NCBI GenBank assembly: GCA_001874365.1
Contig: MPDF01000002.1
Span: forward strand, 1 to 64,000
From: Gammaproteobacteria bacterium MedPE
Lineage (GTDB): Bacteria > Pseudomonadota > Gammaproteobacteria > Enterobacterales > Psychrobiaceae
Length of the DNA: 64,000 nt
Direction of reading: 5' to 3'
This document shows positions 1-64,000 of the stretch, one piece after another. The notes beneath the pieces are model-generated. The model was not told where the DNA came from and made no database searches. It saw only the letters and a program-made list of their open reading frames with translations. The stretch's first letter is position 1. The number at the start of each line of letters is the position of its first letter. A program made the translations under genes and the position numbers.

Positions 1-12
1 TTAGTGCTCGTT

Positions 13-1458
13 TTAGAACAGTCTATTTAAACCATTCATTGCGGCCACGCGGTACGCTTCTGCCATCGTTGGATAGTTAAATGTGGTGTTAACAAAATAC
101 TCAATATTATTACCTTCACCTTTCTGTTCCATAATCGCTTGTCCGATATGCACGATTTCCGAGCTACGCTCACCGAAACAATGAATGCCTAACAACTGTT
201 TAGTGTCGCGATGGAATAACAGTTTTAAGAAACCGACATTAATACCACCGATTTGTGCGCGAGCAAGATGTTTAAACTGAGCGCGACCAACTTCATAAGG
301 CACTTTTTGTTCCGTTAGTTCTTGCTCTGTTTTACCGACTGAGCTGATCTCAGGAATGGTATAGATACCTGTTGGGATATCATGAATAAGTGAGCCTTCA
401 TCGTTACCACTGATCATTGCCTTGGCGGCAATACGGCCTTGATCGTATGCGGCACTCGCAAGCGATGGATATCCAATAACATCACCAACAGCATACACAT
501 TGTCAACAGCCGTTTGATAATGTTCGTTGACATCGACTTGGCCACGCGAGTTAACGTTTAAGCCAATATTCTCTAGGCCTAAATCATGCGTATTACCAGT
601 TCTTCCATTTGCAAATAAAATGCAATCTGCGCGCATTTTTTTACCAGACTCTAAATGTACAACAACGCCATTATCTGAATCTTCAATCCGTTCATATGAT
701 TCGCTGTGACGAATAACCACGCCACTATTCCAAAAGTGATATGACAGGGATTCACTCACTTCGGTATCAAGGAATGATAATAAACGATCTCGGGTGTTGA
801 TTAGGTCGACACGAACACCAAGACCTCTAAAAATTGATGCGTATTCAGAACCAATGACACCGGCGCCGTAAATAATGATGCTTTTGGGATCTTTATCAAG
901 GGATAAAATTGTATCGCTATCAAATATATGTGGGCTAGTGAAATCAACATCTGCTGGGCGATACGGCCTAGAGCCTGTTGCGATAACGAATTGATCGGCA
1001 CTTAAATACTCTTTTTCACCACCTTCTTTGGCAATTTCAATAACATTGTTATTCATAAATTGCGCGTGGCCTGTATATATTGGGCACTGGTTACGCATAT
1101 AAAAACCTTGGCGCAATTTTACTTGATCACTAATAACACGTTCAGTGTGTTTTAAAATTGATTTAAAAGAAAATTGCTTGCTGAAATCACCTTCAACATC
1201 GTAGCCACTGCGGCGAAATTCAACGATACGAGAAACGGAATGACGCAAAGCCTTTGAGGGAATAGTTCCCCAATGAGTACAACCACCGCCAACTTGAGGG
1301 GCGCGTTCAATTACGGCAACAGACTTTCCTTGTTTTGCTAACCCCATCGCGGCACCTTCACCACCTGGGCCGGTACCAATTACGATTGCATCGTAATGAT
1401 TAGAAATATTAAATTGCTCGCTAATTGCTGCTGGCGACGATTTCTTGGCTTTAGGCAC
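13..1458 (-). CDS. sthA: Soluble pyridine nucleotide transhydrogenase SthA
   Basis: 481 residues. SthA is a cytoplasmic FAD flavoprotein that moves reducing equivalents between NADPH and NAD+. The N-terminal FAD fold carries [18 protein letters not shown], followed by [17 protein letters not shown]. In this segment the second cysteine of the usual disulfide-reductase CxxxxC motif is Thr, the known SthA signature that separates it from lipoamide dehydrogenase and glutathione reductase. A second dinucleotide fold ([15 protein letters not shown]) and the C-terminal dimerisation domain follow. The start is GTG, preceded by AAGGA at normal spacing; no ATG lies nearby. It is monocistronic here and divergent from the TonB receptor gene. 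Confidence 0.95.
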
Positions 1459-1593
1459 GTGTCGATCCTTATTATTAGATTATTTGGCTACAAATATTAA
1501 CGCGAGTGGTGATAAATCGCCATTCTTAATGAAAGTCAATTAGTCTTAGGCTGCAGCTCAGAACATATAATTACTGCTTGACATAAGTAAGTG

Positions 1594-1605
1594 ATGTTAT
1601 AACAT
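1594..1605. promoter_or_regulatory. Candidate Zur operator
   Basis: A perfect 12-bp palindrome, ATGTTATAACAT, lies about 40 bp before the TonB receptor start. It matches the core of the gammaproteobacterial Zur consensus (TGTTATANTATAACA-type). A second partly palindromic stretch, GTAACGTTAC, follows at 1621-1630. The downstream gene encodes a His-rich zinc-type receptor, which supports zinc repression. Binding itself is inferred. Confidence 0.6.
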
Positions 1606-1645
1606 TTGTCATGTTATGTTGTAACGTTACAATTTGGAATCTGAA

Positions 1646-3841
1646 ATGAATACTAAAAAATCACTACTCGCGACGCTAATTTGCATGTCGTGTGTTCCTG
1701 CTTATGCTGCGGAAAAAGCTCCTAAAGACGCTGATAAGAAAGCCAAGACTGAAACCATTGTGGTTCGCAGTAATGCGCATTTATTACGTAGTGATCTAGA
1801 CTCTTTGATTTCTTCAACACTTATTGAGCGTGAACAACTCGACATGATGCAGGCGAGTAGTCTTGGTGAAACGTTAAAATTTACTCCTGGTATTCATGCG
1901 AATTATTATGGTCCTAGCTCATCACGCCCGATTATTCGTGGTCTAGATGGCCCGCGTGTCAAGATCCTTCAAAATGGATTAGCAGCTGGTGATGCCTCTG
2001 CGAGTGCACCTGATCACCAGGTCAGTAGCGAAGTGAGCACTGCTACGCAAATTGAAGTATTGCGAGGCCCAGCAACCTTGTTACATGGCAGCGGAGCTAT
2101 TGGTGGTGTGGTCAATGTGATTGATGAGCGTATTCCTACCAAATTATCTGATGAAATTTCTGGTGAAGTGGTTGGCGCATTTTCAACGGTAGATGACGCT
2201 AAAGATGCTGCATTTTCTATCAGCGGTTCTAGCGGAAACTGGGCATTTTACGCCGATGGTTTTGCTAAAGATGCAAATGAAACAAATATTCCTGTGCTTG
2301 CCGCTCACGAAGAGCATGATGAACATGAAGAAGAGCACGAAGAAGATCATGATGAGCATGAAGAAGAAGGCCATGATGAACACGAAGAATCGACGCGTAA
2401 GGTTATTGAAAATAGCCAAAACCGCAGTGATGGCTTCACATTAGGAACGAGCTACATCACAGACAGTTTTATGATGGGTATTGCTTTTGGTTCAACGAGT
2501 TCTAAATATGGCTTAGTAGGGCATTCTCATGAAGAGCATGAAGAAGAGCACGAAGAGGAAGGGCATGATGAGCATGAACATGAGGAAGAAGGTCATGACG
2601 AGCATGCGGATGAAATATTACCATTTGTTTTAACAGAGCAAGACAGAACACAACTTAATGCGAAATGGTTTGATTTAGGTAATGGCATTGAATCTGTTTC
2701 TCTTAAAGCCGTTCATGTTGACTACAAATTACAAGAAGTAGAAGAAGGTGCTGTCGGCACTCAAATCACTAATAAAACTGACGAAGTAAAATTGCAGTTG
2801 AATCATAACTGGATTGATCAATGGCAGGGTATTGTTGGCGTTCACATTCAGAATGATTCAACAACACCTGTTGGTGCAGAAGCTAATTCTCCAGCAACAA
2901 AAACTGACGCTACAGCGATATTCGCAACACAACGTCGTCAATTGGGGAATGCACAATGGCACTTGGGTGCTCGAATCGAACAGGTAGAGATTAAACCGAC
3001 GCTGACTCAAGCCAATGCACTAACAAGTATCGATTTCACTCCAATTAGCTGGGCGGCCGGTGTTGATTGGGCGGTGACTGAAAACCAACAATTGTTAGTC
3101 AACTTAAGTCATAGTCAACGCGCATTGAGTGCGAGTGAGTTATTTGCCTTTGGTGAGCATTTAGGAACGCAAACTTTCGATGTTGGTGCATATTTTAATA
3201 TGAATGTAGTCGATGGTAACGCGACTCACCAACCAACAGCGCAATTTAATAAATTAGAAACAGAAGACGCTAATACGTTAGATATTGGCTGGCGTTATGA
3301 AGGTAGAGATTTTGTTTTTGCAACGTCTGCATTTTATAGCCGTGTAAACAACTACGCATATCGCGAACGTGTTGTCGAAGGCAGTGGCGATTTACCTGTC
3401 TATCAATATCGTCAAAATGATGCCAAGTTATATGGCGGTGAAGTGCAGTTCAGCTATTTCTTTAATGAGCAACTAACCTTTAGTTCGTTTGTTGACTATT
3501 CACAAGTACAGCTGACTTCAGGCGAAGATTTACCACGCATTCCACCGCTACGTATCAAGAATACGTTGAACTGGGAGTACATGGATTGGCATTACAATGT
3601 TGGTGTTACAACGTATGCTAAGCAGGACAAAGTAGGCCAATTTGAAGAAGAAACTGATGGTTATACACTGGTAGATGTTGGTGTATATAAACATCAAAAT
3701 GTATCTGTTGGTCAGCTTAAGTATTTCTTGAAAGTGAATAACTTGTTTGATGAAGAAGCCCGAGTGCATAGTTCTTTCCTTAAAGAACAAGCGCCATTAC
3801 CTGGTGTTAACGTTAAATTAGGTGTTCGCTGGACATTCTAA
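1646..3841 (+). CDS. TonB-dependent outer-membrane receptor, ZnuD-like (zinc uptake)
   Basis: 731 residues from the ATG at 1646. An in-frame TTG at 1634 also exists, but the ATG gives a cleaner signal peptide (MNTKKSLLATLICMSC, cleaved near AYA-AEK). A plug domain follows (QASSLGETLKFTPGI, then PIIRGLDGPRVKILQNG and EVLRGPATLLHGSGAIGG), then a 22-strand-type barrel ending in the aromatic LGVRWTF. Two loops, about residues 221-247 and 293-321, are almost pure His/Glu/Asp with 8 and 9 histidines, as in zinc receptors of the ZnuD type. The operator-like palindrome upstream fits Zur control. Zinc is the likeliest substrate; another divalent metal is possible. A strong terminator follows. Confidence 0.85.
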   Translation: MNTKKSLLATLICMSCVPAYAAEKAPKDADKKAKTETIVVRSNAHLLRSDLDSLISSTLIEREQLDMMQASSLGETLKFTPGIHANYYGPSSSRPIIRGLDGPRVKILQNGLAAGDASASAPDHQVSSEVSTATQIEVLRGPATLLHGSGAIGGVVNVIDERIPTKLSDEISGEVVGAFSTVDDAKDAAFSISGSSGNWAFYADGFAKDANETNIPVLAAHEEHDEHEEEHEEDHDEHEEEGHDEHEESTRKVIENSQNRSDGFTLGTSYITDSFMMGIAFGSTSSKYGLVGHSHEEHEEEHEEEGHDEHEHEEEGHDEHADEILPFVLTEQDRTQLNAKWFDLGNGIESVSLKAVHVDYKLQEVEEGAVGTQITNKTDEVKLQLNHNWIDQWQGIVGVHIQNDSTTPVGAEANSPATKTDATAIFATQRRQLGNAQWHLGARIEQVEIKPTLTQANALTSIDFTPISWAAGVDWAVTENQQLLVNLSHSQRALSASELFAFGEHLGTQTFDVGAYFNMNVVDGNATHQPTAQFNKLETEDANTLDIGWRYEGRDFVFATSAFYSRVNNYAYRERVVEGSGDLPVYQYRQNDAKLYGGEVQFSYFFNEQLTFSSFVDYSQVQLTSGEDLPRIPPLRIKNTLNWEYMDWHYNVGVTTYAKQDKVGQFEEETDGYTLVDVGVYKHQNVSVGQLKYFLKVNNLFDEEARVHSSFLKEQAPLPGVNVKLGVRWTF

Positions 3842-3847
3842 ATTAAT

Positions 3848-3887
3848 AAAAAATTACACAACTTTAAGGCTCATATTTTAAAGTTGT
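3848..3887 (-). terminator. Probable terminator of the DUF3718 gene
   Basis: The arms ACAACTTTAA (3858-3867) and TTAAAGTTGT (3878-3887) form a hairpin. Read on the minus strand it is followed by a T-rich run (the A run at 3848-3853), placing it just beyond the end of the minus-strand gene. Confidence 0.5.
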
Positions 3888-3896
3888 CTATAAGCG

Positions 3897-3926
3897 AAGC
3901 CGTTTTGAATTCAAAACGGCTTTTTT
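3897..3926 (+). terminator. Rho-independent terminator of the TonB receptor gene
   Basis: The stem AAGCCGTTTTGAA pairs with TTCAAAACGGCTT (3897-3909 with 3910-3922) and runs into a T tract at 3921-3926. It lies 55 bp after the receptor stop codon. Confidence 0.85.
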
Positions 3927-3933
3927 ATTGGTA

Positions 3934-4296
3934 TTAATTGATAGTCACTATGGTTGTCTGGTTTGGGATAGGGTGTTTTACCGCTGCGAAGTCGGTAATG
4001 GTGACATTACCTCTTCGGTATCTATTAATGTGTTTTGCCGTGCGCTGAGCGTTGTATTTTGCAGCGAAGTTTGCGATGTTTTCACCATTACAAAGTGTCG
4101 CTTGAGCAACGTGTCGATCGCTTAATCCAGAATTGTTGACCCGCATATTATATTGCATCAAGTTATTGTTCGCTGCGGCGACACAAAATTTAGTATAGAT
4201 ACTGTCGTTTCCTGCAACAAATTTAAAATCACCCGCTTGAACTGAATTAGCGCAAAAGATGAGTCCTGAAATTAAAGTCACTGTTAATGTTTTCAT
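3934..4296 (-). CDS. Secreted DUF3718-family protein
   Basis: 120 residues from the ATG at 4296, which has GGAG at 7-nt spacing. A TTG 12 nt further upstream is not needed. A signal peptide (MKTLTVTLISGLIFCANSVQAG) precedes a small domain with two cysteines, in FCVAAANNNL and TLCNGENI, probably disulfide-bonded. This pattern, including the CVAAANN motif, fits DUF3718, a family of periplasmic or exported proteins of unknown function in Shewanella and Colwellia relatives. It is a single gene between terminator structures. No function can be assigned. Confidence 0.75.
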   Translation of the reverse strand: MKTLTVTLISGLIFCANSVQAGDFKFVAGNDSIYTKFCVAAANNNLMQYNMRVNNSGLSDRHVAQATLCNGENIANFAAKYNAQRTAKHINRYRRGNVTITDFAAVKHPIPNQTTIVTIN

Positions 4297-4649
4297 GATG
4301 TTCTCCAAAGTTTATTAAATGTCTCTATTGATAGAACTATCACCAATTGAAAAGAGAGCTCGGTAATTTTTGTTCTGTCACTTTATAAAGTATTAACTAG
4401 GGCGAAAAACTCTCAGTGGTTTATTTTGAAAATGTAAAAGAATGTATTTGGAAACACTTATTGATGCTACGTTTACAAATGCACTAATGCGTTGTTTTAT
4501 TGAATGTAATGGTTGCCAACTGTGGTGTGTAGCGCACAAGAGTAGATTAAATTAGGAAATTATTTGTAACATCAGGCCAAATTTCACGCCGTGAAATTTG
4601 GGTATTTCGTGCGATATTAAATGAGTAATCATGAAGAAGGAGTTCTGAT
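4297..4649. other. 353-bp intergenic region
   Basis: This is the divergent promoter region between the DUF3718 gene and the sigma-factor gene. It is AT-rich with no convincing ORF or RNA gene. The one clear structure is the 25-bp inverted repeat at 4577-4601. Confidence 0.6.
4577..4601. promoter_or_regulatory. 11-bp perfect inverted repeat upstream of the sigma-factor gene
   Basis: The arms CCAAATTTCAC and GTGAAATTTGG are separated by GCC. The repeat lies 48 bp before the sigma-factor start and has no T tract, so an operator is more likely than a terminator. The cognate regulator is unknown. Confidence 0.5.
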
Positions 4650-5225
4650 ATGCGCGAAGTTCGTCAATCTTTACCAAGAGAATCTTTAACTTTTGAGCAT
4701 CTATGCCGACGTGTTGCTTCTCAAGAGGCGAGTGCAGAGGTTGACACTGTTAATCTGTTATTGCCTTATCTAACTAAAAAGCTAGCAATGAAAACGGATA
4801 TGAACTTGGTGGCAGATCTTGTTCAAGAAACAATGATGGCATTATTAGTAAAAATGCGCGCCGGAAAAATACAACAGCCTTCCGCCCTGAAATATTACGC
4901 TTATTCAATTGCTAACCATCTTTTGGTAAAGCAGATGACTATTGCTAAGCGTATGCAAGAAACTGATATTGAAGATTTAGAATTGATGACGAGAGCGCCA
5001 TCGGCAGAGCAAGCGCTTGAATTGCAACAACAGCGACTTGCATTGATGGCTGCGATAAGCAAAATACCGCAGCAGCGGGATAGAACAATTTTAACCGCCT
5101 TGCTCATTGGCGTGCAAGATAAGGTAGCTGTATGTCAGCAGTGGGATATTCTTCCTGCTGACTACGATCGCATTGTGTCCCGTGCTAAACAACGATTAAC
5201 AGCGATTGTTATTGCACAAGGTTAG
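4650..5225 (+). CDS. Sigma-70 family (ECF-like) RNA polymerase sigma factor
   Basis: 191 residues. About residues 30-95 resemble sigma region 2: DLVQETMMALLVKM is the -10-binding helix type (compare D-[LV]-x-Q-[DE]), followed by ALKYYAYSIANHLL. About residues 125-185 resemble region 4, with a helix-turn-helix ending in DYDRIVSRAKQRL. The linker is acidic and there is no region 3, as in ECF factors. The ATG has an AAGGAG Shine-Dalgarno sequence. No anti-sigma gene is adjacent, so its signal is unknown. The stop codon overlaps that of the convergent DUF4240 gene by 4 bp. Confidence 0.75.
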   Translation: MREVRQSLPRESLTFEHLCRRVASQEASAEVDTVNLLLPYLTKKLAMKTDMNLVADLVQETMMALLVKMRAGKIQQPSALKYYAYSIANHLLVKQMTIAKRMQETDIEDLELMTRAPSAEQALELQQQRLALMAAISKIPQQRDRTILTALLIGVQDKVAVCQQWDILPADYDRIVSRAKQRLTAIVIAQG

Positions 5226-5734
5226 CCTTGCCAGTATTTTTCAAATAGATTTGGATAGCTTGTTTTAAGGTATTTGCGAGTGTCTTTAAATCGTTTACCA
5301 AAAGGCTGGCTTTGACCTGACGGTACATAGGGAAGCTCATGCTCATTTCGGGCCTCAAAGAGCTGGCCAGCAATTAGGTCATACTCTTCCAAATATGGAT
5401 TAGCGAATCCGTCTTTATCTTGTGCTATATCTAAAATGGCTAAGCTGTCTGGTTTTTTTAGTGCTTGTTCAAAGATATCCGAACCTCGAGAAATTAACCA
5501 GCATCGAAACTCTGCAAAAGCATATTCACTGTTGCAACCTGCAATAATAAAGGCTGCACCCCAAACTCGCCATGTGTAGCTATCACGCATTTTTAAACTA
5601 AAGTGTTTGTCGAATGCGGCAAGTTGTTCGTCGTCTAACGGCGTTAATTTTTCGCTAAGTTGCTCAGCCAGTTCATCTGAACTTGCCAGTGGGTTTGAGG
5701 CGGTAACGAGTTGCCAAAATTCAGTTTCTGTCAT
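5222..5734 (-). CDS. DUF4240 domain protein
   Basis: 170 residues, no signal peptide or membrane segment. The pattern EFWQLV, then SYTWRVWGAAFIIAGC and FAEFRCWLISRGSDIFEQAL, is typical of DUF4240, a cytosolic family of unknown function found near the WGR and SMI1-type immunity-like proteins in some bacteria. The C-terminal tail is rich in Lys and aromatic residues. It is convergent with the sigma factor and 43 bp downstream of the lysR stop-side boundary on the same strand. No function is assigned. Confidence 0.7.
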   Translation of the reverse strand: MTETEFWQLVTASNPLASSDELAEQLSEKLTPLDDEQLAAFDKHFSLKMRDSYTWRVWGAAFIIAGCNSEYAFAEFRCWLISRGSDIFEQALKKPDSLAILDIAQDKDGFANPYLEEYDLIAGQLFEARNEHELPYVPSGQSQPFGKRFKDTRKYLKTSYPNLFEKYWQG

Positions 5735-5777
5735 GATTTAATTAAGAGAGTCAATAATGGCAGCAATGATACCTCAG

Positions 5778-6713
5778 TTAGCATTCATGTGCAGCTTCAA
5801 GTACTTTCTGTCTAAACCAAATATGACTGGCATCATGGTGCAACAGCGGTGACCAAATCATTTTTAATTCTATTTCTGGAATATCAAATGGTGGATCCAA
5901 TAAAGTAAAACGTGGTGCCGTAATAAAACGCGCTGCGGCTTTGCTTGGTAGCGTCGCTATGAGTTGATCTTCAAGAGCAAGTTGAATGGCAACATTATAG
6001 TTACGGGTAAATACTCGGATATCGCGTTTTTCGCCTATGTTCGCTAGTGCTTCATCTACCCAACCGAGTTTTTGAACATCTTTAGGATCCATACCGACGC
6101 CAACGCCAAAGCCTGTTTTAGACACCCAAATGTGTTTAGCACGTAAGTAGTTTTGCAGACCAAAGCGCTTTACCATCGGATTGTCTGACGCCATCAAGCA
6201 TGTGAAGTTATCATGCCATAGCGTTTTTTGATGGAATGATTGTGGCAGTTCCTCAAAACGATTAATCGCCATGTCGACTTTGCCCGCTTCAACGTCGTGA
6301 AAGTTGATATCACTTGGTGTCATGATATCGATACTGATATTAGGTGCGATTTTACTAAGATTGCTTAATAGCTTTGGCACTAACGTAGAAGCTGCATAGT
6401 CACTGGCCATCAAGCGAAAGACGCGGTCACTAGTCGCTGGATTGAAATTATCTTCGCTTTGCAGCGCTTCTTCTAGCTCTAATAATATTTTTCTAATGAC
6501 GGGTGCTAAAGCCTGAGAGCGCTCTGTCGGCGCCATGCCATCTGACGTTCTAACAAGAATAGGATCGTTGAATAAGTTGCGAAGTCGTTTTAGTCCATTA
6601 CTCATTGCAGGTTGAGTAATATTGAGCTGATTCGCGGCTCTTGTTACATTCTTTTCGCGTAATAAGACGTCTAAATATATGAGTAAGTTAAGATCTATTT
6701 TATTAATATTCAT
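5778..6713 (-). CDS. LysR-family transcriptional regulator
   Basis: 311 residues from the ATG at 6713 (MNINKIDLNLLIYLDVLLRE). A longer frame to 6782 adds a hydrophobic stretch that is not part of the family. The N-terminal winged helix shows NVTRAANQLNITQPAMSNGLKRLRNLF. Two periplasmic-binding-like lobes follow (RVFRLMASDYAASTLVPKLL, then DMAINRFEELP), as in the NodD/LeuO-like subgroup. It is divergent from isocitrate lyase across a 390-bp gap, so control of aceA is possible but unproven. No effector can be inferred. Confidence 0.85.
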   Translation of the reverse strand: MNINKIDLNLLIYLDVLLREKNVTRAANQLNITQPAMSNGLKRLRNLFNDPILVRTSDGMAPTERSQALAPVIRKILLELEEALQSEDNFNPATSDRVFRLMASDYAASTLVPKLLSNLSKIAPNISIDIMTPSDINFHDVEAGKVDMAINRFEELPQSFHQKTLWHDNFTCLMASDNPMVKRFGLQNYLRAKHIWVSKTGFGVGVGMDPKDVQKLGWVDEALANIGEKRDIRVFTRNYNVAIQLALEDQLIATLPSKAAARFITAPRFTLLDPPFDIPEIELKMIWSPLLHHDASHIWFRQKVLEAAHEC

Positions 6714-7103
6714 GTGACTAATGCTCGCGATAAAAAATATAAAGTACCTCAATAGTAGATTGTTTAAAAGCGATATTTTCAAATGACCGTTTGATTATTC
6801 TAAAGTGGTAGACAAAAGTATAGTTGTTTGTAATTTAGTCAATACCTTTCAGTGAATATAAAGTAATAATCTATGTAAGTCATGATGATAAAGGAGTTTA
6901 ATAACTCATAGTCATATGAAAGTTATATTAATATATTTTAATCAAAATTATGTTAAACAATACGTGCATTTCCACTGTGAATGTTCACAATAATAATTAT
7001 AAAGTATTTTTATAGTAGTGAGCTCGGCTAGTATTTAATCAAACCACGGCACATATGCAGGCCGCTTTACAATAAATACTACTGATACGAAGGAAGAATA
7101 CTC
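6714..7103. other. 390-bp divergent intergenic region (lysR / aceA)
   Basis: Very AT-rich and non-coding. It contains the inverted repeat at 6976-6989 and must hold the aceA promoter. A good aceA ribosome site, AAGGAAGAA, sits at its right end. Confidence 0.6.
6976..6989. promoter_or_regulatory. Inverted repeat TGTGAA-TG-TTCACA upstream of aceA
   Basis: Perfect 6-bp arms around a 2-bp centre, 115 bp before aceA. It resembles a CRP half-site pair, but the spacer between TGTGA and TCACA is 4 rather than 6 bp, so canonical CRP binding is doubtful. It may be an operator for the divergent LysR protein or a GntR/TetR-type regulator. Confidence 0.4.
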
Positions 7104-8699
7104 ATGTCTACTTACAACACTGAAATCGACAACGTTGCAAACCTATGTCAACAACAGGGCGAAGCGTGGAGTGCGATTAATCCAGAGTCTGTTGCTCGTA
7201 TGAAATTGCAGAATCAATTTAAAACAGGCTTAGACATTGCGCGTTACACGGCAGGCATTATGCGTCGTGATATGGAAAATTACGATAACGATTCTAGTAA
7301 ATACACGCAATCATTAGGTTGTTGGCATGGATTCATCGGTCAGCAAAAAATGATTTCTATTAAAAAGCATTTTGAAAATACCGATCGTCGTTATCTATAT
7401 CTTTCTGGTTGGATGGTCGCAGCACTTCGTTCAGACTTCGGTCCATTGCCTGATCAATCAATGCATGAAAAAACATCGGTATCAGGTCTAATTGAAGAGC
7501 TATATACTTTCCTCCGTCAAGCTGATGCCCGTGAACTCGGTGGCTTTTTCCGCGAATTAGACGCTGCTCGTGAATCAGGAGACGAAGTTGAAGCGGCACG
7601 TGTGCAAGCTAAAATCGATGGTCATGTGACTCATGTTGTGCCAATTATTGCTGATATCGATGCTGGTTTTGGTAACGCAGAAGCCACTTACTTACTCGCT
7701 AAGCAAATGATTGAAGCGGGTGCGTGTTGTATTCAACTTGAAAACCAAGTATCTGATGAAAAACAATGTGGTCATCAAGACGGTAAAGTTACCGTGCCTC
7801 ATTCTGATTTCTTAGCGAAGATTAATGCCGTACGTTATGCCTTCCTTGAGCTAGGCGTTGATGATGGTGTTATTGTTGCTCGTACTGACTCATTGGGTGC
7901 AGGTTTAACTAAGCAAATCGCCGTAACAAATGAGCCGGGTGATTTAGGTGACCAATACAATGCATTCTTAGATGTTGAAGAAGTTGATGCAGCTGATATC
8001 CAAAATGGTGATGTTATTTTAAATCGCGACGGTAAATTAGTGCGTCCTAAGCGTTTAGCAAGTAACTTGTTCCAGTTTAAACAAGGGACAGGTGAAGCAC
8101 GTTGTATTCTCGATTGTATTACGTCACTTCAAAATGGTGCTGATTTATTGTGGATTGAAACTGAGAAACCTCACGTTGCACAAATCGGTGGCATGGTAAA
8201 TGAGATCCGTAAAGTGATTCCAAACGCTAAGCTCGTTTACAACAACTCACCTTCGTTTAACTGGACGTTAAATTTCCGTCAGCAAGTATTTGATGCAATG
8301 GTGGAAGCGGGTGAAGATGTTAGTGCTTATAACCGTGATAACCTAATGAGCGTTGAGTACGATGACACTGAATTATCTAAAACAGCTGATGAAAAAATCC
8401 GTACCTTCCAAGCTGACGCCGCACGTGAAGCAGGCATTTTCCATCACCTAATTACTTTACCAACGTATCATACGGCTGCTCTCTCGACTGATAACTTGGC
8501 TAAAGAGTACTTCGGTGACAAAGGCATGCTGGGTTATGTTGAAGGTGTACAACGTAAAGAAATCCGTCAAGGTATTGCCTGTGTTAAACATCAAAATATG
8601 GCGGGTTCTGATATGGGTGATGACCATAAAGAATACTTCGCTGGTGATGCGGCATTGAAAGCTGCGGGTGAAGATAACACCATGAATCAATTTGGTTAA
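7104..8699 (+). CDS. aceA: Isocitrate lyase, long (531-residue) type
   Basis: Splits isocitrate into glyoxylate and succinate, the first glyoxylate-shunt step, allowing growth on acetate or fatty acids. The TIM-barrel substrate and Mg sites are visible (PIIADIDAGFGNAEATYLL, VARTDS). The catalytic cysteine lies in K220-Q-C-G-H224, the KQCGH form of the long Pseudomonas/Colwellia-type enzyme instead of the KKCGH of E. coli (434 residues). Malate synthase is not adjacent. The gene has its own terminator and probably its own promoter. The product of this reaction, glyoxylate, is the co-substrate class of the aminotransferase at 33647-34768. Confidence 0.95.
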   Translation: MSTYNTEIDNVANLCQQQGEAWSAINPESVARMKLQNQFKTGLDIARYTAGIMRRDMENYDNDSSKYTQSLGCWHGFIGQQKMISIKKHFENTDRRYLYLSGWMVAALRSDFGPLPDQSMHEKTSVSGLIEELYTFLRQADARELGGFFRELDAARESGDEVEAARVQAKIDGHVTHVVPIIADIDAGFGNAEATYLLAKQMIEAGACCIQLENQVSDEKQCGHQDGKVTVPHSDFLAKINAVRYAFLELGVDDGVIVARTDSLGAGLTKQIAVTNEPGDLGDQYNAFLDVEEVDAADIQNGDVILNRDGKLVRPKRLASNLFQFKQGTGEARCILDCITSLQNGADLLWIETEKPHVAQIGGMVNEIRKVIPNAKLVYNNSPSFNWTLNFRQQVFDAMVEAGEDVSAYNRDNLMSVEYDDTELSKTADEKIRTFQADAAREAGIFHHLITLPTYHTAALSTDNLAKEYFGDKGMLGYVEGVQRKEIRQGIACVKHQNMAGSDMGDDHKEYFAGDAALKAAGEDNTMNQFG

Positions 8700-8718
8700 A
8701 TAGTTATTGAGTTGATTG

Positions 8719-8746
8719 AAGCCTCGGAATAATCCGGGGCTTTTTT
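8719..8746 (+). terminator. Rho-independent terminator of aceA
   Basis: GCCTCGGA (8721-8728) pairs with TCCGGGGC (8733-8740) around the loop ATAA, followed by six T. Confidence 0.9.
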
Positions 8747-8802
8747 GTGCCTGCAGTTCTGCTATTCTACAGTCATCTTAAATATTTAAATTCAATCTTT
8801 TC

Positions 8803-9483
8803 ATGACCAAAAAACGCATCTTAGTTGTCGAGGACGAACAGGCTATTGCTGACACCGTTATTCATGTTTTAGAAAATGAAGGTTTTGTGGTTGACTGGGT
8901 TTCCTTAGGGAGCGATGCCATTGTATCCCTAAGTCAAGAGCAATACGCCTTGATGGTTTTAGACGTTGGGCTGCCTGATATTAATGGCTTTGAGGTGTGT
9001 AAAAATATTCGAATTCATTATGATTTACCTATTATTTTTTTAACTGCACGCAGTGAAGAAATAGACCGTGTTGTAGGTCTTGAAATTGGCGGTGATGATT
9101 ATGTCACTAAGCCCTTTAGTCCACGTGAATTAGCGGCGCGGGTGAAAGTTATTTTAAAGCGTGTCAATCAAGCCTCTGTTGAAGTAACGCAGAGTGGTAG
9201 GTTACAAATTGCGCCATCAGGGTGTGATTTTTTGCTTCATAATCAATTATTATCACTAACGTCCATCGAATTTAAATTACTACAGCACATGTATCAGCAC
9301 ACGGGGGTTGTAATGAGTCGTGATCAGTTATTAACAGCCGGTGGTTTTGCCCACGATGCTGGTTATGAGCGTAATATCGATAGTCACATTAAATCATTGC
9401 GGGCTAAATTGAGAAAGTTTGATGACAATGAATACATCAAAACTCATCGCGGCTTTGGTTATTCTCTCAATGAGATTGCGTAA
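8803..9483 (+). CDS. creB: Response regulator CreB
   Basis: 226 residues. OmpR-type regulator of the CreBC system: receiver domain (about 1-120) with VVEDEQAIADT, phospho-acceptor D54 in VLDVGLPDINGFE, and the FLTARSEEIDRVVGLEIGGDDYVTKPFSPRE segment, which closely matches E. coli CreB. The C-terminal winged helix ends in THRGFGYSL. The creC start lies 2 nt beyond the stop, so the two are translationally coupled. The upstream creA gene of enterobacteria is missing; aceA is there instead. Start as given; the 5-prime region has no strong Shine-Dalgarno sequence. Confidence 0.9.
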   Translation: MTKKRILVVEDEQAIADTVIHVLENEGFVVDWVSLGSDAIVSLSQEQYALMVLDVGLPDINGFEVCKNIRIHYDLPIIFLTARSEEIDRVVGLEIGGDDYVTKPFSPRELAARVKVILKRVNQASVEVTQSGRLQIAPSGCDFLLHNQLLSLTSIEFKLLQHMYQHTGVVMSRDQLLTAGGFAHDAGYERNIDSHIKSLRAKLRKFDDNEYIKTHRGFGYSLNEIA

Positions 9484-9485
9484 CT

Positions 9486-10937
9486 ATGGCATGGCCTAAG
9501 ATCCCTTTTGGACTGCGTATATTTCTGCTTTATGCCGTATTTGTCGGCTTTTGTGCTTATTTGGTACTGCGTACTATGACGGCAGAAATCAAACCTGGCG
9601 TTCGTCAAACGATGGAAGAAACCTTGGTTGATATGTCTCACTTGATTGCCGTTGTGGTGGCTAATGATGTGAAACAAGGTACGTTGAACCAGAGCCAATA
9701 TCCTCGGTTGTTTCGCTTATTTGGTGAGTATGTGCCCCAAGCATCTATTTGGGGGATGGATAAAATAGACGCGAATAAACGTATTTATATTACAGATCAC
9801 AAAGGCATCGTCATTTTGGATTCTGACGATATGGCGTTAGGTCAAGACTATTCACGTTGGAATGATGTTTATTTAACGCTGCGTGGAGACTATGGTGCAC
9901 GCACAACTAAGTTAGATATCGATGATGAGTTATCAACGGTGATGTATGTCGCCGCGCCTATTCTCGATGGCGATCAAATCATTGGTTCGGTGACGGTTGC
10001 CAAAGCTAATATTGCGATGCAACCTTTCATCGAGCGCTCTAAGAATCGGCTCATTCTGTGGGGAATAGTGTTGGGTGTAGTGGCTATGTTACTTGGCGCG
10101 TTAATTTCGTGGCGCATAACCAAGGCGCTCGGGCGATTGAGCGATTATGCCGAGCAAACGATTAAGGGTGAAAAAGCATCGCCACCGCAATTTAGAGTGT
10201 TTTATGAATATGGTGATTTAGCGCAGGTAATTGATCGGATGCGACATCAGTTAGAAGGTAAAAATTACGCAGAGCGTTACGTACAAAGCTTAACGCATGA
10301 ATTAAAAAGCCCCATTGCGGCAATTCGCGGTGCGAGTGAAATATTGCAAACATCACCGGAGCCCAAAAGCCAGCAGCGATTTTTATCGAATATCGAGCAT
10401 GAAACTAAGCGCTTGCATCTGCTCATTGAACGGATGTTAAACCTGTCAGCGGTTGAGAAGCAGCAAATGATAGAAAATCGTCAATCTTTCGCAATTAAAA
10501 GTGCGTGTGAACAAGCCATAAGAGCGATTGAAGGTGAATGTTTACAGCGAGATATTACGTTGCAAGTTAACTTACATGAGAATGCTGATGTGTCAGGTGA
10601 TGAACTCCTTTTACAACAAGCTATCGTTAATTTATTGCAAAACGCTGTAGAGTTTTCATCGATTGGTGGTTTGATCTCATTAAATTGTGTGATTAAAGAA
10701 GGTTTGTTAGTGCTTAGTGTATTTAATCAAGGAGAAGCTATTCCAGGTTTTGCTTTGGCAAAGCTGCAAGATAGATTTTTTTCACTACCTCGCCCAAGTA
10801 CGGGTAAGAAAAGTACTGGGCTGGGCCTAAACTTTGTCACTGAAGTGGCTAAGTTACATAACGCACAACTTACAATTGATAATGTTGAGGGGGGCGTTGT
10901 AGCGACCATGATATTTTCCCAGTTCAAAAAGCGTTAA
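9486..10937 (+). CDS. creC: Sensor histidine kinase CreC
   Basis: 483 residues. Membrane kinase: TM1 about 9-29, a periplasmic sensor of about 150 residues containing GQDYSRWNDVYLTLRGDYGART (nearly identical to E. coli CreC), TM2 about 188-208, HAMP, then a HisKA domain with H271 in LTHELKSPIAAIRGASEIL, and a HATPase with a DxGxG-like site degenerate at FNQGEAIPG (the canonical DTGSGIP of E. coli CreC is NQGEAIP here) and GLGLNFV. Enterobacterial CreC responds to carbon metabolism and, in Pseudomonas and Aeromonas, to beta-lactam stress. The G1 box change could weaken nucleotide binding, but the rest is intact. Confidence 0.9.
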   Translation: MAWPKIPFGLRIFLLYAVFVGFCAYLVLRTMTAEIKPGVRQTMEETLVDMSHLIAVVVANDVKQGTLNQSQYPRLFRLFGEYVPQASIWGMDKIDANKRIYITDHKGIVILDSDDMALGQDYSRWNDVYLTLRGDYGARTTKLDIDDELSTVMYVAAPILDGDQIIGSVTVAKANIAMQPFIERSKNRLILWGIVLGVVAMLLGALISWRITKALGRLSDYAEQTIKGEKASPPQFRVFYEYGDLAQVIDRMRHQLEGKNYAERYVQSLTHELKSPIAAIRGASEILQTSPEPKSQQRFLSNIEHETKRLHLLIERMLNLSAVEKQQMIENRQSFAIKSACEQAIRAIEGECLQRDITLQVNLHENADVSGDELLLQQAIVNLLQNAVEFSSIGGLISLNCVIKEGLLVLSVFNQGEAIPGFALAKLQDRFFSLPRPSTGKKSTGLGLNFVTEVAKLHNAQLTIDNVEGGVVATMIFSQFKKR

Positions 10938-10982
10938 ATCGCCACCTAAACTACACATAAATCCCACATTGATTATTTAAGC

Positions 10983-11009
10983 TACTTCTCAACTTAACAA
11001 GGAGAAGTA
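10983..11009 (+). promoter_or_regulatory. Hairpin over the creD ribosome-binding site
   Basis: TACTTCTC (10983-10990) is exactly complementary to GAGAAGTA (11002-11009). The second arm contains the GGAGAAG Shine-Dalgarno sequence of creD. The hairpin could limit translation of creD relative to creBC. Confidence 0.45.
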
Positions 11010-11012
11010 ACC

Positions 11013-12323
11013 ATGCAACTTAAATATAAACTCATAGCGATCGGCGTGTTGATTATCGTGCTCACTGCAGCATTAGCGATGATTAATGGCTTGGTCAGTG
11101 AGCGTCAAGCGCTGCAATATGATGTCCAACAAGAAATAGCCCGCAGTAGCAGTGGTGAGCAGCAAATCATTGGCCCATTTCTGGTGGCGAAATTCAAACA
11201 AGAGGTATTAGAAACATCCACTGATGGTAAAACACAGCGTTTGGTGACTCGTTATGTTTATAAAAATTTACTGCCAAAACGGTTTAATTTCGATGGCGAT
11301 TTAGCGACTCAATATCGCGCCCTTGGCATTTATAAAGCCCTACTGTATCACTCAACAAATAAACTGTCTGGTGAATTTATAGTGCCGCCTAATTGGACGT
11401 CACTAGATTCAGCAGAGTTAGTTAAAGTCGTGATGGTGACAGCGATAACCGATGTACGTGGCATTCAAAACGGGCTCTCAATGACATTAAACGATAAGTC
11501 ATTTGAAATGTTACCAAGCACAGGGATCCGTCAGTTTAAAAACGGTGTCCATAGTGTCATTGACGCTCAATGGCTTAATGAGCAACGAACAATGAGTTTT
11601 GATATTGCGCTTAACTTACAAGGCATGCAGTCATTAAATGTCGCGCCGCTTGGTCAAGAAACTCAGGTTAAACTGGCTGCATCGTGGCCTCATCCAAGTT
11701 TTGTAGGGAACTACTTGCCAATTAACTCAAACATTGATGAAGCCTCTTTTGATGCCCAATGGCAAACCACTTTCTTTGCGACCAACATGAAAGAGAAAAT
11801 GAATACTTGTTTGCGTAGTTCTAAATGCAATGAGGTTGAGCAATCGGTCTTAGGGGTATCGCTAGTTGATCCTGTGAATCAATATTTAAAAACAGATCGC
11901 GCAATAAAATACGCTGAGTTGTTTATTTTGCTGACTCTATTTGGGTTTATGGCCTTTGAGCTCTTTAAAGGATTTTCAGTGCATCCTGTGCAGTATGCGC
12001 TAGTCGGCGTGGCAATGGCTGTGTTTTATCTCCTGTTATTATCCTTATCAGAACACCTCGCATTTAACACGGCGTATTTGATTGCCAGTATTAGCTGCGC
12101 GCTTGTCTTAGGAATTTATATCTCCGGTGTTTTAGGAGAAATCAAACACGGCATTATATTTAGTAGCGGGGTATTAGTGCTCTACGGAATTCTATTTGGC
12201 TTACTGGCCGCCGAAGACTTTGCGTTGTTAATGGGTTCAATCTTTGTATTTTCCGTATTAGGAACAGTGATGATTACTACGCGACACGTCGATTGGTATC
12301 AATTGGGAAAGAGATCAGATTAA
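11013..12323 (+). CDS. creD: Inner-membrane protein CreD
   Basis: 436 residues. CreD is the CreBC-controlled inner-membrane protein, associated with envelope stress and colicin or beta-lactam phenotypes; its biochemical role is unknown. TM1 about 8-27 is followed by a large periplasmic domain (about 28-290) with GPFLVAKF and a central TAITDVRGIQ segment, then about five C-terminal TM helices (from YAELFILLTLFGFMAFELF to MGSIFVFSVLGTVMITT) and a short cytoplasmic tail. It lies 75 bp after creC with a ribosome-site hairpin. No TTCAC-N6-TTCAC cre tag was seen nearby. Confidence 0.9.
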   Translation: MQLKYKLIAIGVLIIVLTAALAMINGLVSERQALQYDVQQEIARSSSGEQQIIGPFLVAKFKQEVLETSTDGKTQRLVTRYVYKNLLPKRFNFDGDLATQYRALGIYKALLYHSTNKLSGEFIVPPNWTSLDSAELVKVVMVTAITDVRGIQNGLSMTLNDKSFEMLPSTGIRQFKNGVHSVIDAQWLNEQRTMSFDIALNLQGMQSLNVAPLGQETQVKLAASWPHPSFVGNYLPINSNIDEASFDAQWQTTFFATNMKEKMNTCLRSSKCNEVEQSVLGVSLVDPVNQYLKTDRAIKYAELFILLTLFGFMAFELFKGFSVHPVQYALVGVAMAVFYLLLLSLSEHLAFNTAYLIASISCALVLGIYISGVLGEIKHGIIFSSGVLVLYGILFGLLAAEDFALLMGSIFVFSVLGTVMITTRHVDWYQLGKRSD

Positions 12324-12331
12324 TCAACAAA

Positions 12332-12361
12332 AAAGCCATCAATTAACGATGGCTTTATTTT
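12332..12361. terminator. Bidirectional terminator between creD and the small membrane protein gene
   Basis: AAAGCCATC (12332-12340) pairs with GATGGCTTT (12348-12356), with A runs on the left and T runs on the right. Its right arm overlaps the stop codon of the minus-strand gene. Confidence 0.8.
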
Positions 12362-12630
12362 TTGGATAGCGATTGTTTGGATTGCTCAATGTTATTAATA
12401 ATATGACTAAGGCGATAGGCTAAGATGCCTAGCCAGCCAATAAACCCAAGGACAATCGCGATGACAATGATAATAATCGCGCTATAACCCAACCACGAAT
12501 CTTCACTCGGGTTATGCCACAACAAGGCTAAACCTGCACCAAATAAAACAAGGCCACTAAAAAACAAAGCAACGCTCTGTTTTATATAGTGGCCTAGTGG
12601 ATATAGAAGTCGTTTAGCGCGTTCTAACAT
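12355..12630 (-). CDS. Small two-TM membrane protein downstream of nfuA
   Basis: 91 residues with two hydrophobic helices, about 17-36 and 50-71, and a Lys/Gln/Ser-rich C-terminal tail. Its ATG overlaps the nfuA stop by one base (TAATG), so it is co-translated with nfuA. I do not recognise a named family. The length and basic ends suggest a small inner-membrane protein; a link to Fe-S biogenesis is only suggested by coupling. Confidence 0.75.
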   Translation of the reverse strand: MLERAKRLLYPLGHYIKQSVALFFSGLVLFGAGLALLWHNPSEDSWLGYSAIIIIVIAIVLGFIGWLGILAYRLSHIINNIEQSKQSLSKK

Positions 12631-13208
12631 TAATAGTAAGAATGATCGCCCGCTTGGTGCTCTGTCATATCTTTAACGCCTGTTAATTCACCGGCAAAGA
12701 TCTCTAGCATTTCTTTTTCAATGCCTTCTTTAAGCGTCACATCAACCATAGAACAACCGTTACAACCGCCACCAAATTGCAGAATAGCGTTACCGTCGTC
12801 GGTAATTTCCATGAGTGTTACTTGACCACCATGGCTTGCTAGCTTTGGATTGATGTCAGATTGAATAAAGTAATCAACGCGATCAACTAATGGAGCGTCG
12901 TCACTTACTTTACGCATCTTAGCGTTAGGCGCTTTAAGTGTTAATTGTGAGCCCATTTTGTCAGTGACATAATCGATTTCTGCTTCATCAAGATAAGGAA
13001 CACTTTGCTCATCAACAACCGCAGCAAAGCCATTATATTCAAAACGCTTATCGCTTTCTTCTAAGGCTTCGGGCGGGCAGTAAGATACGCCACACTCAGC
13101 GTTTGGTGTGCCAGGGTTAACGACAAAAACACGGATGGCTGTGTTTTCTGGCTGATTACTCAATAGCTCACTGAAATGAACTTGAGCTTGATCTGAAATT
13201 GAAATCAT
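12630..13208 (-). CDS. nfuA: Fe-S biogenesis protein NfuA
   Basis: 192 residues. NfuA carries a 4Fe-4S cluster between subunits and delivers it to apoproteins under oxidative stress or iron limitation. The N-terminal A-type-like domain (about 1-95, degenerate; CGVSYCP) is followed by the Nfu domain with the CxxC motif C149-N-G-C152 in [21 protein letters not shown]. The length matches E. coli (191). The order nfuA-comF-bioH is the same as in E. coli (nfuA-gntX-bioH). The upstream spacing to comF is 114 bp. Confidence 0.95.
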
Positions 13209-13322
13209 TGGCTACCTCGAAAATTGCTCTTTAATCTGACTAAAATGGTCAAGTTTTATATTCTACCGTGTTAATGGGGACGCGGATAGGAGATTTAAAT
13301 ACTTAGCTATAATTTTTCGGCT

Positions 13323-14078
13323 TTAATCACTAATAATCGTTCGTGCCACAGCCCAATGTTGAATTTCAATCGTTTGTTGTTGGAGTATGGTCTCGCTAAT
13401 TTCATGCATAGTGGCGCCAGTCGTGTATACATCATCGACTAAGGCTATTGAGTTGTAGGTAATTGGTTTACGTAATTGAAAAGCGTTGTCTAAGTTGTGC
13501 TGCCGTTGTTTCGCATCTAGCTCAGCTTGTGATTGGGTCGAACGGAGGCGTTTAATATTCTCAATGACCGGAATATTGAGATATTGGCTAAGTTCATTTG
13601 CAATGAGTTGGGCTTGATTAAAGCCTCGCTTGGCTTGTCGTCGCCAATGAAGAGGAACCGGTTGAATAGCCTGCGGCATGGCAATAATTTCTTGATCGAT
13701 GAGCTTATAAATTCGTCGCGCCAAAAAATGTGCTAATTCACGCGCAAGGCTCATTTGCTGACGATATTTAAAATCGCTCAATAATTGCTTTATGGGCGTT
13801 TGATAATACCCACCAGTCACGAGAATAAACTGAGGTGCTGATTGTTGGCATTGTCCGCACCACTTCACTACTGCGGAGATGTTTTTAGCACAACCAATAC
13901 ATAACTGTTTAGGGAATATTAAATCTTCACGGCAAATATTGCAGAGTCTATGTCGAAAATGTGGTGTCTGTTCGTGGCATAGATAACAACCATGAGGTAA
14001 ACCATTGCGCAAAGTAATAATAGATTGCGTTATCCAATGGTAAAACTTGAGTGATACAATGCGATATCTGCTAGTCAT
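13323..14078 (-). CDS. ComF/GntX family phosphoribosyltransferase-like protein
   Basis: 251 residues from the ATG at 14078; a TTG-initiated extension to 14096 is possible but adds nothing typical. The N-terminal zinc-ribbon-like part has CYLC, CNIC, CIGC and CGQC pairs (about 30-85). The C-terminal PRTase-like domain has the PRPP loop IALVDDVYTTGATM near residue 215. ComF proteins support uptake of transforming DNA in competent bacteria, and GntX is the E. coli homologue. It is divergent from bioH across 84 bp. No strong ribosome site is seen. Confidence 0.9.
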   Translation of the reverse strand: MTSRYRIVSLKFYHWITQSIITLRNGLPHGCYLCHEQTPHFRHRLCNICREDLIFPKQLCIGCAKNISAVVKWCGQCQQSAPQFILVTGGYYQTPIKQLLSDFKYRQQMSLARELAHFLARRIYKLIDQEIIAMPQAIQPVPLHWRRQAKRGFNQAQLIANELSQYLNIPVIENIKRLRSTQSQAELDAKQRQHNLDNAFQLRKPITYNSIALVDDVYTTGATMHEISETILQQQTIEIQHWAVARTIISD

Positions 14079-14162
14079 AAGATTAACTATAGACAATAAA
14101 AAGGGTATCGACGAACTGTTACTTTTTTGAATTTTGTTTTGATTAATTAAAGGTAATATTAC

Positions 14163-14930
14163 GTGTTACATGTTGAAAAAATAGGTCAGGGGCCAGCGCT
14201 TGTCTTGGTACACGGTTGGGGACTCAATAGTGGTGTTTGGGCGCAAGTTCAGGTGACCTTAGCCAAAAATTTTACTTTATATTGTGTAGATTTACCGGGT
14301 TTTGGTCATAGTGAGCAACGTGTCGATTCAGATATCAAGGCATGGGCTAAGGCTGTAAGTCAGGCTATTGAAGCGCCAGCTGTATGGTTAGGGTGGTCTC
14401 TAGGTGGTTTAGTGGCCACACAAGCTGCACTTGATTACCCTCAGCAAGTTAGAGGACTAATTACAGTAGCTAGCTCTCCACGATTCTCTGATAATGAACA
14501 ATGGCCAGGCATCAAACCTGAAGTTATGACGATGTTCACCAAGCAATTGGCGACAGATTTTGCATTAACGTTAGAGCGATTTTTGGCAATTCAGGCAATG
14601 GGCAGTGACAGTGCGAAACACGATATTAAAGCACTCAAGGCTGTGCTTGATGAGCGTCCATTGCCACAACAGCAATCGTTGCATGACGGATTATCATTAT
14701 TAAATGATGTTGATTTGCGTGAATTGATTAAAAATATTGAACAACCCTTCTTGAGGGTTTATGGCCGGTTAGATTCATTAGTGCCAAGTAAGGTTATTAG
14801 CTTAGTTGATGAATTATCTCCGAAAAGTGAAAAGGTTATCTTTAAAAAAGCATCTCATGCGCCATTCATTTCCCATAGCGATGAATTTATCGCGGTGATA
14901 AAAGACTTTATGGCGACAGTTGAACATTAA
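14163..14930 (+). CDS. bioH: Pimeloyl-ACP methyl ester carboxylesterase BioH
   Basis: 255 residues. BioH hydrolyses pimeloyl-ACP methyl ester to end fatty-acid-like elongation before biotin synthesis. The alpha/beta hydrolase has oxyanion motif VLVHGWGLNS, nucleophile S79 in GWSLGG, D204 in GRLDSLVP and H232 in KKASHAPFISH. The start is GTG (LHVEK follows), preceded by AAAGG. The location opposite comF is the classical bioH neighbourhood. No other bio gene is in the window. Confidence 0.93.
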   Translation: MLHVEKIGQGPALVLVHGWGLNSGVWAQVQVTLAKNFTLYCVDLPGFGHSEQRVDSDIKAWAKAVSQAIEAPAVWLGWSLGGLVATQAALDYPQQVRGLITVASSPRFSDNEQWPGIKPEVMTMFTKQLATDFALTLERFLAIQAMGSDSAKHDIKALKAVLDERPLPQQQSLHDGLSLLNDVDLRELIKNIEQPFLRVYGRLDSLVPSKVISLVDELSPKSEKVIFKKASHAPFISHSDEFIAVIKDFMATVEH

Positions 14931-15000
14931 ATTTAACTTTCAATTTAGTCAGAATTGATTAATAATTAAACTAACTGTCAACTTTGAAAAGGGATATAAA

Positions 15001-15276
15001 ATGAATATTCAATCTGCATTTGATTCCGGTGTTGCAGGATTTAATCAAGCGACTGAACGAGCTGCCGAATCTGCAAGAGAAATTAATCAACAACAAGTTA
15101 CTCAAACGCAGCCAAACGAAGAAGTTGTGGAGGTTGAAACATCAGCACAACAGAATACGCCAGTAACTGAAAGTCTTATCAATTTGCGCTTAGCAGAAAC
15201 TCAAGCGCAAGCCTCTGCGAAGGTCATTGAAACTGCCGACAATATGTTGGGAAGTTTAATTGACACCAAGGTTTAA
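15001..15276 (+). CDS. Small protein resembling the terminal helices of flagellar axial proteins
   Basis: 91 residues. The N-terminus (MNIQSAFDSGVAGFNQATER, about 1-30) and the C-terminus (SLINLRLAETQAQASAKVIE to LIDTKV, about 58-91) look like the D0 helices that start and end flagellar rod/hook proteins such as FlgC and FlgG (compare xLIxxRxYQANAKVIxTADEML). The middle is a Gln/Glu-rich linker with no D1 domain. There is no signal peptide, as with axial proteins. The ATG follows AAGGGAT. The next gene starts 10 bp after its stop. The structural likeness is my reading; no flagellar gene is nearby and the function is unknown. Confidence 0.6.
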   Translation: MNIQSAFDSGVAGFNQATERAAESAREINQQQVTQTQPNEEVVEVETSAQQNTPVTESLINLRLAETQAQASAKVIETADNMLGSLIDTKV

Positions 15277-15285
15277 ATAGTTGTT

Positions 15286-16143
15286 ATGAATGTCACCACT
15301 AACTATCCAAACGTTAGTCTAGTTACCACTAATCCGGCAACTGATAGAGTTGCACGGGATAATGCTGTGCGTCCTGTAGTACCGCCGGTGACTCAGCCAA
15401 ATAGCGCTGGTGCTGAGCCAGCAGTCGCTGGTGATAAAGAAAAAGCCCAACCTAACTTACCAATAGTACCAAGTACTAATCCGACTTATGACCAATTGCA
15501 GCACTCATCTACTCAACCTAAAGAGCTTAACGAAAACCAAGAGCAGTCTGGTCAACAACAAAATGAAGAACGTGAGCAACCTAACGAAGATAGTGAGCGT
15601 TTTACCGAGCAAGAACAAGCAAAAATAGATGAGTTAAAAGATAGAGATCGTGAAGTTGTTGCCCATGAACTTGCACATGCAAATGCTGGTGGACAATATG
15701 CTGGCTCTCCTAGTTATACGTATGAAACTGGTCCTGATGGTGTTAAATACGCTGTTGGTGGTGAAGTTCCTATTGATACATCGAAAATAGCAGGAGATCC
15801 TCAAGCAACGATAGCAAAAGCCGCACAAATCAAGCGAGCTGCTTTAGCACCCGCAGAGCCATCAGGACAAGATCGTAAAGTCGCCGCACAAGCTGATCGA
15901 ATGGCTAGTGAAGCGCGTAGTGAATTACTCGCAGAGAATAGTGCAGTTTCTAAGGATGATGAAGAAAGTAAAGGTAATTTCCGTATCGATAATGCGGTTG
16001 AATCTGATCGTTTTAATGAAAAAGTAACCCTAGCTAAAGATGAAGAATTTCAACAAACGATTGTTAACAGAAGTCAGCATATTAATGCCTTCTATCAACA
16101 ATCTAGTCAAGCTTCAAACTCTCAGTTCTATTCTCAAGCCTAA
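15286..16143 (+). CDS. SprA-related putative metalloprotease (CJM1_0395 family)
   Basis: 285 residues. The N-terminal third is Pro/Gln/Glu-rich and probably disordered. From about residue 105 there is the family core: REVVAHELAHANAGGQYAGS with a HExxH-type HELAH zinc motif, then YETGPDGVKYAVGGEVPID and a helical DPQATIAKAAQIKRAAL / QDRKVAAQADRM segment, as in the SprA-related family (PF12118). No signal peptide is seen. It is probably co-transcribed with the mini-axial protein gene, and its stop overlaps the tex stop by 4 bp. Substrate unknown. Confidence 0.8.
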   Translation: MNVTTNYPNVSLVTTNPATDRVARDNAVRPVVPPVTQPNSAGAEPAVAGDKEKAQPNLPIVPSTNPTYDQLQHSSTQPKELNENQEQSGQQQNEEREQPNEDSERFTEQEQAKIDELKDRDREVVAHELAHANAGGQYAGSPSYTYETGPDGVKYAVGGEVPIDTSKIAGDPQATIAKAAQIKRAALAPAEPSGQDRKVAAQADRMASEARSELLAENSAVSKDDEESKGNFRIDNAVESDRFNEKVTLAKDEEFQQTIVNRSQHINAFYQQSSQASNSQFYSQA

Positions 16144-18404
16144 TTCTTTCTCGCCGTATTAAATGCCGCAGCCATTGTTCCTTGAGGCGTTAATTTCTTT
16201 TTATTTTCTGTGTATTGATGCTTAGTATTGGATGTACTTTGTCGTTTCATTGATAGCGCAATTCTCTTTCTGGCTACGTCGATATCGGTCACTCTAACTT
16301 TAACGACCTGTCCAACTTTCACCACTTTACGAGGATCACTCACAAAACCGTCGGCTAGCTGTGATATATGGACTAGGCCATCTTGATGCACACCAATATC
16401 GACAAATGCACCGAAATTAGCAACATTGGTCACTGTCCCTTCAAGTTCCATTTCTAATTCTAGATCGTTAATTGTTTCAATACCTTCCATGAGTTCTGCC
16501 GCTTTAAAATCTCCGCGTGGATCACGTGCTGGACGCTTTAGTTCGTTGATAACATCAATCACTGTCGGCAATCCAATGTGTGTATCAGTAAACTCTGCTG
16601 CATTCAGGCTGTTAAGCAAGCTATCGTTACCAATCAAGTCTTTAATATTCTTTCTACACTTCTTCACAATATTACTTGCCAAAGAATAGGATTCAGGGTG
16701 GACTGCGCTTGCATCTAACGGTTCATTACCGTTGCTAATACGGAGAAAACCGGCAGCTTGTTCAAAGGCCTTGGGGCCTAATCGCGGTACCTTCAGTAGT
16801 TGTTTTCGGTTCTGAAATTTGCCAATTGATTCGCGAAAATGAACGATGTTATTGGCTAAGGTTGCATTCAGCCCACTCACTCGTTGTAAAAGAGGCGCAG
16901 AAGCCGTGTTTAATTCCACACCAACACCATTAACACAATCTTCTACAACTTCGTTCAAGCGAGTATTGAGCTGATTTTCATTAACATCATGCTGATATTG
17001 GCCAACGCCTATTGCTTTAGGTTCTATTTTTACTAGTTCTGCGAGTGGATCTTGTAAACGACGGGCGATTGAGACTGCACCACGTAACGATACGTCTAAT
17101 GATGGAAATTCATTTGCGGCAAGCTCTGACGCTGAATAAACTGAGGCACCTGCTTCGCTAACAATGATCGTCGTGAATTCTAATTGATGTTGTTTTTTAC
17201 AATCTATTATTAATTTTTCAGTTTCACGGGAGCCTGTGCCATTACCAATACTAATTAATGTAACGTTATGGCGTTTGATGAGTGATGCCAATGATGTAAT
17301 AGCTTGCTGCCATTGATTTCTTGGTGCATGTGGATAAATCGTTTCGGTTGCCAGTAGTTTGCTTTGCTCATCAACGATTGCTGCTTTTACGCCAGTGCGG
17401 ATACCAGGATCTAACCCTAACGTAATTTGATTTCCAGCTGGTGCTGCCATTAATAAATCGGATAGATTATTAGCAAATACATCTATTGCTTGAGTTTCGG
17501 CACTTTCTTTCGCTTTGTTAATGAGCTCGTTAGTGATGCTCGGTAAGATTTTTAACTTCCAACATTGTTGTGTTACATCGCTTAGCCAAATTGACATTTT
17601 AGTGTTGCGTTGTGAAAGTGTGAGCGACTGATTAATTAACTCAAGACAAGGATGAACTTTAGGCTCAAAACTGAGCGCTAAGTTTAATTGTAGAGCACCT
17701 GCTGCTTTACCTCTCAATAGTGCCATCATTCTATGAGAGGGTATTTTCTTGATAGGTTCTTGATGTGAAAAATAATCTTTAAATTTAGCAAGTACATGCG
17801 GATCTATTGCAGGTGTTTTCTTACGTGCTTGTTTGGCATTAATGATGCCTTGTGACCACAATTGATGACGAATCTTGTTCATCATGACAATATCTTGCGG
17901 TAATTCTTCACTAATGATTGCGGCAGCGCCCTCTAGCGCTTGTTTTGGATCATTGATATTAGATTGAGATGCGATGAATGCATTCGCTAAATCTTGTGGA
18001 GATTGATTTCGTGATGACAGTAGCTGCTTTGCCAATGGTGCTAAACCAGCTTCAATGGCGAGCTGGCCTTTAGTTTTACGGCTACTTTTAAAGGGTTTAT
18101 AGATTTCTTCTAGTGCCGTCTTGCTCTGGCATTGTTCGATAGAGCGTTGCAGTGAGGAGGTTAACTTTTGATTTTCAGTTAAGACGGCCAGAATTGTTGT
18201 TTTTCGATCCTCCAACTCTCTCGTGTAGTTTAATTCTCTAGATAACAACCTCAATTGCGTGTCATCAAGTCCTTGGGTCGCTTCTTTACGATAGCGAGCA
18301 ATAAAAGGAACCGTAGCCCCTTCATCTAGTAAATTGATAGCGGCTGTTGCTTGTTGAGGTGTGATATTAAGGTGTTTGGCAATGTGAATAGCAGTTGCAG
18401 TCAT
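16140..18404 (-). CDS. tex: Transcription accessory protein Tex
   Basis: 754 residues from the ATG at 18404; a GTG at 18419 adds five residues and cannot be excluded. Tex binds nucleic acid and acts with transcription/translation machinery. Visible are the helical N-terminal block (AAINLLDEGATVPFIARYRKE), a YqgF/RuvX-like core (LGLDPGIRTGVKAAIVD), HhH motifs (VSGLNATLANNIVHFRE, VPRLGPKAFEQAAGFL) and a C-terminal S1 domain (about 640-715, GTVTNVANFGAFVDIGVHQ). The last 25 residues are basic. It is monocistronic, convergent with the metalloprotease gene. Confidence 0.95.
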   Translation of the reverse strand: MTATAIHIAKHLNITPQQATAAINLLDEGATVPFIARYRKEATQGLDDTQLRLLSRELNYTRELEDRKTTILAVLTENQKLTSSLQRSIEQCQSKTALEEIYKPFKSSRKTKGQLAIEAGLAPLAKQLLSSRNQSPQDLANAFIASQSNINDPKQALEGAAAIISEELPQDIVMMNKIRHQLWSQGIINAKQARKKTPAIDPHVLAKFKDYFSHQEPIKKIPSHRMMALLRGKAAGALQLNLALSFEPKVHPCLELINQSLTLSQRNTKMSIWLSDVTQQCWKLKILPSITNELINKAKESAETQAIDVFANNLSDLLMAAPAGNQITLGLDPGIRTGVKAAIVDEQSKLLATETIYPHAPRNQWQQAITSLASLIKRHNVTLISIGNGTGSRETEKLIIDCKKQHQLEFTTIIVSEAGASVYSASELAANEFPSLDVSLRGAVSIARRLQDPLAELVKIEPKAIGVGQYQHDVNENQLNTRLNEVVEDCVNGVGVELNTASAPLLQRVSGLNATLANNIVHFRESIGKFQNRKQLLKVPRLGPKAFEQAAGFLRISNGNEPLDASAVHPESYSLASNIVKKCRKNIKDLIGNDSLLNSLNAAEFTDTHIGLPTVIDVINELKRPARDPRGDFKAAELMEGIETINDLELEMELEGTVTNVANFGAFVDIGVHQDGLVHISQLADGFVSDPRKVVKVGQVVKVRVTDIDVARKRIALSMKRQSTSNTKHQYTENKKKLTPQGTMAAAFNTARKN

Positions 18405-18543
18405 AAATAACAAAGTCACTAAAAAGAATTGAGTATACCTAGGAGTTATTGATCTTTGTAGGCTGCTTTAACGTTATTTATTGACAAAATAATCGACAAA
18501 CGTTTCTGTCGCAACATGCTCGTTGCGACATGATATCTTCGGG

Positions 18544-19191
18544 CTATTTGCCAAAGACGGCTAACTCTTGAGCTAATTGCTCTTTAACTTCAGTACGTGC
18601 TAAAAATGCGTCATTAAAAGCAGCTACTGCGGGCCAGCGAATAGTGTCAATGTCGAACTTAGTGTGATAAAGGCTAAGCATGTGGCTGCCAATAGATAAG
18701 TCTGCGATGCTAAATGAATTACCAACAAAATAAGAATTCTCACCAAGTGTTTTCTCTAGGTAATCTAATTGAGCAGGGATCAGGTTAGTTAATAAATCAT
18801 CCACTCGTGCTTGATCTGTGTCGTGCTGGAAAAACATTGGTCCAATGATGCGCTGGAAATAGAGTGCAGAAACGACTTCTGAAAATTTAGTATCGCTGTA
18901 TTCTTCTAAAGCTAGTGCAATTGCATAGTCTGCGGCGTCTTCAGGGTATAGTGAGTTAGTGCTATTAGTGCGTTCAAGGTAGGCGATTATCACCGATGAA
19001 TCTGAAAATGCAGTGGTGTCATCGAGTCGATAAGCTGGAATTTTTCCAAATGGCGAGGCCGCACGAAACTCTGGCTCATCACTGCCTGGCATGGTTAGTT
19101 TTAATTCAACACTAATTCCCTTAACCGCATGTGCTAGCAACGTTTTACGAACATACGGTGAAGGTGGAACTCCATAGATAGTAGCCATCAT
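18544..19191 (-). CDS. Glutathione S-transferase family protein
   Basis: 215 residues; the ATG at 19188 is equally good (AGAGGA upstream). The N-terminal thioredoxin-like domain (TIYGVPPSPYVRKTLLAHAV, then GKIPAYRLDDTTAFSDSSVII, the glutathione-binding Pro and acidic-Ser pair) is followed by an all-helical C-terminal domain from about residue 90 with YFVGNSFSIADLSIGSHM, the usual GST N-capping box. It lies 71 bp downstream of a tetR gene on the same strand and has the same operator-like sequence in its upstream gap, so regulation by that TetR is likely. Substrate unknown. Confidence 0.88.
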   Translation of the reverse strand: MMATIYGVPPSPYVRKTLLAHAVKGISVELKLTMPGSDEPEFRAASPFGKIPAYRLDDTTAFSDSSVIIAYLERTNSTNSLYPEDAADYAIALALEEYSDTKFSEVVSALYFQRIIGPMFFQHDTDQARVDDLLTNLIPAQLDYLEKTLGENSYFVGNSFSIADLSIGSHMLSLYHTKFDIDTIRWPAVAAFNDAFLARTEVKEQLAQELAVFGK

Positions 19192-19204
19192 TCATTTCCT
19201 CTGT

Positions 19205-19222
19205 ATAAACCAATCGGTCTGT
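19205..19222. promoter_or_regulatory. Candidate TetR operator upstream of gst
   Basis: ATAAACCAATCGGTCTGT. The reverse complement of the site upstream of the tetR gene (19862-19879) is ATAAACCATTCGGTCTAT, a 16-of-18 match. The paired AAACC/GGTCT half-sites suggest a dimer target. Confidence 0.6.
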
Positions 19223-19261
19223 TTTTGATTAAAAGTATAAGTTTGTAGTTATGTCTTTCAT

Positions 19262-19852
19262 TTAGTCTAGTAATTTTAGTGTAAATGTATGCCAGCGATT
19301 TAGTGGTTCGCCACTACTTAATGCTTTCATTCTCAATATCGCGCCTTCCCAACTATCGACGATAAAGTAGGCGGTTTGTTCAGCGTTAATATCAGATGAT
19401 ATTTCTCTATTTTCAATTCCCTGAGCAATGACTTGCATGAAGATCTGCGACATACGTTGCAAACTATCATTGAGTTTTTTAGCAAATATAGGACATAGAT
19501 CGGTAAGCTCTTGGGTTAAATTACCGATAGGGCAGCCGTAGGAGAAATTGGACTGTGAAAAAGCGGCATAATAGTACTGGTGAAAAGCCGTTATTTTTTC
19601 ACGACTGCTGAGTGCTGGATGATGCAAATGTAGAGGAAGACTATTTTTAAACTGCTGGCGGTGATGATCAATAATGGCAAGGCCAAGTTGGTCTTTGTCG
19701 TCAAAGTGAAAATAGAACGAGCCTTTTGAGACATTGGCCGCTTTTAAAACTTGCGCAATTCCCGTGTGATTAAAACCTTGTTGGTAAATGAGCGTAGCGG
19801 CAGATTCAATAATATGAAGCTTTGTTTGCTCACCTTTAGATAGTGCATTCAT
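19262..19852 (-). CDS. TetR-family regulator upstream of gst
   Basis: 196 residues from the ATG at 19852 (a TTG one codon earlier is not needed). The N-terminal HTH has KLHIIESAATLIYQQGFNHTGI and QVLKAANVSKGSFYFHFDDKDQLG. The larger ligand domain includes YGCPIGNLTQELTDLCPIF, a pattern found in TetR proteins of the NemR/AcrR group that sense electrophiles through cysteines; Cys use here is an inference. It shares a conserved operator-like sequence with the downstream gst, suggesting autoregulation and joint control. Confidence 0.88.
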   Translation of the reverse strand: MNALSKGEQTKLHIIESAATLIYQQGFNHTGIAQVLKAANVSKGSFYFHFDDKDQLGLAIIDHHRQQFKNSLPLHLHHPALSSREKITAFHQYYYAAFSQSNFSYGCPIGNLTQELTDLCPIFAKKLNDSLQRMSQIFMQVIAQGIENREISSDINAEQTAYFIVDSWEGAILRMKALSSGEPLNRWHTFTLKLLD

Positions 19853-19861
19853 CAAGCGATA

Positions 19862-19879
19862 ATAGACCGAATGGTTTAT
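19862..19879. promoter_or_regulatory. Candidate TetR operator upstream of tetR
   Basis: ATAGACCGAATGGTTTAT, about 10 bp before the tetR start. It is the reverse-oriented near copy of the site at 19205-19222. Confidence 0.6.
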
Positions 19880-19900
19880 TATCGCAAGGGGAGCTCATTA

Positions 19901-20983
19901 TTATTGGCTATTTAGCCACCATGAACGTTGATATTGGCGGGTGTTGTCTGTCGCTAAGTCGTCAAAATTAACCGATTGCCCAAAAATGGGAGAGAGCATT
20001 TGCGTATTGTGTTTGATGTTTGCACTGAGTGCACGCTCTAAAGGCTCAAACCAATCATGAAGTGCCAAGTCAAACGTCGAATTATGAATAGGCAACATAA
20101 ATTGACCCTTTAAATCAACATGGGCTTGAACACTTTGTTCTGGATTCATATGAATATCACTCCATAGGTCGTTGTAAGCGCCTGTTTCTACCATGGTGAC
20201 ATCAAATGGGCCGAAACGCTTTCCTATTTGCTTAAAACCTGGAAAGTAGCCAGAGTCGCCGCTAAAGAAAACTTTGCGTTGGCTGCTGTTGATAACCCAA
20301 CTCGCCCAGAGTGTCTCATCTCGGTCAAAGAGACCGCGTCCTGAAAAGTGTTGTGCAGGCGTCGCAACAAATTCAATGCCTTCTAGCGTTACAGATTGCC
20401 ACCAATCAAGTTCGATAATCTTAGTGTTATCGATGATATCTTCAAGGTGCTTACTCAAGCCAAGTGGCACAACAAAGTGTTGTGTTTTCTCTGCAAGTGC
20501 TTCTAGTGTAGTGCGGTCCAGATGATCGTAATGATCATGACTTAACACAACAACTGCAATCTTCGGTAAATTACCAACGCTAATAGGCATTGGGTGAAAC
20601 CGTTTGGGGCCGGCCCACTGAACCATGGATGCTCTCTCACTAAATACGGGATCGGTTAGAACATAGTGCCCATCTAATCGCAGTAATTGCGATGAATGAC
20701 CAAGTCGAAACAAGGCGTCTTGGGTTTCATTGAGTATATCTGCTGTGATTTCACTCATTGGGATATGTGTTGGTGTTGCAGCGATACGTTTTGTTGTGGC
20801 GTAGGCTTTAGTGATGTCCCAAATGTTTCCCATGCTTGTTGAGTAAGTAATGTGTTGATTTAAAAACTTACCGTCAGACTTACGCGAAGTATCATATTCG
20901 TATGGCTGGCTAATGGCATTGCCGTTCATAAGGGCTCCTGTCAACGTTACGATTGCACTAAAAATTAAAGTGGCAGATTTCAT
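19901..20983 (-). CDS. Secreted metallo-beta-lactamase-fold hydrolase (NAPE-PLD/RomA-like)
   Basis: 360 residues. A probable signal peptide (MKSATLIFSAIVTLTGALMN) precedes a binuclear metallo-hydrolase domain with H149-D-H151-Y-D153-H154 in VVLSHDHYDHLDR, H213-type Zn ligand in ATPAQHFSGRG, a Gly-Asp in VFFSGDSGYFPGF and H-terminal MLPIHNSTFDLALHDWFEP. This matches the N-acyl phosphatidylethanolamine phospholipase D/RomA-like group. Divergent from a tetR gene whose gap contains a clear palindrome. Lipid-type substrate is a family-based guess. Confidence 0.85.
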   Translation of the reverse strand: MKSATLIFSAIVTLTGALMNGNAISQPYEYDTSRKSDGKFLNQHITYSTSMGNIWDITKAYATTKRIAATPTHIPMSEITADILNETQDALFRLGHSSQLLRLDGHYVLTDPVFSERASMVQWAGPKRFHPMPISVGNLPKIAVVVLSHDHYDHLDRTTLEALAEKTQHFVVPLGLSKHLEDIIDNTKIIELDWWQSVTLEGIEFVATPAQHFSGRGLFDRDETLWASWVINSSQRKVFFSGDSGYFPGFKQIGKRFGPFDVTMVETGAYNDLWSDIHMNPEQSVQAHVDLKGQFMLPIHNSTFDLALHDWFEPLERALSANIKHNTQMLSPIFGQSVNFDDLATDNTRQYQRSWWLNSQ

Positions 20984-21001
20984 TTATACGACTCAAAATG
21001 T

Positions 21002-21020
21002 AAACTATACGGTGTAGTTT
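21002..21020. promoter_or_regulatory. Palindromic TetR operator candidate
   Basis: AAACTATACGGTGTAGTTT: eight of nine base pairs are symmetric about a central G. It lies between the divergent hydrolase and tetR genes, about 20 bp before the hydrolase start and 72 bp before tetR. Confidence 0.65.
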
Positions 21021-21091
21021 ATTTATTGTTTGTTGATAAGTAAACGTCATCAGTTAAAATAATCGAAATTATGTGATGTAAGTGTGTTGGT

Positions 21092-21709
21092 ATGACAGAA
21101 ACAAAACAGACAAGAAGTGAGTTAAAACGTAGCGCTATTCTGGTAGCTGCCAATAATGCATTCAGACAAGACGGCGTTAAAGCCACTAGTATGGATAAAA
21201 TTGCAGAATTGGCACAGGTGTCTAAACGTACCGTTTACAATCATTTTTCAACCAAAGAGACATTAGTGCTTCAGCTTTTATCTGAGTTATGGGGTGATGC
21301 CGTCATGAAAACCGGCATGATTTATCAATCAGATGTGCCAATCGAGCAGCAACTGACTGATATTTTATTGTTAGAAATGAAAACCATGGCGAGTGAAGAA
21401 TATATTGCGCTAGTGCGTGTTGCTTTAGGGCATTTTCTGTTTGAAGCGTCTGAATTGCAAGAAGAGATGTGCAAAATTCACAATCGTGAAACGGATCTCG
21501 AACGATGGCTTAAAGCTGCGGTTGCTGATCATAGGCTTAAGATTGATAACGTTGAAGTGGCAATGGAACAATTGCATAGCCTGTTAAAAGGCAGTTGTTT
21601 TTGGCCACAATTAATTCGTGTATGTGATGTGCTTACAGAGCAAGAAGGCAGGCAATTAGTAGACCGCAGTGTTGAAATGTTTTTGAATCAATATCAGATA
21701 AAGGATTAG
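21092..21709 (+). CDS. TetR-family regulator divergent from the hydrolase gene
   Basis: 205 residues. The N-terminal HTH is canonical (RSAILVAANNAFRQDGVKAT, then KIAELAQVSKRTVYNHFSTKETL). The C-terminal domain, with MASEEYIALVRVALGHFLF, resembles the AefR-like TetR_C group. The ATG at 21092 lacks a strong Shine-Dalgarno sequence. The adjacent palindrome suggests it represses itself and the hydrolase gene. It ends 11 bp before greB on the same strand, so some readthrough into greB is possible. Confidence 0.88.
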   Translation: MTETKQTRSELKRSAILVAANNAFRQDGVKATSMDKIAELAQVSKRTVYNHFSTKETLVLQLLSELWGDAVMKTGMIYQSDVPIEQQLTDILLLEMKTMASEEYIALVRVALGHFLFEASELQEEMCKIHNRETDLERWLKAAVADHRLKIDNVEVAMEQLHSLLKGSCFWPQLIRVCDVLTEQEGRQLVDRSVEMFLNQYQIKD

Positions 21710-21720
21710 ACTTTTCATCA

Positions 21721-22194
21721 ATGAAGACTAATTTAGTAACTCCAGCAGGTTGGAATAAACTTGATCAAGAATTGAAGTATTTGTGGAAAGTAAAACGTCC
21801 TCAGGTAACTAGGGCTGTATCTGAAGCCGCTGCCCTTGGTGATCGCAGTGAAAATGCCGAATATAAAGAAGGTAAGCGTGAATTGCGTGCTATCGATCGT
21901 CGATTACAGTTTTTAATGAAACGTTTAGAAGAGTTAGAAATTGTTCATCATGCCCCGTCACAAGAAGGAAAAGTGTATTTTGGCGCCTATGTTGAACTTG
22001 AGAATGAGCAAGAGCAACAAGCGACCTACCGTGTTGTAGGTCCTGATGAGATTGACGTCGAGAATAATCACATTACTATTGATTCACCCATGGCAAGAGC
22101 CTTAATTGGCAAGGAAGTTGATGATGAAGTCATTGTCAAAACACCTTCTGGTGAACTTGTTTGGTATATCAATAAAATCTACTACAAAGCTTAG
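21721..22194 (+). CDS. greB: Transcription elongation factor GreB
   Basis: 157 residues, matching E. coli GreB (158). It inserts its coiled-coil into RNA polymerase's secondary channel and stimulates cleavage of backtracked transcripts. The N-terminal coiled-coil (TPAGWNKLDQELKYLWKVKRPQVTRAV shortened by motif) has the tip acidic residues in LGDRSENAEYKEGKRE, followed by the C-terminal FKBP-like domain (VYFGAYVELENE to YINKIYYKA). Located just upstream of ompR, as in E. coli although there the two are divergent. The ATG follows a weak ribosome site. Confidence 0.95.
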   Translation: MKTNLVTPAGWNKLDQELKYLWKVKRPQVTRAVSEAAALGDRSENAEYKEGKRELRAIDRRLQFLMKRLEELEIVHHAPSQEGKVYFGAYVELENEQEQQATYRVVGPDEIDVENNHITIDSPMARALIGKEVDDEVIVKTPSGELVWYINKIYYKA

Positions 22195-22308
22195 CCTCCA
22201 ATAAACATACTTTGTAACAAAGCACCGTTAAATTACACAATTGAGATTTTGCTTTATAAGCCGTTAGATTTTATAGTAATTGTTAATGAATCTAGTAGAG
22301 AAATAATC

Positions 22309-23031
22309 ATGAGCCATGAAACCACAAAAATTCTAGTTGTCGATGACGATGCGCGTTTACGTAGCTTGTTAGAGCGCTATCTTGTCGAGCAGGGCTTCCA
22401 AGTCAGAACTGCAAATGATGGCGAGCAAATGGATCGTTTGATGGAGCGTGAAAATTTTCACATGATGGTGCTGGATTTAATGTTGCCAGGCGAAGATGGC
22501 TTAACTATTTGTCAGCGTTTGCGTAAGAAAAACAACGATATTCCAATTTTAATGCTAACGGCCAAAGGTGATGAAGTCGACCGTATTATCGGCCTTGAAT
22601 TAGGTGCTGATGATTATCTACCTAAGCCATTTAATCCTCGTGAATTGTTGGCGCGAGTCAATGCTGTATTACGTCGTCGTAGCAACGATGTACCAGGCGC
22701 GCCTTCACAAAATGAAGAAGAGATCGAATTTGGCGACTTTAAGTTAAACCTTGCAACTCGCGAGATGCATCATGGCGATGAAGTGACGTCATTAACATCG
22801 GGCGAATTTGCGGTATTAAAATCGCTAGTAACTCACCCGCGTGAACCCTTATCACGAGATAAGTTAATGAATATGGCGCGAGGCCGAGATTATAGTGCAC
22901 TTGAGCGTAGTATTGATGTGCAAGTGTCTCGTTTACGCCGCATGATTGAAGATGATCCAACTAACCCACGTTACATCCAAACTGTTTGGGGCCTAGGTTA
23001 TGTATTTGTTCCCGATGGTCGTGCCCACTAA
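22309..23031 (+). CDS. ompR: Osmolarity response regulator OmpR
   Basis: 240 residues from the ATG at 22309 ([20 protein letters not shown]). A longer in-frame extension to 22249 lacks similarity to the family. The receiver domain has D56 in [11 protein letters not shown] and the [20 protein letters not shown] / [13 protein letters not shown] segment; the winged-helix C-terminal domain includes [20 protein letters not shown] and [13 protein letters not shown], nearly identical to E. coli OmpR. Its stop overlaps the envZ start by one base (TAATG). Confidence 0.97.
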
Positions 23032-24341
23032 TGAAACGCTGGTTTCCTAAGAGTGCCTTTGGTCAAACGGCACTCTTAATAGGCTTTTTACTGCTGATCA
23101 ATCAACTGGTATCCTATACGCTGGTTGCTAAACATTACGTAGAACCAAGTTTTCGTCAAATAACCACACTACTGGCAAAGCAAGTCAAACTGGTATTCAT
23201 GAATATGCCAGAGCAAGGCCGTGAACAGTTACCAACAGATGAAATTCTTACCGAACAGTTTAAGGAAGTTACCGGGCTTAGAGTATATCCAGCTTATTTA
23301 GCATCTCGTTACGGCTTAGAAAAAGCTGTCCCTTATCGTTTTATCTCTGAACAAATGAGTGAACAACTCGGTGGTCAAACAGAAGTTCGTGTGGCCAAAG
23401 AAGAATTGTTCATGGTGTGGATCCGGCCACCACAAGATCCTTATATTTGGATTAAAATTCCATTAGAAAAGTTTGATGATAGTGAGTTTTCACCGTTAAC
23501 ATTTTACCTCATTGTGATTGGGAGCTTGTCGTTAATTGGCGGGTGGCTATTTGCAAGGCATCTGACTAAACCGCTACGAAATCTGCAATTGGCTGCCAAT
23601 CAAGTAGCAAAAGGTGAGTTTCCAGAGCGTTTAGCATTTGAAGGCTCGTCTGAAGTCGTTGATTTGACAAGAGCGTTCAACTCAATGGCTTCAGGTATTA
23701 AGCAGCTAGAAGACGATCGTGCTTTGCTGATGGCGGGTATTTCTCATGATCTGCGCACGCCGCTCACGCGAATTCGCTTAGCGACAGAAATGCTTGATGA
23801 TAAAGAATCATTCTTTAAAGAAGGTATTGAACAAGATATTGATGACATGAATGAAATCATTGACCAGTTCATTACTTATATTAAGTTGGACCGTGAAGAG
23901 GTCGCTGAGCTTAATGATTTGAATGAGATAATCAGCCAAGAAGTAAATGCAGAAGCAAGTCGTGGTCGTAATATCACTGCCAAGCTCGATAAAATCCCAT
24001 TGATGATGCTTAGGGCTAACGCCCTGAAACGTGTGCTTGCTAACTTAATTAGCAATGCAATTCGGTATGGCGGCGGTGAAATTGAAATTCAGTCTGGCAT
24101 ATCAGGTCGAGGCGTTGCTTATTTTAAAGTAGAAGATAATGGTCCGGGTATTCCGATGGAGAATATCAAACAACTCTTTAAGCCTTTTGTACAAGGGGAT
24201 AATGCGCGTGGCGGGCAGGGTAGCGGATTAGGTCTTGCCATAGTTCATCGCTTTGTAAACAACCACGGTGGCCGTGTATTGATAAAAAATCGTGACCAAG
24301 GTGGGCTTTGCGTACGCATTGAATTACCAATTTACAAATAA
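23031..24341 (+). CDS. envZ: Osmosensor histidine kinase EnvZ
   Basis: 436 residues from the ATG overlapping the ompR stop. TM1 about 11-33, periplasmic domain about 34-153, TM2 about 154-176, HAMP, then HisKA with H239 in [22 protein letters not shown] box [12 protein letters not shown] boxes VEDNGPGIP and [13 protein letters not shown]. It phosphorylates and dephosphorylates OmpR. A longer upstream frame to 22986 lies inside ompR and is rejected. A terminator hairpin starts at the stop codon. Confidence 0.96.
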
Positions 24342-24371
24342 ACTATCATTTTTATATTCATGATAGTTTTT
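24341..24371 (+). terminator. Terminator of ompR-envZ
   Basis: AACTATCAT (24341-24349) pairs with ATGATAGTT (24360-24368), followed by T residues. It overlaps the first half-site of the OxyR-like sequence. Confidence 0.7.
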
Positions 24372-24399
24372 GGCTATCATGATTATTGTTTCTTTCACT
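24363..24399. promoter_or_regulatory. Candidate OxyR operator upstream of the peroxiredoxin hybrid
   Basis: The OxyR consensus is four tetranucleotides in the pattern ATAG-N7-CTAT-N7-ATAG-N7-CTAT. Here, with exact N7 spacing, stand ATAG (24363), CTAT (24374), ATTG (24385) and CACT (24396). Two sites are perfect, one is 3 of 4 and one is 2 of 4. Confidence 0.6.
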
Positions 24400-24482
24400 T
24401 GGCATTTTGGATAGTTTTTCTTCATACTGGTTTCATAGTCAGTTAACACATGACACCTTTTGAAATCAGTATGGAGAATAAA

Positions 24483-25211
24483 ATGTTAGAAAATAAAGAA
24501 GGCCAATCAGTTCCTAATGTAACGTTTAAAACTCGTCATAACGACGAATGGTTGGATGTAACTACACAATCTCTTTTTGAAAATAAAACCGTTGTTGTAT
24601 TCTCGTTACCAGGTGCTTTCACCCCAACATGTTCTTCAACACATCTTCCTCGTTATAATGAGTTAGCAGGCGTATTAAAAGCAAATGGTGTTGACGAGAT
24701 CGTTTGTATGTCTGTGAATGACACCTTTGTGATGAATGCATGGCTTAGTGATCAAGATGCTGAAAATATTACTGTTATCCCTGATGGTAACGGCGAATTC
24801 TCAGATGGCATGGGCATGTTAGTGGACAAACAAGATCTTGGTTTTGGCAAACGCAGCTGGCGCTATTCTATGCTGGTTAAAAATGGTGTTATCGAAAAAA
24901 TGTTTATCGAGCCAAACAAACCAGGTGACCCGTTTGAAGTTTCTGACGCAGATACTATGCTTAACTATATAAATAGTGATGCTAAGGCACCAGCAGATGT
25001 TGCATTATTTAGTAAGATTGGTTGTCCACATTGCGCTCGAGCTAAAGAATTACTGGCTAGCAAAGGAATGGCATACGAAGAAATTGTAATTGGATCTGAC
25101 GCGACTTTATTATCGTTGCGAGCAATGACAGGAAGAACCACAGTACCACAAGTGTTTATTGCCGGTGAACATATCGGTGGCGCTGATGAGTTAACGGCTC
25201 ATTTAGCATAA
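24483..25211 (+). CDS. Hybrid peroxiredoxin-glutaredoxin (Prx5-Grx fusion)
   Basis: 242 residues from the ATG at 24483, which has GGAG at 8 nt; the longer frame to 24450 is unlikely. It reduces peroxides with glutathione. The peroxiredoxin-5 domain (about 1-165) has peroxidatic C50 in PGAFTPTCSSTHLP. The glutaredoxin domain (about 170-242) has C181-P-H-C184 and the TVPQVFI cis-Pro and GGADEL sites. This fusion is well known in Haemophilus and Vibrio, often beside oxyR. Here oxyR is absent but an OxyR-like site is present. The CBS gene lies 24 bp downstream. Confidence 0.93.
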   Translation: MLENKEGQSVPNVTFKTRHNDEWLDVTTQSLFENKTVVVFSLPGAFTPTCSSTHLPRYNELAGVLKANGVDEIVCMSVNDTFVMNAWLSDQDAENITVIPDGNGEFSDGMGMLVDKQDLGFGKRSWRYSMLVKNGVIEKMFIEPNKPGDPFEVSDADTMLNYINSDAKAPADVALFSKIGCPHCARAKELLASKGMAYEEIVIGSDATLLSLRAMTGRTTVPQVFIAGEHIGGADELTAHLA

Positions 25212-25235
25212 TAATAATGGAACAATGAGGACAGG

Positions 25236-25661
25236 ATGATGATTGATTTGAAAGTGAAGGATTTTATAACGCAAAATGCTCCAGTGATTACATCAACAAC
25301 GTTGTTATCAGATGCCGTTGATAAGATTGAGCAAAGCGATCAAGATAGCGCTGTAGTGGTTGATAATGATCAAGTCGTTGGTATTTTAAGTGAACGCGAT
25401 TGTTTAAAAACACTTATTTCAAGTAGTTACTATTGTGATGGTGCACCAACCGTTAAAGAGTTTATGAAAAGCAATGTTGTAACAGTGAATGCTGATGACA
25501 ATATTCATGACGTAGCGGCGAAAGTTATTTCAGATACAGCAGGTTTTTGTGACCAAACGTGTTTTCCTGTTATGCAAAATAATGTGTATGTAGGACTCAT
25601 TGGGGTCAAGGGATTGGTTGAAGCATTAAATCAATATTTTAAAACCTGCCAAGCGTATTAA
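25236..25661 (+). CDS. Two-CBS-domain protein
   Basis: 141 residues. Two CBS repeats (about 8-60 and 75-135; DQDSAVVVDNDQVVGILSERD and CDQTCFPVMQNNVYVGLIGVK) form a Bateman module that usually binds adenosine nucleotides and signals energy state. There is no enzyme domain. The protein has five cysteines (SYYCDG, DQTC, KTC), unusual for the family. Its ATG follows GAGGACAGG and it probably shares the peroxiredoxin transcript; partner unknown. A strong terminator follows. Confidence 0.85.
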   Translation: MMIDLKVKDFITQNAPVITSTTLLSDAVDKIEQSDQDSAVVVDNDQVVGILSERDCLKTLISSSYYCDGAPTVKEFMKSNVVTVNADDNIHDVAAKVISDTAGFCDQTCFPVMQNNVYVGLIGVKGLVEALNQYFKTCQAY

Positions 25662-25690
25662 ATATTACCAAGTTCTTGTTGTTTCACTGT

Positions 25691-25724
25691 AAAAACCAAT
25701 ATCAATGATATTGGTTTTTTTATT
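25691..25724 (+). terminator. Terminator after the CBS gene
   Basis: AAAAACCAATATCA and TGATATTGGTTTTT are perfect arms (25691-25704, 25706-25719) ending in a T run. Confidence 0.85.
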
Positions 25725-25865
25725 TGGTTTGCTGAAAAATTGCACTGACTTCAAAGTTAATTAAATAACTTGCACGAAGAGTAGGTCAAAGTGCAATGAT
25801 CCTGTACACTAGCCCGCTTTTTGAGCCACTGCCTTTTCGTCCACCGATGATTAGCTAACGAATAA

Positions 25866-27281
25866 ATGAGTTTAATGATGAAATTTTCTGAATTGGGCCT
25901 ATGTCCACAAATACTTGAAGCTGTAGCAGCCCAAGGTTATGAATCGCCTTCGCCGATTCAAGCTCAAGCTATTCCTGCTATTTTGGCCGGTAAAGACGTG
26001 ATGGCGGCTGCGCAAACTGGTACTGGTAAAACGGCAGGTTTTACATTACCTATCTTAGAAAATTTAAGTACAGGTAAACCAGCCAAGGGCAATCAAGTTC
26101 GCTGTTTGGTGTTAACACCTACACGTGAATTAGCAGCGCAAGTGGCTGAGAATGTTGCGCAATACAGCCAAAAACTCCCGCTAAAATCAACGGTGGTATT
26201 TGGCGGTGTGAAGATTAATCCACAAATGCAAAAATTGCGTGGCGGTACAGATGTCCTAGTGGCGACGCCCGGTCGCTTACTTGATTTATACAATCAACGA
26301 GCAATTCGCTTTGACGAGCTAGAAGTACTGGTATTAGATGAAGCTGATCGCATGTTAGACATGGGCTTTATTCATGACATTAAGCGTATTATTAAGATGT
26401 TGCCTAAGAAACGCCAAAACTTGCTATTTTCGGCGACATTTTCGCAAGAAATACGTCAATTAGCTAAAGGGTTAATCAACGATCCCGTCGAAATTTCAGT
26501 AACCCCTGAAAACTCAACCGTTGATCGTATTGAACAATGGTTATGTCCACTAGATAAAGGCCGTAAAACGCAAGCGTTGACCTTTTTAATCGAAGATAAT
26601 GATTGGCAACAAGTGCTTGTCTTCTCTCGTACTAAACACGGTGCCAACCGTATTGCTAAGCAACTAGAAGCTAAAGGCCATAGTGCAGCGGCTATTCATG
26701 GCAATAAGAGTCAAGGCGCAAGAACAAAAGCGTTAGCTGGTTTTAAAAGTGGTGAAATTAAAGTACTTGTTGCTACAGATATTGCCGCACGTGGACTAGA
26801 CATTGAGCAATTACCACAAGTAGTAAACTTTGATTTACCTAATGTTGCTGAAGATTATGTACATCGTATTGGCCGTACTGGCCGAGCTGGTGCAACAGGT
26901 GAAGCGATTTCGTTAGTAAGTAATGATGAAATGCAGCAACTTAAAGATGTTGAACGCTTAATTAAAATGTTGATTCCTCGTAAAGAGATCCCTGGTTTTG
27001 AAGCTGTTCATCGAGTGCCTGAGACAGAGTTAGATACACGCCCAATTAAGGCTAAGAAACCGAAAAAACCTAGAAAGCCAAGTCGTGATCATAATGATGG
27101 TCAACGTTCTGGTGAAAATGCACGTGGGCATAAGCCTAAGAGTGCTAATGGGCGCCATAAGCAGGGTGATGGCAGTAACAAACAGGGTAATGGTGGAAAC
27201 CCTCGCCGCAGTAACAATGGTGGTGGTAATAAGCCTGCAGGCGGCGCTAACAAAAATAGACGCTCACGCCCGCAAGTTTAA
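25866..27281 (+). CDS. rhlE: DEAD-box RNA helicase RhlE
   Basis: 471 residues; the ATG at 25878 (MKFSELGL) is a plausible alternative. ATP-dependent RNA remodelling in ribosome assembly and RNA decay. Helicase motifs in order: Q motif [25 protein letters not shown], Ia PTRELA, Ib [20 protein letters not shown], then C-terminal [38 protein letters not shown] and [10 protein letters not shown]. The last 75 residues are Gly/Lys/Asn-rich and basic, typical of RhlE tails. Upstream there is a 204-bp gap after a terminator. No cold-shock box could be identified. Confidence 0.94.
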
Positions 27282-27290
27282 AATAGTGAC

Positions 27291-28073
27291 TTAATCAGCA
27301 GGTGTTATTACCTCAATAATTGAGAACGTAGCACCTTGCGGGTCATTGATTACTGAAAATCGGCCCACGCCTGGAATATCAGTCGGAGGTACGCAAATAA
27401 CGGCGCCCAGTTCTTGGGCTTTGTTGGCCATTTTTTCACAATCATCAACAGCAAAGTAATTCATCCAATGGGGCGGTGTATCTCCCCATTCTTCAGTCAT
27501 CTCTAACATGCCGCCTTCTTGATGAGACCCTACTCTTAGCTCGGTATATGTCATGCCCATCATGTCTTTGTCGTCAAATTCCCAACCAAGCACTTTATGA
27601 TAAAAGGCTTTACTATCTTCACGATTAAGGGTTGCTAATTCGCTCCAACACAACGTACCTTCGACATCTCTTATTTCAATGCCTGTGTGTTGATTCGCTT
27701 GCCAAATCGCAAATACGGCGCCATTAGGCTCTTGTATAATAGCCATGCGTCCTGCATCCATCACATTGTGAGGACCAGCAATAACAGTTGCACCTAATGG
27801 CTCAGCAATAGCTAGTGTATCGTCAACATTATCCACAGCAATATAAGTTAACCAATTAGTCATTACGCCTTGTTCTTCTTGTTCTGGCATGCGCTGAAAC
27901 ATGGCCGCAACGATTTTGTCATTACAATACATTTTTGTGTAATACATACCGCCGCCAATGTCTTCATCATCAGCACGCCAATTAAATAAATCACAATAGA
28001 AGCTTTTAGCCTGTTGCCAGTCAGCTGCGGTAAGTTCTAACCAACAAAATTGCCCTTGTTGTTTATTATCCAT
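27291..28073 (-). CDS. Two-domain VOC (glyoxalase-like) protein
   Basis: 260 residues from the ATG at 28073, which has AAGGTG 7 nt upstream; a GTG 9 nt earlier is possible. Two vicinal-oxygen-chelate repeats (about 10-125 and 138-258), each beta-alpha-beta-beta-beta: FCWLELTAADWQQAKSFYCDL / NGAVFAIWQ and LCWSELATLNREDSKAFYHK / QGATFSIIE. Metal-binding positions are partly conserved, so enzyme type is not certain. It sits 65 bp downstream of the kinase gene on the same strand and converges with rhlE. Confidence 0.85.
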   Translation of the reverse strand: MDNKQQGQFCWLELTAADWQQAKSFYCDLFNWRADDEDIGGGMYYTKMYCNDKIVAAMFQRMPEQEEQGVMTNWLTYIAVDNVDDTLAIAEPLGATVIAGPHNVMDAGRMAIIQEPNGAVFAIWQANQHTGIEIRDVEGTLCWSELATLNREDSKAFYHKVLGWEFDDKDMMGMTYTELRVGSHQEGGMLEMTEEWGDTPPHWMNYFAVDDCEKMANKAQELGAVICVPPTDIPGVGRFSVINDPQGATFSIIEVITPAD

Positions 28074-28138
28074 CGTTGTCACCTTTGTTATGTATGGGAG
28101 TTTAAATACCCTAACTGGTCAATTGGGCTAATGCAAAC

Positions 28139-31100
28139 CTAGGCAAGTTCGATGGGGAAAGAGATATTGAATACAGTGCCTTGATTGAGTTCACTGGTAC
28201 AATTGATTTTACCGTGAAGTTGATTAGTCACGATGTTGTAAACAATGTTTAGACCTAAGCCGCTACCGCCATTGTCACGATTTGTTGTGTAAAAAGGCTC
28301 AAAGATTTTTTTTAGATTCTCTGATTTAATACCAACGCCATCATCAATGATTAGTAAGCTTAGTTGTTCATTGATTAGTGAAATTTTAATGTTAATCGTG
28401 CCTTTTTTTTCAGGAAATGCGTGAATGCTCGCGTTAATGACTAGATTGGAAATGATTTGAGAGAATGAGCCAGGGTAGCCATTGATGGTTAAATCATTCG
28501 GGCAATTTACGTTGATAGTAATTTGGCTCTTCTTAAACACATGGTGAATACTAGTGAGTATTTCTTCGAGGTACTGTGATACATTGAAAACTCTAGATTT
28601 AGATGAACTTTGATCCACTGAAACTTGTTTGAAGCTTCGCACGAGTTCAGCGGTGCGTTCTAGATTGCGCATTAACAGTTCTGCAATCTCTTTAGATACC
28701 CCTAGATAATTATCAAAATCACTTTTCTTCATTTTTTGTTGTTGGTACTTCTTGTCAATATTTTCATTAAGTTCTAGGAAGTGAGTGGCGGCAGTTAGAC
28801 CAATGCCGATAGGAGTATTTATTTCGTGAGCAACGCCTGCTACTAGCCCACCTAAACTTGCCATCTTTTCTGATTCGATCAGCTGTTGTTGAGCCTCTTT
28901 AAGCTCCTTAAGTGAAGATTCAAGTTCCAAATTTGAATTGATGAGCTGGGCATTGTGGGTTACCTGCGCCTCTTCTAGTTGTTTCTTGTCATTGATATCA
29001 CGCCATACCACATGAATTATTTTTTCGTTGTTGCGAATGATTTGAGTCAGGACTATTTCAACCCAAAATAATTGCTCGTTGGCCTTTTTGAAAACCCACT
29101 CGAAACGTTGTGAACCATTATTTGAGCATAAGTCATCGATGTTTCTTCGTTGTTCTACTGAAATCTGTCCATTCGGTTGTTGTGCTGGTGAGATATCGAC
29201 AGGCGTAAGGCCAATGAGTTGAATTTTTTCTTCAAGGCCGAGCATTGAAACAGCGGCATTGTTGCAGTCTGTATAAATCCCATTTTTCATTAAAAGTAAG
29301 CCATCAGACGTGTCGTAAAACAATGTTTCAAAGATCTCTTTTTGTTCTTGCAGTTCAGCCATACTTTGTGAAAGCTCGTCATGAGATTGTGACACTAGTT
29401 TTTGTGCCATTCTCACTCGTCGATAGCTGTATATAAAGATGAGGGTGATGATGAAGAAGCCCATCACAATCCAGTAAATGACTTCGTAATCAACAGCCGT
29501 TTTTATACTGCGCTTGACCCAACGTTGACGGATCGCATGATGAGTTGTGTCATCAATTGACGCCAGCACTTTGTTAACGATTGATAATAAAATTTGTTGA
29601 TCATCATGCACCATGATGCGATGAGAAAAGCCATCTTCAAGTTGACCAACGATTTTTAATCGTTGAAAACGAGTTTCTAGTTGATGAATGGCAACTGCCA
29701 TGTGGCCAATATAGGCATCAGCCTGCTTTTTTTGAACTAAAGAGAGGGCTTTTTTCATTGAACTTGTTTCAATGATTTTCGCCTCAGGATATTGTTTTTT
29801 TATAAAATAAAAGACAGGGTCTCCTTTGGGGAGAGCGATAGTTTTATTGGATAATTCGCTTAATGTATCTATAAACGAAGCGTCCTCTCCCATCACAATT
29901 CCGAAATTAAAAAACGAAAATTCTTTAGAAATAATACCTGAGGAAGCGTGCTGCTCAATATCAGTAACCCCCGGAATGAGGTCGATTCGCTTTTGCTCAA
30001 AAGCTTTGATGACATCTGGCCACGTTTTCTCTTCGACTAACGTAAATTCGATACCTGTTTTTGCACTGATGATGTCTAGATAATCGGCCATTAATCCACT
30101 AAATTTTCCGTTTTCAACAATAGATAATGGATGCCAATTGACTTCAGAAAAACGAATGACAGGGTGAGACTCTAAATAGCGCTGTTCTTGATTGGTGAAT
30201 GCGAGCTCGTTATTTTGGTAGTTGAGGCGATGATAAATTGCAGAGATGTAACTGAAGCGAGTTTGTTCTTTAAAATGCTGAATATTAGGAATTAAACTCG
30301 TACTTTTCAGATTATTTCTAATATGTTCATCTGCAAAGTAAACATTTATAAATCCCTGTGGTGACGCAACTTTGTCGAAAATATTGATTATATCCTGTTG
30401 ATTAAAATAGGGTGTAGCAGCAGTCGAAATCAATGATTGCGCAATGAGTTGCTGGTGATTATCAAAAACATCAACGCGCTCTATGTAAGGGAGTGTGACT
30501 AACGTATCGAGCAGGACTTTAAGCGGTTTAGGATCTGGTGAGTACATGTGATTTGCAATAATGGCGGAAAAAAGCTGAGTAGCTTCATTTTTATATTGAA
30601 TAATATTATTGGCATATTGCTCGATAATATATTGATATTCACCGCTTTCTTTTATATTTCGTAATCCACGATTAAACCTATCGCGAATGTATTTATCTCT
30701 AAAGCCAACTTGCGTCGCATGACTTTTTTTAAAAGGAAAATGAAAAGTAAATTGTTCGATACTCATCGCATCTGTTTGTTGAGCATGCCATGAAAAAATA
30801 CGTTTATCGATGATTAAGACATCACCTTCACCTTGTAAGAATGAGGCGACTTGTTGCTGTTGAAACTTATATTCACGGTAATTGTCTGGGCGCGACTGTG
30901 GGTTAAATAATTCGTAATATTCGTTACCAAGGTATTTATAGGCATCGATGAAAGAAAGGGTGGCAAGGTTGCTAAGTTGATGAACTGAATTAATGGTTAA
31001 GTTGTCTTTTTTTCTTGAGACAGCGATGTATTCGAAATCTACAAAGGCATCTGAATAGTAGTATCCATCATTTTTAGCGCTGACCGCGACTTTAGCATCA

Positions 31101-32821
31101 AGATTGGTATTGTTGTTTAACGCTTGATGTAGTAGTGGTGTCGACAAATATTGCGCGTTATCTATTTCAATGCCTTGGGTTTTAAGTATTCGGTACATCA
31201 GATCATATTCAATACCTCTAATCTTTGGATGGTCTAAAGTAAATGGTTCTTTTCCAAAGCCAAAAGCAAGGTTAAGACCTGTTTTGTGATGAGTGGTTGT
31301 CAGCCAATCATTAGCAATAATTTTCTTTCTCGACTGACTAATTAGCATTAACGATTTAGTTAAAACGCTTTTAAGAAGTGGGTTGTTGTTTTGAACTATC
31401 ATGGCGAGATGTTGCGACGATTGATTATGCAGCGGTATTGTTTTGATACTGTGAATAAAATTGTTTTCAATAAAATGAGTGATTGAGTAGTTATCTCCCC
31501 ATAAAGCATCTGCTTTTCTGCTCGTGAGCAGCTGTAATGCCTGATTATAGTCATCAGCATAGATTATGGTGACTTGTTTATGAAGTTGATTTGTGATGTC
31601 TTGATAGCGAGAGTTTTTTACTATAACTAGCGTTTTTCCAATAAGATCGAGTAAATCACTAATATCGTTTCGCGTGTCATTAATAAATAAAGATGAATTT
31701 AACGTGAGGTAGTGAGCAGTAGTTGAGTTTGTAGATTGTTGCAAGCTGCTCGTAAAATTAGCTGGAATAACATCAATGATTTCCTGTAAAAATGACTGTT
31801 GTAACTGCTTTCGACTGCCATTAATGGCTTGAAACGATAAACCAGATGTTTTTGATACCTCAGCCAGAATATCGCCGACAATACCATTAATGGCGTGTTC
31901 TTGGTTCGAGAAAAGATAAGGCTTCCATGTATCTACACCGACTTTGATAGGGGGAGAGTCTTTAATGTAGGCAAATTCTTCATCGGTAAACAATCTATTA
32001 TTGTTAGCTGTGTTAAACCATTTATTTGTTAAATCTGCTAACTGTTTTTTTGAGATTGATGAAATTCCTTTGTTAATGATCTTATGTAGCAGCGGTTGGC
32101 TATTGTGAGTCGCGATAGCGAGATTGCCAGTATTATTAAATAAAGCAACGGCAATTTTAAGATTCATTGATTTGGCTTTAGCATCGCTAGCGTGAGTAAA
32201 GATACTAGCCTCCACTGCACCCGAAGCGACAGCCTGATAAGCGGCTTCTGTAGACTCTAAGTAATGAATTTCTTTTGGCGTAACATGTTGGTTTATAAAA
32301 TCACTAATCAGATGGTTCTTAAAAATAGCAATACGTTTACCTGCCAAATCTTGCAATGTATTTATGTCGTTGTCGTCTGCTTTGGTGAGAATATGCTGCG
32401 CTGCAAAGTAGTAGACCGGAGAAAAAGAAAGAAACTGTTGTCTTTCTTGGGTTGGGGTGACTGACATCAATGCCCAAATCTTACCGGAGATTAATTGCTC
32501 GTAAGCGTCTGACCACGAGCTATGTCGCTTGATAGAGAAATTTGTTTGAAGATTTTGGTTAATGAGTTCAATTAATTCTTTATTGAATCCATCTATCTGT
32601 CCTTGCTGATTAATAAATACAAAGGGGTACCAACTATGATCAGAAGCAATTTCAACGTCAGGATTGGCATCTAGCCATTGACGCTCTTTTAGCGTTAATA
32701 ATGTAGGGTTGTGGTGTGTTATCGATGGTGAGGGTTGTAAATGAGTGATTGACGATTCTTTTGCGTCAATAGGCATCAAAAGGGCTAATGTACTCAGTAG
32801 TATTAATAAAAGAATTTTCAT
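28139..32821 (-). CDS. Sensor histidine kinase with four periplasmic binding-protein-like domains
   Basis: 1560 residues. Signal/anchor 1-20. Amino-acid-type periplasmic binding domains (SBP_bac_3/Venus-flytrap): VFT1 about 40-270, VFT2 about 285-510, VFT3 about 512-738, VFT4 about 880-1105; a linker about 740-875 (LFSAIIANHM, LVTLPYIERVDVFDNHQQL) resembles periplasmic sensor modules of GGDEF proteins. TM about 1114-1133, coiled coil, PAS about 1160-1282, coiled coil, then HisKA with H1332 in GVAHEINTPIG, N box N1463, DDGVGIK and GSGLGLNIV. BvgS/EvgS proteins have two such periplasmic domains, so four is unusual. It lacks receiver and HPt domains and has no adjacent response regulator. Ligand unknown; polar or amino-acid-like compounds are typical of these folds. 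Confidence 0.88.
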   Translation of the reverse strand: MKILLLILLSTLALLMPIDAKESSITHLQPSPSITHHNPTLLTLKERQWLDANPDVEIASDHSWYPFVFINQQGQIDGFNKELIELINQNLQTNFSIKRHSSWSDAYEQLISGKIWALMSVTPTQERQQFLSFSPVYYFAAQHILTKADDNDINTLQDLAGKRIAIFKNHLISDFINQHVTPKEIHYLESTEAAYQAVASGAVEASIFTHASDAKAKSMNLKIAVALFNNTGNLAIATHNSQPLLHKIINKGISSISKKQLADLTNKWFNTANNNRLFTDEEFAYIKDSPPIKVGVDTWKPYLFSNQEHAINGIVGDILAEVSKTSGLSFQAINGSRKQLQQSFLQEIIDVIPANFTSSLQQSTNSTTAHYLTLNSSLFINDTRNDISDLLDLIGKTLVIVKNSRYQDITNQLHKQVTIIYADDYNQALQLLTSRKADALWGDNYSITHFIENNFIHSIKTIPLHNQSSQHLAMIVQNNNPLLKSVLTKSLMLISQSRKKIIANDWLTTTHHKTGLNLAFGFGKEPFTLDHPKIRGIEYDLMYRILKTQGIEIDNAQYLSTPLLHQALNNNTNLDAKVAVSAKNDGYYYSDAFVDFEYIAVSRKKDNLTINSVHQLSNLATLSFIDAYKYLGNEYYELFNPQSRPDNYREYKFQQQQVASFLQGEGDVLIIDKRIFSWHAQQTDAMSIEQFTFHFPFKKSHATQVGFRDKYIRDRFNRGLRNIKESGEYQYIIEQYANNIIQYKNEATQLFSAIIANHMYSPDPKPLKVLLDTLVTLPYIERVDVFDNHQQLIAQSLISTAATPYFNQQDIINIFDKVASPQGFINVYFADEHIRNNLKSTSLIPNIQHFKEQTRFSYISAIYHRLNYQNNELAFTNQEQRYLESHPVIRFSEVNWHPLSIVENGKFSGLMADYLDIISAKTGIEFTLVEEKTWPDVIKAFEQKRIDLIPGVTDIEQHASSGIISKEFSFFNFGIVMGEDASFIDTLSELSNKTIALPKGDPVFYFIKKQYPEAKIIETSSMKKALSLVQKKQADAYIGHMAVAIHQLETRFQRLKIVGQLEDGFSHRIMVHDDQQILLSIVNKVLASIDDTTHHAIRQRWVKRSIKTAVDYEVIYWIVMGFFIITLIFIYSYRRVRMAQKLVSQSHDELSQSMAELQEQKEIFETLFYDTSDGLLLMKNGIYTDCNNAAVSMLGLEEKIQLIGLTPVDISPAQQPNGQISVEQRRNIDDLCSNNGSQRFEWVFKKANEQLFWVEIVLTQIIRNNEKIIHVVWRDINDKKQLEEAQVTHNAQLINSNLELESSLKELKEAQQQLIESEKMASLGGLVAGVAHEINTPIGIGLTAATHFLELNENIDKKYQQQKMKKSDFDNYLGVSKEIAELLMRNLERTAELVRSFKQVSVDQSSSKSRVFNVSQYLEEILTSIHHVFKKSQITINVNCPNDLTINGYPGSFSQIISNLVINASIHAFPEKKGTINIKISLINEQLSLLIIDDGVGIKSENLKKIFEPFYTTNRDNGGSGLGLNIVYNIVTNQLHGKINCTSELNQGTVFNISFPIELA

Positions 32822-32905
32822 GAACAGCCCAAGTGATGGTTAACGAAAATACAAATGAATTTTAAGTATAGTCGCTAACCATAAATACGCAGGGCGTGGT
32901 GAGAA

Positions 32906-33637
32906 TTAATCCATTAAGTGTTCTAATCCATAAACTAGCACATCACGCTCTACGACCTTCTTACAGGCTAATACAACGCCTGGCATGAAAGACTCACGAT
33001 GTTGTGAGTTATGTTCGATTTTCAATGTTTCACTCAAACCACCAAAGAATACGGTTTGCTGCGCAACAACACCAGGTAGGCGAATCGAGTGCAGTTTTAC
33101 GCCGTGTAATTCAGCGCCGCGAGCACCTTCAAATAGCTCTTTGTCGCTGGTGGTTTGCGGTGTACCTGTACGCGCTTGTGCAATCATTTCTGCGGTGCGC
33201 AACCCTGTTCCTGATGGACTTTCTTCTTTTTGCGGACTGTGGGCTTCAATAACCTCAACATCGGGTAGATACTTTGCTGCTTCGGCAGAAAATTTCATCA
33301 TTAGTACCGCGCCAACACTAAAGTTAGGAGCAATTAGGCCGCCTAGCTTTTTGTCTTGAGATAACGCTTGCAGCTCTTGCACTTGGCTTTCTAAAAATCC
33401 ACTGGTACCAATAACTGGGCAAGCGCCGTTATTTAGAATAGTTTTTGTATTATCATAGCCAGCAGATGCTGCCGTAAAGTCTACGACTACTTGCGGTTTC
33501 AAACGGGCAATGGTTGCTGCTAAGTCATCTTGATAATCAATTTCGCCCACCAAATTTAAGGCTGGATCGTTATTAATAGCATTAACTGCTTCTTTTCCCA
33601 TGCGCCCATTGGCGCCGTTAACTAATACGTTAATCAT
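32906..33637 (-). CDS. dapB: DapB-family dihydrodipicolinate reductase homologue, short Bacillus/cyanobacterial type
   Basis: 243 residues (usual gammaproteobacterial DapB about 267-270). The NAD(P) fold (MINVLVNGANGRMGKEA) and VVDFTAAS, PVIGTSGF, IAPNFSVGAVLMMKFS segments match DapB, with the Bacillus/cyanobacterial style sequence. The active-site motif is EAHSPQKEESPSGT: H133 and K137 of the catalytic set remain, but the second His of the usual HH pair is S134, and the D of KxDxPSGT is E. It lies 9 bp after the aminotransferase gene at the end of the ilv operon. It is either the lysine-pathway enzyme (4-hydroxy-tetrahydrodipicolinate reductase) or a paralogue acting on another imine; a normal dapB elsewhere in the genome would favour the second. 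Confidence 0.8.
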   Translation of the reverse strand: MINVLVNGANGRMGKEAVNAINNDPALNLVGEIDYQDDLAATIARLKPQVVVDFTAASAGYDNTKTILNNGACPVIGTSGFLESQVQELQALSQDKKLGGLIAPNFSVGAVLMMKFSAEAAKYLPDVEVIEAHSPQKEESPSGTGLRTAEMIAQARTGTPQTTSDKELFEGARGAELHGVKLHSIRLPGVVAQQTVFFGGLSETLKIEHNSQHRESFMPGVVLACKKVVERDVLVYGLEHLMD

Positions 33638-33646
33638 AAATTTATT

Positions 33647-34768
33647 TTATTTACCTAATGCAGATTTTAGTGCCGCCAAGCATAACGCGACATTCTCGTT
33701 ACGTGCTGCGTAGCCCATTAAACCGATGCGCCATGCTTTACCAGCGAGTGCGCCTAAGCCGGCACCAATTTCTAAGTTATAGTCATTGAGTAATGTGCCG
33801 CGAATGGCTGCATCATCAGCACCTTCTGGGATAACTACTGTATTTAATTGTGGAAGTCGATGCGCTTCATCAACAATAAACTCAATGCCCATTTCGGTTA
33901 AACCTGCTTTGAGTTTTTCGTGCTGTGTTTGATGACGCGCCCATGCGTTCTCTAAGCCTTCTTCTTGCAGCATAACGAGCGATTCATGCAGTGCATATAA
34001 CGAGTTTACAGGCGCCGTATGATGATAACTACGCTTTCCTTGGCCACTCCAATAGCTCATGACTAGTGTTTGATCGAGGAACCAACTTGGTACTTTACCA
34101 TCACGTTGGCTTAATTTCTCAATAGCGCGTGGGCCAAAGCTCACAGGTGATATCCCAGGAACACAAGAAAGACATTTTTGACTGCCTGAATATATGGCGT
34201 CTATACCCCATTCATCGACGCGTAATTCTACGCCACCTAATGAAGTAACCGCATCAACGATAGTTAGTGCATCGTGTTTCTGTGCTAGCGCACACAAGGT
34301 TTTTGCATCAGATAATGCACCCGTTGAAGTCTCTGCATGAACAAAAGCTAAGAACTTTGCATCAGGATGATCTTGTAGAGCCTGTGCTACTTTATCGACA
34401 GAAACTGGGTGACCCCACTCGTCATTAATCACAATAGCGGTCGCACCTAAACGTTCTACATTTTCCACCATGCGCATGCCAAACACACCGTTTACACAAA
34501 CAATGACTTTATCTTGAGGCTCAACTAAGTTAACAAAACAAGTTTCCATGCCTGCACTACCGGGTGCTGATACCGCAATAGTAAATTCGTTTTTGGTTTG
34601 AAATGCATATTGAAGAAGACTTTTTACTTCATCCATCATTCCAACAAACTCTGGATCTAAATGACCAATCGTTGGGCGACCTAACGCTTGTAAAACGCGC
34701 GGTGAGACATCACTTGGCCCTGGACCCATTAACGTACGTGGCGTTGGATGAAATGATGAAATTGTCAT
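33647..34768 (-). CDS. Alanine/serine-glyoxylate-type aminotransferase (AGXT family)
   Basis: 373 residues. Fold-type I PLP enzyme: substrate loop LMGPGPSDVSPRVLQALGRP, VHAETSTGAL, DAVTSLGGVELRVDEWGID and PLP lysine K198 in YSGSQKCL. The YHHTAPVNSLYALHESL segment and C-terminal WRIGLMGYAA are typical of alanine-glyoxylate and serine-pyruvate enzymes. Its ATG has AAAGGA upstream and follows ilvA by 12 bp, so it belongs to the ilv operon. E. coli has the branched-chain transaminase ilvE at a similar place; this is a different family (ilvE is fold type IV). Substrate not settled; aceA in the window supplies glyoxylate. Confidence 0.85.
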   Translation of the reverse strand: MTISSFHPTPRTLMGPGPSDVSPRVLQALGRPTIGHLDPEFVGMMDEVKSLLQYAFQTKNEFTIAVSAPGSAGMETCFVNLVEPQDKVIVCVNGVFGMRMVENVERLGATAIVINDEWGHPVSVDKVAQALQDHPDAKFLAFVHAETSTGALSDAKTLCALAQKHDALTIVDAVTSLGGVELRVDEWGIDAIYSGSQKCLSCVPGISPVSFGPRAIEKLSQRDGKVPSWFLDQTLVMSYWSGQGKRSYHHTAPVNSLYALHESLVMLQEEGLENAWARHQTQHEKLKAGLTEMGIEFIVDEAHRLPQLNTVVIPEGADDAAIRGTLLNDYNLEIGAGLGALAGKAWRIGLMGYAARNENVALCLAALKSALGK

Positions 34769-34780
34769 GAAATAATTCCT

Positions 34781-36319
34781 TTAATGGGTTAAAAATAAAT
34801 TGTAAACCGGGTTATCACTTTCGTTTTTATATTGATACCCAAGCTGTTCTAAATGTTCGATAAACTCGTCGTATTGCTCATTTGGCAATTCGAATCCTGC
34901 TAATACGCGGCCAAAAGCGGCGCCATGATTACGATAGTGGAATAACGTGATATTCCAATTCTCCCCCAACGTCGCTAAGAAGTTCGTTAATGCACCAGGG
35001 CACTCTGGAAACTCAAAGCTAAAGAGCTTTTCTTGCACCATCTCTTGAGGGCGGCCGCCTACCATATAACGAACGTGTAATTTTGCCAATTCATTATGTG
35101 ATAAGTCCTGTGCCGGATAGCCCTGCTCAGTCAAGTTATCAATGGTTGAATTGAGCTCTGTCTCACCGTTGGCGAGACGTAAACCAACAAAAATACTCGC
35201 GTTACTGCGATTAGCAAAGCGGTAATTAAATTCGGTAATTGGTCGGCCATCTAGACTTTGGCAAAAACGGCGGAAGCTGCCCTTTTGCTCAGGAATAGTG
35301 ACAGCGAGCACGCCTTCTTTTTGCTCTCCTAACTCACAGCGTTCGGATACATAACGCAGGCCATGAAAATTAACATTAGCGCCTGATAAAATGGCCACAA
35401 GGTGTTGCTGCTCAACGTTGTACTGTGTGCAGTATTTTTTCAAACCAGCTAATGCGAGTGCACCAGAGGGTTCAGCAATAGCGCGAGTATCTTCAAAAAT
35501 ATCTTTTACCGCTGCACATATTTCATCGCTTGATACCGTAATCATTTCGTCGACATAGTCTTTGGCGAGTCTAAAAGGCTCTGTGCCGATACGTTTAACG
35601 GCAACACCGTCAGCAAACAAACCTACGCGATCTAAATCCGTTGGTTGTCCGGCCTCTAAAGCTGCGCATAAACAGGCTGAATCTTGGGACTCTACGCCGA
35701 TGATTTTGATATCAGGACGCACCATTTTTAGATACACGGCAACACCAGCGATTAATCCACCGCCGCCGACAGGAACGAATACTTGATTAATTTTACGATG
35801 TTGCTGCAATAACTCCATTGCGACAGTGCCTTGGCCAGCAATGACATCTTCATCATCAAACGGTGGAATGAATACACGACCTTCCGTTGCAGATAATTCT
35901 TTGGCGTGAGCATACGCTTGGTCAAAATTATCGCCGTGTAACACGACATGACCACCGTGTAACTTCACTGACTCGACCTTGATATCAGGTGTCGTTCGAG
36001 GCATTACGATAGTGGCGCTTGTTTTCTTGCGAGTAGCAGATAATGCAACACCTTGGGCGTGATTACCTGCCGATGCGGTAACAACCCCACAGGCTAATTG
36101 CGCATCAGTTAACTGAGCAATTTTGTTATACGCACCACGTAGTTTGAAGCTAAACACGGGTTGTTTGTCTTCACGTTTTAACAAAATTGTATTGTTCAAA
36201 CGCGTTGACAATTTTGTCAGTGAATCTAACGGCGTCACTATAGCGGCGTCATAGACAGGTGCTTGAAGGATCTTAGTTAAATAATCCAAGCCGCTCAGTG
36301 GTTTTACGTGCTGCGTCAT
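34781..36319 (-). CDS. ilvA: Threonine ammonia-lyase, biosynthetic (IlvA)
   Basis: 512 residues (E. coli 514). Deaminates threonine to 2-oxobutanoate, the first committed step to isoleucine. PLP lysine K59 in PVFSFKLRGAYNK; Gly-rich loop PVGGGGLIAG. Two C-terminal ACT-like regulatory domains (about 330-415 and 425-510; VTIPEQKGSFRRF and FEFPECPGALTNFL), as needed for isoleucine feedback and valine activation. Its ATG overlaps the ilvD stop by one base (TAATG). The AGXT-family gene follows at 12 bp. Confidence 0.96.
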   Translation of the reverse strand: MTQHVKPLSGLDYLTKILQAPVYDAAIVTPLDSLTKLSTRLNNTILLKREDKQPVFSFKLRGAYNKIAQLTDAQLACGVVTASAGNHAQGVALSATRKKTSATIVMPRTTPDIKVESVKLHGGHVVLHGDNFDQAYAHAKELSATEGRVFIPPFDDEDVIAGQGTVAMELLQQHRKINQVFVPVGGGGLIAGVAVYLKMVRPDIKIIGVESQDSACLCAALEAGQPTDLDRVGLFADGVAVKRIGTEPFRLAKDYVDEMITVSSDEICAAVKDIFEDTRAIAEPSGALALAGLKKYCTQYNVEQQHLVAILSGANVNFHGLRYVSERCELGEQKEGVLAVTIPEQKGSFRRFCQSLDGRPITEFNYRFANRSNASIFVGLRLANGETELNSTIDNLTEQGYPAQDLSHNELAKLHVRYMVGGRPQEMVQEKLFSFEFPECPGALTNFLATLGENWNITLFHYRNHGAAFGRVLAGFELPNEQYDEFIEHLEQLGYQYKNESDNPVYNLFLTH

Positions 36320-38175
36320 TAGTCTTCCTTGTCAAGCAGGGCGGTATTTCTGACCGCGCCTTTATCTGCGCTGGTGGCTAACATCGCGTACGCTTTTAAT
36401 GCTGTTGTTAACGGGCGAACTCGCGATACGGGTTGCCACGCCGCTTTGCCTTTGGCATTCATTGCAGCACGGCGCTTAGCAAGCGCTTCATCGCTAATTT
36501 TAATCGCAATAGAGCGTTTAGGAATATCGATGTCGATGATATCGCCTTCTTCAACTAATGCAATGTCGCCACCATTAGCAGCTTCTGGTGATACGTGGCC
36601 AATTGATAACCCCGATGTGCCACCCGAGAAGCGACCGTCAGTGATTAACGCACAAGCTTTTCCAAGTCCCATCGATTTAAGGTATGTAGTCGGATACAGC
36701 ATTTCTTGCATACCCGGACCGCCTTTCGGGCCTTCATAACGGATAATAACCACATCGCCAGCGACAATTTTGCCACCTAAGATACCTTCTACAGCACTGT
36801 CTTGGCTTTCAAAAATACGCGCAGGCCCAGTGAATGTTAGATTGTCATCATCAACCCCTGCTGTTTTAACAATACAGCCATCTTGCGCAAGATTGCCTGA
36901 TAATACAGCGAGGCCACCTTCTAAACTAAAGGCATTTTCAAGACTGCGAATACAACCGCTTTCGCGATCGTCATCTAAGGTATCCCAGCGACATGATTGG
37001 CTGAACGCTTTAGTGGTGCGAATGCCTGCTGGGCCCGCACGATAGAAATCTTTAACGGCTTGATCGTCGGTAATGGTGATATCGTACTGCTCGATAATTT
37101 GAGCCAATGATAATCCCAACATGGAGCGAACTTCAGTGTGTAGTAAATTAGCGCGAGCAAGTTCCCCCAAGATAGACACAATACCACCAGCACGATGGAC
37201 ATCTTCCATGTGATAGTCAGGCGTTGATGGTGCGACTTTACACAGCTGAGGTACTTGGCGTGATAAGCGATCGATATCATCCATCGTGAAATCCACACCG
37301 CCTTCTTGAGCGATAGCTAATAAATGTAATACGGTGTTGGTTGAACCACCCATTGCGATATCAAGGGTCATCGCGTTTTCAAAGGCTTTCTTCGTTGCGA
37401 TAGCACGTGGTAGGGCTAGCGGGTCGTCATTTTTATAGAATGCTTCACACATGTCCATGATGCGCTTACCCGCATTTAAGAAAAGCGCTTCGCGATCGCT
37501 ATGGGTCGCTAACAATGAACCATTACCCGGCTGCGCTAAACCTAGTGCTTCTGCTAAACAGTTCATTGAATTAGCGGTGAACATGCCTGAACAAGAACCA
37601 CAGGTTGGGCAGGCACTACGCTCGATTTGATCGCTTTGTTCGTCAGATACGTTTTTGTCAGCGCCTTGAATCATCGCATCGACTAAATCGAGTTTAATAA
37701 TTTGTTCTGAAAGTTTGGTTTTACCGGCTTCCATTGGTCCACCAGAAACGAAAATAACCGGAATGTTTAAACGCATTGCCGCCATCAACATCCCCGGCGT
37801 GATTTTGTCACAGTTGGAAATACATACCATGGCATCTGCACAATGCGCGTTTACCATGTATTCTACCGAATCAGCAATGAGTTCGCGCGATGGTAAGCTA
37901 TAAAGCATACCGCTGTGTCCCATAGCAATACCGTCATCAACGGCAATGGTATTAAATTCTTTTGCGACACCACCCGCTTCTTCAATAGCGCCCGCAACCA
38001 ATTGTCCCATGTCTTTTAAATGCACGTGACCCGGTACGAATTGAGTAAAAGAGTTTACTACTGCAACAATTGGCTTACCAAAATCATTATCCGTCATGCC
38101 TGTTGCTCGCCATAGTGCGCGAGCACCTGCCATATTACGCCCTTGAGTACTGGTTGCTGATCTTAGTTTTGCCAT
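36319..38175 (-). CDS. ilvD: Dihydroxy-acid dehydratase IlvD
   Basis: 618 residues (E. coli 616). Fe-S enzyme making 2-oxoisovalerate and 2-oxo-3-methylvalerate. Cysteine ligands are visible in [23 protein letters not shown] and [18 protein letters not shown], and the carboxylated-Lys region is before DKITPG. C-terminal [27 protein letters not shown] is typical (read in pieces [10 protein letters not shown]). The ATG has AGGA 7 nt upstream. A 51-bp gap separates it from ilvM. There is no ilvE between ilvM and ilvD, unlike E. coli. Confidence 0.97.
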
Positions 38176-38225
38176 GATAATTCCTACTTATTTGCGGTAT
38201 CCCGCTCATTAATTTTTAAATTTGG

Positions 38226-38477
38226 TTATGCGCTTTTAGACGTTTTCATCATATTCAGTTCGGTGATGTCTTTAACGTCAACCAGCTTAGCTAACTGATT
38301 AGTTAGTAAATGCAGTGCACGTTGGCTACTTACGCTGAGTATCAGTTCACCGTCTTCATACTGCCAATTTAGCTGATCGATTTTAAAACCGCGATGACGA
38401 ACGACACGAAGTACTCGCTCTAAGACTTCAGGTGATTGATTCACAACAAGCTTAAGTTGATGTTGAGCTAATGACAT
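38226..38477 (-). CDS. ilvM: Acetolactate synthase small (regulatory) subunit IlvM
   Basis: 83 residues (E. coli IlvM 87). A single ACT-type domain (LKLVVNQSPEVLERVLRVVRHRGF, read as the usual RVLRVVRHRGF helix) that activates the large subunit and stabilises it; short IlvM subunits do not confer valine sensitivity. Its ATG directly abuts the ilvG stop (TAAATG), so the two are translated as a stoichiometric pair. Confidence 0.93.
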   Translation of the reverse strand: MSLAQHQLKLVVNQSPEVLERVLRVVRHRGFKIDQLNWQYEDGELILSVSSQRALHLLTNQLAKLVDVKDITELNMMKTSKSA

Positions 38478-40124
38478 TTATACTTTCTCCATCATATCGG
38501 CGTTTGAAGCACCAGGTGGAACCAGTGGCCACACGTTATCGGCTTCATTGATACGCACGTGTAATAAGAATGCGCCGTTGCTGTTAATCATTTCATCCAG
38601 CGCCGGAGCAACGTCTGCTTGCATGGTGATAGTGCGCGCTTGAATATTAAAGGCCGACGCTAGTGTGACAAAATCTGGATTGTCGGTAAGTATGGTCTCA
38701 CTGTAGCGCTCTTCAAAAAACAGCTGTTGCCACTGGCGCACCATGCCTAAACGTTGATTATCAATTAGCACTATTTTGACATTAAGCTGTTCACGCTTGA
38801 TGGTACCAAGCTCTTGAACGTTCATCATGAAAGAGCCGTCACCCGATACAACAACTACAGGATCTTGGCGGCCACGGGCGTGTCGGGCACCGATAGCAGC
38901 AGGCAGCCCAAAACCCATGGTGCCGAGACCTGAGCTTGATAGATGATTTTCAGGACGGGTGAAGTTCATATGTTGAGCAACCCACATTTGGTGCTGTCCA
39001 ACATCGCAGCTCACAACGGCGTTACTTGGTAGTTTTTCAGAGAGTTGATTAAGCAATTTAGGGGCGTAGATGCTGCGGTATGGTGCATCGTAGTTCCAGT
39101 TATATTGCACTTTAAGGTCGCGACAGTATTGCTGCCATTCGTGAATGCTCAATGTCGTTGTTAGTGCAGGTAAAATATCTTTTAAATCACCACACAGTGA
39201 TACATCTGATTGGCGTAATTTATTGATTTCAGCAGGGTCGATATCGATATGTAAAACACGGGCATTAGAAGCAAAGCTTTCTAAGCGACCTGTGACACGA
39301 TCATCAAAGCGCGCGCCAATAACCACTAACAAATCACATTCATGTACACAGAGGTTTGCCGCTTTAGTGCCGTGCATTCCTAGCATTCCTAATGCGTAAG
39401 GTTTTGAGTTAGGAATTGCGCCAATGCCTTTCAGCGTGGTTACAGACGGAATGCCTGTTGAATCAACAAAGCGTTGTAGTTCGTCAACCGCGTTTGCCAT
39501 GCCAACACCACCACCGACGTATAAAATCGGCTGTTTAGCGTTTGCTAATAGTTGCTTCGCTGCTTCCAAGCGTTCGTCATCGTGTTGAGCAATAGGATCT
39601 TTACCAGAAATGGCCAGCGCTGTTTCAACGTCAGCTAATTGAATGTCTTTTGGGATATCAACCAGTACTGGACCGGGACGACCTGATTTAGCAATCGTGA
39701 ATGCTTGTTGTAATACATTCGCGAGTTCATCTTTGTCGGTGACCATGAAGCTGTGCTTGGTGCAGGCCAGTGATAACCCTAAAACGTCCATTTCTTGGAA
39801 GGCGTCAGTACCGATTACAGCTGAGGTAACTTGCCCTGTGATAGCAACGATTGGTACCGAATCCATGTACGCATCAGCAAGGCCTGTAATGAGGTTGGTA
39901 GCACCTGGGCCAGAGGTTGCGATACAAACGCCGACCTTGCCACTTGCTCTAGCGTAACCAAGGGCAGAGAATGCCGCTCCTTGCTCATGGCGGCATAAAA
40001 CGTGTTTCAAACCACCATCGTATAATGCATCGTAGACAGGCATGATAGCGCCGCCGGGATAACCAAATACGGTTGTAATACCTTCTTGTTTTAAATAACT
40101 AACTAATAAATCTGCACCGCGCAT
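38478..40124 (-). CDS. ilvG: Acetolactate synthase II large subunit IlvG
   Basis: 548 residues, the same as E. coli IlvG. Thiamine-diphosphate and FAD enzyme; joins two pyruvates or pyruvate and 2-oxobutanoate. N-terminal TPP-acidic region [14 protein letters not shown] with [19 protein letters not shown], central FAD domain, C-terminal TPP motif [14 protein letters not shown]. The reading frame is intact, unlike the frameshifted ilvG of E. coli K-12. It is the first structural gene after the ilv leader; the attenuator terminator ends 30 bp before its ATG. Confidence 0.97.
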
Positions 40125-40150
40125 TTTGTGTTATCCATTGCTAATGATAT

Positions 40151-40184
40151 AAAAAAACCCCCGAAACTTGCGTGTCGGGGGTTT
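40151..40184 (-). terminator. Attenuator terminator of the ilv operon
   Basis: On the minus strand, AAACCCCCGA and TCGGGGGTTT (40175-40184 and 40155-40164 in plus coordinates) form a strong stem followed by a run of seven T. The leader-peptide coding end contains GTCGGGG (minus strand of 40219-40225), which can pair with CCCCGAC in the terminator's first arm (40174-40180) and form an antiterminator instead. Confidence 0.9.
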
Positions 40185-40205
40185 GATGTAATTCGCTTGG
40201 CTTAA

Positions 40206-40289
40206 TTAAGCACTAGCTCCCCGACGCTGTGGTGCAATGACCACGACGATAATGTTAATAATCAGGACTAGCTTGTTAATTAAGCGCAT
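40206..40289 (-). CDS. ilvL: ilv operon leader peptide
   Basis: 27 codons, ATG at 40289, stop TAA at 40206-40208. The peptide begins MRLINKLVLIINIIVVVI and has 13 of 27 residues that are Ile, Val or Leu (6, 4 and 3), like the E. coli IlvL with its VVV and III runs. Stalling at scarce Ile, Val or Leu tRNA is expected to favour the antiterminator over the terminator at 40151-40184. A GTGGT/ACCAC pause hairpin also lies inside the frame. The peptide lies on the minus strand upstream of ilvG, just where E. coli carries ilvL. Confidence 0.88.
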   Translation of the reverse strand: MRLINKLVLIINIIVVVIAPQRRGASA

Positions 40290-40574
40290 GTAAAAATTCT
40301 CTTACAGCCTGTTAGAGGCTTAATGGAACCTAAAGTGTTGACAAGTTGTATCACGATGATTTTGTAAACACAACCAGCTCTTAATAACTATTTTTTAACA
40401 CTTGGTTATTATTGGTATAGAACAGTTTACTTATGCCTACAAAACAACGATATAGCGTTTTAGTTATCTTTAGTATCAATGTTGTTTATTTTAGGTCAAT
40501 TGCTACCAATAAGAGCGAAAGGGCGATAGATGTTCTATTCTTGTTACCTAATGGACTATTTAGGATTGAACAAA
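40290..40574. other. 285-bp divergent ilv/comM promoter region
   Basis: Non-coding, AT-rich. It must hold the ilv operon promoter on the minus strand and that of comM on the plus strand. A TTGACA-like hexamer occurs at 40337 on the plus strand, but without a clear -10 partner. Confidence 0.5.
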
Positions 40575-42080
40575 ATGTCACTAGCTGTCGTTTATAGCCG
40601 TGCCAAGGTAGGTGTTGAGGCACCACTCGTTAATGTTGAAGTTCATTTGAGTAATGGACTACCCGCCTTCTCCATTGTTGGTTTACCTGAAGCGTCAGTC
40701 CGTGAATCTAGAGATAGAGTGCGCAGTGCACTTATTAATGCTGGATTCGAGTTTCCCGCTAAGCGTATTACCGTGAATCTAGCGCCAGCCGACTTGCCTA
40801 AAGAAGGAGGTCGTTTTGACTTAGCTATTGCAATTGGTATTTTGGCAGCTTCCGAGCAGGTGCCAACACAGTTTATTTCAGGCTATGAGTTTTATGGTGA
40901 ATTAGCATTATCGGGATCGTTACGTAAAGTTTTGGGCATTCTCCCAGCGGCACTTGCCGCCAATAAAGTAAAACGGCAGGTTATTGCATCGGCACAAAAT
41001 CAACATGAACTCGCATTACTGGAAAATCCTGACAACAAAGTCGCCAGTCAATTATTAGAAGTAACGGCATTCTTGCACGGTCAACATGCGTTAGAAACAC
41101 CGCAGCCGATGGTGGAGTTGTCCGTGACTGAGCATTTAGATTTACAGGATGTGATTGGGCAATCATTTGCTAAGCGCGCGTTAGAAATAGCGGCTGCTGG
41201 TGGTCATAATATTCTTTTTGTGGGGCCTCCAGGAACGGGGAAAACAATGCTAGCTAGCCGCTTGCCAACAATATTACCTCAATTAACAATAGAAGAAGCA
41301 TTAGAAGTTGCGGCTGTGCATTCAACCTGTGGTGCGTCTGTTTCACAGCAAGGATGGCGCACACCGCCATTTCGTTCTCCTCATCATTCAAGTTCGTCAG
41401 TAGCCTTGGTCGGTGGAGGTAGCAATCCTCGACCGGGAGATATATCGCTTGCGCATCGCGGCGTTCTATTTTTAGATGAGATGACAGAGTTTGAGCGCAA
41501 AGTGCTCGACTCTCTAAGAGAGCCAATGGAGTCGGGCAATATTTCGATTTCACGGGCAGCAGGAAAAGTTAATTTCCCTGCTAACTTCCAGTTGGTGGGG
41601 GCATTAAATCCTAGTCCTTGTGGTGAGGTTGGCGAACATAGCCGCAGTACTCCTGACCAAATCTTAAAATATCTTTCGAAAATTTCAGGCCCATTTCTTG
41701 ATCGTTTTGATCTGACCATTGATGTGCCGCGGCTACCTAAGGGAACTATGTCAGACAACACCTTAGGAGAATCCAGTGCCGCAGTGCGGGAGCGGGTTAA
41801 CAATGCGCGTGAAATTATGCTGAGACGGCAGCAAAGGCCCAATGCTCAGCTGTCCGGTAAGGCGTTGGCAAGCTATTGCCAATTGACGGAAGAAGATAGT
41901 CAATTCCTAGAAATGGCGATTGAAAAGCTACACTTGTCGATGCGTGCATACCATCGCATTTTAAAAGTTGCACGCACCGTGGCGGATTTGAGTGGTAGTG
42001 AAATAGTCAATCGACAACATTTATCGGAAGCGTTAGGGTACCGAGCGATGGATCGCCTTCTCAATAGTTTACGTAATTAA
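40575..42080 (+). CDS. comM: Mg-chelatase-like AAA+ ATPase ComM/YifB
   Basis: 501 residues from the ATG at 40575 (MSLAVVYSRAKVGVEAPLV); an extra 15 codons further up are unlikely. ComM is a hexameric branch-migration helicase aiding natural transformation. N-terminal Lon-like domain (about 1-170), then AAA+ with Walker A VGPPGTGKTMLASRLP, Walker B VLFLDEMTEF, and the Mg-chelatase insert SPHHSSSSVALVGGG; C-terminal YRILKVARTVADLSGS helix. The gene adjoins the ilv operon divergently, as yifB does in E. coli. With comF it makes two competence-type genes in the window. Confidence 0.93.
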   Translation: MSLAVVYSRAKVGVEAPLVNVEVHLSNGLPAFSIVGLPEASVRESRDRVRSALINAGFEFPAKRITVNLAPADLPKEGGRFDLAIAIGILAASEQVPTQFISGYEFYGELALSGSLRKVLGILPAALAANKVKRQVIASAQNQHELALLENPDNKVASQLLEVTAFLHGQHALETPQPMVELSVTEHLDLQDVIGQSFAKRALEIAAAGGHNILFVGPPGTGKTMLASRLPTILPQLTIEEALEVAAVHSTCGASVSQQGWRTPPFRSPHHSSSSVALVGGGSNPRPGDISLAHRGVLFLDEMTEFERKVLDSLREPMESGNISISRAAGKVNFPANFQLVGALNPSPCGEVGEHSRSTPDQILKYLSKISGPFLDRFDLTIDVPRLPKGTMSDNTLGESSAAVRERVNNAREIMLRRQQRPNAQLSGKALASYCQLTEEDSQFLEMAIEKLHLSMRAYHRILKVARTVADLSGSEIVNRQHLSEALGYRAMDRLLNSLRN

Positions 42081-42143
42081 GCGCTGTTTTCATTCTCAAG
42101 TTTATTGTTACACTGTCCTCAATTTAATTTATCAGGAATTATC

Positions 42144-42500
42144 ATGATTGAGCGTATTGAAACAAAGCAACGAATGAGCCGCATTGTAAAACACAACGGC
42201 ACTATTTATTTATGTGGACAAGTATGTGCAGACGCAACTCAAGAGATCACTCATCAAACCCAAACGATGTTAGATAAAGTCGATGATCTGTTAATTAAAG
42301 CCGGCAGTGATCGTAACCACATGTTGTCAGCCACTATTTATATTAAAGACATGAATGATTTTGCGGCGATGAATGCAGTATGGGATGCTTGGGTGCCAGA
42401 AGGTGTTGCACCTGCACGAGCGTGTGTGCAAGCTAGTATGGCACGTGAAGCATTGCTTGTGGAAATATCAGTCGTTGCCGCTGAAATAGTTAAGGAATAA
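42144..42500 (+). CDS. RidA-family protein
   Basis: 118 residues from the ATG at 42144, which has AGGA 8 nt upstream. Compact chorismate-mutase-like fold of the YjgF/YER057c/UK114 group: [41 protein letters not shown] and the conserved-Arg region [22 protein letters not shown]. The conserved Arg of imine deaminases appears present (PARACV). RidA proteins hydrolyse reactive 2-aminoacrylate and related enamines made by PLP enzymes such as IlvA, which lies in the neighbouring operon. Close paralogues (YoaB-like) may differ. lysR follows after 2 bp. Confidence 0.85.
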
Positions 42501-42502
42501 TC

Positions 42503-43405
42503 ATGATTACTGATAGTAAGATGCTTGATGGTGTGGTGATTTTTTCGCAAGTGGTAACTAATGGTAGCTTTACGAAAACGGCTGATCAAACAGGCCATTC
42601 AACATCTTATATCAGTAAAGAAGTAAATAAGTTGGAATCTCGTTTAGGCGTTCGCTTATTGAATCGTACAACACGAACGTTAAAGTTAACCCCTGAAGGA
42701 GAGCTATATTATCAGCAGTGTCTGCGTGTTTTAGAAGACTTGTGTGAAGTAGAGCAAGTGTTAGATGGCGCAAAAACAGAGCCTCAAGGCACGTTAAAGA
42801 TTAGTTGTCCTGTGAGCTTTGGGGCATCAAAATTTGGTCCCATATTCACTCAGTTTTTACTGAAGTACCCACAAGTCAATTTAGATATAGAATTGTCAGA
42901 TACCAAGGTCGATCTTATTGAAGAAGGATATGATTTAGTGATCAGAGCCTCAGGTAGTTTGGAAGACTCTAACTTAATTTGTAAACGGATCATGAGTTCG
43001 ACTGATGTCACTATTGCATCACCAGAATATATTCAACGAAAAGGGATGCCAAAACATCCGAATGAATTAATTGAACACGATATTATTGGCTATAAAAACT
43101 CGCCGCAACCCAAGGTGTGGGATTATGTTGGCCATAGTGGCGAGAAGATCGTTGTAAAAATGGAACCTCGGATAATTTCTAATTTATCAGAGATGAAAGT
43201 TGAGTTTTGTTTGGCTGGCCTTGGCATTACCCGATTACCAATTATTAATGTGCTAGATGAACTTAATAGTGGTCAATTAGTTGAAGTGTTCCCTGATTAT
43301 GAAAATTACAAAATAGATTGCTTTTTAGTGTATCCAAGTCGTAAATATATGTCGGCGAAAGTTCGTTGTTTCATTGATTTCTTCACGCAATCAGTTATGG
43401 AATAA
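42503..43405 (+). CDS. LysR-family transcriptional regulator
   Basis: 300 residues. The winged helix includes GSFTKTADQTGHSTSYISKEVNKLE in pieces (GSFTKTAD, SYISKEVNKLESRLGVRLL), followed by the two-lobe effector domain (GTLKISCPVSFGASKFGPIF and LVIRASGSLEDS). It follows ridA by 2 bp and may be co-transcribed. The effector and target are unknown. The C-terminal end is in the same style as CrgA-type LysR proteins, which need not be close relatives. Confidence 0.88.
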   Translation: MITDSKMLDGVVIFSQVVTNGSFTKTADQTGHSTSYISKEVNKLESRLGVRLLNRTTRTLKLTPEGELYYQQCLRVLEDLCEVEQVLDGAKTEPQGTLKISCPVSFGASKFGPIFTQFLLKYPQVNLDIELSDTKVDLIEEGYDLVIRASGSLEDSNLICKRIMSSTDVTIASPEYIQRKGMPKHPNELIEHDIIGYKNSPQPKVWDYVGHSGEKIVVKMEPRIISNLSEMKVEFCLAGLGITRLPIINVLDELNSGQLVEVFPDYENYKIDCFLVYPSRKYMSAKVRCFIDFFTQSVME

Positions 43406-43463
43406 ACAGTTGTTTGATTATTAGTGAATCGGTAATATTATGCTTCTTTCTTAAGGAGCTAAT

Positions 43464-44330
43464 ATGTCGTTTATTAATGGGATTTTGTCTGGACTTGGTT
43501 ATATCATTAATACTGTTTTTTGGTTTATTCCTATTTTTTTGTTGGGCATTTTAAAACTTCTGCCAATGACACGATTACAACAAGTGCTGAGTTATATCAT
43601 TGACGGTTGTGCGAGCGGATGGATCAAAGTTAATACGATTAATCAGCGTTTATTTAGTCGTACAATAATCAATACCAATGAATTGCCACCTTTATCAACG
43701 AAAGAGTGGTATATGGTGATAGCTAATCATCAATCATGGGTTGATATTTTAGTGCTACAGCGAGTGCTTGATGGCAAAGTACCTTTCTTAAAGTTTTTCT
43801 TAAAACAGCAATTAATCTTTGTTCCTATCATCGGACTAGCGTGGTGGGCATTAGATTTTCCCTTTATGAAACGATACAGCAAAGCGCTGTTAGCGAAGAA
43901 GCCGCACTTACGTGGCAAGGACGTTGCTGCGACGCAAAAATCTTGCGAGAAGTTCCAACTCAAACCCGTTAGCGTTGTCAATTTTGTTGAAGGTACGCGC
44001 TTTACCCAACAAAAGAGTGCGCAACAGGGTAACCCATATTCTTCGTTGTTGCGTCCAAAAGCTGGTGGGTGTGCCTTTGCGCTTAATGCAATGTCTGGTC
44101 GATTAAATCAGTTAGTCAATGTCACCATAGCGTATCCTAATGGCATTCCATCGTTTTGGGATTTTATTTGTGGTCGGGTAAATGAAATAAAGCTTGATAT
44201 ATCGGTTGAAGAAATTGACGCTGAATTGGTGGGGGATTATGAAAATGACCTTCAATATAAAGCGCGCTTTCAACAATGGCTGAATGACAAGTGGCAGGAC
44301 AAACAGATCACTTTAGACAGACTAAAATGA
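43464..44330 (+). CDS. yihG: Acyltransferase YihG-like (PlsC family)
   Basis: 288 residues. N-terminal hydrophobic helix (about 9-33), then the PlsC catalytic motif NHQSWVDILVLQ (HX4D), KFFLKQQLIFVPIIGLAWWALDFPFMKRYSK, and VNFVEGTRFT (the EGTR motif). This is the YihG/acyl-phosphate-glycerol group, a second 1-acyl-sn-glycerol-3-phosphate acyltransferase. In E. coli yihG stands near dsbA and srkA, as here, which supports the naming. The ATG has AAGGAG upstream. It converges with dsbA at a bidirectional terminator. Confidence 0.88.
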   Translation: MSFINGILSGLGYIINTVFWFIPIFLLGILKLLPMTRLQQVLSYIIDGCASGWIKVNTINQRLFSRTIINTNELPPLSTKEWYMVIANHQSWVDILVLQRVLDGKVPFLKFFLKQQLIFVPIIGLAWWALDFPFMKRYSKALLAKKPHLRGKDVAATQKSCEKFQLKPVSVVNFVEGTRFTQQKSAQQGNPYSSLLRPKAGGCAFALNAMSGRLNQLVNVTIAYPNGIPSFWDFICGRVNEIKLDISVEEIDAELVGDYENDLQYKARFQQWLNDKWQDKQITLDRLK

Positions 44331-44344
44331 TTCTTTAAACAAAT

Positions 44345-44373
44345 AAAAAACGCTCGTTCAACGAGCGTTTTTT
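44345..44373. terminator. Bidirectional terminator between yihG and dsbA
   Basis: AAAAAACGCTCGTT and AACGAGCGTTTTTT are perfect arms (44345-44358, 44360-44373) with A runs on one side and T runs on the other, serving both convergent genes. Confidence 0.9.
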
Positions 44374-44387
44374 ATGTTTATGAATGA

Positions 44388-44993
44388 TTAGTCTTTCAGT
44401 TGCACTAAGTAATTCACTAATTTATCAAATTGTTCTTCGCTAGTAATTTTCTGATTATTCACCTGATACTTACCATTGATGATAAATGTTGGAACACCAG
44501 TAATTCGAAAACGTTTATTGTCTTGACGCATTTGATTAACCATACGCTTTAATTTGAAACTTTTCACGCCAGCATTAAATTTCTTTTCGCTAATACCTGC
44601 ATCCATAAATAACGGTTTGATATCGTCCATTGAAGCGATTGGCATGCGGGTTACATGAATCGCTTGAAAAATCTTAGGTACCATTACGTCATTGCTTTTT
44701 AGGAGCTTTGATAGACTGTACGCCTTAACTAGTTCTGTTCCTACTTTGCCACCTAAACTTTCAGTGTGGCTTTTACGAAAGGTAACATCACTTGGCAGTG
44801 TTTTCTTAAGGTTATTGACTAATGGTTCAAAGCGGTAACATGATGGACACAAGAATGAAAAGTACTCGACAACTTCAGGTTTCTTGCTGGCTACTTTGCT
44901 AACAACAAAATAGTCTGTACCTTCTTTAAAGTCAGCGGCGTGAGCAAAGGTGCTCATGATAAAAGTAAAACATAATAACGCGAATTTTTTCAT
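44388..44993 (-). CDS. dsbA: Periplasmic thiol:disulfide interchange protein DsbA
   Basis: 201 residues from the ATG at 44993; a longer frame to 45050 is not a normal DsbA N-terminus. Signal peptide MKKFALLCFTFIMSTFAHAA. Oxidises cysteine pairs in exported proteins. The active site is C49-P-S-C52 in EYFSFLCPSCYRFEPL, where most gammaproteobacterial DsbA have CPHC; the His is a key determinant of the high redox potential. The cis-Pro loop is intact (RITGVPTFIINGKYQV). The neighbourhood (srkA upstream, yihG convergent) is canonical. It is likely co-transcribed with srkA (gap 127 bp). Confidence 0.95.
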   Translation of the reverse strand: MKKFALLCFTFIMSTFAHAADFKEGTDYFVVSKVASKKPEVVEYFSFLCPSCYRFEPLVNNLKKTLPSDVTFRKSHTESLGGKVGTELVKAYSLSKLLKSNDVMVPKIFQAIHVTRMPIASMDDIKPLFMDAGISEKKFNAGVKSFKLKRMVNQMRQDNKRFRITGVPTFIINGKYQVNNQKITSEEQFDKLVNYLVQLKD

Positions 44994-45120
44994 TGTAAGT
45001 TTTCCTAAAAATTTTTCGGATAGGTTATCATCTATCGAGTAAATTACCACCGATGATAGTGGTTAATCATGTATCAAAGATTAACAAATGTTTAATTAGT
45101 TCCCTAGACGCTGACCTTAA

Positions 45121-46128
45121 TTAAAAATTAAAACTAGGCAAGGTTAACGGTGGCTCTTGTAATTGTGCTATTTGCTCTTTTAGTGCCAGCACTTGTTGTT
45201 CCCAATATTGTGGTGTATTAAACCATGGGAAGTTATGTGGAAATGCGGGATCACTCCATCGTTTGGCAAGCCAATACATGTAATTGACCATGCGCATGGC
45301 GCGTAATGGTTCAATAAGTTGTAATTCTTTCGTGTCAAAATCGCAGAACTCATTATAACCTTCTAATAACACCTCTAACTGTAAAGACTGAGCAGCGCGA
45401 TCGCCGCTGAGCATCATCCATAAATCCTGAATTGCTGGGCCGTTGACGCTGTCATCAAGGTCGACAAAATGTGGACCATTATCAGTCCATAGAATGTTAC
45501 CTGGATGACAATCGCCAAATAACCGCTGTTGCGTACAATGGCCAACCTCTTCAAGCTTTTTCTGGGTTAAGTCGACTATCAGGTTCAACGCTGTATCAAA
45601 CGGCATTCTTAAATAATCAGGAATTTCTTCGTAACCTAGTAAAAATTTCTGTGGTTCGAGTAGAAAGTTCTCACTGTTTAAGGTGAGTCTTTTGGTAAAT
45701 GGTTTAGCTTGTCCTACCTTATGGATACGCCCCATAAAGCGTCCAACCCATTCAAGGTGATCGAGATTGTCTACTTCAAACTGACGGCCACCACGGCACT
45801 CAAACAATGCAAAATAAAATCCTTTATATTCGTGAAGGGTGCTCTCTTTAATATCTAATGGGGGAATGACAGGAATTTCTTGATTTGCTATTTCGATGCT
45901 AAAGCTATGTTCTTCAATGATTTGCTCTGCAGTCCACCTGGCTGGACGATAGAATTTGACGACATATCGGAGCTCGTCATCAGCCGTAAATTGATACACT
46001 CTGTTCTCGTAACTATTTAGTGCCATTAAACCTGACGCAGGGTAAACACCGGTCGATTCAATCGCATCAAGCATGAAATCGGGCGTTAATAGTGCGTAAT
46101 CAGCATTCATAGTGTTGTCTTTATTCAT
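45121..46128 (-). CDS. srkA: Stress response kinase A (YihE)
   Basis: 335 residues. RdoA/YihE Ser/Thr kinase of the APH-like fold that counters programmed death under stress in E. coli and pairs with the Cpx/DsbA stress context. ATP and catalytic regions visible: VVKFYRPARWTAEQIIEEH, GDCHPGNILWTDNGPHFVDLDDSVNGP (GDxHxxN and DxDD). The ATG at 46128 is used here; MNADYALL at 46110 is an alternative. It overlaps the DUF3630 gene by 8 bp and is followed by dsbA, the usual E. coli-type order. Confidence 0.94.
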   Translation of the reverse strand: MNKDNTMNADYALLTPDFMLDAIESTGVYPASGLMALNSYENRVYQFTADDELRYVVKFYRPARWTAEQIIEEHSFSIEIANQEIPVIPPLDIKESTLHEYKGFYFALFECRGGRQFEVDNLDHLEWVGRFMGRIHKVGQAKPFTKRLTLNSENFLLEPQKFLLGYEEIPDYLRMPFDTALNLIVDLTQKKLEEVGHCTQQRLFGDCHPGNILWTDNGPHFVDLDDSVNGPAIQDLWMMLSGDRAAQSLQLEVLLEGYNEFCDFDTKELQLIEPLRAMRMVNYMYWLAKRWSDPAFPHNFPWFNTPQYWEQQVLALKEQIAQLQEPPLTLPSFNF

Positions 46129-46441
46129 AACTTTTTAATAATTGGCAAATAAACGTTAAAACGTCGATATCAGCATTGTTGTCTAGCTCAATCCAGACGC
46201 TGTCGCTGTTTTCTTCGAAGGTAAGTACTAACCTAGTTTCTTCGAACTCAAAGGATACTCGATGTAAGTCAGCACCTAAATCATGGCTAATAAAATGTCC
46301 GTCAATAATGTCGATAAGCCATTGAGAAAAAGATAAAAAACTGTCCCAATCAATATTAGGGTTGATTGACTCAATGTTCAGTTGCTTGTGTGCTTTAGCT
46401 ACTGTAGAGTTTATTTTAAAGGAATAACTATTTGTCGACAT
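46121..46441 (-). CDS. DUF3630-family protein
   Basis: 106 residues, acidic, cytosolic. The central GADLHRVSFEFEETRLVLTF and SDSVWIELD pattern fits DUF3630, a small family of unknown function usually next to srkA in Shewanella and Vibrio. The overlap with srkA (8 bp) indicates translational coupling. No motif gives a function. Confidence 0.75.
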   Translation of the reverse strand: MSTNSYSFKINSTVAKAHKQLNIESINPNIDWDSFLSFSQWLIDIIDGHFISHDLGADLHRVSFEFEETRLVLTFEENSDSVWIELDNNADIDVLTFICQLLKSYE

Positions 46442-46550
46442 GGATGATTTTATGCTGGAAAGAGAACTGATTATAGTAGCAATTAGTACTTAAGCCTGTC
46501 TATGGATACAAATTGAAATCATTGCTGCTTGTTTGGAAATAGCCTGAACG

Positions 46551-49286
46551 ATGAACAAAAACATTTTGAATGACTTACCATTAAACGCAGACGATAACAC
46601 CGACGTATTTAGACAATTGCTAACGTTGAATGAGGCTGTATTAGACAGTTCCTTGACTATTCGTCATGTGTCTGAAGCATTAGCGGGCGTTTTAAGTCAT
46701 GGCGATGAAAAAATATTAGGCCGTTCGTTAAGCGATTTTATTGATGCGACAGATAGCGAGTACTTGTTGTCTGTATTGGACGTTAAGAAATCGCGGACTA
46801 TTGAGGTGAATTTTTCATTTCCCCATGGCCATAGTCCTCAAGTTGTTTATTCACTCATTTTTGAAAAACTGATTATTAATGATGAGTGTTGGATATTACT
46901 TCGAAGTTTTCAACAGGACGTTGTTGAAACAAACGAAAGCAATGCGTTCTTTGACTATAATGTTGTGCCGCAGTTAATTATTCAGCCCAAATCTATGATG
47001 ATTCTGAAAGGAAATAGTGCAGCTGATAAGGCGTTTCCTCAAGTAAATTTTTCATCTCATACTATTTTGTCGCAAATTATCAATTTACCAATTTTGCCAT
47101 TGGCTGCGTTATTCGATCAAGTCACTCGCGAAGGCAGTACGTTGTCTGTGCCAATAGTAAGCGATAATGGTGCTATTGAGCATGTGAATGTTCAGTTAAA
47201 TAGTATTGACTTTGAAGGTCAGTCAGCATGGTTAGTACAATTTATAAAAGACTTAAATCAAGACGACATGGCGCAGCAATATACGACGTCACGTGAATTA
47301 ACAGATGCGCTATTTGAAACTAAAGATTATGCCCTCTTAATGATGGATAGTTTTGGCGTGATTAGTCAAATCAACCAGCCAATGTGTGAATTATTGGGTT
47401 TAGAGCATAATCAAGTCATCGGTCAACGTGCGAAGCAAGTATTGCCACAACAAGTTAGTACGTTGATTTCAACGTCAGAAAATTCTCAATTTAAAGTATC
47501 TTTAAATAGCCCTGCACAAACCTATAAATTGACTCAGCAGCCTCTTCGTAATAGCAAAGGTTATGTGCTCGGATTATTACTCGAGTTAAAGTCAACCGTC
47601 GATGACGAGCAGGGGTTGATATCACGAGCGTATGAAGCTGCTAATAATGCTGGTAATCACGCGGTATTTATTACCGATAAAAATGGTTTTATTATTTACG
47701 TAAATACCATGTTTGAGCATCAAACGGGATATCGTCGTGAAGCTATTATTGGTGAAAGCTTCTCTATTCTAAAAGGCGATGATAGTAACGAAGATGTCAT
47801 TCAAAATTTATGGCGAACTATTAATAATAAAGATACTTGGCGAGGCGTATTAAAACATCAACGTCAATCTGGAGCGAGTTATTGGAGTGATTTAACGATA
47901 AAGCCGCTTATTGATCGCGATGGGCAACTCGAATGCTTTGTAGGGCTTAGTCATGACATTACTTTGCAAAAGGAAATGCAAAAATCAGGGACTTATCTAG
48001 CTAACTATGATGTGAAAACTGGTTTGGCAAACAGTATTTTAGCCAAAGATCGTTTGGAAGGTATGATTGGTCGAGCTAGGCGCCGAAAGTTAATCGTGGC
48101 GGTTGTCTATCTTGATATTACACAGATTAATGATATTGCGAAGCAATACGATGGTGAGTTGGCTGATAGCGTATTACTCATTTACTGCAATAACTTGCAG
48201 CGTGCTCTACGTTCGGAAGATGCGGTGGCAAGGATGTCTAATGAACGTCTCGCGATTTTCTTGCCTGATTTACCCAATGGTGAAGCATTGGATGTGGTAT
48301 CTGCTAAAATTGATCGCGTTAATCAACAAGCCATTGCTGTTGGAAACCAAAGCTTTAAATTCGATATCCGGCAAGGTGTTTCTTATTACCCAGATCAAGG
48401 CTTGGATTGTGAGTCGCTGTTGAAAAATGCGGAGGCGTCAATCATTAAAGCGTGGTCAACTGGCGCACCAATTGGTTGTTTCTCGCAAGGTCAAAATGAT
48501 AACGCATTGATGCATTTTCAGATGCGCCGTGAAATCGATGAAATGATCGAAAGAAAGCTATTTAATGTCGTTTATCAGCCGATTATTAATCTAACTGATG
48601 ACTCGTTGTATGGGGTAGAAGCAATAATTCAATGGCAACATGCGCAGTACGGCATTATTGATAATGACGATGTTTATGCCGTTGCTGAAGCCTCAGGATG
48701 TGCCCAAGAGTTAGGCATGCTGGTATTAGAACAAGTGTGTGAAGATGCAAGTTATTGGCAACAAAAGGGCATGGCTCCAATGATGCTATCGGTTAATTTG
48801 TCGCATGGTCAATTACGTGATAACAAAATTGCCGAAAAGTTCAGTGAGGTGTTAGCGCGTTATCAAATTGATAATCACCGATTATCACTAGAGCTTCCAT
48901 TAAGTTATATTGCAACTCAATGGTTAAAACTTGATGAAATCTTACAACAACTGTCACTACTTGGTTTTACGTTAGAGTATGACAAGTTTGGTGATCGTGG
49001 CGCTTATATTTCTGATTTAAGAAATTTCCCGTTTAGCGGCATTAAGTTAACCCAAGATTACATTTCTCAAATTGATGAAGATGTAAATACGGCAAACTTG
49101 GTTGAAGGTATTGTGTCTATGGCTTCATCGCTTAATTTAGACGCGACGGCTGTTGGCGTTAATGAATTTTCTCAAGTATTGCAATTACAGGAAATGGGCT
49201 GTCGACGTGCTCAAGGTGATTTTTTGAGTCCTTATACAGCGAGAGATGGAATTATCAAATTTATTAATCAAGGAATGGCTATTTAA
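46551..49286 (+). CDS. Four-PAS protein with degenerate GGDEF and EAL domains
   Basis: 911 residues, no TM segment. Four PAS-like domains about 25-120, 130-235, 245-345 and 355-478 (the last with DKNGFIIYVNTMFEHQTGY, the most canonical). GGDEF-like domain about 485-640: the active motif is MSNER (562-566), so diguanylate cyclase activity is not expected. EAL-like domain about 655-905: E690 in VEAIIQW, N749, E781 and Q888 remain, but DD is D811-K812, KID is KLT, and the catalytic Glu of AEGVE is Val (AVGVN, 867-871). Phosphodiesterase activity is unlikely; a c-di-GMP or protein-interaction receptor role is likelier. The gene is monocistronic and a hairpin spans its stop. Confidence 0.9.
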   Translation: MNKNILNDLPLNADDNTDVFRQLLTLNEAVLDSSLTIRHVSEALAGVLSHGDEKILGRSLSDFIDATDSEYLLSVLDVKKSRTIEVNFSFPHGHSPQVVYSLIFEKLIINDECWILLRSFQQDVVETNESNAFFDYNVVPQLIIQPKSMMILKGNSAADKAFPQVNFSSHTILSQIINLPILPLAALFDQVTREGSTLSVPIVSDNGAIEHVNVQLNSIDFEGQSAWLVQFIKDLNQDDMAQQYTTSRELTDALFETKDYALLMMDSFGVISQINQPMCELLGLEHNQVIGQRAKQVLPQQVSTLISTSENSQFKVSLNSPAQTYKLTQQPLRNSKGYVLGLLLELKSTVDDEQGLISRAYEAANNAGNHAVFITDKNGFIIYVNTMFEHQTGYRREAIIGESFSILKGDDSNEDVIQNLWRTINNKDTWRGVLKHQRQSGASYWSDLTIKPLIDRDGQLECFVGLSHDITLQKEMQKSGTYLANYDVKTGLANSILAKDRLEGMIGRARRRKLIVAVVYLDITQINDIAKQYDGELADSVLLIYCNNLQRALRSEDAVARMSNERLAIFLPDLPNGEALDVVSAKIDRVNQQAIAVGNQSFKFDIRQGVSYYPDQGLDCESLLKNAEASIIKAWSTGAPIGCFSQGQNDNALMHFQMRREIDEMIERKLFNVVYQPIINLTDDSLYGVEAIIQWQHAQYGIIDNDDVYAVAEASGCAQELGMLVLEQVCEDASYWQQKGMAPMMLSVNLSHGQLRDNKIAEKFSEVLARYQIDNHRLSLELPLSYIATQWLKLDEILQQLSLLGFTLEYDKFGDRGAYISDLRNFPFSGIKLTQDYISQIDEDVNTANLVEGIVSMASSLNLDATAVGVNEFSQVLQLQEMGCRRAQGDFLSPYTARDGIIKFINQGMAI

Positions 49287-49300
49287 GTCATTCCTTGATT
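49266..49300 (+). terminator. Hairpin spanning the end of the PAS-GGDEF-EAL gene
   Basis: AATCAAGGAATG (49266-49277) and CATTCCTTGATT (49289-49300) are perfect 12-bp arms around the stop codon; the T tract that follows is weak, so termination is possible but not certain. Confidence 0.5.
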
Positions 49301-49319
49301 ATACCAATTACATTGCTTT

Positions 49320-49919
49320 TTAACGACGCCAAGTCGGAATATTTGCTTCATATTGTTCAATTTGATCAATATGTTGCAATGTCCAGCCAATAGAATCTAA
49401 GCCTTTTAACAAACATTCACGTTGAAAATCACTAATGTGGAAATCATAACGTTCACCGTTCGGCGCAATTACCTGTAATGCTTCCAAATCGACAGTGATT
49501 GATACACCTTCGTCCATTTGTGCGAATAGTGAATCAACTTGCGCTTCCGTTAATTTGACTGGCACCATGCCATTGTTAATAGCATTGCCATAGAATATAT
49601 CGGCAAAGCTTGATGCGATAACGGCTTTAAAACCGAAATCATCGAGTGCCCAAGGGGCGTGTTCACGGCTAGAGCCGCAGCCAAAATTTTCACGGGTTAG
49701 TAAAATACTACCACCTTTATACTGTGGCTGATTTAGCGCAAACTCAGGGTTTATCTGTTCGCCAGCTTCATCAAGATAACGCCAGTCATGAAATAAATGT
49801 TGGCCAAACCCTTCGCGGGTTACTTTAGAAAGAAACTGCTTAGGGATAATTTGGTCCGTATCAATATTGGCGATATCTAATGGGATCACAAGGCCAGTAT
49901 GTTGTTTAAATTCGTTCAT
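49320..49919 (-). CDS. leuD: 3-isopropylmalate dehydratase small subunit LeuD
   Basis: 199 residues (E. coli 201). With LeuC isomerises 2- to 3-isopropylmalate. IPMI-swivel domain: [59 protein letters not shown] (read as [19 protein letters not shown]). It follows leuC by 13 bp and ends the leu operon. Confidence 0.97.
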
Positions 49920-49932
49920 TGTTTTCTAATTC

Positions 49933-51329
49933 CTAAGCGTTGCGAATATCGACGAAGTGACCGGCACATGCTGCTGCCGCTGCCATCGCTGGGCTAACTA
50001 AGTGAGTGCGGCTCAAACGGCCTTGACGGCCAACGAAGTTACGATTGCTGGTTGATGCGCAGCGCTCGTATGGTTCTAAGCGATCATCATTCATGGCTAA
50101 ACACATTGAACAGCCCGGTAAACGCCATTCAAATCCGGCCTCAAGGAATATTTTATCTAACCCTTCTTCTTCTGCTTGTGCTTTGACAAGGCCAGAGCCT
50201 GGAACAACAATGGCTACTACGTTATTTGCCACTTTTTTGCCTTTGGCAATAGTTGCAGCAGCACGTAAATCTTCGATTCGACTGTTGGTACATGAGCCAA
50301 TAAAGACTTTATCAACACCTACATCAGTCAGTGACTGACCCGCTTCAAGTGCCATATAATCGAGTGCTTGTTTGGCGCTGTCAGATTCAACAGCATCGCT
50401 AAAGCTAGCGGGCGCTGGCACAACTTGATCAATGGCAATCACTTGTCCTGGATTGGTGCCCCATGTTAATTGCGGGGCAATATCTTCGCCGCGTAGAGTA
50501 ATTACCGCATCAAACTGTGCGCCGTCGTCTGACTTAAGTGTCTTCCAATAGGCAACAGCGTCTTCCCAATCTTGACCTTTTGGGGCGTGTGGACGACCTT
50601 CAAGATAATCAAAGGTGATTTGATCTGGCGCTACCATACCGGCTTTAGCCCCACATTCTATGCTCATATTACAAATGGTCATGCGAGCTTCCATCGATAA
50701 TTGCTCGATAGCACTGCCACAATATTCGATGATATAACCTGTGCCGCCAGCAGCACCTGTTTCTCCTATGATTGCTAAAATAATATCTTTAGCGCTGATA
50801 CCTTCATTAATGGTGCCAGTGATTTCAATTTTCATTGATTTGGCTTTGCTTTGTTTCAACGTTTGCGTTGCCATTACGTGTTCAACTTCAGACGTACCAA
50901 TACCAAATGCTAATGCGCCAAAGGCGCCGTGAGTTGCGGTATGCGAGTCGCCACAAACAATAGTCGTGCCCGGTAAAGTCATCCCTTGTTCGGGGCCCAT
51001 TACATGCACGATACCTTGATTGATATTGTGGATATCAAATAATTGAACACCGTACTGATCGCAGTTATCCGTCAATGTTTGAATCTGAATGCGTGCTTGA
51101 TCGCTACATGCATCAAGTGAGCGAGACTTGGTTGATGTGTTGTGATCCATCGTCGCAAAAGTTTTACCCACGTGACGCAGCGGTCGTTGATGAGAGTTCA
51201 ACCCAGAGAATGCCTGTGGCGATGTCACTTCATGAACCAAATGACGATCAATATAAATTAATGGCGTTTCATTGGCTTCATTTCGGACAATGTGATCTGC
51301 CCAAATTTTATCGTATAACGTACTCGCCA

Positions 51330-51330
<1 letters not shown>
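49933..51330 (-). CDS. leuC: 3-isopropylmalate dehydratase large subunit LeuC
   Basis: 465 residues (E. coli 466). Aconitase-type Fe-S subunit; Fe-S cysteine regions include [20 protein letters not shown] and [15 protein letters not shown], and the active-site [18 protein letters not shown]. The ATG overlaps the leuB stop by one base (TAATG). Confidence 0.97.
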
Positions 51331-52442
<1,112 letters not shown>

Positions 52443-52473
52443 TTATTATTTTTAATTTGTTGCGTGCTGATGT

Positions 52474-54033
52474 TTAAACACCAGCGACTTGTTTTTTAAA
52501 TGCTTGTTTCTTGTCGGCGACTAAATCAGCGCGATGCACTAAATTTAGTACGTGTAACATAGCGCGAACAGAAGCGTGAACAACGTCGGTTGCTAACCCC
52601 ATACCGTGGAAGTTTTGTCCATTGTAGGCGGCGACGATATCAACTTGGCCAAGGGCATTTTCACCTTCGCCTTTCGCTTTTAGTGAGTAATCAATCATCT
52701 CAATCTCAACATTGGTAATACGACTAACGGCATTAAACGCGGCTTCAACTGGGCCATTGCCAGTGGCTGCTTCTATAAACTCTTTATCGTTAACCAATAA
52801 TTTGACGCTGGCAGTCGACATCATACCTGAGCCCGAGTGAGCACTTAGATAAGCAAGTTTGTAGTAGTCGTTATCGTCTTTTTGTTGGTTAAAGAATAAT
52901 AATGCTTCTAAATCGTAATCGAACACTTGGCCTTTTTTGTCGGCTAAGGCTAAGAAAGAGTCGTATAACTGATTTAAATCGAATTCACTGTCTTGATAAC
53001 CCAATTCATTCATACGATGCTTGATGACATGACGACCCGAACGTGAGGTCATATTGAGTGATTTTTCAGGCTGACCAATTGAAGATGCTGTCATGATCTC
53101 GTAGGTATTTTTCTCTTTTAACATACCGTCTTGGTGAATGCCTGACGAGTGAGAAAAAGCATTGCTACCAACGATAGCTTTATTAGGCTGCACGACCATA
53201 TTACAAAGATTGCTAACAAGCTGAGATGTGCGGTAAATCTCAGTGGTATTGATGTTGGTTTCAAGACCTAAAATATCTTTGCGTAGATTCAAAATCATCG
53301 CAATTTCTTCAAGAGATGCGTTACCTGCACGCTCTCCAATACCGTTGATAGTACATTCAACTTGGCGAGCACCAGCTTCAACGGCGCTTATTGAGTTGGC
53401 TACCGACATGCCTAAATCATTGTGACAGTGAACAGAAATCACTGCTTGATCGATGTTTGGTACGCGCTCGTATAAGGTTTTAATAATGCCGCCAAATTCA
53501 CTCGGAATGGTGTAACCCACTGTATCTGGAATGTTAATTGTTTTGGCGCCAGCAGCGATAGTTGCTTCGACCATACGGCATAAATTATCAATTGGTGTTC
53601 GTCCGGCATCTTCGCAAGAAAACTCAACGTCATCGGTAAAATTACGTGCATATTTAACGGCGCCAACGGCCATCTCTAACACGTCATCGAATGTTTTCTT
53701 CAGCTTGCTTTCAACGTGAATGCTAGAGGTTGAGATAAAGGTATGAATGCGAAACTGCTCAGCCACTTTTAATGCATTGCCACAGGCTTCTATGTCTGCT
53801 TTAACTGCTCGGGACAAACCAGCACAAATACTGTTTTTAACCGTTTTAGCAATGGTTTGGACAGATTCAAAATCACCGGGAGAAGAGACAGGGAAACCCA
53901 CTTCCATCACATCAACACCAAGTCGTTCAAGTGCTAGCGCAATTTGCAGTTTTTCTTTCACTGTTAAACTGGCGGCTAACGCTTGTTCGCCATCACGTAA
54001 TGTGGTGTCGAAAATAATAACTTGATCTGACAT
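52474..54033 (-). CDS. leuA: 2-isopropylmalate synthase LeuA
   Basis: 519 residues (E. coli 523). Commits 2-oxoisovalerate to leucine by condensing it with acetyl-CoA. TIM-barrel catalytic domain ([43 protein letters not shown]) and a C-terminal leucine-feedback LeuA dimer domain (about 390-510). The ATG has AAGGAAAT upstream. It is the first leu gene after the attenuator (54056-54083), and the candidate leader peptide is at 54113-54178. Confidence 0.97.
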
Positions 54034-54055
54034 ATCTATTTCCTTTGGTTAAATA

Positions 54056-54083
54056 CAAAAAAACCCGCTGTTAAGGCGGGTTT
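54056..54083 (-). terminator. Attenuator terminator of the leu operon
   Basis: On the minus strand, AAACCCGC (plus 54076-54083) pairs with GCGGGTTT (plus 54061-54068), followed by a run of seven T. The leader segment GCGGG at the end of the leader ORF can pair with CCCGC of the first arm, a possible antiterminator. Confidence 0.88.
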
Positions 54084-54112
54084 CTAGTGGTAAGCTTAAT
54101 TTAACTAATGCA

Positions 54113-54178
54113 CTAAGAGCCCGCAGCGTAAGCTAGCAGGAGCAGTAGAATGTTTAGTGCATGTATCGTTGTGTTCAA
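54113..54178 (-). CDS. leuL: leu operon leader peptide, TTG start
   Basis: 22 codons including the TAG stop at 54113-54115, starting with TTG at 54178 (CAGGT 8 nt upstream). The peptide runs NTTIHALNILLLLLAYAAGS after the start residue and has five consecutive leucine codons (CTA CTG CTC CTG CTA, 54134-54148) plus one more. This is the arrangement of leucine attenuator leaders (E. coli LeuL has four Leu in a row). An in-frame GTG upstream is a less likely start (no ribosome site). It overlaps no other gene and was too short for standard ORF calling. Confidence 0.8.
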   Translation of the reverse strand: MNTTIHALNILLLLLAYAAGS

Positions 54179-54359
54179 AGCGTTTACCTGAGTGTTAATC
54201 ACTCGTAACAAATCTGTTTAAAAGTGGTATATTTTTAACCTGTGTTGGCTAGTTAAGTCAACATATTTTTACGGTTGTAATTAAAATATTACATTCGATT
54301 TAATTATAACCAACACAATAAGTCATAAGTTGAGGAAAGGCCATTGGTCTTAAGTATAA

Positions 54360-54749
54360 ATGAAACAAGATAATAACTATTGGCGTGAGAAATTAAGTGA
54401 CGAGCAATATCGAGTATGCCGTGAAAAAGGGACTGAACGACCATTTACCGGAAAGTGGTTAGTTAAACAGGAGCAAGGTGCTTTCCACTGTATCTGCTGT
54501 GATAACTTATTGTTTGTAGCTGATGCACAATTTGATAGTGGTTGTGGCTGGCCGAGTTTTGACGATGTTGTGAGCAAAGAGCAAGTTAAATTAGTGCGTG
54601 ATAGTAGTCATGGCATGGAACGCACTGAAGTGTGTTGTCGTCAATGCGATGCTCACTTAGGGCATGTATTTACAGATGGCCCAACATTAACAGGGCTACG
54701 GTATTGTATTAATTCTGTGGCGATTGATCATCGCTCTTGCGAGTCTTAA
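54360..54749 (+). CDS. msrB: Methionine-R-sulfoxide reductase MsrB
   Basis: 129 residues. Reduces methionine-R-sulfoxide in proteins. Zinc cysteines C44xxC47 and C93xxC96; SGCGWPSFDD and HGMERTEVCCRQCDAHLGHVF; catalytic C116 in RYCINSVA. The length and Zn-type motifs match the cytosolic E. coli-type enzyme. The ATG at 54360 lacks a strong Shine-Dalgarno sequence. Its 3-prime end overlaps the convergent small gene by 41 bp. Confidence 0.95.
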   Translation: MKQDNNYWREKLSDEQYRVCREKGTERPFTGKWLVKQEQGAFHCICCDNLLFVADAQFDSGCGWPSFDDVVSKEQVKLVRDSSHGMERTEVCCRQCDAHLGHVFTDGPTLTGLRYCINSVAIDHRSCES

Positions 54750-54996
54750 TTTTCTTTTGACTATTTTTATAGGCAAGCTGCTGCGAAAAGTTGCCGTTTA
54801 GTGTCGGTTTTGGTGGCACTAATATTGGTGTCAGGTTGCGGATCTTCTTTTTAATTGGTGCAGTTTTTGGGTTTAACACAATGGCACTTTTTGTTGCTGA
54901 TTTTACATAGTTTATTGATTTGTTTATTTTAATTTCTTTCGCGTCTAGCCATGAAGTGTTGATAAGCATCAGTGTAACAAAGATGATATAGCGCAT
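54709..54996 (-). CDS. Putative small secreted basic protein
   Basis: 95 residues. An N-terminal hydrophobic segment (MRYIIFVTLMLINTSWLDAK) reads as a signal peptide; the rest is strongly basic (many Lys, Pro and Asn) and of low complexity. The ATG has GGA 5-6 nt upstream. The coding case rests mainly on the signal peptide and frame. I do not recognise a family. It overlaps msrB convergently by 41 bp, so it may be only a chance frame. Confidence 0.45.
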   Translation of the reverse strand: MRYIIFVTLMLINTSWLDAKEIKINKSINYVKSATKSAIVLNPKTAPIKKKIRNLTPILVPPKPTLNGNFSQQLAYKNSQKKIKTRKSDDQSPQN

Positions 54997-55074
54997 AATT
55001 ATCCAGCAATAAAAAGTCAGTTATAAAACTTAAGCGAGACTTGTGCCAATTGCGAAGACTTTAATTTTAGGCAT

Positions 55075-55104
55075 AAAAAAACCACGAACAAGGTCGTGGT
55101 TTTT
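55075..55104 (-). terminator. Terminator of rho
   Basis: On the minus strand, AAAACCACGA (plus 55094-55104) pairs with TCGTGGTTTT (plus 55077-55087) around CCTTGT, followed by T residues. It lies 18 bp beyond the rho stop. Confidence 0.85.
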
Positions 55105-55121
55105 CAGGCAATTAAGACCGA

Positions 55122-56393
55122 TTATTTTTTCGGTTTTGCTTGCTTCATTGAGTCGAAGAACTCGTCGTTTGTCTTAGTCATGGCTAAGCGATCAATTAAG
55201 AATTCAGCCGCATCAACTTCACCCATAGGATGAACAATCTTACGTAGGATCCAGTTTTTCTGTAGCTCAGCTGGTACTGTTAATAATTCTTCGCGACGTG
55301 TACCTGAACGAGTAATGTCGATTGCTGGGTAAACACGCTTCTCTGAAATCTTGCGACTCAAGTGAAGCTCCATGTTACCAGTACCTTTAAATTCTTCGTA
55401 GATAACTTCATCCATCTTAGAACCAGTGTCTACTAGTGCTGTTGCAATGATAGTTAAGCTGCCGCCTTCTTCGATATTACGTGCAGCACCAAAGAAGCGT
55501 TTTGGACGATGTAATGCGTTGGCATCAACACCACCGGTCAGTACTTTACCAGACGATGGAATTACCGTGTTGTAGGCACGAGCTAGACGCGTGATAGAGT
55601 CTAATAAGATAACAACGTCTTTCTTGTGCTCAGCGATACTTTTCGCTTTTTCGATAACCATTTCAGCGACCTGTACGTGGCGGCTTGCTGGCTCGTCAAA
55701 TGTCGATGCAACAACTTCACCATTCACTAGGCGACGCATCTCGGTAACTTCTTCAGGACGCTCATCGATAAGTAATACCATTAAATGAGCTTCAGGATTA
55801 TTGGTTGCAATTGATTGTGCAATTGACTGAAGTAACATTGTTTTACCAGCTTTAGGCGGTGCAACAATAAGACCACGTTGACCTTTACCAATTGGCGCCG
55901 CTAAATCGATAATACGGGCTGTTAAATCTTCAGTACTGCCATTACCACGTTCTAAACGAAAACGTTCGTTCGGGTGAATAGCTGTTAAGTTTTCAAATAA
56001 AATCTTGTTACGCGAGTTTTCTGGCGTATCAAAGTTAACTTCACGTACTTTTAATAATGCAAAGTAACGCTCACCGTCTTTCGGTGGGCGAATTTTACCA
56101 GCGATTGTATCACCAGTACGTAAGCTGAAACGACGGATCTGGCTAGGAGATACGTAAATATCATCTGGGCCAGCTAAGTATGAAGCGTCTGCACTTCGTA
56201 AGAAGCCAAAGCCATCTTGTAGAATTTCTAAAACACCGTCACCAAAGATATCTTCACCGCCTTTAGCGTGTGATTTTAAAATAGCGAATATAATGTCTTG
56301 TTTACGTGCACGGGCAATATGATCGATGCCCATAGATTGTGCAATTTCGAAAAGCTCAGGAATTGACTTTTGCTTTAATTCAGTAAGATTCAT
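55122..56393 (-). CDS. rho: Transcription termination factor Rho
   Basis: 423 residues (E. coli 419). RNA-binding domain ([20 protein letters not shown]), Q-loop and Walker A ([20 protein letters not shown]), Walker B ([17 protein letters not shown]), arginine-finger/R-loop ([20 protein letters not shown]). It is separated from trxA by 207 bp. E. coli Rho represses its own leader; the leader here is an analogous length but I see no specific signature. Confidence 0.97.
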
Positions 56394-56533
56394 AGTTAGA
56401 GGGGTCTGTTGTTAAGTCGTTAAACTTTGTTTGTGTTAGTTGGATTATCTGTGTGTCTAATGGATATTTTTCGACAGGCGCGATATTAAATCGCTCAATA
56501 AATTAGCACTAAAACTACGTAGGGTAAAGTATT

Positions 56534-56564
56534 AAAAGGCATATTCGTTAAAAATATGCCTTTT
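56534..56564 (-). terminator. Probable terminator of trxA
   Basis: AAAAGGCATATT and AATATGCCTTTT (56534-56545, 56553-56564) form a hairpin read on the minus strand, beyond the trxA stop, with a moderate T tail. Confidence 0.6.
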
Positions 56565-56600
56565 ATAGAGGGTAAACCACAATAATGTGATAATTGACGC

Positions 56601-56927
56601 CTAGCTGTTTGTGTCAAGAAACTCAATTAATTGCGTTTTTGAAAGAGCGCCAACTTTAGTTGCTGCAACGTTACCATCTTTAAATAATAGTAATGTTGGG
56701 ATACCACGGATACCGTATTTAGGTGCAGTTTCAGTATTTTGATCAACGTTTAATTTACCAATGGTAACTTTATCGCCGTATTCTTTGGCAACTTCTTCAA
56801 GGATTGGCGCAATCATTTTACAAGGTCCGCACCACTCAGCCCAAAAATCAACAAGTACAGGACGACCTGCATTGATCACTTCTTGCTCAAAATTAGCATC
56901 TGTTAGCTGAATAATAGTGTCGCTCAT
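56601..56927 (-). CDS. trxA: Thioredoxin TrxA
   Basis: 108 residues from the ATG at 56927, which has GGAG upstream (a longer frame to 56978 is not thioredoxin). Cytosolic disulfide reductant. Active site W-C33-G-P-C36 in [11 protein letters not shown]; cis-Pro loop in [11 protein letters not shown]. Downstream is rho, as in E. coli. The MITE-like element begins just upstream. Confidence 0.97.
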
Positions 56928-56969
56928 GGTTTTCTCCGTAGATTTTATTGTGTGGGGATTGTCCCCGTA

Positions 56970-57238
56970 TATACCCAAGCCACCTCAAGATGCTAGTTAT
57001 CAGCAAGTCGTGAAGCGTGCCAAGAGCAAGGCATAAGATGCGCGGTTAGGTTGTTCCTAATAAGTAGCTTATAACGCCGCTATTGGTCGCTTATCGGCTT
57101 GCCCTACGGGAGGCTGGGTAGAAAGCGATTACTGCGTTATGATTTTTAATCAGGGAATAACCATTAATTATAAATCATGCCTTGTACTCGCATCCTACCC
57201 AGCCTCTGAAACCTGCATCTTGAAGTAGCTTGGGTATA
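56970..57238. mobile_element. 269-bp MITE-like element with terminal inverted repeats
   Basis: The left end TATACCCAAGCCACCTCAAG and the right end form 24-bp terminal repeats: 56970-56993 and 57215-57238, 22 of 24 positions complementary. Inside, AGGCTGGGTAG (57110s) and CTACCCAGCCT (57190s) make a second inverted repeat. There is no coding capacity. TATACCCAAGC-ended elements are common in marine gammaproteobacteria. It lies between trxA and rhlB and probably folds into a long stem. Confidence 0.75.
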
Positions 57239-57337
57239 CTTGCAAATATGAGGGTAATGAATTAAGACTTCAACCCCTATTGCTATTTTTTTACGATCGA
57301 GGCGTTTTTTTGTGAGAAGACCTGATATGCTAGCGTC

Positions 57338-58630
57338 ATGAAAAATACTCACTTAACAGAAACGACGTTTGCACAGTTTGATCTTGTGCCATCGTTAAAA
57401 ACCGCCCTAGATGGTGTCGGTTACACGCAATGTACACCTATTCAAGCCAAGTCGTTACCAATTTTAATGTCTAATAAAGACATTGCGGGTCAAGCCCAAA
57501 CTGGTACTGGTAAAACACTGGCTTTTTTAGTTGCTACCTTTAATCATTTACTGAAGAACCCAATTGAGCATGAGCGTAAAGCAAATCAAATTCGTTCATT
57601 AATCATGGCGCCAACGCGTGAGTTAGCGATTCAAATTTATAATGATGCTAAGCCACTTGCTGAAAAAACTGGATTAAAACTAGCATTGGTTTATGGCGGT
57701 GACGGTTATGACAAGCAAATCAGTGATCTTGAAAAAGGCGCTGATATTGTTATTGCAACCACTGGTCGATTGATTGATTTCATGAAGCAAGGCCATATTG
57801 ATTTACGTAGCGTACAAGCTGCTGTATTAGATGAAGCCGATCGCATGTTTGATTTGGGCTTTATTAAAGATATCCGTTATATCTTTAGACGTATGCCGCC
57901 GGCGACAGAGCGCTTGAATATGCTGTTCTCTGCGACGCTTTCATTTAAAGTACGCGAATTAGCGTATGACAACATGAACGAGCCAGAACATATAGAAATT
58001 GAGCCAACACAGAAAACCTCCACTAATGTTCAAGAAGAAATCTTCTACCCTGCTAATGACGACAAAATTCCATTACTGTTAACACTGCTTGAAGAAGAAT
58101 GGCCAGATAAAGCCATTGTATTTGCCAACATGAAACACAAATGTGAAGAAGTTTGGGGCTATTTAGTGGCTGATGGTCATCGCGCTGGTTTGTTAACAGG
58201 TGATGTGCCGCAAAAGAAACGTTTAAAGATCTTAGAGCAGTTTACCAAAGGTGATATCGATATTTTAGTGGCAACAGACGTTGCTGCACGTGGTTTACAT
58301 ATTTCTGATGTGACTTACGTATTTAACTTTGATTTACCTGATGATGCGCAAGATTATGTGCACCGTATTGGTCGTACTGGTCGTGCTGGAGCTACAGGAC
58401 ATTCAATTAGTTTCGCCTGTGAGCAGTTTGCATTGAACTTGCCTGCCATTGAAGAGTATATTTCTCATCAAATTCCAGTGAGTAATTATGAGAAAGAAGC
58501 GTTATTGACTGATATTGCACCGCCAAAGCGCATTGCACGAAAGCCACGCGATGAAGGTAACAAAGGATTTAAAAAGCGCCATAACGGGCCTAGCAAGCAG
58601 CACAGTAACGATAGACATCGTCATCGTTAA
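57338..58630 (+). CDS. rhlB: ATP-dependent RNA helicase RhlB
   Basis: 430 residues (E. coli 421). DEAD-box helicase of the RNA degradosome. Motifs: [101 protein letters not shown]. The gene stands between trxA and gppA, as in E. coli. The ATG follows a weak ribosome site; a terminator hairpin follows. Confidence 0.96.
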
Positions 58631-58650
58631 GCTTAACAGTTGAAATTAAT

Positions 58651-58677
58651 AAAGGGTCGTTTTACGGCCCTTTTCGT
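58651..58677 (+). terminator. Terminator after rhlB
   Basis: AAAGGGTCG (58651-58659) pairs with CGGCCCTTT (58665-58673) with one G-T pair, followed by T residues. Confidence 0.75.
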
Positions 58678-58715
58678 TAGCAGAATATAAGCATAATTTA
58701 GAAGAAGGATTTTCC

Positions 58716-60167
58716 TTGTCTGTTATAAATAATACCTATGCAGTTATTGATCTCGGATCAAATAGCTTTCACATGATGGTGGTCGAACAAATTTCAGGTT
58801 CGCCACGAGTCATCTCTAAAGTAAAAAGAAAGGTTCGTTTAGCCTCTGGACTCGACGAAAATAACGTACTGAGTCTTGAAGCGATGGAACGTGGTTGGCA
58901 ATGCTTAGCTTGGTTTGGTGAGCATTTGTCAGCGCTCAATATTGATCACGTTAAAGTCGTTGCAACGGCAACGTTACGATTAGCTGTTAACGCGAATGAG
59001 TTTTGTATTCGTGGCAATCAGCTTTTAGGCACCAAGATTAATATTATTAGTGGCGAACAAGAAGCGGCATTGATTTACCACGGGATGGCCGTCACAAGTA
59101 ACGGAAGTGGTAAGCGTCTGATTATCGATATTGGCGGCGCTAGTACTGAACTTATTTTGGGTAATAATACGACGCCATTGGTGCTTAATAGTTTGAACAT
59201 GGGGTGTGTGACTTGGCTCGAACGCTATTTTGGCAATAATTTATTGTCCAGTAATAACTTTAATAACGCGATTAGTGCTGCTAAGGCGGTCATTGAACCC
59301 GTAAAGTCCGATTATTTAAATCATACTTGGCAATTGACTTTGGGAGCTTCTGGCTCTGTCCAAGCTGTTCAAGAAGTATTGGTGGCTCAAGGGTTAAATG
59401 AAGAAGTTACCCTGGATAAACTATATAACTTACGTACTCAATGCATCGAGCTTGGGCATCAAGATAAATTATCTATTAAGGGCTTAAAAGAAGATAGGCG
59501 CGTTGTTTTCGTCAGCGGTTTGTGTATTTTAATTGCCTTATTTGAAGATTTTAATATCGCCACCATGCTCGCATCTGGTGGGGCGCTGCGTGAAGGGGTT
59601 ATTCATCAACTGACTAATCAACCATTAACTAAAAATATTTGTCTTGCTGCCTGTCAGTCTATTAGTCAACGATTTCAAATTAACGAGCAACAGGCAACAC
59701 AAGTTGCTAAAGTCGCTTTAATATTTGCCAATGAACTCGCTATTGACGAATCACTATTACCACTGCTTGAATATGCGGCATTGTTGCATGAGCTCGGTGT
59801 CAGTGTTGACTACATTGATGCTCCAAAGCACGGCTATTATTTGTTGACACATTTGCCGTTGGCAGGATTTAGCAAGCAACAAAAACTTTTGTTGGCGGCT
59901 TTGGTTGGTAACTATAAAGGTGAAATTGATGTTGCGCTGGTTGAAAACCAAGGCTGTTGTAACTCCGAGCAAGCTCAAGAAATGTTACTTTGTCTAAGGC
60001 TTGCTGTGATTTGTGTTGGGCGCTATCAAGCACCACGTTGTGATGGTATTTCGTTAAACCGTTTAGGCGACGTTATTGCTGTTCAGGTCACTCAATTGGT
60101 TGAACAATCTTCACCGTTACTTATGACACAGCTCGCACAAGAAATTGAAATTAACCCATTAATGTAA
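58716..60167 (+). CDS. gppA: Guanosine-5-triphosphate,3-diphosphate pyrophosphatase / exopolyphosphatase GppA
   Basis: 483 residues. ASKHA-fold phosphatase turning pppGpp into ppGpp. N-terminal AVIDLGSNSFHMMVVEQ; LIIDIGGASTELILG; C-terminal HD-like helical domain (LLPLLEYAALLHELGVSVDYI and SKQQKLLLAALVGNYKG). The start is TTG, with AAGGA 7 nt upstream; there is no ATG. It is after rhlB, as in E. coli. The 3-prime end overlaps the convergent SDR gene by 9 bp. Confidence 0.94.
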   Translation: MSVINNTYAVIDLGSNSFHMMVVEQISGSPRVISKVKRKVRLASGLDENNVLSLEAMERGWQCLAWFGEHLSALNIDHVKVVATATLRLAVNANEFCIRGNQLLGTKINIISGEQEAALIYHGMAVTSNGSGKRLIIDIGGASTELILGNNTTPLVLNSLNMGCVTWLERYFGNNLLSSNNFNNAISAAKAVIEPVKSDYLNHTWQLTLGASGSVQAVQEVLVAQGLNEEVTLDKLYNLRTQCIELGHQDKLSIKGLKEDRRVVFVSGLCILIALFEDFNIATMLASGGALREGVIHQLTNQPLTKNICLAACQSISQRFQINEQQATQVAKVALIFANELAIDESLLPLLEYAALLHELGVSVDYIDAPKHGYYLLTHLPLAGFSKQQKLLLAALVGNYKGEIDVALVENQGCCNSEQAQEMLLCLRLAVICVGRYQAPRCDGISLNRLGDVIAVQVTQLVEQSSPLLMTQLAQEIEINPLM

Positions 60168-60959
60168 AGACAGCCAAGTTAATAAGTCTGGAAATTTATA
60201 TTGATAGTTCAGGTGTCTTGCGGTTGCCTGCCCATCGATGTGTTTACTCGGTTGGTTGTTGCTTGAGAAAGCAGGTGGCGTTAAGTTGAGCTGCTGTGCA
60301 GCCTGTGTGTAAAACTCATAGCGACTTGGGTGAGATGGTGCGCAGGCAATAAAGCTTTGTTGCCATTGTTGTTGGTTGATTATTTGACTAATTAAACCAA
60401 TCACGTCTTCTTTTGCAACGAGGTTTACTGGAGCTTGCGGGTTATCAACCGCTGTTTTTCCTGCTAAAAAACGACCGGGATGACGCTCGCCGCTAATCAG
60501 GCCTGCAAGCTTAATGATTGTTGCTTTATACTCGGATGCATCGCGTGCCATTGCCTCAAATGAAACCATCGCTTTAGCCGATTCAGATACCGGCATCATG
60601 GTGGTCATTTCATTGACTATTCCTTCATTATTCCCCCAAACCGAAGTCGAGCTGGTAAACAGTACTTTACGAAATTTTTTTCTGATAGCTAATTGGTGCA
60701 GTGTTTGTAATTGCTCAAGATAGTGCTCGGGATTTTTTCTTTGTGGCGCAATTGTAATAATCATTACATCAAAACTGTCATTTATAGACGCTAAACTTGC
60801 ATCATCATCAGTATTTAAGTGAATAATCGGTAATATCTTATTACTGATTTTTTCACGACTAGTTGTAGTAGCTGTTACTTGATGACCTTGATTTATCAGG
60901 CTTTTGGCTAATGGTAAACCGAGCCAACCGCTGCCAATAATAAGTATGTTTTGAGTCAC
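60159..60959 (-). CDS. NAD(P)-binding protein of the extended SDR type (YeeZ-like)
   Basis: 266 residues. N-terminal dinucleotide motif NILIIGSGWLGLPLAKSLINQGH (as IGSGWLGLPLA), then VLFTSSTSVWG and KLAGLISGERHPGRFLAG. This is the extended short-chain dehydrogenase pattern of the E. coli YeeZ group, which often lacks a clear substrate. Active Tyr/Lys pair is not evident. It converges with gppA and is divergent from argC across 243 bp. Confidence 0.85.
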   Translation of the reverse strand: MTQNILIIGSGWLGLPLAKSLINQGHQVTATTTSREKISNKILPIIHLNTDDDASLASINDSFDVMIITIAPQRKNPEHYLEQLQTLHQLAIRKKFRKVLFTSSTSVWGNNEGIVNEMTTMMPVSESAKAMVSFEAMARDASEYKATIIKLAGLISGERHPGRFLAGKTAVDNPQAPVNLVAKEDVIGLISQIINQQQWQQSFIACAPSHPSRYEFYTQAAQQLNLTPPAFSSNNQPSKHIDGQATARHLNYQYKFPDLLTWLSLH

Positions 60960-60971
60960 TAGATAAAATCC

Positions 60972-61010
60972 TTAAAATAATTATGCAATAAAGTTGAATA
61001 ATTATTTTGC
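60972..61010. promoter_or_regulatory. Tandem ARG boxes (ArgR operator)
   Basis: Two 18-bp sites, 60972-60989 and 60993-61010, separated by exactly 3 bp, the canonical ArgR hexamer spacing. The second has a perfect left half (TGAAT) and AATT centre; the first a good right half. They overlap the -35 region of the argC promoter. Confidence 0.7.
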
Positions 61011-61021
61011 TTGGTTATACT
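60995..61021 (+). promoter_or_regulatory. argC promoter
   Basis: -35-like TTGAAT at 60994-60999 and -10 TATACT at 61016-61021 with a 16-bp spacer. It is overlapped by the downstream ARG box, a typical repressor position. Confidence 0.6.
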
Positions 61022-61102
61022 GAATGTGTTGGCAATATTGCCTTGATTAATGATGAACACTGGCAATGAACCAATATATCTCTCAAACGAAGTATACCCT
61101 TA

Positions 61103-61144
61103 ACCGACGACGATAAGCAGCATTGTTTATGTCGTCGGTCTTTT
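61103..61144 (+). other. Hairpin in the argC 5-prime leader
   Basis: ACCGACGAC (61103-61111) and GTCGTCGGT (61131-61139) form a 9-bp perfect stem followed by CTTTT, about 60 bp before argC. It is a candidate attenuator or RNA stability hairpin; the T tract is short. Confidence 0.5.
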
Positions 61145-61202
61145 CTGCTGACTCCTCCGTCTAAATTAAATTTTAAATCGAATGTAAAGTGAATCTATTA
61201 AT

Positions 61203-62204
61203 ATGATTAATATAGCAATTATTGGTGCTAGTGGTTATACAGGTGCACAGATGTGTCAACTGATAGAACAGCATGAACAACTGAATCTTACTGGTATCTA
61301 TGTCTCTGAAAACAGCTTGGATAAAGGAAAGAATATTAATGCGCTTTATCCGCATTTAGCTCATGAAGTTTCAGCGACGTTAACGCCGTTAACTGATAAA
61401 TCATTTTCTGATATTTATGCAAACAATCAGGCCGTCGTATTAGCCACAAGTCATGAAGTTAGTCACGATATAGCTGCGCAGTTTTTGAATGCCGGACTTA
61501 GTGTTTTTGATTTATCTGGCGCATTTCGCTTTAAGGATGGCAAATATATTAGTCAATATTATGGTTTTGAACATCAATATCCTCATCTACTGAAACAAGC
61601 TGAATATGGACTCGCAGAATGGTCAAGTGAGCAAATTAAATCATCTAAATTAATCGCTGTGCCGGGCTGTTATCCAACAGCATCCTTGTTGGCGTTGAAG
61701 CCTTTACAAGTGGCCCGCTTTCTTGATGATAAACAATGGCCAGTAATTAATGCGGTTAGTGGTGTAACAGGAGCGGGGCGTAAAGCATCGATGACGAATA
61801 GTTTTTGTGAAGTGAGCTTAATGCCATATGGCGTGTTAGAGCATCGTCACCAACCGGAGATCGCGACTCAATTAGGAACTCAAGTTATTTTCACGCCGCA
61901 TCTAGGAAACTTCAAGCGAGGCATTTTGGCGACGATCACCGCTAAGTTAAAAGTGGGCGTGACGCAACAAGACATTGCTAACGCATTTGACTGCTACCGT
62001 GATTCCACTCATGTACGTTTACGTGGTGATGTGTGGCCTAAAATTGATGACGTTGCTAATACTCCGTATTGCGATATCGCATGGAAGTATGATGCAGCCA
62101 GTGGCCATATTGTCATTGCCAGTGCGATTGATAACTTATTAAAAGGTGCTGCTGGTCAAGGCCTACAGTGTATTGAAATTCATTTTGGATTAGAGGCTAA
62201 CTAA
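61203..62204 (+). CDS. argC: N-acetyl-gamma-glutamyl-phosphate reductase ArgC
   Basis: 333 residues (E. coli 334). Third arginine step, NADPH-dependent. NAD fold [18 protein letters not shown]; catalytic C156 in [25 protein letters not shown] active-site His. It starts the arg operon; argB follows by 2 bp. Confidence 0.97.
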
Positions 62205-62206
62205 CC

Positions 62207-62986
62207 ATGCAACCATTGGTCATTAAAGTTGGCGGTGCATTACTCGATTCAGTTAATGAAAAAGCCCAACTATTTCAAACAATCGCTTCTCTGGTGAATC
62301 AAGGCGTTGCTGTTGTACTCGTTCATGGTGGTGGCTGTCTGGTTGATGATTGGATAGCTGCCATGGGATTTACTAATGAAAAGTTGGATGGCTTACGAGT
62401 CACGCCAAAATCACAAGTTAACGTTGTTGCTGGGGCATTGGCTGGTGCGGCGAATAAATTATTAGTGGCCAATGCCAAGCAACATGATGTGAAAGCAGTT
62501 GGCCTGAGTTTATGTGATGGTGGGTTGGTCAATGCTGAATATGTTGATGACAGATTAGGGCAAGTTGGTCAGTGTCGTGTCGGTGAGCCTACATTGTTAA
62601 ATTCACTACTAGCTGATGGCTATACACCACTTATTGGCTCGATAGCTGATGACGGTGAAGGTCGTTTACTTAACGTAAATGCCGATCAAGCAGCACAAGT
62701 TATTGCACAGCTAATTGGGGGGAAACTGATTTTGTTGTCGGATGTTCCCGGCGTATTAGACGGTAATAAAGAACTCATCGATAAATTATCACCACTGCGC
62801 GCCCAACAGTTGATTGCACAAGGTGTGATTGCTGGCGGTATGAAGGTGAAAGTAAATACAGCATTTAACACTGCGACGACCTTGCAAGACTCAATTGTTA
62901 TCGCAAGTTGGAAACAACCACAGGATTTAATGGCGTTTGCTGCAGGCAACACCTGCGGCACTTTAATTAAACCTGAACAGAAATAG
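62207..62986 (+). CDS. argB: Acetylglutamate kinase ArgB
   Basis: 259 residues (E. coli 258). Phosphorylates N-acetylglutamate. Amino-acid kinase fold with KVGGALLDS, VLVHGGGCLVDDWI, NVNADQAAQVIAQLIGGKLILLSDVPGVLDG (as NVNADQAAQVIA and LLSDVPGVLDG), and GGMKVKVNTA. Two bp after argC; argF starts within 15 bp. Confidence 0.96.
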   Translation: MQPLVIKVGGALLDSVNEKAQLFQTIASLVNQGVAVVLVHGGGCLVDDWIAAMGFTNEKLDGLRVTPKSQVNVVAGALAGAANKLLVANAKQHDVKAVGLSLCDGGLVNAEYVDDRLGQVGQCRVGEPTLLNSLLADGYTPLIGSIADDGEGRLLNVNADQAAQVIAQLIGGKLILLSDVPGVLDGNKELIDKLSPLRAQQLIAQGVIAGGMKVKVNTAFNTATTLQDSIVIASWKQPQDLMAFAAGNTCGTLIKPEQK

Positions 62987-63001
62987 GATTTGGCACAAAC
63001 C

Positions 63002-63919
63002 ATGAAGAAATTAGAACACTTTTTAAGTATTAAAGATTTATCGCAGGAACAGTTTTTGGCCCTTATTTCGTTGGCAAAGGATGTTAAAACTAATCCTAAA
63101 AATTATAGCCAGACGCTAGCGGGAAAGAGCATTGTGACCTTGTATGAAAAGCAAAGTTTACGTACTCGCGTTACTTTTGATATTGGTATCGCGAAACTAG
63201 GCGGCCATAGTGTTTATTTAGACCAAAATAACGGCGCTTTAGGAAAACGAGAGTCTGTTAGCGACTTTGCTAAAAATATTTCATGCTGGGCTGACGGCAT
63301 TGTTGCACGAACATTCAGTCATCAAACCTGTGAGGAATTAGCACAAGCAGGCAGTGTTCCTGTCGTAAATTCATTGAGCGATATGTATCACCCTTGTCAG
63401 GGATTGGCTGACTTTTTAAGTATCGCTGAAAAATTTGACGATCTCAGTCAGATTAAAGTGGCTTACATTGGTGATGGTAATAACGTGACGCACTCGTTGA
63501 TGTTTGCTGCGGCTGTGTGCGGTAGTGATATGGTGGTTGTGTGTCCGCAAGGTTGCTTCCCTGATGGTCAGGTTGTACTTGAGGCGCAAGCGATTGCGCA
63601 AGCTCACGGTGGCAGTTTAACGTTGAGTGTCGATCCTCAAGCCGCAAAAAATGCTGACGCTATCTACACTGATACGTGGATTTCGATGGGAGATGATATT
63701 AGTTACGACGATATCAAAGATAAATTCGCACCCTATCAAGTAAATCAGGCGATGATGAATGAACTCAATATTGGTTATTTCATGCATTGCCAACCTGCTC
63801 ATATTGATCAAGAAGTCACACAGGAGGTCTTTGACGGTAAGCAATCGTTAGTATTGCGTCAGGCTGAAAATAGAATGCATGCTCAAAACGCGGTGTTAAT
63901 AACACTGCTTGGTGAGTAA
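63002..63919 (+). CDS. argF: Ornithine carbamoyltransferase ArgF
   Basis: 305 residues from the ATG at 63002; a TTG at 62990 is unlikely (its ribosome site would be only about 1 nt away). Carbamoyl-phosphate and ornithine to citrulline. Carbamoyl-P motif S52-L-R-T-R56 (QSLRTRVTFD instead of STRTR), HPCQGLADFL, DTWISMGDD; the ornithine loop is FMHCQPAH, with Gln in place of the usual Leu of HCLPA, a variant that the marine Shewanella-Colwellia group often shares. It is followed, after 47 bp, by argH. Confidence 0.92.
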   Translation: MKKLEHFLSIKDLSQEQFLALISLAKDVKTNPKNYSQTLAGKSIVTLYEKQSLRTRVTFDIGIAKLGGHSVYLDQNNGALGKRESVSDFAKNISCWADGIVARTFSHQTCEELAQAGSVPVVNSLSDMYHPCQGLADFLSIAEKFDDLSQIKVAYIGDGNNVTHSLMFAAAVCGSDMVVVCPQGCFPDGQVVLEAQAIAQAHGGSLTLSVDPQAAKNADAIYTDTWISMGDDISYDDIKDKFAPYQVNQAMMNELNIGYFMHCQPAHIDQEVTQEVFDGKQSLVLRQAENRMHAQNAVLITLLGE

Positions 63920-63966
63920 AGAATTAATAAGTAATAGCAATAGTTAGCAATTTAAGAGGAATAGTC

Positions 63967-64000
63967 ATGGCGGCATTATGGGGTGGCAGATTCACCGAAG
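63967..64000 (+). CDS. argH: Argininosuccinate lyase ArgH (first 11 codons; truncated by the window edge)
   Basis: The frame reads MAALWGGRFTE, which matches the N-terminus of ArgH (E. coli MALWGGRFT). The ATG has AGAGGA 7 nt upstream. It directly follows argF, with no argG in between. Only 34 bp are inside the window. Confidence 0.75.
   Translation, partial: MAALWGGRFTE

Follow-up and report, generated by a model that had tools for sequence, protein, structure and literature searches.

A conserved gene pair encoding a D0-only axial-like protein and a SprA-related protein, a probable accessory of flagellar export

Two adjacent genes in the window, by which we mean the whole 64,000-nucleotide stretch of DNA that was analysed, encode a very small protein resembling the ends of flagellar rod and hook subunits and a SprA-related protein with a putative metal-binding motif. 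Because the pair is conserved across many marine bacteria, and in the genomes sampled only in flagellated ones, it is probably an accessory of flagellar export. The window is part of a contig (C93) of a genome with 81% completeness; in the sample, the family of this genome comprises one genus only, and the gene order hints at Shewanella or something closely related. The genes concerned are arranged as follows, the two ORFs of the pair being taken from the ORF list.

12355-12630, minus strand: ORF of 91 aa adjoining the nfuA-like gene, hydrophobic and membrane-like, without a Pfam match
12630-13208, minus strand: nfuA-like gene, upstream of the pair
13323-14096, minus strand: comF-like gene, upstream of the pair
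14163-14930, plus strand: bioH-like gene, upstream of the pair
15001-15276, plus strand: mini axial-like ORF, 91 aa (the "mini" gene)
15286-16143, plus strand: SprA-related (PF12118) ORF, 285 aa
16140-18419, minus strand: tex, downstream of the pair and convergent with it

A preliminary description of this DNA had placed the mini ORF ahead of the SprA ORF at these coordinates and had seen no flagellar gene nearby. Both statements hold. The gap calculated from the ORF coordinates is 9 bp, flagellar genes are absent near the pair, and the flagellar matches of the genome sit on other contigs (C64, C23 and C81). FlgI was matched twice in this genome (G000), on C64 and C23 with near-equal scores, and rod-gene matches of equal score were found on the same two contigs. 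A duplication, whether in the assembly or of strains, could explain these doubled matches, as could a second set of flagellar genes.

Sequence comparison identifies both ends of the mini protein as homologues of the D0 helices found in flagellar rod and hook proteins, the C-terminal end more clearly than the N-terminal one. Its parts are these:

residues 3-34, plus strand: D0-type N-helix (predicted model)
between the helices, plus strand: linker, Gln-rich and disordered, roughly 20 residues (predicted model)
residues 54-90, plus strand: D0-type C-helix (predicted model)
15154-15264, plus strand: match to Flg_bbr_C (PF06429), mini residues 52-88 (Pfam profile)

In the Pfam profile search, the FlgEFG C-terminal family PF06429 scored 21.4 bits (E 1.8e-4) against the window protein, just below the cut-off of 23 bits, and PF00460 gave no match; PF06429 was matched by 17 of the 25 mini family members. 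A profile built from 25 mini relatives (A1) and run against the whole PDB at E<=1 retrieved flagellar axial proteins only, namely FlgK, FlgE and FlgG. A second profile, made from named genomes (A5), again placed these three on top and added FlgC, along with weak, unrelated matches to E2 glycoprotein (E 0.17-0.26). In a separate comparison of the two ends, hhalign was used to align each half of the mini profile with terminal sequences taken from 25 genuine axial proteins of the genus and order concerned. The C-terminal half matched the axial C-termini with an E of 1.2e-10 and the N-terminal half matched the axial N-termini, in register, with an E of 0.0015; when the halves were swapped (N against C, C against N) nothing matched, and the real scores of both halves exceeded those of all 60 column-shuffled controls. 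The preliminary description had staked its reading on a profile match to flagellar axial proteins and on co-conservation of the two genes, and the PDB matches and the two half-by-half scores supply the first of these.

The predicted model of the mini protein consists of a helix at residues 3-34, a disordered linker and a helix at residues 54-90 (pLDDT 67, modest confidence); the D1 domain is missing, with the roughly 20-residue linker in its place, and Foldseek found no significant match to the model in the PDB. Together with the profile results, the model agrees with the earlier picture of two D0-like rod/hook helices joined by a Gln-rich linker without D1. On the prevailing view, flagellar axial proteins can build a tube only if the D0 core is surrounded by D1 and by larger domains. 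With the axial class represented by FlgB/C/E/F/G/K (PF00460, PF06429), the mini family appears to share both terminal D0 helices, in register; it differs in total length (75-113 aa), in having a flexible linker and no D1 or D2, and in being encoded away from flagellar clusters. We set it apart from the standard members because D1 is absent and PF00460 is unmatched by the window protein. A mini relative in another genome (G292, locus L160) clears the PF00460 cut-off and carries the classic NIANTxTPGF N-terminal signature, and this protein forms a near-canonical bridge to the rod/hook D0 sequences. FliE-like axial proteins also lack D1, and FliE and the injectisome needle and inner-rod proteins (e.g. 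YscI, PF17001) are small and all-helical. The resemblance of the mini protein to the FliE/YscI type would be one of working principle only, and by sequence it is not a member: among the 25 mini family members the FliE profile had no match and PF17001 had a single weak one (E 0.011). A PHROGs search matched nothing. Ratios of dN/dS against the two closest relatives are 0.062 and 0.092; the mini gene is real and under strong purifying selection.

The downstream gene is likewise real. The PF12118 (SprA-related) profile matches its product with 141.8 bits against a cut-off of 27.3, and dN/dS against the two closest relatives is 0.044 and 0.070. Its features are as follows.

15286-16143, plus strand: SprA parts, comprising a conserved N-terminus (residues 1-20), a disordered linker, the HExxH core (about 101-236) and a conserved C-terminal tail (model, conservation)
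15286-15345, plus strand: N-terminal 20 residues, candidate type III export signal (conservation)
15664-15678, plus strand: HELAH, residues 127-131, putative zinc-binding HExxH (sequence)
15763-15765, plus strand: E160 of the invariant GEV motif, candidate third ligand (alignment)

Residues H127, E128, H131 and E160 are invariant in 36 aligned relatives. In the predicted model, residues 1-100 are mostly of low confidence and predicted to be disordered, and the core, 101-236, is confident and helical with a beta hairpin, so that the earlier view of a HELAH-containing SprA-family protein with a disordered N-terminus was well founded. A zincin fold has been predicted for SprA-related proteins by others from weak profile scores (PMC3650047). 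Foldseek found no fold match for the model in the PDB (best E 1.1), and the SprA profile drew only an irrelevant fimbrial match from PDB sequences (E 0.023); because no solved structure matches the model, "metalloprotease" stays a prediction for SprA. Within the genus, residues 1-20 are the most conserved stretch of the protein (91%, versus 78% for the core and 44-48% for the linker). A type III export signal would be expected to have this form, with a conserved leader followed by disorder. By inspection, the N-termini of SprA and of the mini protein are both polar and unlike signal peptides, as had been supposed. Some diverged SprA relatives (L054, L055 and L056, in G293 and G065) have EExxH in place of HExxH; from their sequences they are probably non-catalytic, and we infer that they represent an alphaproteobacterial lineage.

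The pairing of mini and SprA is a genuine conserved association, which is the second point on which the preliminary description had staked its reading. In relatives, 30 SprA loci were inspected, and at 27 of them the mini ORF lies directly upstream of SprA. A further set of 80 named loci, drawn from GTDB genomes, leans to the gammaproteobacteria because a narrower SprA alignment was used for the scan; at 75 of these the two genes are adjacent and mini is intact. Two arrangements, each with the pair at the end of biotin genes, were found: comF-bioH-pair-tex in Pseudoalteromonas, Rheinheimera and the window's genus, and bioC-bioD-pair-acyl-CoA dehydrogenases in Marinobacter and its allies. The pair stays adjacent in both and the outer neighbours change. 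In genome G326, which is of the same phylum and probably an alphaproteobacterium, an ORF of 145 aa that matches the mini, axial-N and axial-C profiles follows SprA on the same strand after ~0.9 kb, a neighbourhood that we read as an independent association.

Exceptions occur on both sides. SprA is without a mini neighbour at 5 of the 80 loci and in several other genomes, and in one genome (G024) the two genes are apart. Pseudomonas-like, Vibrio-like and further gammaproteobacterial genomes have the mini gene with no SprA next to it; the Pseudomonas-like genomes examined keep it at the bioD position with no SprA gene beside it, unlike the pair in the window. Each gene thus occurs without the other, and therefore neither strictly requires its partner. 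The SprA-less mini genes (L151, L155, L156, L157, L160 and others) lie in several different gene neighbourhoods.

Co-occurrence with flagella, a check proposed in the preliminary description, was scored with FlgI, the flagellar P-ring gene, as the marker of a flagellated genome. Among relatives, SprA is present in 34 of 45 FlgI-positive and 0 of 14 FlgI-negative genomes (Fisher p=3e-7, inflated by shared ancestry). In a sample of the phylum all 24 genomes with SprA are FlgI-positive, against 239 of 299 overall (p 0.006, optimistic for the same reason). SprA was accordingly confined to FlgI-positive genomes, with none in FlgI-negative genomes of either sample. The mini gene shows a similar distribution in the gammaproteobacteria of the phylum sample, being present in 36 of 69 FlgI-positive and 0 of 18 FlgI-negative genomes (p=2e-5, again inflated by shared ancestry). 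What links the pair to flagella in these counts is a correlation. None of the loci examined places the pair inside a flagellar cluster, and in the single-contig relatives checked SprA lies about 1 Mb or more from FlgI.

Published work touches on each gene in a different organism. The P. aeruginosa gene between bioD and an acyl-CoA dehydrogenase, at the position of the mini homologue, we take to be PA0505; by this synteny PA0505 is the probable mini orthologue. Its function is unassigned, and it has been captured as a surface-exposed protein (PMC3511353). In C. jejuni, the SprA-related protein CJM1_0395 (26 kDa) appears in the supernatant only if flgG is intact, as seen in two strains (PMC5223770). 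CJM1_0395 and the window SprA have the same PF12118 domain, an HExxH motif and similar size, and no apparent signal peptide. In the literature we found, a paired mini-axial gene is not described for the C. jejuni protein, a mini-axial partner is not discussed, and no role is given for SprA in any Shewanella-like bacterium.

We favour, with moderate confidence, an explanation in which the pair serves the flagellar type III export apparatus as an accessory module, SprA being a metalloprotease-like cargo and the mini protein its D0-only, axial-like partner. The mini protein would keep the D0 helices that rod and hook subunits use for packing in the axial tube, with a flexible linker between them. 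Most likely it would be exported through the flagellum, and it may then pack by D0-D0 contacts at the rod or the hook base while the axial structure grows, or else wait at the export gate. SprA would most likely be a metalloprotease-like cargo that takes this route too; for it the mini protein would be a docking site, a structural partner or a regulator of export. The export of both proteins, their physical interaction, and the peptidase activity of SprA and its target are what we infer. Possible joint action on a flagellar assembly, which the preliminary description had also suggested, finds its strongest support in the flagellum-dependent secretion of the C. jejuni relative (PMC5223770). Several observations weigh against this explanation or against a fixed system of two parts: mini genes lacking SprA in Pseudomonas- and Vibrio-like genomes, SprA genes lacking a mini neighbour, the location away from flagellar clusters, a promoter unlike the sigma-28 type, the absence of PDB matches to either model, and SprA relatives whose HExxH no longer has its first His. 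A bolder version, which we regard as quite improbable, draws on an analogy with the injectisome needle or inner rod: its two D0 helices might let the mini protein polymerise at the base of the flagellum as a short, thin tube or a plug built of D0 alone, an alternative end of the export channel that would deliver SprA.

The same observations could be accommodated if neither protein were a secreted effector, the mini protein regulating the export gate from within the cell, for example at a rod-subunit or chaperone site, and SprA being a cytoplasmic or periplasmic peptidase that processes flagellar parts. Lacking D1, a protein reduced to D0 could pass for a rod subunit at the gate, and a separate role for mini would agree with its persistence where SprA is missing, in the Pseudomonas- and Vibrio-like genomes. 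However, the C. jejuni SprA relative reaches the medium only with an intact flagellum (PMC5223770), PA0505 was captured at the cell surface (PMC3511353), and a highly conserved N-terminus such as that of SprA suits an export signal better than it suits a cytoplasmic enzyme. We consider this explanation unlikely, while giving it some weight.

Chance inheritance would account for the pattern if the flagellar link came by lineage and the gene order beside the biotin genes were neutral, the two proteins having unrelated jobs. Most loci do follow either the comF-bioH-pair-tex or the bioCD-pair-acyl-CoA dehydrogenase arrangement, both of them ancestral, and each gene is also found alone. Adjacency nevertheless survives in both arrangements though the outer neighbours change, an independent SprA/mini-axial neighbourhood occurs in the alphaproteobacterial genome, no FlgI-negative genome in two samples has SprA, and the mini protein has a homology of its own to axial proteins, which makes coincidence a rather poor prospect. 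As for the mini ORF being spurious, or the remnant of a rod or hook gene that has decayed, the lack of D1 and the position outside any flagellar cluster are what such a remnant would show, but the dN/dS of 0.06-0.09 against the two closest relatives, the intact reading frame at 75 of 80 loci and the conserved element preceding the gene leave this a negligible chance, and we regard it as refuted by selection and conservation.

As a widespread D0-only member whose gene lies apart from flagellar clusters, the mini protein would represent an axial component, or a regulator of export, that has been overlooked, and the pair probably belongs to the flagellar export machine as an accessory not studied before. 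It offers an entry point to two orphan families, one being the SprA-related proteins (PF12118), for which all that is known so far is the flagellum-dependent secretion of the C. jejuni protein, and the other represented by PA0505, the probable mini orthologue.

The region between bioH and the mini gene contains a conserved sequence element:

14937-14967, plus strand: promoter-like element CTTTnnTTTT-N9-TGnnYRATAATT, upstream of the mini gene, with one mismatch in the window

The core of this element is found upstream of the mini gene at 41 of 113 loci, compared with 6% of shuffles, and the copy in the window is the sole match to the pattern in its genome at 0-1 mismatch. It is present in several families (upstream regions L002-L011 and L091-L135). 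The element was rejected as the mark of a regulon, since its matches elsewhere are no more frequent than those of a reversed control. Flagellin genes of the window's genus have a sigma-28-type promoter, TAAAG-N14-GCCGTTAA, from which the element differs, and sigma-28 control of the window pair was rejected on this ground; the pair may still be under flagellar control of another kind. A scan of the 113 upstream regions with the sigma-28 consensus gave one perfect match (L042) and a modest general excess. In Pseudoalteromonas and one relative, the palindrome CGGCAA-N4-TTGCCG, or a sequence close to it, lies between bioH and the mini gene; it was seen in upstream regions L034, L092, L096-L099, L125, L127, L133 and L135, and is possibly an operator or the bioH terminator.

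Follow-up and report, generated by a model that had tools for sequence, protein, structure and literature searches.

A DsbA with a CPSC active site in Gammaproteobacteria bacterium MedPE, and the absence of the usual histidine from the readable DsbA1 motifs of its genus

Mutants of E. coli DsbA in His32, the second variable residue (X2) of the C-X1-X2-C active site, are less oxidising, and this residue is treated as important for the oxidising power of DsbA. In B. subtilis BdbD the same motif reads CPSC. His occupies X2 in about 79% of DsbA homologues (PMC12724015, citing Quan 2007) and CPHC is found in more than 70% of them (PMC4460558), which agrees with an earlier note on this DNA, made by a model from the sequence, that CPHC is the usual motif; the His is a common feature among DsbAs and not a defining one for the class. 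As for the redox potentials, M. tuberculosis DsbA (MtbDsbA, CPAC) at -99 mV and B. subtilis DsbA at about -80 mV are both more oxidising than E. coli DsbA (EcDsbA) at -122 mV (PMC3792642), while -229 mV is given for C. trachomatis DsbA (CtDsbA, CSAC; PMC5193440). Since CPAC goes with -99 mV but CSAC with -229 mV, the potential of a natural His-less DsbA is not predicted by its motif. The combination of CPSC with a Val before the cis-Pro (Val-cisPro) is described for some Helicobacter HP0231-like oxidoreductases (PMC4460558). Our literature search under "Cys-Pro-Ser-Cys" returned no DsbA paper, and in the search for BdbD with CPSC the passages returned on CPSC concern CcmG or Helicobacter proteins, not BdbD.

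The window analysed here is a stretch of 64,000 nucleotides from Gammaproteobacteria bacterium MedPE (Enterobacterales), whose genome assembly (G000; 3.25 Mb in 180 contigs) is 80.9% complete. Its features are collected in Table 1, where DsbA1 denotes the product of the dsbA gene in the window. The earlier note had placed a DsbA with a CPSC active site at this locus, and the translation bears it out, the motif being encoded by TGT CCA TCA TGT; the cis-Pro loop, which it had called normal, indeed reads GVPT.

Table 1. Features around dsbA1 (positions of the window) and the gene of its paralogue elsewhere in the genome
Feature	Position	Strand	Basis or details
yihG-type acyltransferase, converging on dsbA	43464..44330	+	NCBIfam NF058536, 411 bits, cut-off 260
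dsbA (DsbA1), 201 aa	44388..44993	-	Pfam DSBA; 4dvc; E. coli DsbA homology
cis-Pro loop GVPT, residues 166-169	44487..44498	-	
Active-site CPSC, residues 49-52	44838..44849	-	codons TGT CCA TCA TGT
Ser codon TCA of CPSC	44841-44843	-	
Signal peptide, residues 1-19	44937..44993	-	read by eye; leader conserved in genus
srkA-type kinase, immediately upstream of dsbA and on its strand	45121..46128	-	NCBIfam NF008738, 484 bits, cut-off 194
DsbA2 (paralogue, CGHC, Thr-cisPro)	G000:C104:50528-51208 (L004 1339-2019)	+	

On the minus strand, dsbA1 is read from an ATG at 44993 to position 44388. The mechanical open reading frame reaches 57 bases beyond this conserved ATG (window 44994-45050), to a GTG at 45050; the ATG was taken as the start because the apparent signal peptide beginning there is conserved in the genus. 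The mature chains of V. cholerae-type and E. coli DsbA line up with DsbA1 from residue 20, right after this leader. The protein scores 64.7 bits against Pfam PF01323 (DSBA; cut-off 25.6), matches the solved DsbA 4dvc with an E value of 1e-39 over query residues 18-200, carries both the CxxC active site and the cis-Pro loop expected of a DsbA, and is 33% identical to the DsbA of E. coli K-12. Against the NCBIfam equivalogs for DsbA it stays below the cut-off (151.4 of 290 bits for NF047695 and 145.9 of 279 bits for NF008198), and these two are still its best NCBIfam matches. The whole-length homology to solved DsbAs suggests a thioredoxin fold with an inserted helical domain; an AlphaFold2 run on 4 sequences gave a poor model with a mean pLDDT of 48. 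A DsbA-like disulfide isomerase, as DsbC, ScsC or Wolbachia alpha-DsbA2, was considered and rejected: this family is marked by Thr-cisPro and an added oligomerisation domain (PMC6450060), whereas DsbA1 has Val-cisPro, and its 201 residues align with monomeric DsbA from end to end, with no added domain.

The gene neighbourhood, which the earlier note had called canonical, is indeed that of E. coli K-12, where the order is srkA-dsbA-yihF-yihG: srkA and yihG flank dsbA here as well, yihG having the same orientation as in E. coli, where yihF lies between it and dsbA. With respect to srkA-dsbA, the gene thus stands at the orthologous position.

When the motif is followed across the genus, the Ser turns out to be the lesser part of the observation. 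A readable DsbA1 motif was obtained in 8 of 9 genus genomes, the ninth (G008) being cut by a contig end, and in none of the 8 is there a His at X2: six have Ala and two sister species have Ser, the motifs being CPSC in this species and its sister, CPAC in five and CAAC in G004. Sequencing error as the source of the Ser is unlikely, because the separate genome of the sister species, whose DsbA1 is a 98% identical protein, has the same CPSC with the same TCA codon. The survey of relatives which the earlier note had proposed therefore cuts two ways: within the genus CPSC is confined to the two sister species, and the absence of His extends to all the readable motifs of the 9 genomes. In a tree of 77 rows the genus DsbA1 proteins form a clade supported at 99/97, with the two CPSC species nested among the Ala-bearing members. 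Moreover the X2 codon is TCA in both CPSC species and GCA, GCC or GCT in the Ala species, and the Ser probably came from Ala by one base change and not directly from His. From these sequences we infer that the changes ran in the order His to Ala to Ser. The feature to be explained is the genus-wide absence of His, rather than the Ser itself.

The earlier note had suggested looking for DsbB in the genome, and one match is present in G000 (C104:1108-1554, E value 2.2e-43); 9 of 9 genus genomes have a full-length canonical DsbB in which the CxxC and the second pair of Cys are both present. The N-terminal domain of DsbC-type proteins occurs in 8 of the 9, with two copies in G000, and that of DsbD likewise in 8; the latter was not found in G000, a genome 81% complete. 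A separate observation concerns the genus member G003, where a second, weak DsbB match lies close to a DsbA-like match (L131 G003:C389:6859-7227 and G003:C389:7419-7838), possibly a dedicated oxidase pair.

It could be supposed that dsbA1 is decaying and that its motif simply drifts, as the genus has lost the His and G004 even the Pro as well. However, the substitution rates show strong purifying selection on dsbA1: the comparison of the two CPSC species gives a dN of 0.010, a dS of 0.56 and a dN/dS of 0.019, with a weaker second estimate of 0.151 at a dS of 1.6 between G000 and G001, while in three further species pairs dS was saturated. Both catalytic Cys and the cis-Pro are retained as well, and E24, E37 and K58, residues along the buried water channel in E. 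coli DsbA (PMC9952396), are kept together with Val-cisPro in every genus DsbA1 row covering them (gap cells were skipped in the residue counts). With DsbB also kept in all nine genomes, decay is highly improbable. At position 63, in the surface loop for substrate and DsbB, Phe is found in 30 of the 33 CxHC outgroup rows, while DsbA1 here has Ser, and Ser or Thr occurs in 4 of the 9 genus rows; with F63 replaced, the partner-binding surface is therefore somewhat altered.

The loss of His is not confined to this genus. Of 247 genomes from the order, at least 186 match the pattern E[FY]FS[FY]xCPxC, and the pattern with an X2 codon starting with A, G or T and with X1 left free had matches in 50; among the 54 matches listed for the latter, 21 have Ala, 17 Ser, 4 Tyr and 12 Asn. 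The 12 Asn rows come from 12 genomes, all of family f6, and represent a DsbA-like protein with an unusual CHNC (e.g. G013:C1:906033-906062); in G013 it sits on a weaker DsbA-like protein, beside a CGHC DsbA. In family f27, which comprises two genera with genomes of 2.2-2.9 Mb and one further genus, the DsbA of every one of the 16 genomes searched has CxSC (15 CPSC and 1 CSSC; L103-L118). CPSC is accordingly no singular oddity: CxSC is found throughout the f27 genomes searched, and no readable motif of the present genus has His. The f27 proteins form a separate clade (100/99) with Ile-cisPro, and their Ser codon is AGY in the 14 CPSC rows listed and TCT in the CSSC row; judged from these sequences, the Ser at X2 in f27 is of an origin separate from that in the genus. 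On a tree of 157 rows, built by a quick method with the motif masked and with many open forks, the fewest changes between His and non-His number 16, of which 9 are forced by well-supported branches. These rows (113 with His and 44 without) were enriched for His-less proteins by the choice of regions and give no frequency, and five DsbA-like rows whose motif the search expression could not read were dropped before the counts, namely the DsbA1 of G008, a single protein of G022 and another of G011, and the two proteins with CPHC from G004 and G005. Families f7 and f11 contain genomes with one CPHC and one CPAC DsbA, some of them in tandem (L070, L035, L140, L138 with L147, L139 with L150).

Does another DsbA keep the His? 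The earlier note had recommended a check for a second DsbA with CPHC, and none was found among the seven PF01323 matches of G000 (80.9% complete; one match, on C76, is incomplete, as its contig ends before the motif); what the genome has instead is the paralogue DsbA2, with CGHC. In the genus at large, the pattern FxxxCPHC gave 5 matches in 4 of 9 genomes and none in G000, G001, G002, G006 and G007, the sister G007 being rated 100% complete; the pattern requires Phe four residues ahead of the first Cys and is not exhaustive, and its reversed control matched 3 times, in 3 genomes, so that a match by itself carries little weight. Of these matches, only those of G004 and G005 were also recovered among proteins by a DsbA profile: a third, divergent DsbA-like protein with FWLGCPHC (L136 G004:C55, L137 G005:C44).

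DsbA2 itself was found in G000 and in 7 of the 8 other genus genomes, the exception being G005. Outside the genus, 30 genomes were searched, and what matches it best there are canonical DsbAs; DsbA2 appears to be restricted to the genus. All 8 DsbA2 have His at X2 and none has Pro at X1, where five have Gly and one each Ser, Val and Ile, while DsbA1 has Pro at X1 in 7 of 8, with the CAAC of G004 as exception, and never His at X2, so that the one motif is nearly the mirror image of the other. As read by eye, a Cys directly follows the hydrophobic leader in 6 of 8 DsbA2 proteins, as in lipoproteins. These features raise the question of a split duty, in which the basic DsbA1, with CP[A/S]C and Val-cisPro, would be a specialised or milder oxidase, and the lipoprotein-like DsbA2, with C[G/S/V/I]HC and Thr-cisPro, would keep the His for other oxidation or for isomerisation. 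The presence of DsbA2 in nearly all genus genomes, the exchange of Pro and His between the two motifs and the purifying selection on DsbA2 (ratio 0.073) all speak for it, and CGHC or CIHC with Thr-cisPro is known from DsbA-like isomerases (PMC6450060). However, G005, rated 100% complete, has a His-less DsbA1 and no DsbA2, though it does have the other DsbA-like protein with CPHC; in G004 the Pro of DsbA1 is lost along with the His; and DsbA2 has a long stem with no resolved sister in the 77-row tree and is without the added domain of the known oligomeric isomerases. Moreover in genus g43 of f27 the CxSC protein is the sole match to the DsbA query in 12 of 12 genomes, and therefore the loss of His needs no such partner. 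The mirror pattern may be a coincidence, given this long stem and g43, which lost its His with no second DsbA match. On balance such a division of labour is unlikely, and we hold equally little expectation that the CPHC dipeptide has been divided between the paralogues, Pro with Val-cisPro in DsbA1 and His with Thr-cisPro in DsbA2, as two oxidases of different potential and different place in the envelope served by one DsbB. Because G000 has in DsbA2 a second DsbA-family protein with the His, DsbA1 need not be the main oxidase.

The earlier note had also expected the Ser to shift the redox potential. For a single substitution in E. coli DsbA this is plausible; for a natural His-less DsbA, however, the motif gives no such prediction, as the values for CPAC and CSAC quoted above illustrate, and the potential of DsbA1 would not be predictable from the Ser in its motif. 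One may ask whether other changes restore a strongly oxidising site, either an Arg beside the CxxC, at position 35, or the strongly basic surface that the genus proteins have. All 9 genus DsbA1 carry Arg at position 35, and 15 of the 16 f27 proteins carry Arg or Lys there, whereas the figure for the CxHC outgroup is 9 of 33 proteins; the net charge from E24 onward has a median of +10.5 for 8 DsbA1 of the genus and of -1 for 105 proteins with the His from outside it; and positive charge around the active site has been proposed to raise the potential in BperDsbA and DsbL (PMC12724015). On the tree, however, the association of a basic residue 35 with the loss of His does not reach significance (median p 0.625 over 9 independent pairs), the f27 proteins are not basic (median charge -2), and the His-bearing proteins outside the genus range from -13 to +14. 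The raw counts for Arg/Lys35 are suggestive, and the basic charge is a trait of the genus that f27 does not share; compensation is not shown by these comparisons, and we regard it as unlikely.

To sum up, DsbA1 is very probably the orthologue of the housekeeping periplasmic DsbA, and would be a working, DsbB-coupled oxidase despite its lost His, because the rest of the machinery is kept: the Pro at X1, Val-cisPro, E24, E37 and K58, and DsbB. Its Cys49-Cys52 disulfide would be handed to newly exported proteins, and the canonical DsbB, whose gene lies in another part of the genome, would re-oxidise the enzyme, with DsbC-type proteins also present. In its history, the His of the CxxC would have been lost to Ala before the known genus members diverged, the step from Ala to Ser would have followed in the ancestor that this species shares with its sister, and the protein would have stayed a selected working oxidase throughout. 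Counted against this reading are the NCBIfam scores below cut-off, the change at F63, the lack of a DsbD match in the 81%-complete G000 and the weaker selection estimate of 0.151, while the existence of His-less DsbAs that are known oxidases, for example MtbDsbA (PMC3792642), supports it. The oxidase function and a potential somewhere in the known DsbA range are what we infer. Apart from the loss of His, dsbA1 is probably an ordinary housekeeping gene, and its CPSC is one of several natural losses of the DsbA His and no new kind of enzyme. In the genus with Ala and Ser, in f27 with Ser and in further Ala lineages, the loss of His32 has been replicated independently by natural evolution, and these cases bear on the question whether a lower potential is tolerated in a housekeeping oxidase or is restored by other residues.

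Compared with the known systems, DsbA1 is most like the V. cholerae-type DsbA (4dvc, 1bed, 2ijy) and E. coli DsbA (1a23), with which it shares whole-length homology, the Pro at X1, Val-cisPro and E24, E37 and K58, and in E. coli also the neighbourhood from srkA-dsbA to yihG, whereas it differs in having CPSC for CPHC and in that the genus proteins are far more basic. The BdbD of B. subtilis (BsDsbA) resembles it in the CPSC motif. It is also an oxidase, at the potential given above (PMC3792642), but belongs to a Gram-positive and has a calcium-binding thioredoxin fold (PMC3961690). M. tuberculosis DsbA (Rv2969c) is alike in its site of CP, a small residue and C, with no His, being CPAC as in most of the genus, and is strongly oxidising; unlike DsbA1, it has Thr-cisPro and a VKOR-type partner (PMC3792642), and it belongs to a distant DsbA class. 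C. trachomatis DsbA likewise has no His at X2, but also no Pro at X1, and it is described with a potential of -229 mV, six cysteines and no complementation of E. coli (PMC5193440). Finally, the f27 DsbAs share the CxSC site with DsbA1, while they differ in their clade, in their Ile-cisPro and in the AGY codons of the Ser in the listed CPSC rows.
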